Source: Bolinopsis microptera
Taxonomy: Eukaryota; Ctenophora; Tentaculata; Lobata; Bolinopsidae
DNA length: 60,000 nucleotides
Reading direction: 5' to 3'
NCBI RefSeq assembly: GCF_026151205.1
Contig: NC_087077.1
Span: forward strand, 11,942,983-12,002,982
A model generated the notes under the pieces. That model was not told where the DNA came from. It did no database searches and was given only the letters and a program-made list of their open reading frames with translations. Positions 1-60,000 of the stretch are shown here, in pieces. Position 1 is the stretch's first letter. Each line of letters starts with the position of its first letter. The translations under genes were made by a program, and so were the position numbers.

Positions 1-447
1 TGTCATAATAATAACTTTGCGGAGGAGGTGGCACGAGCGGACGACATGTGTGCCATACAACTAACTAACAGCCCAACACAATCGAGAGTGAAACGACAAA
101 ACTGCACAGCTCGACACTTACATATAGGGAGTTCAGAACTCAGAGAGTTGCGAAAGTAAGGTATCAGCTGGGGTAAGTGCGAGACGGAAACGAAGCGACG
201 TGAGGTACAGCGTGCGTGAAGACGGGAGCACGAGATATTAGATCACAACACGAGGGGTTATGGCAAATAAATAACTTTGCGGAGTGTGGGCCAGCAATGG
301 GGACTGAATACGAGAAGAAGGGGGAAGTGCGAAAGTGAGGAGGGGAGAGAGAGGAGCAGTTCAATACGCAGCGGTTAATGCAGTCGGGTAATTACCATTA
401 AACTAGTGTGGTGCGGCCAGCCCGTCATTGGACCCGGGCTGTTATGT

Positions 448-476
448 CACGTGACAGTGTCCTGACAGGTCACGTG
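448..476. promoter_or_regulatory. Pair of CACGTG E-boxes
   Basis: Two CACGTG hexamers, at 448-453 and 471-476, lie 17 bp apart. Each sits in a TCACGTGA core, the extended palindrome preferred by bHLH-zip factors such as USF and MiT/TFE. Function is inferred from motif and density only; no promoter is visible next to them. Confidence 0.35.
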
Positions 477-590
477 ATCGATATTATCAGAGTGCTGGGC
501 GTGTGTAGCCCGACATTCATCACCATGACAACAACAGCCCAGCTTGTGACACGCTCACTCATTGGTTCGATTGCATTTGACTGGTCTCCA

Positions 591-640
591 ACTGAAAATG
601 AGAGAGAGAGGGAGGGAGATGAGAGAAGAAGACTGAGAGA

Positions 641-688
<48 letters not shown>
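591..688. repeat. GA-rich microsatellite
   Basis: This is an imperfect, then nearly pure GA dinucleotide tract. It explains the low-complexity open frames on both strands nearby. Confidence 0.9.
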
Positions 689-1722
689 GGAAGTTTTTAC
701 AGTGCTCCTCCGATAAGTGACAGATTGCTAATATTAAGTGTGATCTGCGAGTGTCATGGAGTGATGAGAGTTCAGATAACACTGCGACCCAGACATAGAC
801 TTGCTCTTCAATTACCACAATCAACAATCGGATAACAGAGCTGCTATAGAGCAGAGGGTAGTCAGTAGGTCCACCTATATAAATCATCAGACAAACTGAC
901 AAGATCAGTGCGATCCTCATCAGTCATCATCATCATCTTCTTATACCTTGGTAATTAAGTGCGTAGCTAAATATTGACAGAGGGTAGAAAACTATGAGGC
1001 GTCAGTTAGAGAAAGCAGAGTGTAATGATTGAACCGATGGTTAGAGGTCAGGTTGTAGACCTATCAGCGAGCCTGGCAGCTCTGAACAGCAGCCTGGAGG
1101 TCGCCCTTAAGATTGGTATTAATCCTCAAGCTATGTTTTGTGGTAGGGTGAAAATGGGTCGACCTTTTAACAGAGACTCGTAAATAAGACCACTCTAGAT
1201 GAAATCTGTCTAATCTCCATATCTCGTGGCTTTCGAGAATACCCCTTGTATATAAATATTTTAAGGGAAGACAATAGACATGATAAGAAAATAAGCTTAA
1301 TAAATGAAAGTTCATGAGGGGCAATTAAAGGTGCAAATGATTTTATCTAAGACAGTCTGCTATGTGCGATTGTTGCAGACTGATACCTGTTGGATGACCA
1401 GTTGTTTCAAAGTTGACTATGACGACTGATTGTGCTCCCAAGTTTGCTCCACTTATCGTATACTCGGCAATTCATGGGTTAGCCACAGAGCCCACAGCTT
1501 GTCACTTACCATTTCTTTAGAAGCTAAGCTAAAAGGGCAGCATAAAAGGGCAGCGAAGGTGTCCTCAAACAGCTAAACAGATGATTTTTTGTATTTGATC
1601 TTTTTTTTCAAATCATTTAAAGCCACTCTAAATGTTTAACCTAAATATTTTATAAGTCAATTAATTTTCAGCTGTCTCCCATATATTTTAGTATATTGCA
1701 TTTGGACATGAAGGGAATCACA

Positions 1723-2062
1723 TAATGTTAGGCCTATATTATGATAATATTTTAGTAATCTGTCTCCCTTGAAATATTTTTGTAATTTTCGAGACACTTC
1801 AAATCCATTCTACCAACGTTGAAATCTATTTTTACCAGTTTTTTACTGCTTTTTTATTTCAATAAGTTTCTGTTACTACGAAGAGAAACATACAATGTTA
1901 GGCCTATATTATGATAATATTTTAGTAATCTGTCTCCCTTGAAATATTTTTGTAATTTTCGAAACACTTCAAATCCATTCTACCAACGTTGAAATCTATT
2001 TTTACCAGTTTTTACTGCTTTTTTATTTCAATAAGTTTATGTTACTACAAGGAAACGCAAGA
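1723..2062. repeat. 170-bp tandem duplication
   Basis: A segment beginning AATGTTAGGCCTATATTATG occurs at 1724 and again at 1894 with very few differences, giving two head-to-tail copies with a 170-bp period. It is AT-rich, has no open frame, and shows nothing that identifies it as a mobile element. Confidence 0.85.
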
Positions 2063-2858
2063 CTTTAAGATGTAGTTACTCCTAAAAGAACATCAGTGGC
2101 TTCAATCAACAACTTAAATAAGTACTGTGTAATGTATATCCAGTAACACTGCTGTCAAAAGCGTTGATGGTAGGCGAGCTAAGCAACAAGCATACTTCCT
2201 AGGATTATTATAATCAATTAGAATCTTGAGACGACCATTTAGAGAGAATAAGCTTTATAGCTCATGAAAAACGTGTTATGTATTAATGTTTTAATTGGGC
2301 ATTAGAACTGAGAACAACCAACGGAATGTTTACGAAACTCAGAAAACTAGAAAATAGCAGTAGTCTACTAGAGTTAGATTTACTTACGCTGTGATTTACA
2401 AAACATCTGACGTAACAAAAACTATCTGTTTCATCTCAACTCATATTAGTACTTGAAAACTTGCAGTTCACTAGTTAATACACACGTCATTCAAGCAGCT
2501 GAGTAACGCATTATATCATGAACTCTAAATTTGGAATTTAGTAAATTCTGAATGAACAGATATATTAGATACATTGTCAGGAGACTTTTAATGATTATGG
2601 TTACTGTTATTTAACATCATGTTTTAAAAGTAGTTACTCGCTTCAAGACACTTATACAATAGACTTGAAAAATGTTGCCACAAGTCTTCCGTAAATGCTT
2701 CACACCTCCAGAAGGTATAGTGTTATATAGTACAGTATAATTATGTCTACTTCATGATTCAAAATGCCATGTTAAATTGTGACCCATTAGACCACATCTT
2801 AAAACGTAAGACAAATGATCTTGAAAGTAGTATCAGAAGTCTTAAAGTGAACAGTTAC

Positions 2859-3431
2859 TCAATACTCATCTACATCTGAGATGAACGGAACGTGTAATGA
2901 AGATAAAGTTGGACGGACTCTGCCTTGTAAACGCTTGTTGAAAACTAGAAAATTACCGTTTACCTCAGCGAAGGTTTCCTTGACGGCAGACTTTTTGTGG
3001 GGATTAGTGTTCTTAGTTCTAATGTTATTTATATGATGCACTAGATGCATTAGATTTGAATTAAATGCACTGGATAAAGAAAATGTACCATAGTGGATCA
3101 TGATAAATTTCAGAAAAAGGTGTGTAAAATTACCGTTAAGCTCCGCCGAGTGGGAGTTTTCCTTCTCGTCAACAACGACCTCCGCGTCAGTGTCCCGCAC
3201 CACTTGTGCGCACAGTGATATCAAGTTGTGTAGTCTATCTGTGGGGAGGCGAGTGTCATCACCAAATATAGGAGTCATCAGAGTAGCCATGGCAACTATC
3301 ACTAATCGACTTTTGTAGTCATAGCAACTATCACTAATCGACTTTTGTAAGGACCGATAATCTTTCCATGTTATTATAAAAACTACTACACTTATTATAA
3401 TGGTGAGTGATAATTTCAACTTTATTTTCAC
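2859..3431 (-). CDS. Possible first exon of a type II membrane protein
   Basis: An open frame of 190 codons on the minus strand. Residues 1-7 are basic, residues 8-22 form one hydrophobic segment, and a charged, apparently lumenal stretch follows, which is the N-terminal layout of a Golgi or ER signal-anchor protein. A plausible splice donor (AACG|GTAATT) after about residue 99 suggests that only the first part is exon. A second donor-like GAG|GTAAAC lies further on. I cannot find downstream exons in the 2.8 kb to the left, so the remainder would have to lie outside the window or the frame is spurious. A 33-bp tandem duplication (about 3283-3349) lies within the frame and adds 11 residues. 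No family is recognised. Confidence 0.3.
   Translation of the reverse strand: MKIKLKLSLTIIISVVVFIITWKDYRSLQKSISDSCYDYKSRLVIVAMATLMTPIFGDDTRLPTDRLHNLISLCAQVVRDTDAEVVVDEKENSHSAELNGNFTHLFLKFIMIHYGTFSLSSAFNSNLMHLVHHINNIRTKNTNPHKKSAVKETFAEVNGNFLVFNKRLQGRVRPTLSSLHVPFISDVDEY
3283..3349. repeat. 33-bp tandem duplication
   Basis: The block ACTATCACTAATCGACTTTT with its flanks occurs twice in direct succession. The first copy begins with GTAGCCATGGCAAC and the second with the diverged GTAGTCATAGCAAC. It falls inside the possible minus-strand exon 2859-3431 and keeps that frame open. Confidence 0.8.
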
Positions 3432-6400
3432 TTGAAAATTAACTCATAATTGTCCTAATAATAACCGGACGGCACAATATAGCAGTTGAAATGTATTTGA
3501 GTGAGGTGTGTTTGAACGGTGGTTAGTTTATGTATGTGAGGAATGTTGGAGGAATGTTTCGAGCTAGACGTGAGATAAGCAGATTAAAATGCATGTCTGA
3601 GATAATGACAGCCCAGCTGTCCTACTTCTTCTGGCTTTACGTCACTGGATTTATAACTTTGCCCCGGATTTTATGCGTCACATTAACTTCAGAAAGCAAT
3701 CGTACCCATTTACCTATTTTTAAATACCCTGCTGGCAGAGTCAGCATGATTCTTGAGAATCTGGACCGTCTCTGATTGGTAGTTGCAATTTAGCCAGTGA
3801 AGAAGAAGAAGACTTATTATACGGACTTACAAGCCAACAGCAAGCAAGGCTGCAACACCGGAAATTCTCGACTGTCAGAGAAGGAGGGGAAAAAAGGAGT
3901 TGTTGGAATATTTCTTGACTGTCAAATCCAGACATGCAACGTGCTCAAAACGCCTATTCCCCGTCTAAATGACAGTATTCCACCGTAAACACCCGGTTTA
4001 AATTTTGGTTTTTTACTCCGTTTTTGATCACGAGATAAGCAGTCAAAATTTAGATCACTGAGAAAATAAAAAATTGCAACCTAGTAAATTATATTATATC
4101 AATGCTAGGTGAGATTTTTAAAGGTGTAGAAATATAGATAGCCTAAGCATGCCTTTACAAAATGGTCATGCGGTGTTGAGGGAGCCGCGAGTGCAAGGTT
4201 TGCTCTCCGTTATCAGTGAACCGCTCCCGGGTGGTGACTATGAAATAGCAGCGCTAGTCTGCATCTATCATGTACCGTTATTTTCAGGGTGCTGGATGAG
4301 CTATAAGGCTATATGATAGTTGCCGGTATGACTACACCTATTGTTTTGACGACAGTCTCTGTACCATGGTGACGGTGTGAGGTGTTACCATGGAGACGCT
4401 AGTGCTACCCTACCTGATGGTATAATCTTGGTCTGGCCGATCGTTGCTATGCTCAGGGAGGTAGCTACGTTAACGAACCCGTCCTTCTGCAGCTGGCTGA
4501 AAATATTCACCCAATCAGAATTGAGAAAAATGATGACGTGGTGGTCACGTGAGCACCCGACACGTGTGGGTTGCCATGGTAACGTGACACGGGTGTCCCG
4601 GCCAATGAGAGTTCGTGATGTGACACTTCACACCTAGAAAAACAGACTAAAGGTGCATGAGTTGAGATCCTGAAAATTGGGATATAATAAGATGATTTCA
4701 ACAGGGTTTTCTCCGTTCAAGTAGGGTCGCGGAGTGGGCAGGCCTGAGTGTCATCACCTACCGGAGCACTAAAACACCGTGCTCTAGCAGGTCGGGGAGG
4801 ACTAGAGTATTGTACCCCAACCTGGACAAGATAGCACCATACAGCCCAGCAAGCATGTAGCCTGTTCAGCAACATTATTTAATAAGATCTAGAAGACAAA
4901 CTGTAAGTCAGAGATTAGACATTTCGCATTGCAATTAAGGCATTTTTTAAAACTGATCGGATCGTCCCTTTGGATTTATCCCCATAATGAACTGAAATTT
5001 TAGCGTGCCTATTGCCAAAAAAAGCAGCTGGGACACATTAGTGGTGTTGAGATTAGTCACAGATCGAAAATTCTCGACTGGTCAGTGGTCTCACTAATCA
5101 GATTCTACTCAAAGATAAGTTTTACGATAATTTTTACTGCACCCTTGTATGACTACACATTGTGGCATACCGGAGTAGACGACCGTAGATTAAAGATTTG
5201 AAACAGGCAAACAATTTTAATATTAAATTTGATAGAAACACACCACATTAATTATCCTTACATAATATATTCGATGGGATAAAACCTTAAAATAAAATAC
5301 ACAACGCTAGCGTTCAAGTTGCACACTTCGGGATTCGTTTCACGGCAGCCTCTAAAATATCCGTTTCACGGCATCCTCTAAAATCTTGTTATATTATGAC
5401 AATATCTTCATACGTTACAAATAACGGGAACTGAAGCTGATAAGTAGTTGTCGGAAGGCAATGTTACTTAGTTGATATCATTTAATATCTATACCTTGTA
5501 ATGATCTAACTAGAGAACCCGGTCTAATAGGACATAGCCAGCACTATTACTTACTGCTGAGACTTGGAAAAACCCTGCCAATTTTATCAAGACATCATCC
5601 ATTTTTTAACGACTTAGCGAAAGCTGTCCCTGCTCTAGATTGAATATTCCAACTTGAACAAGAGCTAAGAAGTTAAGCAGATGTACCTAAGATATATCTA
5701 GAGAATCAGCAGAAAATTGTCTGATTTACTCCTGGGTAATAGCTTTCCATTTCATTATTATATAACTGTGGTACCATCACTGAGGGGAAATTCAACTTGT
5801 CAGTTAAGAGAATTTAAAGTCACTGCTTCAATTCGCACGGTTAGAAAGATTGATGGAGTATAAGCGACAAGATAACCCGTTCAATCGCCAGCTCAGGATG
5901 TCTTACCTGTAGTCATATCAACTTAGAAATCCTTTACTATAAACATATTGTTATTTATTTTATGTCCGAGAACCGTGTACTGTTGGTGTTATATAAGTTG
6001 AAATATCTAAACATAATTGCTTCCGATCTAGCAGCCGTAAACTGAAGTCGAGTCCTCTAATTTGACATCTGCTTGCTGACCGCTGGTTTACCCCACCGGG
6101 CGCATCTGTCAAGTTACCCTGTTACAGTTTGATAAAGATTAAAGACCTAAAAACAAATCAGCCAGTGATCTCTCTCCCGCTCTCTCTCTCTCTCTGCCTG
6201 CATGCTCGGGGATCATCAACAGTGTGGCCTCGACATCATAAATATCATACATCAAAATACGTATCTTGATGGGGAGCTGTGCTGGTGGGTTGCGCTGTCT
6301 AGACTGGAACTATTAAACTATTTAGTGGTTTTACTGGGGCTCTGTCCACTGAGTTAGCAGTAAAAGCACCATCTCACTGCTCTAAATAAGGAGCGAGGCA

Positions 6401-8116
6401 GCTTTTCAGATGCGTCATGTGACCGTATCCCACCATCAGAGCAAGAGCTAGAGATGCCTGAACTAGTTCTAGATAACTGCACTGTGTAACTGGGAACGAG
6501 GGGGTCCAGTGGAATCTGGCCCCGAAATTCCAAGAAATCTACGTAAAGAGCTCATTTTTCATAAAAAATCGTCGACCTTTTGAAGCCTTGATCATGTCCG
6601 ACCCCTGAACACTTTTTCAGGTCATGTAGAAATTAAAATGCAATTTTTTGTGACCACCCCGTCCGGCATGTTGGTTTAAAAATGGGTTTCCAGTTAATAA
6701 CATAACTCTGCGGAAGACTCATCCATGACAAAAAAGGGTTTAATGCTAACTCTTCCTGTTATTGAACAGGTAGGTGGTAGAGACCAGAGCGTATCCATCA
6801 GCACTCATTAAATTGTACATCTCAACCAGAAGAGCAGCCCATCTCTGTGCCTTCCCACTGCATTTTAAAAGGAGTATTAGTTAATGAGGCGGGGGTGCAG
6901 TGCTGGGTGTACCGTGCGAGGCTGGGTGCGAGGTGCACAATATAAAGATGTTGTTTAAAATGGCGTGGGACACAGGACTGGTGATGTTAGCTCTGAGAGA
7001 GAGAAAGAGAGAGAGCCGAAGTCAGTTCCAACTACCCTGTATTCTGAGAGAGGAACCCACCTGTGAGTTGAGAGTTTATCAGAGTCTTATCAGAGAGGGG
7101 TTGGTGTGTGAGTCGCGGTGGGTAAAGTTAGGCAATTAAATGTGAGCTTTACTAAGTGACACCCTCCTGTTTCCAGAGAATTAGATCGGGGACGGCACTG
7201 CTCAGCTGTTAGAGCGCAACCGCACACAGACTCCGCTCAACGCTCCAATCAGGGGCAGGAACCAGGCTCACGTGAGGTGGAGGAACCAATCAGCCGGCAG
7301 CGTTCCCCAGTCAACGCCCCAGCTCGTTTCCCATTTTCTAAGCTCTCTTTATTATAGGGCATGTCTGTCAGCACGGTGCGGTCCAATGGGCGGGGAGAAG
7401 CACTGTCACGTGACACAACCCCAGCAACCTGTAAGCATTTCATCAACTGGCCGGGCACGTCAACACACGTATTTCAAATATACACAACCGCCAGTACTCT
7501 GTTAGCGGGGGATGGAGTGTACACAGAGCGGTGCAGCTGCTATCTCACCACTAGTAGTAGCCACCCTCACTCCTGAACAATCCCGGTATCTAACAATGCT
7601 ACCTCCCCAACATAGCTCTCTCTCTCTCTCCCTCCCTCAGCTAGCTTAGCTCTTTAGTACAGCTAGAAAGGTGCCGAATACTCATACGGCCTCCCGCTCA
7701 CCAGCAGCTATGACTTGACGTACTCGGGACATCTGGTTTTGTGTCCTGAGAACTATTTGGAACACACTGAACATTTTCACTGTCCTCTGCAGCACTGACG
7801 ATGATTTAGTGGAGATACATGATAATTGTCAATTCAGGGTTCATTACCCGCACTAACTGAGCTAGGTCTTGACTTGACAGCAGTCGGACGGACTGAAATT
7901 AGTTTGGACCCGTGCTAGTCAGAGAGCTGTGCTCTACAAACCACCACACACGGTCACCAGGATGAGTTACAGCTCGATTTGCTGGTCGGTACTAAGTGGC
8001 CTGCTGTTTTAGAGTTTCCAATCCTTTTTCACTCGACACTCAGGGCGCTGTCTATCTCGAAAAACAAACAGTTTATAGTATTATCGTGTTATCAGATCTA
8101 CCGCAAAAGTTTCCAT
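3432..8116. other. Gene-free, possibly regulatory stretch
   Basis: No convincing coding region. Short open frames here lack homology, codon structure or splice signals that I can recognise. The stretch contains CT-rich microsatellites (about 6170-6196 and 7616-7640), four CACGTG boxes (4546, 4561, 7269, 7407) and a perfect X-box (4570-4583). Base composition is more balanced than in the AT-rich DNA that follows, as is common around invertebrate promoters. Confidence 0.5.
4546..4588 (+). promoter_or_regulatory. E-box plus X-box composite site
   Basis: CACGTG at 4546-4551 and 4561-4566 is followed after three bases by GTTGCCATGGTAAC (4570-4583), a perfect match to the RFX X-box consensus GTNRCC-N2-RGYAAC. 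It runs directly into CGTGAC. The same order of parts recurs at 8578-8606. RFX factors are known to bind this palindrome, especially upstream of ciliary genes; regulation of a particular gene here is inference. Confidence 0.45.
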
Positions 8117-8630
8117 CACGTGACTGAACTTGCTTGGTATTGGCTCCTTAAATCTCACGTGATTAGGGGAAGCGGAACTACCAGCGTTTAAACCACAGTT
8201 TTAATGGTCCTCTCAACAAGGAATATTCAGATATCGCTAACTCGGCACGTGTGGTAAATAACTACTTTCTCATTGTTTGGTACGAAGGCCATAGCGAGCA
8301 GATATTGGTCTAAGAGAAGAAGTGTTTACTGCTCTCTGATTACTCACCAATCCTGGAGATAGGGTCGCGTAATGGCAAGGACTCTGCATTTGCCCACGTG
8401 AGACTTGTAACTGATCATGTGACCCAGGTAACTGGTCACATGACCCTGTAACTGGTCATTACCGAGCCCTCTATCTCAGGCTGTAGGGTTGCGGTATCAG
8501 CCAGTGGTTGCACTGCTCTGCTCATTACCCACATTACAGGGGATCCAGGTACGAACACGTGGGGATGGTTATGAGACCACGTGACTCGTTACCCTGGTAA
8601 CGTGACCTGCAGAGCGCTGACAATCACGTG
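8117..8630. promoter_or_regulatory. Dense cluster of seven CACGTG E-boxes
   Basis: CACGTG occurs at 8117, 8156, 8246, 8395, 8556, 8578 and 8625, seven perfect hexamers in 514 bp, where a random match is expected about once per 4 kb or less in DNA this AT-rich. Several are extended TCACGTGA palindromes. GTTACCCTGGTAAC at 8588-8601 is a perfect X-box. CATGTGACC and CACATGACC variants lie between (about 8415-8450). This looks like an enhancer or promoter, but its target gene is not identifiable in the window. Confidence 0.5.
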
Positions 8631-11600
8631 ATTCGTCCACCTCCTCACTGGATCAAATACTCAGCAGGAAGTGTTTACGAGGACGGTAATAATCTACTGC
8701 TGTTGTCAAGGTAACTGGATAGTCTAGGGCGATCCACTGAACTTCAATTACATAATGCTCTCAAATGCTTAGGGTAGGTCCGGACTGAAGGCAATATTTG
8801 CTACACTAAAATAGCCCTATTTTACAGCGTACACTGGACCGAATACCCCGACCTAAACGTCTCCTATCTCTTTACCTAAGACTTAGAAGTCATGTACGAA
8901 CCATCCCGGAGCATTTGGTCCGGTTATATTGTGTAACCTAAGATTGAAAGCGGTGGTACAGTGGTGCATGCTTTGTTCCGGATCTTGTGACCGCTGCCCC
9001 TTTATCTCTATCATTTGACACTTTGACAAATTTTTAACAGGGCCCACAAAAATGGTGCGATAAGCGGCTGGGAGGATCTGTTTGCAAATAAAAATGACCC
9101 GTATGAATAAGTTAAATTAATGCCTTATCGACAAATCCCCGAAGATAACCATATTAACGTTACGATTACAATTCACCCGTTAAAACTGTTCGACGTTCAG
9201 AGGTGCTAACAAACAAACGCTTGGAAATTATTTTGGCGTTTTATTGCATTATTTTACTTTGATGACCACAAATTCTTATCAAACTGAGCTGGTGTTTTGC
9301 GGTATAAATCAAGTCGTCAAAACTTATTTTCAGTCGACTAAGAATTGCAGCATCTCATATTTTGCAGAATACCTCGTATTTTAAAGTATATTTACTAGAT
9401 CAGATCATCAGATCATCTGATCAATATTCAAAAATATATTGCTCATGGCAACAAATAAAAAGACCTGAGAGCGGTATACATGCGTCGTACAGTGTCCATG
9501 AGCTCATTTACATTTCTGTTTCAAAGCAAGATCATTGAGAACACAAGTCTCGGGGCTTGACCAAACTTTTAAGTTCCCAGATTATAACACTAAATGCATT
9601 GTATATATACACATCACATCACAGCACAGATAATGCAATCTCTACTAAGAGATGTTTACAGGACATATTGTTCAGAGTAGAGACTACACAATGTAGGATA
9701 CTGAGTAAAACTAAATAGAACACAGCCCACAGTATTTTCCACACGATTCATCTAATTTGAGCAGGAATCTAAAATCATGGCAAAATCACGAAAAGGTCAG
9801 AAATAGATAGAGGTAATTTCTCCAATTTAAGAGTCACAACCGTTATAAAATTATTATTTCAGTCGGTATAATCTGCATGTACAATCTACACAAGATAAAG
9901 CATCTTAGAATCAGGGGCCTTTAAAAAGCCAATAAATTTAAAAAATGTTATCCGTTTATATTACGTTAACTTTGAAGGCAATAAGAAACAATTAAAAATT
10001 CATGATAAAAAGTTCACTTAATTTTAGTTATAATATCATGTTTATTTAAATAAGAGTAACTACCTGACAATTAATCTGTATAGAAACTGTTTCCCCGGCC
10101 TCAACTCTGGCATAGAGCCCCGCTTCCTATAATAATGGGATACGATTAGTATAAATACCTGGCACTATCATTTTAAGTATATCAATGTATCATTTTAGGT
10201 ATATCTCAGTGGGTTAAGAAATCATAATTTGATACATTCTGTTATGTACAAAAATGAAATTATTGTTAATTATGTAATTATAATAGCTATTAGGTGTCTT
10301 TAATATTTGATTACAAATGCTGCCAAATAATACAAGCACTTGCACTTGTCATGATTCCAGTGCAGTGCAGGTAGTTATAAAAGTGGATTGAAACGACAAG
10401 TTGTTCAATCTGAAATCAGTTACTAAGGTAATTTTCACAAATATATTCTTCAAATTTGGCCTTTCCTTGGTCCCCTTTATCTTCACTCGGCCCTAGACCT
10501 TGTATGGCAAAACCATGAAGGAAATAGTGAGGTAGATCGGAGTGTATGGTAAATCTCGATCAAAGATTATAGTTGACAGTATTAAAGTAAGGTGTAGATA
10601 CGTTAACTAAGGTGCTCGACTAGCTTTTCTAACAGCAGGATACCGACTTACCTTTGTAAGCCGTGATGATCGACCTTTCTAAGTTGAAGCCTTTAAGTGG
10701 GCCACAAGGCATATTATTCTGATATTTCTGTTATTTCCTTCTTATAAATCAAGAGGCTTGCATATAATGAACATATTATTGACATGGGTGCAGAGTTATG
10801 TTCTGTAAGTGCTTTTACTTGGCACAAAGCAACACAGTAAAATTGGAGATAGTTGGTGAAATAGCTGAGACAGCAATATAAAAACATTGGTTCGAAACGT
10901 TTGGGTACAACTATTTCACAATGGATACTTTTGCACCTTAACTAATAAGGTACAGGTTGAGCTGCTGTTTTAAATTATATCTGTAGAAATGGAGCAGATA
11001 TAATATATTCGACTGAACGGTATGGTTCAGCCGAAATCTCTTCTTTATACATGTAGATGAATAAAAAGGATTTTTAATGCAGGTAAAAATCTTAACTATT
11101 TGATAGCTGGGACTCTTATCCCAAACTGGGCAAGCCATCAGAAAGATCCTGCAGAGCGAGTTTTAAAAACTTTGATGTTTCCACTTCTGTGCAGTTTACA
11201 TTTTGGTTCAGAAATCTAAAAGACATTTTTAGGAAGTATCAGACAACACTGGTAAGTATCAACAACACTGGTAAATGTATTCTATGATTATATTTAATGC
11301 ATTCCTATGTCCGTCTATTGATAGAGCAGATTATACTGAGTCAATCTATTTGTCCAAAAAGAAAATGTGCAGCTCTAGCGATGTTCTCTCTTCTTTCACA
11401 GCATTCTTTTAGGGTACTGTGGAGCTTGACTCATGGGAATTCATATTTTCTCAGTTCAGCCTCAGCTCAGGTTAGAATAAACATTTCTTTAGTTTTCAAG
11501 TTTAACTTTGCAAAATGCAAACAGGTTTTCCATAGGAGTGAGATCAAATTTTGGGCATCTATCACATTGGGTTGCTTGAGTAGGTGAATTGTCTAGAAAG

Positions 11601-12150
11601 TGGCTTGATTATATATATATATATATAACTCTAAAACTCTGGTCACAAGAGCAACTGCCTAAACGTGCAGAAGTGAAAACAAATAAATAAAATACTAGCA
11701 ATCCTTTAAATTCGCAATAAATAAGTTCGTTCAATGTCATTATATAATTCTAAAACCACATATATGTGACCAGTAAATAATTTAATTGGTCTATAGACTA
11801 CTGTATAAAATTCTCAATATAAACTTTTAAACAATAATAAATTAATTAAAAAACACACAACAACCTTTGGTGTGTAAGAATGATTAAACAGCCTCATTTT
11901 GACACAAAATATCTTCATAATATTATAGTATATGCTATAATATTAGAACTGTTAAGTTGAGTTCAGGTAACAGAATTTAACTGTAATAGAACCTCTGCTG
12001 TGTTATCCACTGTTGAGATGTAGCCATATCTTCGTCCGGTCTAACATTGACCCCGGCTCATGAAATATATGCTTCGTCCGGTCTAACATTGAACCCGGCT
12101 CACTAATCATAGGGATGGTGTAGTTATGGTAGTTGGAATATAATCAACTG
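8631..12150. other. AT-rich region without recognisable genes
   Basis: I see no genes or structured elements here except an AT microsatellite at about 11611-11627 and a 40-bp tandem repeat with the core CTTCGTCCGGTCTAACATTG at about 12030 and 12070. Open frames are short and have the composition expected of AT-rich noncoding DNA. Confidence 0.55.
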
Positions 12151-12380
12151 TTTAAAGTTTTATCTCTATTCGAAGGAATTCTTCTGCATCCTTTGTTATT
12201 TCCAGTGCTAGATCAAAGAACTCACGAAGTCTGCTCCATGATATCAACATTGAGTTCCCACCATAGCCTTGGTTTTTGATGTTGTGGAAAGGGTGTCTTT
12301 CAAGAAGCTCACTCATTTTGTTCCTTTTATCTGCTTGTACATCAGGACAGTCGGTAAGCAGGTGAAGTGAATTGATTGAT
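12150..12380 (-). pseudogene. Retroelement C-terminal remnant
   Basis: Read on the minus strand, an open stretch of about 70 codons contains HLLTDCPDVQADKRNKM followed by a Leu-rich helix. This resembles the zinc-knuckle-like tail (H..L..CP....R) that ends many non-LTR retrotransposon polyproteins. It has no start codon, no upstream reverse-transcriptase motifs nearby, and ends at a stop, so it is a fragment. The assignment rests on one short motif. Confidence 0.35.
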
Positions 12381-13310
12381 GTTTACTTATCTGAAGATCA
12401 TTTTCTCAGCATGTATAGAGCATTTTTATGTTTTTTTGTGGAATTAATCTAAGTTGAGCTTTTAACGAAATCTAGCTCTCTTGAATCTCCTGCAATTTGG
12501 ACAGAAATTCGCCACTATTCTTAGGAAATACCAACCACTTCAACCACTTCAAGTAAGAAAACTGACAGAATTACTGGCTTGATCGAAATGGAATTAATTG
12601 GAACGTAAAGAAAGAAGTTGAAGGTACATTTTGGCGAAATCATTTACGAAAAGCTGAGAAAAACTTAACAACCACATTAAACTAAGCAAAATCAAAGAAA
12701 CCTCTACATAAGGGAGAAGAAAGAATCTTTTCACTGGGAGAAGAGTGCAATCAAGTCTTACAGGAATTACGTCAGGAAAACAACAATCATAAAAAAAATC
12801 TATACAGTACACAATTGTCCTGAAATAAACCTATCTTGAGTGACCGCAATGAAATAATTTGTAAAATCTTAAAAATTAGTATGGGAAAATCTAATTCAAC
12901 AAATATCGCCAGAAAAATCTCCTGTAGGAAAATCTTTGTTTCTTAAACCAAATCCTTTGATGGCAAGCATGAAGCATCAAAAATTTAAATTTCAATAATT
13001 CTGATGAAAATCTGATAATCTGATAATGTCGAAAGAAATATTCTCTAAAACAATTAGTAGCAGCCATGAGACTAAGGTGCTTGTTGTATTCGCTGAGATG
13101 AAGAACAGTGGCCTGATCCTACACTAAAATAACTTGCTCTTCGGTCACAACAAAAGTAAAGGTCTAGACAGCCGAATAATGGATTCAATTCACAGCAGCT
13201 TACAATTCTTTTCTGGCATCCGGAAGATCATGGGTGAAAACAATGATGAAAAAACCTTGGAAATTCTCCTTGATACGAACTTCTACAATGCCTCGAAGTC
13301 CAGGCCACTG
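12381..13310. other. AT-rich spacer
   Basis: No gene or element is recognised. Short open frames on both strands are not protein-like. Confidence 0.5.
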
Positions 13311-13605
13311 CAGTGGCGTAACGTTGCCTGAGCTGTTGGCGCCCCCCCTGCCGAAAAATGCGCCCCCCTGTTGGCGCCCCCTCCCCTTTTGGTGCCCCTC
13401 CCTAAAATTGAACAAATTAGGTGATTTTAAAGAATACGCCGGTAAAATCTCTAAAAAAGTGTGTATCTAGAGCAAAACGCGCAGTTTTGCTAGTACTTTA
13501 GTTAAGTTTTCGAAATTGTCCCACATTCAAACGACGATTTGGCGCCCCCCTAAGACGGCGCCCCCCTGCACAGCGGGGTCAGCAGGGCCTTTCGTTACGC
13601 CACTG
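13311..13605. mobile_element. hAT-type MITE, 295 bp
   Basis: The element starts CAGTGGCGTAACG and ends with the inverted CGTTACGCCACTG, and is flanked on both sides by the 8-bp direct repeat GGCCACTG (13303-13310 and 13606-13613). Terminal CAG...CTG and an 8-bp target duplication are hallmarks of the hAT superfamily. It has no transposase and is therefore non-autonomous. Both ends are GC-rich, with runs of C around GGCGCCCCCC. A longer relative lies at 16605-18169 and shares the interior around AATACGCCGGTAAAATCT. Confidence 0.9.
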
Positions 13606-13613
13606 GGCCACTG

Positions 13614-14629
13614 GTTGAATTTCTTTGGCCAACTAGAGAATTGAGATACCAATGAAGTTCAATAAGTTTATCTGGTCTCATTTAGTAATCCACATTGAAG
13701 GATGCTGGAATTCAGCATTCCAGCATCTTACAAAGAAAACATTGAAGTAACTGGATTTTGCACACATATGAAAGGGGATGGCATCATCTTAAGGAGGGAG
13801 GAAATGCAGACTACCACTGTTCCAGCACTTTCGAAGTTCCCGATGCAATGTGGCAACGGGCAAGAAACCAAGGCTCATGCTGCCGCTGCATGAACTAAAG
13901 CAGTAAATAAACAGCATCACATGTGCATATACAAACAATTAGGCAGGTATACATTTTAATATTTTATTTTCCACTTGAAGGGGACAATGATTAATTATTT
14001 AAATTATTAGCTAGTTTTGATTTAATTATAACATAAATAGCGCGATCGAAATGCATTCAAATTATATTTTTTAAAACTCATCACATTATAGTTTAGATGG
14101 AGGTGGTGTTAGTGAGTCTGGGAGTAGAACTATTACTTGTAATACGTATACCCCCAGAACTTGTATCACTTAACCATGCTTTTAGTATTTATACAATATG
14201 GACTACAACTTTTACCCTACAAATGCCTCATGATAATAATGTCGTATATTTTTAATTCTCTTTGCTGTATTGTATAATGTACTATTTGTAAAAGTTTCAA
14301 ATCATTCAAGCTGAAATAATTTAAGTTAAAATCATTTGTAAATGTTAAAATGTAAACATTTTGACCGTTATATGTTTATAAAGCAATGAAAGGCATTAGT
14401 TTGGTCAAATCAAACGGAACATATGCTATCAGACTTTCAACTGACTATGACTTATTCATTGTTATGTTTTAAGTTGTGTCGTGGGATCATTAAGTAAAAT
14501 ACAATTTTAAATAAAATACAATTTTTATTTTCCACAGAAGAATCAATACATATTGAATTATTAATATCCGATAATTCCATTAATAATCATTAAAAGTTGC
14601 TTTGTAAAATCCAAAACGAAAAGCCGTTA
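13614..14629. other. AT-rich spacer
   Basis: No gene or element is recognised. A 63-codon frame at 13702-13893 has no identifiable features. Confidence 0.5.
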
Positions 14630-15880
14630 GCTGAACGCGCGCGGCATCTTTTCGGCAGTTGCCGGCCTAACTTGTACCCGCTAACATCAAAGCCGTCACG
14701 CGCACCAAGTGCTGGGGTGCATTCTCATTGACAATTAAACTTAGTCAAAGATATTTATATACAATTCCTAAATTAAATCAATAATCATGTTAATATGAGT
14801 ATTAAACACTACTCGACAACAAATATTTGCCGGCGCATCGACGATTCAGTTGCCGAAACAAAAATCAAATGTCTGCTTTTTCGTTTCGGGAACTGTTTTT
14901 GACCATTTTTAATGGTCTGGCCCGGCGTAGCACTTGCCATCGAGAATTAATTGACGATGTCAATTCATGGCAGCTCGGCGCGGCACAGTAGCGCATTTCG
15001 CCGATCTAGCCAGGAGATCGGCGCTGTGAGAAGCCTTATTAAGTGCGCGGCGCGGCAAAGTAACGCATCGCGCTACAACATCGAGAAGAAAGCTGAAAGC
15101 GGCGCGCGCTACTTCGAAGAAATTTAGACGAGTAACATCCGTCAAGAACTGTTTGAACATTGAAATAATTGTTTGTTTGAAACCCCAAATTGTTGAAACC
15201 CCAATTGAATAATTTATTTTAAGATTTTGTTGACCATTGTTAATGGTCTGACCCGGCGCGCGCTACTTCGTAGCACTTGCCGTTCGAAGAAATTTAGACG
15301 AGTAACATCCGTCAAAGATTTTGTTGAAATCAAATTTGTGCAATTTGTATTACATTTTTAAAAAATAGTATCGCTCATGACTCACTTGTTTCACCTAACC
15401 ATGTGCTTTCACGCCGCTGCGGGCGCGTTTGTTTCGGGAAGGTGGGCGCGCGCTACTGCAAGCACAAGGGCTCTGAATAAAGCAATTCACTTGCCAGCAT
15501 GATGTCATGTGACATTATAATAAATCAATTTTACTGTAATGTCACCAAAAGAAATAGTTGCAATGATTGACCCTAACTTAATTTTTGGAAGACGTTGTCG
15601 TTTTGCATAGTAAAAATCTGAAAGGATTGACAATTTCAATAAAATATTTTATATGCATTGCAATATATTTATATTGTTTATTGGTTAAAATTTTAATTAA
15701 AGTTATCATGGTAATTGACTTAATAGAATAAATATGTATGTAAAACTTTATTATATGAAACCTACCGAGGCGCGCGTGTCTATACAGTTTTAATATTCGG
15801 AACAAATATTTTATTAACGGGTGATACAAGCATGCGCTACTTCGAAGAAATTTAAACGATGAACATCTGTCAACACAATA
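14630..15880. repeat. Degenerate GC-rich dispersed repeats
   Basis: Two motifs recur. GCGCTACTTCGAAGAAATTT, usually followed by AGACGAGTAACATCCGTCAA, appears near 15105, 15260-15320 (interrupted) and 15835. The motif TTAATGGTCTGGCCCGGCG appears near 14908, with a variant near 15240. GC-rich islands with CGCGCG sit in very AT-rich DNA. There is no coding potential and no clear ends, so the family is unknown; these are probably fragments of one transposable element. Confidence 0.5.
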
Positions 15881-16596
15881 GTGAATGAGAAAATAAAATA
15901 GAAATAACTGCGCTCGGGATCAAAACTCGGAAAATTAAAGAAGCTAACACATTTATATTAAACTTACTTGTTGATTGACTATGTTGTATGTCAACCCTTC
16001 CAGATCGTTGCTCTTATGTTGAAAGCGTCGGAATCAATTTTAGGTTTCTACATTACATGATATACTGTATATACTATATATTTTGATAGGCGAGGGCCTA
16101 AACGGATTGTTGTTGTGAAGTGATTTAAATTAGTGGGATGTCATTTTTAGTTGACCGTTTTATATATTACAAAGGGTTTTATTTTCTACCCTGGTTTTAT
16201 AAAAATTGTTTACCATTTTTATTAAATTCAATCTATTGTATTGGTTTATTCATTTTCGAAAGAGTCTTACTTTATAGTTATATTATAGCTAGACAATTGC
16301 CATTGTTGAAATTACCTTTGTATATTGTTTTCTTAAATTTTTAAATTTTTAAATTTTTAAAATTTTCTAAATTGTTATATATTGTTTGAACCATTTTCCC
16401 GGTTCTTTGCCATTTGCTCTATGTGTGATGTATGCTAACTATTGTACTGCAACTGCAAATACGCATTACCTTCTTCTTGCTCAATTCTAAAAGTGCTTAC
16501 ATTCCGGTTTCTGAAAACTCATTTCAGTATATCAAGAAAAACCTGTCGGTCGATAGTTTCAAGCATCGAGATTCAACTTCATTAACTGTAAAACTT
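15881..16596. other. AT-rich spacer
   Basis: No gene is recognised. The 68-codon frame at 16138-16344 is Phe/Leu/Tyr-rich, as expected from T-rich noncoding DNA. Confidence 0.5.
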
Positions 16597-16604
16597 GGTC
16601 AGAT

Positions 16605-18169
16605 CAGTGGCGTAACGTTGCCTGTTGGCGCCCCCGCCGAAAATGCGCCCCCCTGTTGGCATCCCCTCCCCTGTTGACGCCCCTCCCTAAAATCGGTCAG
16701 AAAAGGAGGCTCTATCCCGGGACACCAACATTTTTTGGGTTGGCACCCAGGAGAAAGCTGCCTTATTCTTTGTATTTTGTCTCAAGTATTATAGCATCTT
16801 CTACCACTCTGTTTTTTCACCGTCTGTAGACTTGTATGTTGCCCAGATAATAATTTGACATGACTGTATTGGATTTTCTGTAACATCAGTTACTGTTCTG
16901 CAGTAAGCTTTTTTAATAATTTTGTATTGTATATTGAAGTATTCAGATTGTTTGTATATTTGGAGTTCTATATATTCTTATAGAAATTTTAATATTTTAT
17001 GATTTTTCATCTTTATTATCTTGAATATCATTTTGTTAGTCTGATGAGTCTCATACATAGATTTCTTGTGGTCATCATCTATTTTTCATATGTTTTGTTA
17101 GAAAACCTGCTAACCTTTCTTGGATATCTTCTTACATTAGGTGTATCTGCCTTATTTAGTCAGGATTTAACTTGCAGCTATAAACTTCCGTTTTTACTCC
17201 AGTCCAAGGCGAGATGCACGATCTCTACTGTCATTTAGGTATCATTTACAGCTGAGCATAAGGGTTAAATTTAAATTATTTAACCTTTTGGTGCTGTATA
17301 AAAATAACATTAATTTATTATTAATATTATTAAAATTGAACAAATTAGATGATTTAAGAGAATACGCCGGTAAAATCTATAAAAAATGTGTTTCCAGAGC
17401 AAAACGCGCAGTTTTGCTAGTACCTCAGCTAAGTTTTTCAAAATTGTTCCACATTCATACGACGATTTTGCGCCCCCCTCAGATGGCGCCCGCGCTAAGG
17501 GCGTGCCCAGGGGGGGTGATGCAGGCGGTCACCACCTCCTTTTTGAAATGTTGACCTATAATTTTTGTAGAAAATTTACTTTTATAAAACTTTTCACAAA
17601 ACGACATCAAACACAAGTATTATTTTAAAAACAAATGTACTAAGTTCGAACTAATTAATTTAGGCCGTTACACATACCTTGTGCATACATTTTCCACGGA
17701 ATGGCTGCCCCAATTCTAGGTAGCCACTTCTTGATGGTTGGGTGGAAATCGATGAGGCTGATGACCCATGAGGCTCGAGATCCAATGAGTCGTTGTAACT
17801 GTCAACTACCGTCACACGTAGACTCAGCAATTATCGTAACAAATATGATACAATATGAGAAACCTAATTTTAGACTATTTTTTGGTCTAAAATTTATTAA
17901 TGATTAATTACAATGTTTCTCGATTATCTCTAATGACCAAGTGTGTTATTAACTGCTTTGAACCTTCAGTATTGATATCCTATTGGTTTAGCATATAATT
18001 CAGTTAAAAAGTTTCCGGGGGCTGCACCCCTGGGCCTATGCCGCTGCTCGTGGCGGTAGCCTCGGAGCCTGCACTTTGCGCCAACTCCTTGCCTACCCCT
18101 TTGAAAAATCCTGTGCACGCCCCTGCCTCGTGCACAGTGGGGTCAGCGGGGCCCTTCGTTACGCCACTG
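16605..18169. mobile_element. hAT-type element, 1565 bp, with nested insertion
   Basis: It has the same termini as the 13311 element (CAGTGGCGTAACG and its inverse) and is flanked by the 8-bp direct repeat GGTCAGAT (16597-16604 and 18170-18177). Internal blocks at about 17330-17490 match the short copy, so the two share an ancestor. No transposase frame is visible. A second element appears nested at about 17503-18125, with ends near GGGCGTGCCCAGG and CCTGTGCACGCCCCTG, which are roughly inverted repeats of each other. Confidence 0.85.
17503..18125. mobile_element. Nested MITE inside the larger hAT element
   Basis: The left end AAGGGCGTGCCCAGG and right end CCTGTGCACGCCCCTG are imperfect inverted repeats. 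They interrupt a segment that is continuous in the short relative at 13311-13605. The target duplication is not clean (GCCCGCGC against CCTCGTGC), so the exact borders are uncertain. It has no coding capacity. Confidence 0.5.
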
Positions 18170-18177
18170 GGTCAGAT

Positions 18178-18717
18178 TACACTACCAAAACTATAATTTG
18201 ATTTAATTCAAACCAATTATCGAATAAAATTAAATTACTTAGAAGACTGCTTTGCAAAAGTATTACATTGAGGCTCAAATTAGCATATTGCTTTTTCTGT
18301 CACTGAGTGACTTGCTATCACAACTCATTCGAGGAATTATATGTATCACATCTTAACTATTGTTTGGTGTGTTACTTTTTTTTGGCTTTAGCTTTACTTT
18401 AAGTCTTATTGGTTTTATCCATAAAATTGCATTTTCATTGACATTTATGTAACTTGGAGTCGGAGAAACTTTTTCTGTAGCTTATAATTATTAGCTTTTA
18501 TCCTTCCTAGATACCAAGACATCTTGTCGCTGAACTTTACCTCGGCCTATTAAAAAACTAAGACAATTTCTGTAGGAAATACAGCTACTGACAGCTGATA
18601 TTATGACCTGATGTCCCCACTCAGAGATACCAGCTTAAATTATTATTTTGATGATGAATTAATGCCTTTTCTTGTTCTGTCCAATAAATCACTACAAACT
18701 CGATAGGTCACAGAGAA
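18178..18717. other. Upstream region of the acyl-CoA dehydrogenase gene
   Basis: AT-rich sequence between the hAT element and the first ATG of the acyl-CoA dehydrogenase. It should hold that gene's promoter and 5' UTR, but I cannot place a TATA box or initiator with confidence. Confidence 0.4.
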
Positions 18718-21700
18718 ATGCTTGGCTGTACCAGAACAGCCCTGAAGAGAACTTCCACTCTTATCTCTCAATGTCGTCACTATGCTTATACAGCTGAACA
18801 TGAGTCCATGAAAGATAATTTGACGAAACTCATAGAGAGAGAAATTAATCCGCATTGTGACAAATGGGAGAAAGATGAGATATTTCCTGCTCACGAAGTT
18901 TTTAAACTTCTTGGTCAGTTACTCATTAAAATCAACTGAACAGATATAATTTCAGTATTTAATTTGATTAGATGAATTAAATCAAATCAAATATTTGATC
19001 CAGACCCTTGATAATCATTCAACCTTCTAAGCTTTATTTGTTATTTATTAAATGTATTAAACTGATCGAAAATATACAGGTGATAATGGATATCTTGGAA
19101 TTTCAAAACCTGTCGAGTATGGTGGCCTTGGTTTAGATTATAGCTATGAGATTGTTGCTGCGGGGGCATATGCCTCAATCAATTGTGGTGGTGTATCTAT
19201 GGCCATTGGTGTTCAATGTGATATGGCAACCCCTGCATTGGCAAAATATGGATCTCACCATGTGAAGGAGAATTTCCTCAAACCAACTATTGCTGGTAAG
19301 ATTTAAATCAATTATAAAAGAATTCTAATTGTTTTATTAACTTGATTTATGTTTAAAACATCAGCTCATATTACTTAAAACATCACTTATTGTACACGTC
19401 ATTTTTGTAATGGGCCCACTTTAACTAGCCCAGATTAACTAATTATTGTGAAACAAAGAGCGAATAAGTCTATTATAATTAACTTAAAGGATGAGGGGAC
19501 CTTAGAAAAAGTTTTTTTCTCGTGCAAATCCTTTTATTACATTAATCGTATAAACCACTTTAGTGAAATCCGCAAAGTTGTATTTCATTCGCGCGCCGAG
19601 ATATCCAGCCAAAACAATTCGAACCTGTGACGTCAATTATGTGAGTTGCTCTGATCCGCGCATATAGAAATACAGGTAAAATGAGCGTGCGGGCCGACTA
19701 AATTACTAATTAAGAATAAATTAACAATTCACGATACTAACGAGCCTATAACCAATGGAGAGGACACTTTTTATGACCGGTTGAAAAAAGAATTATCACC
19801 CTACGATAACCATGAGCCGAGATACACCTGGAATAAGATTGAAGTCACACAGAAAGGCATGTAAATTATGTATATTTATAGCTCCCAACGTAACACCTAG
19901 CAACTCCCTGTTTCGTACCACAGTTGATATATCAACATGTCATATCAACACAACACGGTCCTAATAAAAATGGATCGGGTAGGTATGAAATGCATGTCTT
20001 CATTCCAGTTGGACAAGCACCAAGCACCAAGCACCAAGCTTTTAAGTTCTAACTCACTATGTGACACTACTTATAACGTAAGCAAGATTTGCAACTATTA
20101 CACCAAGCAATATTATACCAAGCATAGCAGACGAACACATCCACATTTGTTACGCTTTACACTCAAGTCACAGCAAACTAAAACGGTAAATTATAAATGA
20201 GTGTACAACTAAAGGCCGGTACCCGCACAGTGTCAAACCGCACGTGCGTACTCAGATAGGACTAGAGGCGCCGAGGGCCAGCTAGTAAAATGTCTTCTAC
20301 TACATCATAAATTCTTTTTAATTGTGTCCATATCGGGTTTCAAACAAGTCAAAACAAAATAGCAGTTTGTGGTTTAGTTAGCGGATGCTACTTATCTTAG
20401 CTATTTATAAATAGAAATACCTATACTACAACTACAAGAAAGCCTTTCTGAGTTACATTTAACTATTATTATTAAAGAGAATTATTCGTAACCTAGACTA
20501 ATTCAGTGCAACCAAAGATACCGCTCTCGCAAACGCCAAAGGTAACACGACGTAATTAAAACAGAACAGAACGAAATGTTGACACGAGCAAAGGGTGCGC
20601 GCGCACGTTGGTCTTAACACATAAGTGACGTCACAGCCCAAAATTGCTATCAGCCAATAGGAGCGCGGCGTGATATTGCACGAATTATCGATTTCACAGT
20701 CCGGCGTATTTTTTGATTCTACACACTTTCCAGGACTTAAACGCGAATATTTGGAAGTAAATTCTAAGGTCCCCTCATCCTTTAATTATTGTTTATAGGT
20801 GACTATGTAGCCTGTCTTGGAGTGAGTGAAGTAGGGAGTGGATCTGATGTTTCAAGCATCAAGAGTAGAGGTGGGTTAATTGTTTTACATTTCATTGATA
20901 TTCCTATGCTTTTTCTTCGTTTTAATAATCACTGTGCATTTATGATAATACCTATTTTGCAGCTCATGTTGATGGAAATGAGTGGGTAATAAATGGCGGG
21001 AAGATGTGGACAACAAACGGTACTCAGGCAGACTGGATGTGCATGTTGGTGAACTCAAATGATAATCCAAACCCTCATCGCAGCAAGTCTCTGATTTGTG
21101 TGCCCATGAACACTAAAGGTGTTAGTGTTCACAGGTAACCATTTATTTTCAGCGTGTAAATTTGCTAATTTATCATTTTATTTAAGTCTGTTTCCTTTTT
21201 AGTGTTTAAGATACATTATGTAAAATCAACTTATAGATACTTAATCGTGTTATAGTGGTTATAGAGGTAATTTACTTGCAATGTATTCAGAAAAATCAAA
21301 AAGATGGGCATGCATTCGTCAGACACAGCTGAAATAACAATGGAGAATGTGAGAGTTCCTCTTGAAAATCTCATCGGCGAGGAAGGCAAAGGTTTCCAGC
21401 AGCAGATGAACCAGTTCCAGAATGAACGAATGTAAGCAGTTCTTTTCTCTTTTGACAATATTTATTACAGATCCTTAATTTTCTCTTTGCAATTTCGCAC
21501 TTTCGTTCAAATATCAATATTTATTTTTAATTGTAGTTGACAAAATGAGAGTCTCCACTCAGTGTGTTAAAACATAATTCTTTGTCGACGTTTCGGCTAC
21601 ATGCCTTTGTCATAAACAATTCCTCATAGCACTACAAACATTTTACTATGAGGAATTGTTCACGGCTTGTTGCGGTGTGGATTCTTTTAGCCGTTATATT

Positions 21701-22883
21701 TTATGTTTCTTTTGGACAAAAATTTGTGATCGTTGTTGGGTTTCAAGATGTTATTTGTTGTTGTTATATTTCGTAGTATTAATAGATTATTTTAACATTG
21801 TATCTTTGCAGCTATGTAAGTTTTCAGTACGTCCTGTTTATGACAAAGGCATGTAGCTGAAACGTCGACAAAGAATTATGTTTTAACACACTGAGTGGAG
21901 ACTCTCATTTCGTCAACTACAATTAAAAATAAATGATTGACCCACTCATAAGAGCAAAACAAGATTACAAATATCAATATTGTTGTGAATGTTCACATTA
22001 CATTGCTTATTCTACAGTAAAAATATTTACCGGCAAAGCATCTTAACCTTTTGAATTTCCAACTTAATAAAGTTATCTTCTCTCAGCTACGCAGCTGCTG
22101 GAGCTCTCCCTGCGATGGACAGAGCCATACAGGAGACAATTGCATACACTTCACAACGCCAAGCATTTGGAAAGAGTATACTTGATAATCAGTACGTTCA
22201 CTACAGACTTGCTGAGTTACAGACAGAGGTTGAATGTCTCAGGGCTCTTTTAAACCAGGTTAGTTTCAATTTCGAACCTCAGTAAAGTAAGTAATGATTA
22301 TAAGAGTGACAACAGTTTATTAATTCTACTTTTTTTCTTCTTTTTTTCAAATTATTTCCAAATAAAATATTAAATATGATTATATTCTGATGTTCTTATG
22401 AAAATATGAAGTCAAATTCTTGCAGTGTGTTGAACAGCATGTAGCTGGTGAAGACATTACTCCGCAAGCAACCATGCTGAAGTTGAAGAGTGGTAGACTG
22501 GTTAGAGAAGTAACGGATTCCTGCCTGCAATTCTGGGGAGGTTAGTTTCCCAAGTACTTCCAAGGGTTAAATCTTTTTTTTTGAGATCTATTTGGTCACA
22601 GCTATTTGGTCACAGCTAAAATGAATCTTGATAAATGCCGAGTGAACTTTACTGCCATTACAAGACATGCTCCATACTTTTTCAATGAAATTATTGAAGG
22701 AATGTATGCAGTTTTAAAGTTTGTAATTTTGCGAATTTTTCAGGTATGGGCTACTCAGACGATGTTATAATCTCCAGGCTCTACAGAGATACCAGACTCA
22801 TGAGCATTGGTGGCGGAGCTGATGAGGTCATGCTCAATGTCATCTGCAAATATATGGGGATTGATCCTAGTTCCAGAAGTTAG
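18718..22883 (+). CDS. Mitochondrial acyl-CoA dehydrogenase, 8 exons
   Basis: This flavoenzyme family catalyses alpha,beta-dehydrogenation of acyl-CoA and passes electrons to ETF in the mitochondrial matrix. Exons: 18718-18913, 19080-19295, 20799-20870, 20963-21134, 21291-21431, 22087-22258, 22426-22540 and 22744-22883. All junctions are GT-AG and the phases join to 407 aa, the usual family length. Residues 1-25 are Arg/Ser-rich, like a mitochondrial presequence. FAD/substrate motifs are visible: GVSEVGSGSDVSS in exon 3, WVINGGKMWTTNG in exon 4 and SQRQAFGK in exon 6. The C-terminal motif reads YRDTRLMSIGGGADEVM, with Gly where short- and medium-chain enzymes carry the catalytic Glu. In LCAD and IVD the base is instead a Glu in an earlier helix, and a Glu is present there (NERIYAAAGAL). 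I infer a long-chain or branched-chain type. Introns 2 and 5 carry mobile elements. Confidence 0.93.
19488..20781. mobile_element. TTAA-specific element in intron 2 of the acyl-CoA dehydrogenase gene
   Basis: Terminal inverted repeats AGGATGAGGGGACCTTAGAA and its inverse are flanked by TTAA on both sides (19484-19487 and 20782-20785). TTAA target choice is characteristic of piggyBac and Kolobok. At 1294 bp with no transposase, it is non-autonomous. It ends only 17 bp before exon 3, so the intron's 3' splice region is now partly element sequence. A short coding-like segment sits inside at about 19715-19864. Confidence 0.85.
21521..21932. repeat. Inverted repeat with 98-bp arms in intron 5 of the acyl-CoA dehydrogenase gene
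   Basis: Arms at 21521-21618 and 21835-21932 are near-perfect inverted copies. They contain GTCGACGTTTCGGCTACATG and its inverse, a phrase typical of the terminal repeats of Penelope-like elements, which can encode hammerhead ribozymes. A smaller hairpin (AACAATTCCTCATAG and its inverse) lies at 21616-21660. The 12-bp sequence AAATATCAATAT occurs just left (about 21509) and again at about 21963, which could be a target duplication. There is no coding capacity. Confidence 0.7.
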
Positions 22884-23425
22884 AGACAACATTGTTAATT
22901 TATATAGATGTTTATTCACATTTGATTTAAAATGTGGTTTGTCTTCCTGCGAGAAATAAATAAGTAACATTGATGATCATGGAGTAATCATTGCTTCAGA
23001 TAAAACTGTTGATTTTTGTGCTAATTACAGACAGGCGTTTAATTGTTATATTATATTCTACCTACCATGACCCTAAACGAGTTTATACATTTAACAGCTT
23101 GTTGATTAATTTATAAATGGAATCCTTGAATGATAAACCAGAATTGAAGATATTTGATGTTTGTAAAAATACAACATATTTTGTTTTACTTTATATTACT
23201 CCATTACTACTAAATAATCAAAGTTCAAGAGCAATAAAATTTTTGAATGAAATTAATTCAACCTTTGTTTCATGTGAATGGTTAGACACTAGCTGATTAG
23301 CCGATCTACTGATAACATTTAATTTTTAATTTTGTTAAACTATAATACTTCAATCTTTATGCCAGTAACCTAATCACATTTCGAAGGTTTTTACAATTTA
23401 CATGCTGATTAAGAACTAAAGACTG
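22884..23425. other. Spacer between acyl-CoA dehydrogenase and SDR copy 1
   Basis: It includes the 3' end of the dehydrogenase gene, with AATAAATAAG near 22954 as a possible polyadenylation signal. From about 23141 it carries the left part of the SDR duplication unit, repeated at 25441-25684. No other gene is seen. Confidence 0.55.
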
Positions 23426-32885: not shown

Positions 32886-35296
32886 ATCTGAGTATTTATT
32901 GCTAAATCTTGATATTTTTTATTTGAAAATTCAATTAATTATTATATCTAATATAAATCAAGTGTTAAATTTCAGCCATGCAAAATTACAGTGACATATT
33001 TGGATATACTAATTGATAAATGGTACTGCAATATAAGTTACTTATTGTGTGGCCGGATGACAACTAACTACACTAGAAAAATAAACTTGATTATATGATA
33101 ATTAATTCGGCTGAACGGACACATAGCAAGAGCCACATTAACGTTGGGGCCGTCTACCAAATTTGAATGACAAACATCAACAAGAAATCAAACATATCAT
33201 AAATAATTATAAGTATTTTGCTCATTACAAAGTTACAATTCTGTCACAACTGAGAAGAACAATACTCAGACCCACTAAACTATAAAACTGTGCGCTTTAG
33301 GGTTTTCTTCGACAAAGACTAAGTAGGTGGTAATCCTGCGCGGTCGATCGCTTATTTCGAGACGTAATACAGCTTAAAAGTTGAAGACAAGTTCAATCAA
33401 ATGGATCTTTAGACACTTATTCATCTTTCGTGCAATTATCTTGAAGTAAAGTTTTTTAGAATGGAAATACTTTTAGCTTTACTGATGGAAAGTTTCACGA
33501 TGTTCTAGAGTCAGATCAACGTCATCCATTTAAGTGACAAAAGGACGCTACATGTCACAGAATGACTTGATTTTCCGTTAAAAGTAGCCATTAGGTAACT
33601 TCATGGCCTTAGCAATGTTTATTTCGTGTTGGAAGTAAATTATAAGCTCTCTGTGGAATTTGGCTAAACGTGGTATTGACGAAATTTACGAAATTACGTA
33701 TAAATTGACAAAATGGCGACAAAATGGCGTACAAGGTCAACATTTGTAACGGAAACGAAACAGCGCGCCAAACAATGTAGACTGACTCGAACATTTCTCA
33801 CGTGCGAGAGCTCTACTGCGCGTTCCACAGACTCTCTGGCGCCATTTCACCGAAACTGCAGTTGTTTTGCGACGTTTGTAGCTCGAGTTATAGTTCAAAA
33901 TGTGTGCGAGTAGGCGTGTTTCTGACTTGACTCATATTATTGCGTTTATCAAATACACGGATATTTGTAAACTTATCATACTTGATGCTATCGTTTGGAA
34001 AAGTTATTTGTACATAGATTCCAGAAATTTTCATGATTGCATCATTTTATTACAATTTATCATGAGCTTTTGAAAACAGTCCGACGCTGAGCCCAAATTT
34101 CAGCAAAATAACGCCGTTTTTTCGTAACACTTTTTTTGATTCAAGGCCGTTTTAAAATCACGATATTCCAACAATGCAAGTTTTCCCAGAATTATGGCCG
34201 TGTGTTCTGATCTCATCATCGTTAGAACTATACCATGATACCAAAAATTTATAAATCCGAGAAACAAAATAATTATTGATTATCACCTAGACTAAGTGGG
34301 ACTAAGAGAAACGAGCACGTTATGAAACAGATTTAAACTAGTGTAGCTGTGTAGTATATTTAACAGTAAGAAAATGGGAGCTATCTGTTGAACTTCTTTA
34401 AAGTGACAAAACTCTCTCAAAATAATACGAGGCTGTGCTGATTAGAGCTGCTTGATTCAGCTTAAAAAGACACGTCCAATTATCGCGCTTATCTCAGTAA
34501 TCATTCCTACGATAATTATCTCGGGCATCCGGTATTAACCTCGGGCATCCGGTATTAACCTCGGGCATTCCATTCTCAGCAATAATTCGATTTTCATGCA
34601 TACAATATCATTGTCTTCGCAACTGCGGCTATCGATCCTAGTCTCGCGTCCGCGGCTATCAATCAACTTTTAAATCATCGGACAACTAGCTCCTAAAATT
34701 CCGTTATCTTTAAAATTTATCGTTATCAGTATTTATCTTTATTCTTAGAACCGGGCTTTGGCCGTAATCATTCATCAATCATTTTTCAATCATTCGGTAT
34801 CGTACTGTGTCATGCTGTTTAATAAATGATTCCGCTTATTTGACCAAAGTTTGAATCACTCCGGTTCTCTCAAAGAATTTAACATTATTTCATGATTTAA
34901 GATTAAAGGGAGATTTATCATTTTATTGTCTAAAAAAACTAAAATTACTAAAGAAACTAAAATTAAAAATCTAAATACACATGCGAACTCGATCTCTACA
35001 AAACTATGTGCCTCAAGCTCATTGGAGCATTTCAATGGTGCTAATCACCAGGTAGATAGTTAACAGGTAGCGAGGTAGTTGTTCGGTAACTATAGTAATT
35101 AGAGAATGATACTATCGAGAAGTTTTCAAAGGGAGAAACGGCAAACAAAGAAATCGGGGAAGGGAGAAAAATAACGACCTCATAGAAACACACATGAGAC
35201 ACACATGAAACACACATGAAAAGCAAACACACATTCAATGAAACAAGTGCGAAAAGCCCCCAATTAGATAAGGATCTTGGTCCATGCTAATTGCAG
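32886..35296. other. Spacer upstream of the SVOP-like copy
   Basis: No gene is recognised. A 20-bp unit (CTCGGGCATCCGGTATTAAC) is repeated two and a half times at about 34520-34568. Repeats of CACACATGA lie near 35190-35225. Short frames around 33609-33913 are not protein-like. Confidence 0.5.
34520..34568. repeat. 20-bp tandem repeat
   Basis: The unit CTCGGGCATCCGGTATTAAC occurs twice in full and once in part. No function is visible. Confidence 0.85.
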
Positions 35297-36951
35297 TACG
35301 GGTAAACCCCCCCTAAAATGTCACCCACCCCTTAAACGCCACTCTTGATTGATTGGATCCCATCTTCTTAGAAAGTATCTTACCTAATCATTTGTAACTC
35401 CTAAACATAAAAAATATCATTCAGACCCTGCCACATCCTGAAATTGAATCTAAATGATGCCATAAGGGCATTTTTTTCATTTTGTACGAATTTTTTACTT
35501 TTGAAAAAAAAAAAAACTCTGGAATTCATTAATATTAACTCAGTTTTGGTCTAGGATAGTGATATTTACATATTTTAGCAACTTTGTACATATGACTGGA
35601 GATATGGAAAGTTATACATTACTCAAAATTACTACCCTCCCTTAAAATGTCACCTGGCCGCCCCCTAAAATTTCATTTTATCAGATTCTGGCTTTGAGAC
35701 TACAAGCACCATAAAATAGAGGTATCAGCCTATTAAACATCATATTTAGCATCTAATGGTAATATTGGAAAGCTTTGGCAGCTCAAGGAATTAGTTTTAT
35801 TTTATTAATCGCAATAAACATCCCCTAAAATGTCTAATTATCCCCCCTAAAATGTCATTTTAACCTGATCAAATTACTCAGGCTTTTCCTAAGATGCAAT
35901 GCATACTCACATTTCGTTAATAGTTGATGTTAATAATTAACAAGTGCCAACACAAGAGCTATTATCGCACACCATGCGAACAAAATACAAATTTGACATT
36001 TTAGGGAAGAAAAAAATGACATATTAGGGGGCATATCATAGGTTTACCATAAACTAGTAAGTACCAAAAACCGTAGTTTTTGACATTCAATTTTGCTAAA
36101 AGCAGTCAAATCTAGTCTATAGAGAAGGTCAGATCGATTACTGGGTTGGCTTAGTTAACTACAGGTCACTAAAATTGCCAAGATGCAGGATGATGTTAAA
36201 AATCCCAAAACATGCAATTTGCACAAGGTTAAAATCACGTTGAATCCATTTCTTTTGTGCCAATTGTTAGTTTATATAACTAGATAATCTAACTTCAGGT
36301 GTACATTTTGTTGACTGAGTTACTGTTTTGCCGTAAGTTCTGGGTATTCAAAAAAAAGTCCCCAAAATGTCACAAAAAGTAAATTGACTAAATTCCACCA
36401 TTTTTTTTCAACAGAGAGAGAAATTCTGGTCGACACCTCTCAGAAATAGGTTATATTAGTCCCAGAAGTGGTTAAAATTAATAATTGAGCAACATTCTGA
36501 GTGCTACACAACCTGTTTTAGCTGACGTTTTAGGGGTAGTGCACGTGACATTTTAGGGGGTGATTACGGTTTTGAGGTACTTACTTTAGTGAGTGAATGT
36601 TTTCAAGTAGCTTAATGTTTTAATAAGACAAAACAAATAGTACTAGTGACAAAAGATAAATCAGGCCTCCTGTACATTTTGTAATTATCACACATATAGA
36701 AATGACATTTTAGGGGTGGTGTTTTAAAACGAACTCCATTTCAACGTCAAAAAAATTGTACCTGATTTTATTTTCAAATTTCCAAATCTTCCTGGCAGGC
36801 TAGAAAAAGGTTTAAATATTATTCCTAGACACTTCAGAACCCCGTAAATTTAGCCCTAACTCGGCAATCTGGGCCCAAAAAACAGGTGACGTTTTAGGGG
36901 GGGGGGTTTACCCGTAAGGAGTCGTTTAGGGGGGGGGGGGTTTACCCGTAA
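35297..36951. mobile_element. 1.65-kb element with mirrored TGACATTTTAGGGG motifs
   Basis: The left end TACGGGTAAACCCCCCCTAA is inverted at the right end, where the tip is duplicated (36904-36917 and 36938-36951). In the left part the motif CCCCTAAAATGTCA (with one-base variants) recurs at about 35310, 35638, 35662, 35822 and 35843. In the right part it recurs in the opposite orientation at about 35994, 36017, 36522, 36546, 36703 and 36887. Such subterminal motif arrays resemble transposase-binding sites in non-autonomous DNA transposons. There are no coding frames. The insert abuts a copy of the poly-C repeat. Confidence 0.7.
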
Positions 36952-36954
36952 GGA

Positions 36955-37145
36955 GTTGTAATAAAGACCCAACCCCCCCTCCTGACAGCAATATTACGTA
37001 ATCATGGCCTGACTTTTTTTACTTTGTTTTTCCCTGGAAACAGTTTTCTTTATGTTTGATGCTACCCTGATCATAATGAGCCGAAATCGTTGTTATTATA
37101 TCCGGCCAAGCACCTTTCAAACTACTTACTTTAGCAGCCGGATTA
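36955..37145. repeat. Dispersed repeat with poly-C tracts, copy 2
   Basis: It aligns to about 30585-30780 through GACAGCAATATTACGTAATC and GATGCTACCCTGATCATAAT. The start of the family is missing because the preceding element 35297-36951 occupies that position, so that element may have inserted into this repeat. Confidence 0.7.
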
Positions 37146-37975
37146 GATAATATAGGGGGGCCAATGGCATAAAATGGAGAATTTAAAAATAAAAAAAAAC
37201 CCAATTTTTTACATAATTTACTAGTAAAGTACGAAATAATTTAAATCAAATATTCATCTAAAATATAAATATCATTTCGAACACCTAAAGGACAATTTTT
37301 TGCCGCTAATCATATAATATTTCGACTTTCAACAATTTTCCAGCTTGAACACAAGAGTCCCCCCCCCCCCCCCCCCTTCAGCTCAGTAATGAACACTCCG
37401 GTAACGCAACTGACACTTCAATTTCAGTACCCTCCTCAGTTCTAGAAAGATCTTGAAAGCTGCAACGTCAGCAAGTAATTCAGTTCCGATGAAACATATC
37501 GATAAGAATGAATCCCCGTTCATCATTTTTGCAAAAATGTAAAATGAAGGTTACAAACAGACGTTTTTTTCAGAAAAAGAGGGATTTTGGAGATAAGATG
37601 GGGGGGATTTTTGAGATAAAATGGGGAAAGGCAGGTTTCGATTTCGTTTCCGTTTATCACACTTTGCAGTTTGTCATGACTAAAAAAAAACCGCGCACAG
37701 TTGCTTGCGGAGGGTTGCTTGCTTGAGATTTGTACTTGTATGTAGTACTGCAGTAGTCAGTGCATGGGCAGCGTGCCTGTATTTTAATGTGACACATGTA
37801 TTGTTCACTAGTGTACTGATGTGTATAAAACATGAGTATAGTTCAGTTACTTCTTCCAATTTCTTAAATTACAGATACGGCAATTGACTTGGAGCACAAG
37901 TGTTTCCCTCTAATATGCGCTAGTTGAGCAAATTGAGAATCTCTGGCGCGGCGGTCAACTGGAATGTTAAGGAAA
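37146..37975. other. Upstream region of SDR copy 3
   Basis: No gene. A poly-C run lies at about 37360-37376. The sequence before the SDR start is unrelated to the 5' flanks of copies 1, 2 and 4. Confidence 0.5.
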
Positions 37976-38986
37976 ATGAATTACAAAGTGCCCTGCATTC
38001 TCCTGCTGATATCTGTCTCACTATACTACCTACTATCACCTGCTCCACCATTGTCAGATGAGCAACTCACCACTCATCTTAAGGACAAAGTAGTCCTCAT
38101 CTGTGGAGCTAGTAGTGGTATCGGAGAAGAACTGGCATATCAGTTAGCTGGGCATGGAGCCAAACTAGTTCTGGTAGCAAGAAATCAAGATAAGCTAGAT
38201 GTGGTAAAGGAAGGAGTGGTAAAGTTGGGAGCAACTGATGTTCAGACCATTTCCTTTGATTTTTCTGATGTAAAGGGTAGCAGTGGAGTCATCAATCAAA
38301 CCATAGCCTGGTTCGGAAAACTTGACTATTTGGTTTCAAATCACGCTGCTATGCCAAATTTTGCATTCTTGGGGTCTCCCTATCAACAAGAGCCAGATTT
38401 CATTGAAAGAATATTCAGGGTGAATTTGTTCAGTCATATTGAACTAGCAGTGCATGCTCTCCCACATCTTGAAGCAAGCAAAGGACACATGGTTTTCACA
38501 TCTTCAATGGCTGGAGAAAAAACTTCGTATCGGATGGCAATGTACTGTTCGACTAAACACGGAATGAATGGTTTTTTCTACAGTTTACAACAGGAATTGA
38601 TGGCGAGAGAATCACCTGTATCCTTAACCATGGGAGCTTTCGGCTACATTGCTACCAAGGACCTAAGTCAAATGATGGCTGGTGAAGGCATTAAGATTCC
38701 TGCATGGGCTACAGGTGATGTAAAAGAATGTGCTAGAGGGATGATAGAATCTTACATCTTGAGACCACCGACTATGACATACCCTAAATTATATGCATAT
38801 GTTAACAGAGCTTTGTGGTACTTTCATCCATCATTCCATAAGACAATGATACAAGCCTTCAAACATCCTGGTTCAGTTGGTAATGGGTATCAAGACTCGT
38901 TACATGCTGCAGATAAAAAGCATGAAAAGGCAAAGGAGTTGAAATTTCAACAAGGTTATGGTCCAAACGAGGGCGAGGGGAACTAA
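37976..38986 (+). CDS. 11-beta-HSD1-like short-chain dehydrogenase, copy 3
   Basis: A single-exon gene of 336 aa. I chose the ATG at 37976 because the protein then begins MNYKVPC like the other three copies; an in-frame ATG four codons upstream (37964) has no counterpart in them. It has the membrane anchor, GASSGIG, SNHAAM, catalytic Ser (TSSMAG) and YCSTK. Its first 125 codons differ from copy 4 at about one base, while the following part is much more diverged (MPNFAFLGSPYQQ, YRMAMYCSTKHG, GYIATKDLSQMMAGEG). It also lacks the INEDGENAM stretch of copies 1 and 2. The C-terminus reads QQGYGPNEGEGN. Confidence 0.93.
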   Translation: MNYKVPCILLLISVSLYYLLSPAPPLSDEQLTTHLKDKVVLICGASSGIGEELAYQLAGHGAKLVLVARNQDKLDVVKEGVVKLGATDVQTISFDFSDVKGSSGVINQTIAWFGKLDYLVSNHAAMPNFAFLGSPYQQEPDFIERIFRVNLFSHIELAVHALPHLEASKGHMVFTSSMAGEKTSYRMAMYCSTKHGMNGFFYSLQQELMARESPVSLTMGAFGYIATKDLSQMMAGEGIKIPAWATGDVKECARGMIESYILRPPTMTYPKLYAYVNRALWYFHPSFHKTMIQAFKHPGSVGNGYQDSLHAADKKHEKAKELKFQQGYGPNEGEGN

Positions 38987-40260
38987 AACCGTTTGCGGCA
39001 GCACTTAGACATTTTATTGTGTGGTGTGAGTATTTATGCATTCGTCTAATTTTAGTTTATTTCAAACTTTTAAACAAAAAAGAAAAGAATACAAATTTTG
39101 CAAATTTATGAAAATGTAATCCAAGCACCAAATTAGAATTGGCAGTTTTTAGAGATTCTCAGAAGGGTCAGTCAATCAAAATTGAAAATACACATTACTG
39201 ATTACACATAAAAATAAATCCAATCATTACCGTACCACTTTTATTTGATTTTACGGTCAAAATACGTTTAGTAAAGTAAGTTCAGAGTTCTTAGCGTATT
39301 TAGTATAAATACTACGAGGCACTCTAACACAATTAGCCTATCCGCCAATGCCCAATTCGAAATCAGTGCTCTATAGATAATTTAAGAGGGAAATTTCAAG
39401 TATAGGATAACAAGCTCTTAAAATAGGGTGATAGGATAAGGACCAAAACATTGACCCAATAAATTATACATCATACGAACTTTCATGGTAAAAATTATGT
39501 CATGTTGTAAAGAAAAATTTTGGCTGGGTTTAAGTTTTACAGACTGTTCGCACGAGATCCAATAATATTCGAAAATAATCGTACGGTGATTATAGCTCTT
39601 TAGATTACAGACATTCATTTAACTTTAAGTACAGCCATATTATATATATATATATATTCCAGCCGTGTGTTGCTTTAGAGTTTAGAGATCATGCCGCACG
39701 GTCTTTTAGTGCTGTAATAAAACTAAATCTATTACAATGGGACGTAACCGGATTAAGATCTAACCCAAAACCGGAAATAATCAAATTTTTGTTTTTTAAG
39801 TAAGGTTCAAGTCTGAAAATTATTAACGGTACATTTTTACTTCCTTCCTAACTTTCTAACTCGCTGTGATAATGTGTTTAAAGCTCTCTCGCACCAGTTA
39901 GACAGTTTGTAATATTATTTCAATGCAAGTTGTGTTTCAATAACGGGTTTTCCATTATCATTATTATTTGGTTTGTGATCTGTGTTAGGGTTTTTTTTCA
40001 TGATGAGTGTTTTTTAAAGTGTTATATAATATTGTTTTGTTCTGTCGCCTCGCTAAGTTAATAATAAGAAGGCTGGTTTATGGTTTTGCCGCCTTATCTC
40101 CAATCTATTTACAGTACAGTGAAACTTACATGAATAAATTAATGATGAAATAGATTCAAGATAAAAAATCCAGAGCAGTTCATTGCAAAATTATCAGAAC
40201 TAATTCTAATGAAGCACTTTTGTCTTTGTAACTAATGGTTTATTTTAAACAGGCTGTTCC
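38987..40260. other. Spacer between SDR copies 3 and 4
   Basis: No gene is recognised. A short AT microsatellite lies at about 39640-39656. TTTAAACAG just before copy 4 (about 40246-40253) could be a 5' UTR splice acceptor. Confidence 0.5.
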
Positions 40261-41271
40261 ATGAATTACAAAGTGCCCTGCATTCTCCTGCTAATATCTG
40301 TCTCACTATACTACCTACTATCACCTGCTCCACCATTGTCAGATGAGCAACTCACCACTCATCTTAAGGACAAAGTAGTCCTCATCTGTGGAGCTAGTAG
40401 TGGTATCGGAGAAGAACTGGCATATCAGTTAGCTGGGCATGGAGCCAAACTAGTTCTGGTAGCAAGAAATCAAGATAAGCTAGATGTGGTAAAGGAAGGA
40501 GTGGTAAAGTTGGGAGCAACTGATGTTCAGACCATTTCCTTTGATTTTTCTGATGTAAAGGGTAGCAGTGGAGTCATCAATCAAACCATAGCCTGGTTCG
40601 GAAAACTTGACTATTTGGTTTCAAATCACGCTGCTATGGGAAATAGTGCTTTCTTAGGGTTTCCTTATCGACAAGAGCCGGATTTTATTGAAAAAATATT
40701 CCGGGTGAATTTGTTCAGTCATATTGAACTAGCAGTGCATGCTCTCCCACATCTTGAAGCAAGTAAGGGACACATGCTGTTCACTTCTTCGATGGCAGGA
40801 GAAGCACCTTTGTATCGGATGTCTATTTACTGTTCCACTAAACACGGAATGAATGGTTTTTTCTACAGTTTACAACAGGAATTGATGGCCAGAGAATCAC
40901 CTGTGTCCTTAACCATCGGATCTGTAGGCTACATTGCTACTAAGGACTTAAGTCAAATAGTTGCTGGAGAGGGTATGACTACTCCGGCATGGGCTACAGG
41001 TGATGTAAAAGAATGTGCTAGAGGGATGATAGAATCTTACATTACAAGACCACCGACCATGACATACCCTAAATTATATGTATATGTACATAGAGCTATG
41101 TGGTACATTCTCCCAGTCTCATCGTTCCATAAGACAATTATACAAATCTTCAAACCCCCTGGTACAGTGGGTACTGGCTATCAAGAAGCACTGGAGTTTG
41201 TCAACAAAGGGCGTGAAATTGCAAAGAAGTTGAATTTTCAGCAAGGATACGGTCCCGACGATGGGAAATGA
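40261..41271 (+). CDS. 11-beta-HSD1-like short-chain dehydrogenase, copy 4
   Basis: A single-exon gene of 336 aa with the same anchor, GASSGIG cofactor loop, catalytic Ser (TSSMAG) and YCSTK. The loop after SNHAAM reads GNSAFLGFPYRQ, and the segment before the catalytic Tyr reads PLYRMSI, differing from all other copies. The segment after YxxxK (SVGYIATKDLSQIVAGEG) also differs. A block near GDVKECARGMIESYI is again identical in all four copies. A relic of another SDR 3' end follows at about 41380-41430. Confidence 0.93.
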   Translation: MNYKVPCILLLISVSLYYLLSPAPPLSDEQLTTHLKDKVVLICGASSGIGEELAYQLAGHGAKLVLVARNQDKLDVVKEGVVKLGATDVQTISFDFSDVKGSSGVINQTIAWFGKLDYLVSNHAAMGNSAFLGFPYRQEPDFIEKIFRVNLFSHIELAVHALPHLEASKGHMLFTSSMAGEAPLYRMSIYCSTKHGMNGFFYSLQQELMARESPVSLTIGSVGYIATKDLSQIVAGEGMTTPAWATGDVKECARGMIESYITRPPTMTYPKLYVYVHRAMWYILPVSSFHKTIIQIFKPPGTVGTGYQEALEFVNKGREIAKKLNFQQGYGPDDGK

Positions 41272-41379
41272 TATCAAATCTATTTCCAAGACAGTGCAAC
41301 CGATATTGTTCAGCGGTAGATCCCATTTTCCAGCTGTAATTTGATTTAAACTGATGCGCCGTTCCAGAAACCGAAAAAT

Positions 41380-41690
41380 CTCAAATTTCATCAAGGATAA
41401 TATTATGTTCCAAACGAGGGGAACTGATATCATCTAACTCCCAACCATAAACTTTTGTACATCCATTCAGTCCTATTCAACCACTTGATATGCAGGTTGT
41501 CACAAAAAACACTTTAAATGATTTTCAATTGATATTTTTAATGATTCTTTAACTCTAAATGATAAATCAGTAAATGATTCTTTTAAATGATTTTCAAAAA
41601 CGATTTCTTTCTGAAACAATGTTATGAGTTCCTGATCGGCTAATTATATTTTTGGATGATTTTTAAATGATTTTTAGAATTGAACAGATT
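41380..41690 (+). pseudogene. Relic of an SDR 3' end with AATGATTC-type repeats
   Basis: AAATTTCATCAAGGATAATA followed by GTTCCAAACGAGGGGAACTG matches the last codons of the SDR genes (compare copy 3, whose end has CCAAACGAGG and GGGGAACTAA). It is followed by AT-rich imperfect repeats of AATGATTCTTTTAAATGATT. The same composite recurs at 44138-44340 and 46930-47050, where a Penelope-like element has split it. Confidence 0.7.
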
Positions 41691-42540
41691 TGTTTATAAT
41701 ATATAATATTACAAGGTCCTTTATAAGGTCATACTGGATCAAGGTACGCAATTTCTATCAGTAGTTCCAACCCTAGGGGGAAAATTTCTAAATGACCCTC
41801 AGGTGCAAATATATGACTTTTTGTATCTCGGCTTTTGAACTTTGTAGGGGCCTCTCTTTTAGCTGAAACTAACAGCTATGACCACATTAATATACAAGCT
41901 ATAATCATAAAGCAACATAGGGTTTGTAGTGAGCTAGGTTTTGGAGAAATTCATTAAAAACTGTTTTATTACCTTCGTGCATCCTGAAATAGTGACATGA
42001 AACATGTACTTAATTTTGATATCTCGGGCTAAAAATGTCTTACAGACACTTGCAGCACAACAAAACGTTCAGCATGAACACATTCAGATAATTTTTATGG
42101 AGCAACACAATTCAGTTTCAGAAGCTTCTTCCAGCTATCTTATCTTATTCTCTAATTTATACCTCTAACCATACCGTTATTATAGCTACCACGAGTTGGG
42201 CTCTTGTCTGAAACTCCAACTAAGGTTTGGATCTTATTTCTAGATAGATGATGCTACCCATAATCTTGGTTTTGTAGCAGTATTTGTATTTATTTCTTAT
42301 CTGCTTTAATAAAATTTAAATTTTACAAATTATATAAGACACTGACTATTGTATCGAAATTCATACCTTTTTGCTTATTTTAAGATGATATTATTATAAT
42401 TCTCATTCCTATTGTTATTCTGGAAATAAAACTTTTGTTTTAGCGTAAGATAGCAACTCTAACTCTCTCAGATAGATGATTTCAAATAAAACAATCAACA
42501 ACTTTAGGGAGTGTTATAAAGTTGTTGTTATCTATACTTG
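41691..42540. other. AT-rich spacer
   Basis: No gene or element is recognised. Confidence 0.5.
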
Positions 42541-42599
42541 TGTATATTCACCTACAAGCATAACTGCTTGGCGTGATGAGGTAGATCTTTGATTGGTCG

Positions 42600-42975
42600 A
42601 AGGTCTTTCAACAACACAGCATCATCACTTCCATAGTAGTCCCGGCTTATGACGGGTTCATAGCGGTATTAAGCATGTTTTTCTGGGCCCAAACATTCTA
42701 CGCTCCTACTATGCTATTGCTGGTCTCTTGACTAACTCCCCATCATCTGTCCATATGGTAGTGTTTCTGGACAAATAGATGGTATGCGATGCCCTCAGGC
42801 TGATCTCGGCGATCTTCTTGCAGGCCTTCTTCTCTTTGTTCTTTACGTTCAGGTGGTTCATAAAGGTTGGGAGGCTATAGTTGTAAGTGCCTCGAGCTCC
42901 CACTTCTACTGTCTGGAGCTTGCAAGCCCATCCGTTGGCTTCTATCTCTTCTGTCAGCTGCTGATATCTCTTCAT
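42600..42975 (-). pseudogene. Non-LTR retrotransposon C-terminal tail
   Basis: A minus-strand frame of 88 codons (42975-42709) contains KRYQQLTEEIEANGWACKL, TVEVGARGTYNYSL and LRASHTIYLSRN. The pattern (K/R)Y..L...I...GW...L..VEVGARG, then a helix and a final aromatic/Arg stretch, is the conserved C-terminal domain of many animal non-LTR retrotransposon polyproteins. The frame has no RT domain nearby, so this is a 5'-truncated copy. The DNA beyond its stop (down to about 42600) probably belongs to the element's 3' UTR. Confidence 0.65.
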
Positions 42976-43093
42976 CTTTCGCTTAAGATTGCCAAAATAT
43001 GCAAATTAAATCCCTACAATCCTACTCAAAATATATTTATTTTCCTATCTTCAGGTATGTAGACAGAGTTACGAATCAACAATTGTACTCATA

Positions 43094-44171
43094 ATGGAGA
43101 AAGTGGTTAATTCTGTACTAGCTAAAGTCGAAGAAGTGGACATGGAATTTGATTACATAAAAGTCGAAGTGAAGAAAGAAGAGTTGAGAAGTAGGACTGA
43201 TGTCTTTGTATGTCCGACCTGTAGCGAACAAATTATCACTTTATCAGTAAAAATTATTTTATTGAGCATGTCAGGAACCGTCACCATAACGCTAAATCCC
43301 CAAAACGGGAATTGGAAGATAGATTCTCGAAAGAATCTATTGAGGTTTCTAGAAATGAAAACAATAACTCTAGATTAGAAAATGTTCATTTTGTTGAACA
43401 TGATCATGATGATTTTAAAATAGAGATGAAGACAGAAGAGGGGGAAGCTCAGGACAACAATATGGAGTTTCTTTGTCCTGATTGTGGTGAGACATGTTTG
43501 GGGGAAAACACATTTATTGAACATATTATCAGGGAGCACCAAATTGACTATGATTCTCGAGAAATAGCAATTAATGAACCTCAAAGTAGTTCTGATGCCA
43601 ACAAGGAACTTTCTAAATTCAATAGTAATATAAATGCATCCTCTGAGGATATCAATGCACTCATAAAAGTGAGAGAAAACCTCATCTCTCCAGGGATCTT
43701 AACATTCACACATTGGAGAAACCGTTCAAATGTCCACAATGTTCTTATGCAGCTGCTACAAAATCATCCATCAGAGTTCACACTGGGGAGAGACCGTTCA
43801 AATGTCCAGATTGCCCCTATTCAGCTACTCAAAAATCATGCCTCAATACTCATCTCAAAACTCACACAGGGGAGAAACCGTTCAAATGTCCAGATTGCCC
43901 CTATGCAGGTACTAAAAAATCATCCCTCAAAGGTCATCAGAAATCCCATACTGGAGAGAAACCTTTCAAATGTCCAGATTGTTCATATGGAGCTACTCAA
44001 AAATCATCCCTTAAAACTCATCTCAAAACTCACACAGGGGAGAAACCGTTCAAATGTCCAGATTGTTCTTTAAATGCAGCTGCTCAAAGATCAAGTCTTA
44101 AATTTCATCAGAAAGGTCATAAACCGCTCAGCAAGGGTACGTTCCAAACGAGGGGAACTGATATCATCTAA
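43094..44171 (+). pseudogene. C2H2 zinc-finger gene, frameshifted
   Basis: The N-terminus (from 43094) is acidic, with a sumoylation-like IKVEVKKEE, and is preceded by a 5' UTR splice acceptor (CTATCTTCAG, about 43045-43054). Three frames must be joined. The first degenerate finger (CPTCSEQ...) continues after a one-base shift near 43250 as NYFIEHVRNRH. A second finger (FLCPDCGE...FIEHIIREH) follows. After another shift near 43650-43700 come five TGEKPFKC-linked fingers (about 43713-44135). Such proteins bind DNA in the nucleus. Two shifts suggest a pseudogene or assembly errors in A-runs. The last 15 or so codons derive from an SDR 3' end (see findings). Confidence 0.75.
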
Positions 44172-44209
44172 CTCAAAAACCATAAACATTTATACATCCA
44201 TTCAGTCCA

Positions 44210-44346
44210 ATTCAACCAATGATTCTTTTACTGTAAATGATTCTTTTATTGTAAATGATTCTTTTACTGTAAATGATTCTTTTACTGTAAATGATTCTTT
44301 TACTGTAAATGATTCTTTTACTGTAAATGATTATTTTACTGTACAT
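44210..44346. repeat. 18-bp tandem repeat TTTTACTGTAAATGATTC
   Basis: About seven near-perfect 18-bp units. They also read as a repeated NDSFTV hexapeptide, so an open frame (44074-44406) crosses them, but this is a repeat artefact. The Penelope-like element begins directly after the array. Confidence 0.9.
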
Positions 44347-44349
44347 GAT

Positions 44350-46578
44350 GGAAAGCTGTTTTTAAGAACTCAGCACGGGATAACGAAGTTCCTATGGAGC
44401 TACTGAAGAAACCAGTAACAGCTCCTTGTACTTCTTTTGAAGACCCAGCCATCAAGTCTGCATAAGACAACATTGTCAATTTTGTAGACAACTTCAAGCC
44501 CAGAAAACTTGAATCTAATATGAACCGCTATGAGAGTGAAGGGTATATGTGGTTGAAGAAGGCTGTCAAGGATGGCTTAATAGCCATAACATCGGCTGAT
44601 AAGGGCGGTGCGATAATCATTGTCACCCCTCAGATAATCAAGGATATCACTTCTGCCAAAGTTGAGGACCCTTTGAGATACAGACCTTTGCAAACTGATC
44701 CTACTGGATCTTTGAGAGGGAGGTTGTTAGAGCTGTGGTCATCTGGTTTGGAGCGGAAGTATGTAAGTGGTGAACAGTCTAAGTGTGTGGTTGGTTTGAT
44801 TCAGAAGTCTGATCGGGACACTCTTTCGCAGAGCACTTCAGATCTAGTCAAGCCCGATATTCCGTATGGTTACCCATACTGAAAATTCACAAGCTGACTG
44901 AGACTGAAATTAGAGAGAAAAAGATTCCACCCAGTCGATTCGTGACTGATCTCTCTAGAGGAGTAACTGCAAGATCAGATAAGTTTGTTGTTTGGAAGTG
45001 GTTGGGACCTCTTGCCAGGGATTACTGTATAGATCTTGTTAAAGATTCAACTGCAGCTCTCATAAAACTCGAGGAATTGACAATTAGTCGATACTTGGAT
45101 CAGCTTCAGTATTGATATTGTTTCTCTATACGATTCTCTGCAACATAGCTTGGTGATGTCAGCCTTAGATGATGCTATGGAGTCGTGTAGACCAGATTGG
45201 TCTGAGGAGTTCAGGACTTGGCTGAAGGGACTGATACAGCTTAGTTTTGATTCGGCAGTCTTGAAGAATGCAGACAACTGGTATGAGGTCGTTAACGGTG
45301 TACCCACTGGAGGTATCAATTCAGTGGATTGCGGTAACATTGCTTTGTTCTTTGTCCTAAAGAGTCTGGTTTACGACCCGGTTGTTAGACCAGAGGAGCT
45401 CAAGAACCTTGATCGGTTTGTGGATGATATTTCGGGCCAAGGTATGTGGAGAGGTTCTATGATTGGTTTTGAAGAATGGGTAGGGTCATTACACAGTAAG
45501 ATGGTTGATAACTATGGCTTAGATATTACATACGAAGTGAAACCAATCACGGAGTTCACTCAGTTCCTGGACATTCAGTACAAGTTTGTTGGAGGGAGAC
45601 TCACAACAGATCTGTTTAGGAAACCTACTGACGCCAACAGGTATCTTGAATTCTCAAGTTTCCATCCACGACATACCTTCCGGAGTATAGTCTTCTCACA
45701 GGCACTTCGATACAGAAGGATAATCAATGATGACGTCTTGCTGGATGAGAGATTGGCAGAGCTTCAGTTGTTTTTTTAGCGGTCTTCATATCCTACTGAT
45801 ATGGTGAGAGAGGTCATCAGTGATGTCAGATCGATACCAAGAACTTTACAGTACAAGGCAAAGGACCAGGGTCCCCCTTCTTTCACACCATGGATTGTTA
45901 CATTCGGTGCGGGCTATGAGGAAACCAAGGAAAAGGCTAAAGAGGCCAGTAACATCATCTCAAATAGCCGTACATGGAGCAGTGAGAACCCTGAGAGGAT
46001 CCCTAAACTCCAAGTGGTGACCAGGCGAGCCCCTAACTTAAAGGACAATTTATTCAAGAGAAAAAAGCTTGCCTTAGGTTCAGAGTCAAGAACAACTGAT
46101 CCATGCACCAAACCTGGTGAGAAGAAGAAAGGCAGACCCTGCCAAACTTGTCACCTTGTTAGTGGCAATTCCATGGTCTCCAATAATGGACGCTCAGTCA
46201 GAACTCAAGGTGGTAATTGTGTACGGCGCGACGTGCAAACTTTGTACTGTTAATAACGTATACGTGGGAAAAACAGTCACCAGCCTCAGCCAACGTGTGA
46301 ATGGTCATCGCAGTAAATATTATGAGATTTTAGAGGCGAGTAGTAAGGGGAATGTGGAGACCCAAAGAGATTTTGATGACGAGAATGTTTTAGGGGCACA
46401 TCTTTTTTCAGTTCATAATTTGAGGGAGAGATCTGATTTCAATGAAAGTTTCCATTTTGATATTTTGTGTTCTACATCCCCAGATAATATTAGAAAGTCA
46501 GAACAGTTTTATATTAACAAATTGAAGACACTTTATCCGTATGGCCTGAACAATGTGAATTCCATTTCTGGAAGCTAA
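44350..46578 (+). mobile_element. Degenerate Penelope-like retroelement
   Basis: Reading frames in one order make a Penelope-like polyprotein. The N-terminal RT region has the family hallmark ADKGGA (about 44600). The motif A region is SIDIVSLYDSL (about 45108), and GGINSVDCGNIALF and FVDDI (about 45416) correspond to RT motifs B and C. A CxxC linker (RPCQTC, about 46133) and a GIY-YIG domain follow. Reading requires joining across a stop near 44463, a stop at 44880 and frameshifts near 45080, 45780 and 46200, so the copy is dead. The FVDD variant replaces the usual YxDD. It interrupts a duplicated AATGATTC-rich locus. Confidence 0.8.
46206..46578 (+). pseudogene. GIY-YIG endonuclease domain of the Penelope-like element
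   Basis: VVIVYGATCKLCTVNNVYVG carries the two GIY-YIG half motifs (VYG and VYVG), with a CKLC zinc-like pair between them, followed by KTVTSLSQRVNGHRSKY. The conserved Arg and His of the first helix are therefore present. A later Glu (RKSEQFYINKLKTLYPYGLN) matches the family's metal-binding Glu, and PYGLN is the typical end. In Penelope-like elements this nuclease nicks the target DNA to prime reverse transcription. This domain itself is intact but lies in a different frame from the upstream linker. Confidence 0.8.
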
Positions 46579-47430
46579 TTTTTCATGGTGTCCCGAATTT
46601 TATTTTTAATTCGTCCATTTTTTGTTTATATATGCAGTCTATCAATTTTTGAATTGCGTCTTTTTGATTTAATGAACTACTGCAGACTCCACATTATTAT
46701 AGTATATGCCATTAATTTTGTTCCGATTTTAAACTATTCCATTTTGACGAGATGCTAAATTAATTTTTTGAGACTTTACTACATTTTTGATGAGAATTTT
46801 TGACATTTTCAAACTAACCATTGATGTTCTCAGATTATGTGACTGATTAAATGCTGAAGATAAAAGAAATATATTCATTTTGCTAAGATTATGTTGGCGT
46901 TTCATTGCTCAACAGCTGTTCGAAGGATCAAATTTAAGAATGATTCTTTTAAATGATTTTCAAAAATAATTCTTTCTCAAACAATGTTTTGGATCGGCTG
47001 ATTATATTTTTGGATGGTTTTTAAATGATTTTTAATTGATTCTTTCACTGTAAACTGTTCTTTTAAATGTTTTTTTTTTAACAATTTTTTTGTCAAACGA
47101 TGTTGTACATGATCGATGAAACAGTAGTTTAATCTTTGAGTCATTTTTCTTGCAAACATTATACCCATTGAATGGTGTGGTGTTCGTGAAGCAATCCATG
47201 AAGCTATTTAAGAGAGTTAAAGCATTGCTATTCAACAATTAACCAAAATTAACCTCTATAATAATCATAATGATAAGTTGCTTCATTCTTGCATAATTTA
47301 TGAAGCAATAAAACATCCCAAAAATAATAATCATGTAGTTCACTATTAGCGGATGTGAGCGAGAAAAAATCGGAAGATAACAGAGCGGACACAATTATAA
47401 TAGCAGTGAATGGTACGATACAATAGAGTG
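46579..47430. other. Spacer upstream of TMEM222
   Basis: No gene. At about 46930-47050 it contains the right part of the AATGATTC-type repeat also found at 41515-41690. The TMEM222 promoter should lie in the last few hundred bases, but no core promoter motif is clear. Confidence 0.5.
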
Positions 47431-49023
47431 ATGGCAGATGACCCCGCCCTGCTCCCACATGATGTTGACACTGACAGACAGAGGTTCCCTCATGCTGTGG
47501 TCTGGACTCCGCTCCCCCTCCTCAGGTACACAAGTACTTTCCCTTCTCAGGTACACAAGTACTTTCCCTCCTCAGGTACACAAGTACTTTCCCTCCTCAG
47601 GTACACAAGTACTTTCCCTCCTCAGGTACACAAGTACTTTCCCTCCTCAGGTACACAAGTACTTTCCCTTCTCAGGTACACAAGTACTTTCCCTCCTCAG
47701 GTACACAAGTACTTTCCCTTCTCAGGTACACAAGTACTTTCCCTCCTCAGGTACACAAGTACTTTCCCTTCTCAGGTACACAAGTACTTTCCCTCCTCAG
47801 GTACACAAGTACTTTCCCTTCTCAGGTACACAAGTACTTTCCCTTCTCAGGTACACAAGTACTTTCCCTACTCAGGTACACAAGTACTTTCCCTTCTCAG
47901 GTACACAAGTACTTTCCCTCCTCAGGTACACAAGTACTTTCCCTTCTCAGGTACACAAGTACTTTCCCTCCTCAGGTACACAAGTACTTTCCCTTCTCAG
48001 GTACACAAGTACTTTCCCTCCTCAGGTACACAAGTACTTTCCCTTCTCAGGTACACAAGTCATGCCGGTCACTCCTCAATCAGTTGTAAAATTAACACTT
48101 AACAGCGTAGAAATACTGGTATATGTAGACGAACAGTATGATATTATCCTTTACCACCACATTACAACCCTCGCACCACCCCTCCCCCCTTCTTCTTTAC
48201 CACCACATTACAACCCTCGCACCCCCCCCCCCCCCCCTCCCCCCTTCTTCTTTGCCACCAAATTACCAACCTCTCTCTCTCTTCAGCTGGCTGTTCCCCC
48301 TGATCGGGCACACTGGTATCTGCACTACAGAGGGTGTTATCAACGACTTTGCGGGTCCCTACACCGTCACTGTGGACAACATGGCCTTTGGTGACACCAC
48401 TAAGTACTGGCAGTTAGATCTTAGTAAGGTGGGAGACGTGGAGTGGGATGAGGCTGTGACAAAGGCTTCTCAGGAGTATCGCAACAGGATGGTGAGCATT
48501 CCACTTGCTTTCATCAGAACTTTGGAACTTTGTTCTTACCAGAACTCTAGAACATGTAATAGATGTATCATGACAGTCTATGATAAATTATAAAGTGTTG
48601 ATAATTAAGAAATTGTATTATTCCCAGCACAATATATGTTGTGACAACTGTCACTCGCATGTAGCATACGCTATGAACCTGATGAAGTACGATGGGAAAA
48701 GTAACTGGAATATGGTTCACATTGCTATCTATCTGCTCATTTACGGAAAATATACTGGGTAATTTATAGACTCAGATTGATAATCGTATACTTGAGTTTT
48801 GGAAAAATTTAGGTGCTGAACTTCAAATAAAGTATCATAACCTCTCTAATTAACGCTGGATCAATGATTTCATTTCGACCTCATAAGATAGATACAAGGA
48901 TAGATCCATTATATGTATCGTCACTAACATTTTCAAAATTTCAGATTCGGTGGATTTTTGAAGACTTGGTTACCTTTTATTTTGGTGGTTGCCGTGATTC
49001 TGATTGTTATCTTTGTGTTTTGA
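47431..49023 (+). CDS. TMEM222: TMEM222-family membrane protein, 4 exons
   Basis: Exons 47431-47525, 48287-48491, 48628-48758 and 48945-49023 join in phase to 169 aa. The product matches the TMEM222/DUF778 family along its length: FPHAVVWTPLPLLSW, then FPLIGHTGICTTEGVINDFA, then DNMAFGDTTKYWQLD, then NICCDNCHSHVAYAMNLM, and two or three hydrophobic segments ending FVF. The conserved CCDNCHSHVA block is intact. The molecular role of this family is not established; human TMEM222 is a multi-pass membrane protein. Start chosen at MADDPALLP because the next conserved residues follow directly. Intron 1 (761 bp) is unusual: 535 bp of it is a minisatellite that repeats the exon 1 donor junction. Confidence 0.93.
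47521..48060. repeat. 25-bp minisatellite made of splice-junction copies
   Basis: 21.6 units of 25 bp, each starting CTCAGGTACACAAGT and ending ACTTTCCCTT or ACTTTCCCTC. The first unit includes the last five bases of exon 1 and the intron 1 donor. Every unit therefore carries a pyrimidine tract, CAG and an immediate GTAC. The unit has no stop codon in any forward frame, which explains the long open frames across it. Confidence 0.95.
48145..48275. repeat. C-rich tandem repeat before exon 2 of TMEM222
   Basis: Two and a half imperfect copies of a unit of about 50-60 bp starting TTTACCACCACATTACAACC and ending in C-runs and TTCTTC, placed just upstream of the acceptor CTCTTCAG. It is pyrimidine-rich and may act as an extended polypyrimidine tract. 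Confidence 0.75.
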
Positions 49024-51971
49024 AGAGTTTGTCTTGACCCAAAAAAAGAGGAATCCAACGAGAGGGATGAATGTTATGTCGTATGATATTTTTACCTTGA
49101 CTAGAATTTGGGTAAAAGTAGGTGGTAAATATATGAAAGTTGGAGTAGATCGAATATATTTATCTCTTAATAGAATTTAGCTCGCTATCATAATTCTAGT
49201 ATAATGGTTCTTAAATCTTTAAATCTGGGTCCTCACTCCTCGATTTTGATTTCGTTTAAACTTGTTTATTATATAGTTAACATAATACAATTATGCTTAT
49301 TATATTCTACTAGTATAGTTAAATGTTACTTTCAGATAGATTTTTTGTAATATAATCAAATATACATAACAAACTTACTCAGTCACTTACTGTGATGCTA
49401 AAACCTTAACAAGAGATATAATAAAACACTTACTCTCTAGTGATTTTTATTTGATATTATTATTTGAATTCGAAGTTGTAAATTATACGTAGTATTCGAA
49501 TTAAAAAATGCTCGGGAAAAGAGAGCAGTTTCAGAAGTTTAGGTTAAACATTTAACAGTTCTTGCTTTTGAATTTATCTGCTGTTATCATTTGAAATTGA
49601 ATTTCGTAACGATCTGTTAGTCTAATTAGAAATTTGTCGAATAATTAGATAAATCGAAATGTTTGTTTCCCAAATAAACAACCATAAAAATTAGAATACT
49701 CCCCACATGGTTTGTAAAACCATAAACCATATTACACTCTTTAAAATGTTATTTAAACACTCATTTGATTGCAGTTCACCATAACTAAAACGAATGTTAT
49801 TGAATAGGAAGAAAACAAATGAAGAAGGGAAGATCTAGAAAAAGAAAAGTAACCAGCTGATAGTTATACTAGGGAAGAAGTCTGTAATATGGTCTACGTT
49901 ATAAACATGATCCAGTAATAAAGTAAAATGCCGCAATGTATCATGGTATTCAGAATATTAAGGAAATAATGAATTTGTACCGCACATATTGTTACCACTG
50001 AGAATGACTACTTGAAGAAAACTGCCCGTTGCAGAATAAAAAGGTGAGGATGTCGTCAAGTTCACGTTGTTATATTTTAGTTCCGCTTCATGTTAAAGTC
50101 GGGGGAGCAATGTTTGTGGTATTTTTTAACGTATGTTGCAGTGGAAGTAAAACGTGCGGGTTGTTACTCCTGACATGAATGCAAAATCGCCCACGTTATC
50201 TTGGAAATAATATTTAAACGTCAGAAGATATCAGATTACTAATTCGGTAAAACGTTTCTACCTGCCTCTTGTTTCTACCTGCCTCTTGTTTTACGTCTTT
50301 TATTCTGTATAAAAGAGTATAATATGAAATTAGGGAATATGATATAATGAAACCAACTGCTAATTGGCCGTAGCTCTATTACCACAGTAACATATTGTGT
50401 CAGTTTTAATAGTTAATACCTGTATTAAGCTGTAAACCTCAACATTTGTCATGTTAAGACTAAAAATACTGATTGTTGGATAATATCCGGTTGGACAAGT
50501 GAAACAAGGAAGTTGTTTCACTTGTCCTTGTCTCTTCCAACCGGATATTATCCAATTATCAGTATTTCAATCATGAGACTAATAAACAGCGAACTACTCC
50601 GTTATTTGATAAGACTAAAAATGTAAACGATTGTTCTAATCGTATAAAACTTTCAGGTTGCAGTTCCGCGAACAAGAAATCTTACATGAAGCAGTTATTT
50701 TAATTGTTAATCTGAAAACAAGATTTGATGCAGAAGTTCAAAGAATTGGACTATTTGGAGTTTTAGGGGCGTGGTTACTCGCTATTCTCCCATTGCTTCC
50801 TTTAACTTTTTGTCTTTCTTGTTTGTGATAGTCTTTAATCGGGATTCCTTTTAAAAAGGGTTTTCTGCAAAGATAAACTATATCTTTTAATGAAACTTAG
50901 GTGGCGAAAACAAGAAATTGAACTTCACAAAACCTAGATTTTTTATTCGGTTTACAATATGTCTTTAATGACGAAGGCTGCGAAATGTTCTCAGTTCTGA
51001 TAATGTAGAAATTAGGAATAATGTTTTTAAAAGTGGTGACGATGTTTAATGTTTATGTCATTATTCTTGATTTGATAGTGTGTATTTTTGTGGTTAAATT
51101 ATTGATTCGTTCAGTAGTATAGCTTGTCGATTTTTTTATTCCTGTTTAACTTTGATTTCGGGACTTATTAGTTTCATCATCGACATTCGTAGTAATCTGA
51201 GCTTTATTAAACATATTTTATTTGGGAAAATGTTGATACTTGGGTTTCCACCAAATACGGGGAGGAGACATCACGTAACAAACCAGAAGTCTCACTACCG
51301 ACACGTTTTTGTAACGCGCGGAACTTAAGATATTGATATTAACGCGCGCACGCGTGTTCGTTATATTTAATTATTACTGTATCTAATTTATTAAGTGCAT
51401 AATCTAACCCTTACAAAGTTGCAAGTCCAATATATTGACTATTATGTAGGATTTTATATTTATCCTTCCAACATGTCTAGTAGATTACGGCCTGATACGT
51501 ATCAAAGAGAGGTTACGATCGTCTGATATCACATAATAATATCTTGATGTGTAGTTCACTCAAAGAGACAGTATCTTGTATGCCTTTTGGCATAGCTGAT
51601 CTTTCATCTTAAGCTTTAAATACTAGTCTGTATGGGTCGACATATTAAAAACCGATTAATTTAAAGACTCGTCTAATTAAACTTTCACTCCATTTGAACA
51701 ATTATGCTCTTCTTGATCACTAATCAACATTATAACACTGCTCCATCGGTCCTCTTAGTATCTACTGATGAAGACAGCACCTTCACATTACACGGTTACC
51801 ATCCAAATTTAATCTCAGAACTCTGATAGTAGGCAGGTAATCTCAAATGTGAAAATCTTGAGTATATTGGGTGTCGTTCACATTAAGTAACCACTTTTTG
51901 GCCAATTTTTACCATACATTTATTGAGTTATTTGTTAATTGACGAATAAATTGTGTTATTATAGCTAGTCG
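49024..51971. other. Spacer between TMEM222 and the methyltransferase gene
   Basis: No gene is recognised in this AT-rich stretch. It contains the hairpin at 50463-50567 and, at about 51887, the start of the poly-C repeat family (GTCGTTCACATTAAGTAACC). Confidence 0.5.
50463..50567. repeat. Hairpin, about 105 bp
   Basis: TTGGATAATATCCGGTTGG (50476) pairs with its exact inverse ending near 50552. The stem continues outward through AATACTGAT and inward through ACAAGTGAAACAA, with a 3'-arm bulge of about 9-11 nt. The size and shape fit either a small MITE or a microRNA-like precursor; nothing in the sequence decides between them. Confidence 0.6.
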
Positions 51972-53263
51972 ATGTCTCGAACGGTCGGTTTCGTTGCTAA
52001 CAACGCAGCTAGAACAATGTCTACCATTACACCCGGAAGTAAAATAGACCCGGTAAGATACACAATTTTCTGAAATAAATTCTTAATTGTTGACCTTTAG
52101 CAATACATAATTTAAGGTCGACTAATCGATTGATAGATTGGATTGATACACTGTTTTATGATCAACTTTCAGAAAGAATTGTTCGTTGGAAGCGACCTAT
52201 CAGAGAGATACGTCAAATACCGTCCTAAGTTACCAGTGGAACATGTTAAAACTATTGTGGAACTGCTCGGAAGAAGACCGGAAGTCTGGCTTGATGTAGG
52301 ATGTGGACCTGGTACCAGTACTCAACAGTAAGTCCCCCTCTTAGCCTCCTCTCCTTAGATTACACATAACTATTGTATATAAATTAGATCAGAAGCTTTT
52401 CCAAATCATTTCCTAAGGCGAATTCTGATAATTTTTGGACCAATGTGTTCTGGTTATGTGACTTATGAAAATTCAAAACTTTTAGGATTATTGGTCACAC
52501 TGACAAATTAGTAGGGATTGATGTAAGTGACACACAAGTAGCAGTCGCCAACAAAACGTTCCAACATCCTTCTTTATCTTTTGTTCAGGTTTGTTGTTCG
52601 AGAAACAATGCTATCCAGTCTTATATCATGATATCTTATTTCATTTCATTGAAAGATTTGTTCGAAGTATTGATGTGATTACAGGTCCAATGAAATTATA
52701 TACAATTTTCCTCTTAAATTAGGGTTCGTGTGAGAAGTTGCCTGCTGAAGACTGCTCTGTTGATGTGATAACAGCTGTCCAAGCAGCACACTACTTCGAC
52801 CTACCGGCGTTCTTCAAAGAGGTAAATTAACATTATCATCCTTGATTCGCATGTTCAATGAATACCGCATGATATTGGTGAATAACGGTGCTGAATTCAG
52901 GTGGGTAGGACCCTAAAGAGCAAGGGAGTTGTGAGTTTGATCTGTTACCCCGACCCTCACTTCCCCACTTCGCCCACCCTCACCTCCGCTCTCGACCACA
53001 TCAACCACACCTACCTCCGTCCTTACTTCCCTGATTCCCGCAGCCACTACTTCTCCACCAAGTACTCCAACATCACCCTCCCCTTCACCCAGCACCACCA
53101 GCACTCTCTCCAGATAGGACTCCCTATCTCCTACCCTTCTCTTCTCGACATCTTATCCACCTGGTCTGGCTTCCAGAACTTGTGCGATGAGAGGGAGATA
53201 ACCCTGGAACAAGGAGTCCATGTCCTGGATCAGGAGATGGCTGGGTTCATGACTGAGGAGTAG
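51972..53263 (+). CDS. SAM-dependent methyltransferase, exons 1-5 (C-terminus cut by transposon)
   Basis: Exons 51972-52052, 52173-52327, 52486-52588, 52723-52821 and 52901-53263, all GT-AG, join to 266 aa. The protein is a class I methyltransferase. LFVGSDLSERYVKYRPKLP precedes motif I (VWLDVGCGPGTST), then the acidic strand (LVGIDVSD), and DVITAVQAAHYFDLPAFFKE corresponds to motif III-IV. The set resembles animal UbiE/DDB_G0268948-like methyltransferases; the substrate is unknown. Exon 5 (VGRTLKSKGVVSL...) ends at a TAG that is the first codon of an inserted transposon; its original last 20 codons are displaced to 55421-55493. Exon 4 ends in phase 0, and so can also join to the three similar exons at 57194, 58287 and 59318. 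Confidence 0.88.
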
Positions 53264-55412
53264 CCCGGTTCATAAAACAAAAATTTATCCAATAATTACG
53301 GCGATAGGCTTATCTGTTGTTCCTTAGGCCAAATAACTACCAAAAAAATTTTGAAGCTTCAACTCCAACCGGAAACACCCCCACATGCCACGCCCATTTT
53401 TTTCATCAATTTTTAACAGGTAAAAATCTTCATATCATCAATTTAGGCATGAAGGAGTGCTTTTAGTGCTCCAACAGTTTGGGGTCTAATAGTAATGGTA
53501 GAAAAAGGTTAACTTTAGTCAAAATCTCAAGTCTCCACGGCGCTTGGTTTAGGCGCACCAGATCTCGCGTCTCCGCCTCCGCTGCGTGATTGGTGGCGCC
53601 AGAACTAAAGGTCGTAGAGACATGAGACTTCAACTAAAGTTAACCTTTTCCTACCATTTATATTAGAGTAGCACAGATTCAGAGCTCTAAACACATTCCT
53701 TCATCCTTAAAACGACAATCATATGAATTTTGCCTGTAAAAGTTGATATCTTGATGTCAATTAACATCGTAAGCTTTTAAAACTAAAATTAATTAAATGA
53801 GTCATAATACTTCACACAATATTTACACACAATATGAAAATATAAATACAGGAAGTCTTTTGGATTCCACGTCTCCACACCCTGGAACTGTCAGAGGTAA
53901 GAACACTAGAACAGTCTTTTATTAATAATCCAACAATCATATTATATGAACCTTTTCAGTTGAAACTTCGTTGGTTGCATTGTGTTGCAAAATTTCTTGC
54001 ATTACAATACTAGTGAAAATAAACATTACTGGGGGAATTTGCCCTCTTCCAAGCTCTCTTACAATGAAGTCGCATTCCGGAGACTAATGTTTATGAATGA
54101 GCAGTCACTGTCGAGAACGAGCTGGTCGAGTATTGGGAATATGCCATCTATGGCGTGGAGAATTTCCCCTCTTAGATACCGTGGAGAATTTCCCCTCTTC
54201 ATGAATCCTACAAGAATTTAACAAGTATTCCCCCATCTTGGAGAGGGAATCAGTCCTTCAGCTTCAAGAAATTCAGTTTACAGAAGAGATTCATTTAGAT
54301 GTTAGATCCATTACTGATAACTTGGTAAAGGAATTAGAACCAGATGCTACTTTGTTAGCTAATGCTTGGATATTTATAGTTATTTACTTAACTTTGTCTT
54401 GACGTATCAGTAAGAGATTTCTGTACCTCGTTATTTACGAAGAAATCATCAGACCTTATTAATAGTGATCGGTGACCCTGTCAGTGACGACTGACGAGCT
54501 ATGAAGGAATCATTGGATCTCATTGATAATGATCCTGTCAGTGACGAGCTATGAAGGAATTATTGGACCTCATCAATGCTGATCCTATCGGTGACGAGTT
54601 ATAAAGAAATAAAGACCTCATTTAAATCCTAGTTTGACGAAAATATTCCTCTGGCAACAAAATTCCTTTTGGCAACGAAGATTAGACAGCTTGCTTGTGA
54701 AGACTTGGCGATCCGAAAACCAGGGTACCTAAATCAGAACCTGCTGACTTCTTTAAAGGATCAGTTCCACTTTCCAGTGCAGGGACCGAGAAAAGTTCAA
54801 TGTCGAATCCAAGAGACTTCCTGTATTTATATTTTCATATTGTGTGTAAATATTGTGTGAAGTATTATGACTCATTTAATTAATTTTAGTTTTAAAAGCT
54901 TACGATGTTAATTGACATCAAGATATCAACTTTTACAGGCAAAATTCATATGATTGTCGTTTTAAGGATGAAGGAATGTGTTTAGAGCTCTGAATCTGTG
55001 CTACTCTAATATAAATGGTAGGAAAAGGTTAACTTTAGTTGAAGTCTCATGTCTCTACGACCTTTAGTTCTGGCGCCACCAATCACGCAGCGGAGGCGGA
55101 GACGCGAGATCCGGTGCGCCTAAACCAAGCGCCGTGGAGACTTGAGACTTTGACTAAAGTTAACCTTTTTCTACCATTACTATTAGACCCCAAATTGTTG
55201 GAGCACTAAAAGCACTCCTTCATGCCTAAATTGATGATATGAAGATTTTTACCTGTTAAAAATTGATGAAAAAAATGGGCGTGGCATGTGGGGGTGTTTC
55301 CGGTTGAAGTTGAAGCTTCAAAATTTTTTTGGTAGTTATTTGGCCTAAGGAACAACAGATAAGCCTATCGCCGTAATTATTGGATAATATTTTTGTTTTA
55401 TGAACCGGGCTA
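53261..55412. mobile_element. 2152-bp fold-back transposon inside the methyltransferase exon
   Basis: The ends TAGCCCGGTTCATAAAAC and its inverse start inverted repeats of about 610 bp (53261-53873 and about 54800-55412), nearly identical to each other. The 8-bp direct repeat CTGAGGAG flanks the element (53253-53260 and 55413-55420). Eight-base duplications occur in hAT, P and Merlin elements. Each arm is itself a diverged palindrome (about 53400-53780) centred on GC-rich sequence near 53570. The 0.93-kb centre (53874-54800) has no recognisable transposase. It contains a diverged tandem repeat of about 60 bp with GTCAGTGACGAGCTATGAAG (54460-54605) and a duplicated TGGAGAATTTCCCCTCTT (54155-54200). 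Confidence 0.93.
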
Positions 55413-55420
55413 CTGAGGAG

Positions 55421-55493
55421 GATAGAACCATGGATCATGTGCTAGGGTACAATTGTACCATGGTGTCCGCTGTCAAAGATTGAGATGTGACAA
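55421..55493 (+). pseudogene. Displaced C-terminal coding end of methyltransferase exon 5
   Basis: Directly after the right target duplication the methyltransferase frame resumes, giving DRTMDHVLGYNCTMVSAVKD and a TGA. This corresponds to YTWSHPCALVTASK at the ends of the other terminal exons. It shows that exon 5 once continued here, and that the transposon separated 20 codons from the rest. Confidence 0.85.
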
Positions 55494-55604
55494 ATTATAT
55501 CCCTGAACTATTTCATCCCGCTGTTTATTATAAATTATCTTTGAACCTGAAGCAAAGATTGGAAACCGTGTTTCATACCTTTCCAAGCGATTTAAAACTC
55601 TATC
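55494..55604. other. Short spacer between the exon end and the TTAA palindrome
   Basis: Noncoding sequence between the displaced exon end and the next element; nothing is recognised. Confidence 0.5.
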
Positions 55605-55608
55605 TTAA

Positions 55609-57006
55609 GGGGACATATACAAAAAGCTTTTATGTCCCGAACAGGCTGTAACTTCATATTAAGAAAGTATACATTAAAACAATAAGATTTGATACATTAA
55701 AAATTATTTTTGAGGAACCGCACTTCCGAAAAAATAAATATTTTCTTTTTCGAAAATTTTGAAAATTTTGAGAAGTCTGTCACTGTTATACCGATATTTC
55801 AGTCGTTTTTAACGTTTTTTGGCCGATTTTTTTACTGAACATTACTGACACTCCGTACAAGAAGCCCTTCAAAGGATTTTATAATTAAAATATAGATGAC
55901 GAAGTTACAGACCAAACAATGTCGAGAGAAGCAAAATTGAAATTTTTGTAAAAATCAAAGTTGTATATTTTACCATTCACCCAGGTCATAAGATATCGCT
56001 TTAAAAATTCTTGTGAGTGTAGCTGATGATCATATCCAACTTTATGGAACATGATTTCTCTCAGTTTTGAGTTTTAAGGTATGAAATGTGGCCTAAACGA
56101 CTTAGTAAAATTCATCGTAAAAAAGGGCCAAACATGGCAGATTTAAGGCTTAAAATGCCTATAACTCAAAAAGTATCAGTTTTTTTTGAAATAATTTTTA
56201 CAGGATCGTAATCAGCTTGGTAAGACGAATCTTTTAGTACCAAATTTATAATAGTTAAAGACACAAAATTTGTAAAAAATGTGTACAATTTGTACAACAT
56301 TTATACAAGGGGGGACCCTTGTGTTCGAGCTGGAAAATTATTTAAGACAATTTGTCTTCTAAAATCACCTATTTGGTACTAAAAGATTCGTCTTCTCAAG
56401 CTGATTACGATTCTGTAAAAATTATTTCAAAAAAACTGATACTTTTTGAGTTATAGGCATTTTAAGCCTTAAATCTGCCATGTTTGGCCCTTTTTTACGA
56501 TGAATTTTACTAAGTCGTTTAGGCCACATTTCATACCTTAAAACTCAAAACTGAGAGAAATCATGTTCCATAAAGTTGGATATGATCATCAGCTACACTC
56601 ACAAGAATTTTTAAAGCGATATCTTATGACCTGGGTGAATGGTAAAATATACAACTTTGATTTTTACAAAAATTTCAATTTTGCTTCTCTCGACATTGTT
56701 TGGTCTGTAACTTCGTCATCTATATTTTAATTATAAAATCCTTTGAAGGGCTTCTTGTACGGAGTGTCAGTAATGTTCAGTAAAAAAATCAGCCAAAAAA
56801 CGTTAAGAACGACTGAAATATCGGTATAACAGTGACAGACTTCTCAACATTTTCAAAATTTTCGAAAAAGAAAATATTTATTTTTTCGGAAGTGCGGTTC
56901 CTCAAAAATAATTTTTAATGTATCAAATCTTATTGTTTTAATGTATACTTTCTTAATATGAAGTTACAGCCTGTTCGGGACATAAAAGCTTTTTGTATAT
57001 GTCCCC
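55609..57006. mobile_element. 1.4-kb TTAA-flanked giant palindrome
   Basis: GGGGACATATACAAAAAGC and its inverse form the ends, and TTAA flanks both sides (55605-55608 and 57007-57010). The arms are about 640 bp (to about 56246, and from about 56371), roughly 98% identical where I compared them, around a loop of about 125 bp. TTAA targeting points to a piggyBac- or Kolobok-mobilised non-autonomous element, as does the unrelated 19488-20781 element. No coding frame is present. Inverted arms of this length would form long double-stranded RNA if transcribed. Confidence 0.9.
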
Positions 57007-57193
57007 TTAAGCTGCGTCAAAATAAGTAAAGGCCACTAATTTAAAATTAAATGTCACCTAAGCTTCCGGCTAAGGTCAGAGTCAGAGCAGGACTCATTTT
57101 GCACCACATTCGCTGTTACCTTAATCTGCTACACTCTCAAGAGTCACAATTTGGGGAACACGGTTATTTTTCGTATCCTATCTTATATTTCAG

Positions 57194-57643
57194 GTAGATC
57201 GAGTTTTAAAACCAGGAGGAATAGTTGGACTCGTGTGTATTAACGGACCAAAATGTGTAGATTCCATCAGCATGAAAATGGCCTCAAAATGCATGTGGGA
57301 TTTGATAGCTCAGTACGGTATGCCAGACAAGGTGCAAATGTTACAAGATAACTACAAGGATCTTGTCCTACCTTACCCCACCCGGAGAGATCACATGTTC
57401 GATATCCGGACCTCCTGGTCTCTTAGAGATTTCCTGGACGTTATCATGACATGGTCTCCGGTGAACAACATGATAAAGAGTCTGGGATTGTCGGTGGAGG
57501 AAGGATATGATCACGTGACTGAATTGATGAAGGAGAGAGGTATGACGGAACTAGACATGAAGTCTGTGTACACGTGGTCTCACCGTGTGCTCTGGTTACA
57601 GCTAGTAAATCTTAGTAACTCTCAAGTTTTTGGCATGTGGTAA
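57194..57643 (+). CDS. Methyltransferase alternative terminal exon A
   Basis: The acceptor TATTTCAG is followed in phase 0 by VDRVLKPGGIVGLVCINGPK, the usual post-motif III sequence of UbiE-like methyltransferases (EVDRVLKPGG). It fits exactly onto the end of exon 4 (PAFFKE). The exon encodes about 150 residues, including MFDIRTSWSLRDFLD. One C is missing near 57583 relative to exons B and D (CACCGTG against CACCCGTG), so the conserved end PCALVTASK is lost and the frame runs on to 57643. It may still be functional apart from the last residues. Confidence 0.75.
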   Translation, partial: VDRVLKPGGIVGLVCINGPKCVDSISMKMASKCMWDLIAQYGMPDKVQMLQDNYKDLVLPYPTRRDHMFDIRTSWSLRDFLDVIMTWSPVNNMIKSLGLSVEEGYDHVTELMKERGMTELDMKSVYTWSHRVLWLQLVNLSNSQVFGMW

Positions 57644-58286
57644 ATTTGGGCAGTCGTGAGGTCATTTACAATTTACATCTATTAATTTCAAATAGTTCAT
57701 TTACAAAACCTGTATTTAGCTTATTCCTGAGGAACAAGGCTTCAACCAAAACCATTAAATTATGTTATTATGAATTATTACCTTCTGAATTTTAATAAAA
57801 TTGTGCAATTCATCATTTTTCTTTCATTTGAACAATATGTATACGTTCATTTAGTTTAAATTGACTCTCAGTAAAATATACTATATTCTTGCCAAAATCT
57901 GAAATTTTCATGCAGCCTGTCTCATGCAGCCTGTCTCTTGAGGCAGTTTTATCTTCATAGATTTATCAAAAGTATTGTGTCTCCTCATGTTCTGAACCCG
58001 TGATAGGATTTCCCATCTCCTACCCTTGTCTCCTTATTCTCTGTAGTCAGGGTTTCAGAACTTATATCATGGCAGCAAACTATCCCCGGAATGCTATATG
58101 TCCATATCTTCTGCGAATAGACGGCCTCCACTTTAAGATTTAATTGTTAAACAAGCTTCCTGTCAAGCTGTAAGTCAGAGGTCAGGACTCTTCTTGCATA
58201 ATATTCACTGTTATAAAACCTGCTACATCCTCAGAGCCACAATTTGGTGAACACAGTTGTTTGCTGTATCCTATCCTATATTTCAG
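57644..58286. other. Spacer between terminal exons A and B
   Basis: Noncoding. At about 58002-58066 it holds a relic of an exon 5-type coding segment (ATTTCCCATCTCCTACCCTT...). The last 150 bp, including CAGAGGTCAGGACTC and the region before the acceptor, are homologous to the sequences preceding exons A and D, so the duplication unit is about 1.03-1.09 kb. Confidence 0.6.
58002..58066 (+). pseudogene. Relic of an exon 5-type segment
   Basis: TTTCCCATCTCCTACCCTTG and GGTTTCAGAACTTAT align with exon 5 around LPISYPSLLDILSTWSGFQN (about 53121-53180), with indels. The duplicated block therefore once contained both kinds of terminal exon. Confidence 0.6.
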
Positions 58287-58708
58287 GTAGATCGAGTTCT
58301 AAAACCTGGAGGTATAGTTGGACTCGTGTGTATTAACTTACCAACATGTGTAGATTCCAGCAGTATGCACAATGCCTCGACATGCATCTGGGATGTTATC
58401 ACCCAATACGGTTTGCCAAAGAAAGTAAGACATGTACAAGAGAACTACAAGAATCTCGCCCTACCTTACCCAAATCGGAAGGATCACATGTTCGATATTC
58501 AGACCTCCTGGTCTCTTAAGATTACCTGGACGAATGTTTGACGTCCTCTCCGGTGAACAACATGATAAAGCATCTGGGATTGTCGATGGAAGAGGGATAT
58601 GATCACGTGACTGAATTGATGAAGGAGAGAGGTATGACGGAACTAGACATGAAGTCTGTGTACACGTGGTCTCACCCGTGTGCTCTGGTTACAGCTAGTA
58701 AATCTTAG
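58287..58708 (+). pseudogene. Methyltransferase alternative terminal exon B, frameshifted
   Basis: The same phase 0 acceptor and VDRVLKPGGIVGLVCINLPT start as exon A. One base is deleted near 58519 (SLKITW where A and D read SLRD), giving an early stop at 58541. Beyond it the other frame continues through MIKHLGLSMEEGYDHVTELM to PCALVTASKS and a stop at 58706-58708. If spliced in, it would encode a truncated C-terminus, so I take it as a decayed exon. Confidence 0.8.
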
Positions 58709-59317
58709 TGACTGAAGTTTTTGGAATGGGGTAAATTTGGGCAATTGCGATTGAGTTTAGTTTTAATTTAGTATTTTCATTTATATCTGACCAAAACAAC
58801 TTATCAATTATGTAACCGTGGGCCAACTGGATTCAAACCTTTAAAGGAACTTTTACATTTTAAGTCCTAATATTAAGCTTCTGAGAAGTTAGTGAATTCC
58901 TTAAACAAAAGCGTTGTTTTTAACTTGTTAAATTTGACTTTCAATGAGATTGAGTACTTCATAATACTTTCCAGCCTTTTTATCTCAACAATATTTGTTT
59001 CTTTAGTTTTAATTGATTATCAGTTATATTTGACATTCGGAATGGGCGAAAATATCCAACCTTCTCATGCGAAATTGTCTCTTAAGGCAACTTTAAATTT
59101 AGAACTTGTGAAATTTGTGGGAACTCCCCGTAACAAGGGGGTCAGTGTCTTGAGAGATGATGCCTCACTGTAAGATTTAGAAATAAACTGAGCTTCTTGC
59201 TCAGCCCAAAATCAGAGTCAGTTCAAGAATCCCCTTGCATGGTATTCGCTGTTACCTTGGTCCTTGACCTGATACACAACTTGGCATACGGTTTTCGTAT
59301 CCTATTTTATATTTTAG
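58709..59317. other. Spacer between terminal exons B and D
   Basis: Noncoding. A 93-codon frame at 58892-59173 is low in codon structure and not protein-like. The last 130 bp before the acceptor are homologous to the sequences preceding exons A and B. Confidence 0.5.
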
Positions 59318-59746
59318 GTAGATCGAGTTCTGAAGCCCGGAGGAATAGTTGGTCTAGTGTCAATTAACTTACCAAGATGTGTGGATACCAGCAGTATGCA
59401 CAGTGCCTCGGAATGCATTGACAACGTGATCGCTCAGTACGGCATGCCAGACAAGGTGCAAATGTTAGAAGAGAACTACAAGAATCTCGTTTTACCTTAC
59501 CCCACCCGGAGGGACTACATGTTCGATATCCGGACATCCTGGTCTCTTAGAGATTACATCGACGTTGTTATGACGTTTTCTCCAGTGAACAATTTGATAA
59601 AGAGTTTGGGACTGACGTTGGAGGAGGGATATGTTCACGTGACTGATATGATAAAGGAGGAAGCTCTTATGGAACTAGACATGAAGTGTGTGTACACGTG
59701 GACTCAGCCATGTGCTATCGTTACAGCTAGTAAACCTCTAAATTAA
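59318..59746 (+). CDS. Methyltransferase alternative terminal exon D, intact
   Basis: The acceptor TATTTTAG is followed in phase 0 by VDRVLKPGGIVGLVSINLPR and an uninterrupted frame of 142 codons ending PCAIVTASKPLN and TAA. Compared with A and B it has substitutions concentrated in the middle (SSMHSASECIDNVIAQYG, LRDYIDVVMTFSPVNNLIKS). With exons 1-4 it would give a 288-residue methyltransferase. It is the only one of the downstream terminal exons with no lesion, so it is the best candidate for the main product. Confidence 0.85.
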   Translation, partial: VDRVLKPGGIVGLVSINLPRCVDTSSMHSASECIDNVIAQYGMPDKVQMLEENYKNLVLPYPTRRDYMFDIRTSWSLRDYIDVVMTFSPVNNLIKSLGLTLEEGYVHVTDMIKEEALMELDMKCVYTWTQPCAIVTASKPLN

Positions 59747-60000
59747 CTCCTATCAGTATCCGGAGTGTTTCAAATTGGAGGCTATTAGTTTTAGACGATA
59801 TGATTGTGAGATCGGGGATGCCATCCAATAATGGGTCAAAATCAGTTGAAACTGACTTTAACGACAGAGGGATTAACAGATACCCTACCAGTCCCGTCGA
59901 AACTGGTAAACGAAACGGGTAACAATTAAGTAGAAACTGAGTAAAATATAATTTTATTTTGAATTTTAGGGATTGTACGATTTGGTAGCATTATTTATTT
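59747..60000. other. 3' flank at the window end
   Basis: No gene is recognised. Further terminal exons could lie beyond the window. Confidence 0.4.

Follow-up and report, generated by a model that had tools for sequence, protein, structure and literature searches.

A methyltransferase gene of Bolinopsis microptera with a decaying array of candidate alternative last exons

Can one SAM-binding half be completed by several different endings? This question was raised by a gene of the ctenophore Bolinopsis microptera in which a single set of upstream exons is followed by a row of homologous terminal exons. The window, that is, the whole stretch of DNA analysed, was 60,000 nucleotides long (G000:C6:11942983-12002982), its eukaryotic nature was evident from its introns, and the genome searched was the 264.65-Mb assembly of 232 contigs. 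By its sequence, the gene is a class I SAM-dependent methyltransferase. An earlier note on this DNA had proposed that one SAM-binding half is shared by last exons that can replace one another. The DNA is best read in this way; more than one ending may be used today, the choice between them may be mutually exclusive, and it may change the substrate.

The shared core contained four exons on the forward strand with GT/AG borders, the exact ends being taken from the sequence itself. Exon 1 (51972-52052, 81 bases) contained 27 codons from an ATG start and ended in phase 0 at a GT donor. Exon 2 (52173-52327, 155 bases) carried the SAM motif LDVGCGPGT and the Methyltransf_11 match on the spliced protein, exon 3 (52486-52588, 103 bases) carried the VGIDVS region, and exon 4 (52723-52821, 99 bases) ended in phase 0 at FFKE with the donor GAG/gtaaat. 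The borders and the SAM motifs bear out the earlier description of exons 1-4 as the SAM-binding part with a phase-0 end at FFKE. In a protein search of the genome with exons 2-4, with the best candidates scored, 3 of the 5 matches were these same exons, and the other 2 were weak matches (E about 0.005) on C11, where a distant relative of exons 1-4 has one open frame that crosses the FFKE/V position without an intron. The whole-genome protein search scores the best candidates only, so the absence of copies is not absolute.

Spliced proteins made of exons 2-4 plus terminal exon A or terminal exon D were scored against known families and structures. On Pfam PF08241 (Methyltransf_11), core+A scored 68.6 bits and core+D 78.6 bits, both above the curated cut-off of 21.2. 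The nearest match of core+D was PDB 4hg2 (query 9-210, across the join, 67.9 bits). The best PDB match of core+A was Tmt1 (3g5t, 65.7 bits), and it also matched 4hg2 (query 9-209, across the join, 60.2 bits). Because core+A and core+D align to methyltransferases across the join, A and D are both plausible continuations of the fold. Tmt1 (trans-aconitate 3-methyltransferase) and 4hg2 (Methyltransferase type 11) are known as single proteins; they have the same family and order as this gene, with a similarity too low for substrate assignment. The NCBIfam trans-aconitate 2-methyltransferase model gave 28.1 and 29.7 bits, below its cut-off of 297; none of the families listed reached its cut-off, a Tmt1 (3-methyltransferase) model was not among them, and exons A and D by themselves gave no family. 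The predicted structure of exon D alone had a mean pLDDT of 43.6 and a pTM of 0.34, too low to be of use.

Downstream of the core, four exons on the forward strand (A, B, C, and D, starting at 52901, 57194, 58287, and 59318, respectively) all start in phase 0 and pick up the protein at one and the same residue, the one directly after FFKE, as had been noted before. Terminal exon A (52901-53263), which starts with VGRTLK, is open for 120 codons up to an inserted element, and the first triplet of that element is its stop. The rest of exon A lies beyond the element (55421-55483) with the original stop present, and reading across the empty site gives 20 more residues to that stop, with an ending like that of D by eye. 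Terminal exon B (57194-57643) starts with VDRVLKPGG and has a frameshift near 57583 that alters its last residues. Terminal exon C (58287-58708) has a frameshift near 58519 and an early stop at 58539-58541, with homology to D continuing to about 58708. Terminal exon D (59318-59746), with 142 codons and a stop, is the sole complete ending. The exons thus have what marks a cluster of mutually exclusive terminal exons, being neighbouring, homologous, of the same phase and at the same protein position, but an intact frame is not found in every copy: D is complete, A is truncated by the insertion, and B and C are frameshifted. The earlier claim that each exon carries its own stop is loose: the stop of A is the first triplet of the element, C meets an early stop past its frameshift, and B has a frameshift near its end. 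Single-base assembly errors are a possible explanation for the frameshifts of B or C; according to PMC10232365, the assembly was polished with Illumina reads and Iso-Seq reads were used in its annotation.

The endings fell into two kinds. In the protein search, exon D as query matched exon B with 74% identity (E 1.6e-63) and exon A with 29% (E 2.2e-5), well beyond what chance would give, and A and D were only 27-29% identical. With the best candidates scored genome-wide, all 5 matches of exon D (E <= 0.01) and all 3 matches of exon A (E <= 1) were within the array, and no copy of the terminal exons was found elsewhere in the genome by these protein searches. It had been suggested that the array may continue past the window; this was not supported, as no further copy was found in the next 10 kb downstream and no fifth ending in a DNA comparison over the first 1.5 kb of it. 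A glutaminase-like frame lies downstream of the array on the other strand (L006:5294-7108).

Two transposable elements separate A from B or interrupt A. The one within exon A is a fold-back transposon (53261-55412) with arms of about 600 bases, flanked by the 8-bp target duplication CTGAGGAG at 53253-53260 and 55413-55420, and the length of this duplication leads us to assume that it is hAT-like. Its left arm, used as a 619-base query, had 11 other whole-query genomic matches among the 40 of 393 candidates scored. Since these matches are 99-100% identical genome-wide, the insertion in A is probably recent and the element young. The second fold-back element, between A and B (55605-57010), has TTAA at both ends, is repeated in the genome and is presumably piggyBac-like, judged by its TTAA target. 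With both elements removed, the acceptor of B lies 810 bases past exon 4 and only 308 bases past A's own stop, too close for separate 5' exons to fit in before B.

The spacers retained traces of how the array may have arisen. The intron upstream of the exons at 57194, 58287, and 59318 was shared (113-161 aligned bases, 73-78% identity); sharing had also been claimed for the exon at 52901, where none was detectable. The 3' flank was common to B and C (57698-57979 aligns with 58856-59119), and the 3' flank of D had no match to either. Between B and C lies a decayed, 5'-truncated piece of exon A on the forward strand (58002-58108), which matches A positions 213-324 with 75 of 114 columns identical. 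It scored 69, against at most 31 in shuffles (0 of 300 reached its score), and stood above all 430 real-sequence control scores, of which the best was 49; it starts about 22-40 bases beyond the point where B's 3' flank homology stops. This A-type piece had been overlooked in the earlier note. A possible second piece of exon A on the same strand (59101-59159) was weak and was not relied on: its score of 40 exceeded the at most 31 of 300 shuffles, but four of the 430 real-sequence controls reach 40 or more, and its register is at odds with where the flank alignment ends. In the spacers 57644-58122, 58744-59200, and 55488-55604, no trace beyond shuffles was found of the 5' half of exon A, nor of exons 1-4 and their introns, in agreement with the earlier statement that no extra exons 1-4 occur between the endings.

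Given the 5'-truncated piece of A in the B-C spacer, the tandem unit would have begun inside A; most simply, its left end lay there and exons 1-4 were never included, although A's 5' half may instead have been deleted later. The duplication would have been a partial tandem one. Its left end would lie within exon A and its right end about 320-350 bp beyond the B-type exon, and it would give three B-type exons (B, C, and D) and, in the spacer that separates B from C, a dead 5'-truncated remnant of A. Decay would have followed, with frameshifts in B and C and the probably recent transposon in A.

The B-type endings also showed signs of selection. The dN/dS was 0.34 for B-D (bootstrap 0.19-0.63), 0.34 for C-D (bootstrap 0.19-0.57), and 0.39 for B-C (bootstrap 0.21-0.70), and in none of 1000 codon bootstraps did any pair reach 1 or more. 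As the differences fall mainly at silent sites (dN/dS 0.34-0.39), B, C, and D were probably translated after duplicating, and exon 4 is their likely splice partner, being the one upstream exon that the searches turned up. Constraint per lineage appeared weaker than pairwise, a modest signal: 10 of 19 changes were nonsynonymous in lineage B (p 0.024-0.045 by transition weight), 25 of 42 in lineage D (p 0.020-0.053 by transition weight), and 21 of 33 in lineage C (p 0.10-0.19, not significant). Between C and D, the dN/dS was 0.20 before C's frameshift and 0.72 after it, both from few changes.

Gaps were rarer in the exons than in the shared introns, which is moderate evidence of constraint. B and D differed by 2-3 gaps in 425 exon bases and 5 in 117 of shared intron (Fisher 0.007-0.016 by gap cost), C and D by 2-7 in about 421 exon bases and 5-6 in 117 of intron (Fisher 0.007-0.048), and B and C by 3-5 in about 420 exon bases and 4 in 127 of intron (Fisher 0.057-0.23, not significant). 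The argument as a whole is carried by dN/dS and the A piece. An open frame survived neutral simulation in 8% of cases with 69 changes and in 26% with half as many, and the open frame alone is weak evidence of translation.

The explanation we favour, and hold to be probable by a modest measure, is one gene with alternative last exons of two kinds, of which the second was amplified through partial tandem duplication and is in decay today. The SAM-binding half (exons 1-4) would be single, and the alternative 3'-terminal exons after it would belong to two old kinds (A and B/D), both of which complete the same fold after FFKE; every new exon, having kept its acceptor, would have been able to join this one exon 4. 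It is very improbable that the whole gene was instead duplicated in tandem, with exons 1-4 then lost from the copies and the endings left as orphan fragments. Such duplicates would fit the flanking intron shared by the tandem copies and the 3' flank shared by B and C, but this origin is rejected on spacer content, as the stretches tested hold no remnant of exons 1-4 and leave little room for one; the duplicated segment also apparently starts inside exon A, and the pairwise dN/dS stays well under 1 after duplication. Scarcely any weight is given to the view that the acceptors of B-D take a spliced leader in trans and yield short separate mRNAs. Leader trans-splicing is reported as common in ctenophores (PMC8527503), but these endings start mid-protein without a start codon at the head and hold half of the fold only. 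No match to the published Hormiphora leader was found, either genome-wide with 24 bases and at most 2 mismatches or in the window with 20 bases and at most 3, although leaders may differ between species.

A more serious rival concerns the present. The gene may now make one product only, from exons 1-4 spliced to D (or to the truncated A), with the other endings dead and nothing chosen. Though less likely than the favoured reading, this agrees with the frameshifts of B and C, the truncation of A by a probably young element, and the raised C-D ratio past the frameshift with its few changes; against it stand the frame of A, open over 120 codons, and B, altered in its last residues only, neither of which shows present use. 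Because three of the four copies are truncated or frameshifted, present use is possibly of D alone or of A plus D. In the favoured reading of two kinds of alternative last exon, living animals would splice exon 4 to D as well as to A, and the last exon would be set by which acceptor and poly(A) site are used, in competition. Hexamers were present at 57754 and 57794 after B (the latter AATAAA at 57794-57799 on the forward strand), at 59182 after C, and at 60127 after D, and the sole candidate signal for exon A outside the elements was ATTAAA at 57046. Terminal exon clusters are possibly governed by poly(A) sites rather than by splicing, as discussed in PMC3923563. Competing docking-site/selector RNA pairing is reported for PGRP-LC and pip in PMC9013439. 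Not all clusters require it. Exon 4 and intron 4 were each paired with the shared introns of B, C, and D, and none of these six duplexes went beyond shuffles (21 to 55 of 100 as good).

The two endings may give different substrates. The wider proposal is tentative, and we rate it somewhat below an even chance: one SAM half would serve two old and very different substrate-binding halves (27-29% identical) by choice of last exon, making two enzymes from one metabolic methyltransferase gene, and a duplication begun inside one ending would have multiplied the other.

The terminal exons of Drosophila pip (pipe) follow shared 5' exons. This sulfotransferase gene has tandem, homologous, mutually exclusive terminal exons according to PMC9013439, in which the homologous clusters number eight and pip is placed with the duplications in UTRs. 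As a transferase gene with tandem homologous terminal exons, pip resembles the methyltransferase array, but the array has four endings of two kinds, mostly decayed, and is known here from DNA alone. In the account of insect serpins in PMC10513286, alternative C-terminal exons carry the specificity loop and are gained and lost fast, and Pteromalus PpSerpin-1 has a constant part and 21 C-terminal forms found in transcript data. Manduca serpin-1 is a further insect serpin with alternative C-terminal exons. The serpins are another protein, whereas in the methyltransferase array about half of the enzyme would be swapped. Since Drosophila pip and insect serpins have alternative terminal exon sets, the kind is already known, and this locus adds an example from another enzyme class, one in advanced decay. 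No report of this gene was found in the literature searched on methyltransferase alternative last exons or exon duplication, ctenophore mutually exclusive exons, and Mnemiopsis alternative splicing.

The gene looks like one that was able to swap its substrate-facing half and is now losing that choice. If this is true, the choice of last exon would exchange about half of a catalytic domain within one gene. The locus would also still record each step: a duplication end that apparently lies within an exon, later selection, and a transposon and frameshifts removing copies.

The stretch upstream of the methyltransferase gene contained a short-repeat array at 47410-48100, with a unit that includes GGTACACAAGTACTTTCCC and with three frames open, followed by an RTE1-like frame at 48129-48593 that matched PF05608. 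A small inverted repeat with 32-base arms (94% complementary) was located at 50464-50567, also upstream of the gene. The frames at 44466-46578 were presumed by eye to be a Penelope-type element; the last of them had a GIY-YIG match on Pfam of 20.2 bits, below the cut-off of 22.6, and the frame at 45081 had no GIY-YIG match on Pfam.

Four tandem short-chain dehydrogenase frames on the + strand (23420-24466, 25679-26698, 37937-38986, and 40249-41271) resembled one another, as judged by eye, and the Pfam scan of this tandem took in two of the four. In the 10 kb directly past the window end (L006, own coordinates), the open frame at L006:570-998, which we take to be similar to a carboxylase beta subunit (MCCC2-like), produced no match in the Pfam scan.

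Elsewhere on the same contig, Methyltransf_11 matches at G000:C6:19055163 and C6:19150800, spaced about 96 kb apart, had the same score and the same frame length. The two may stem from a recent duplication or reflect a haplotype that was left unresolved.
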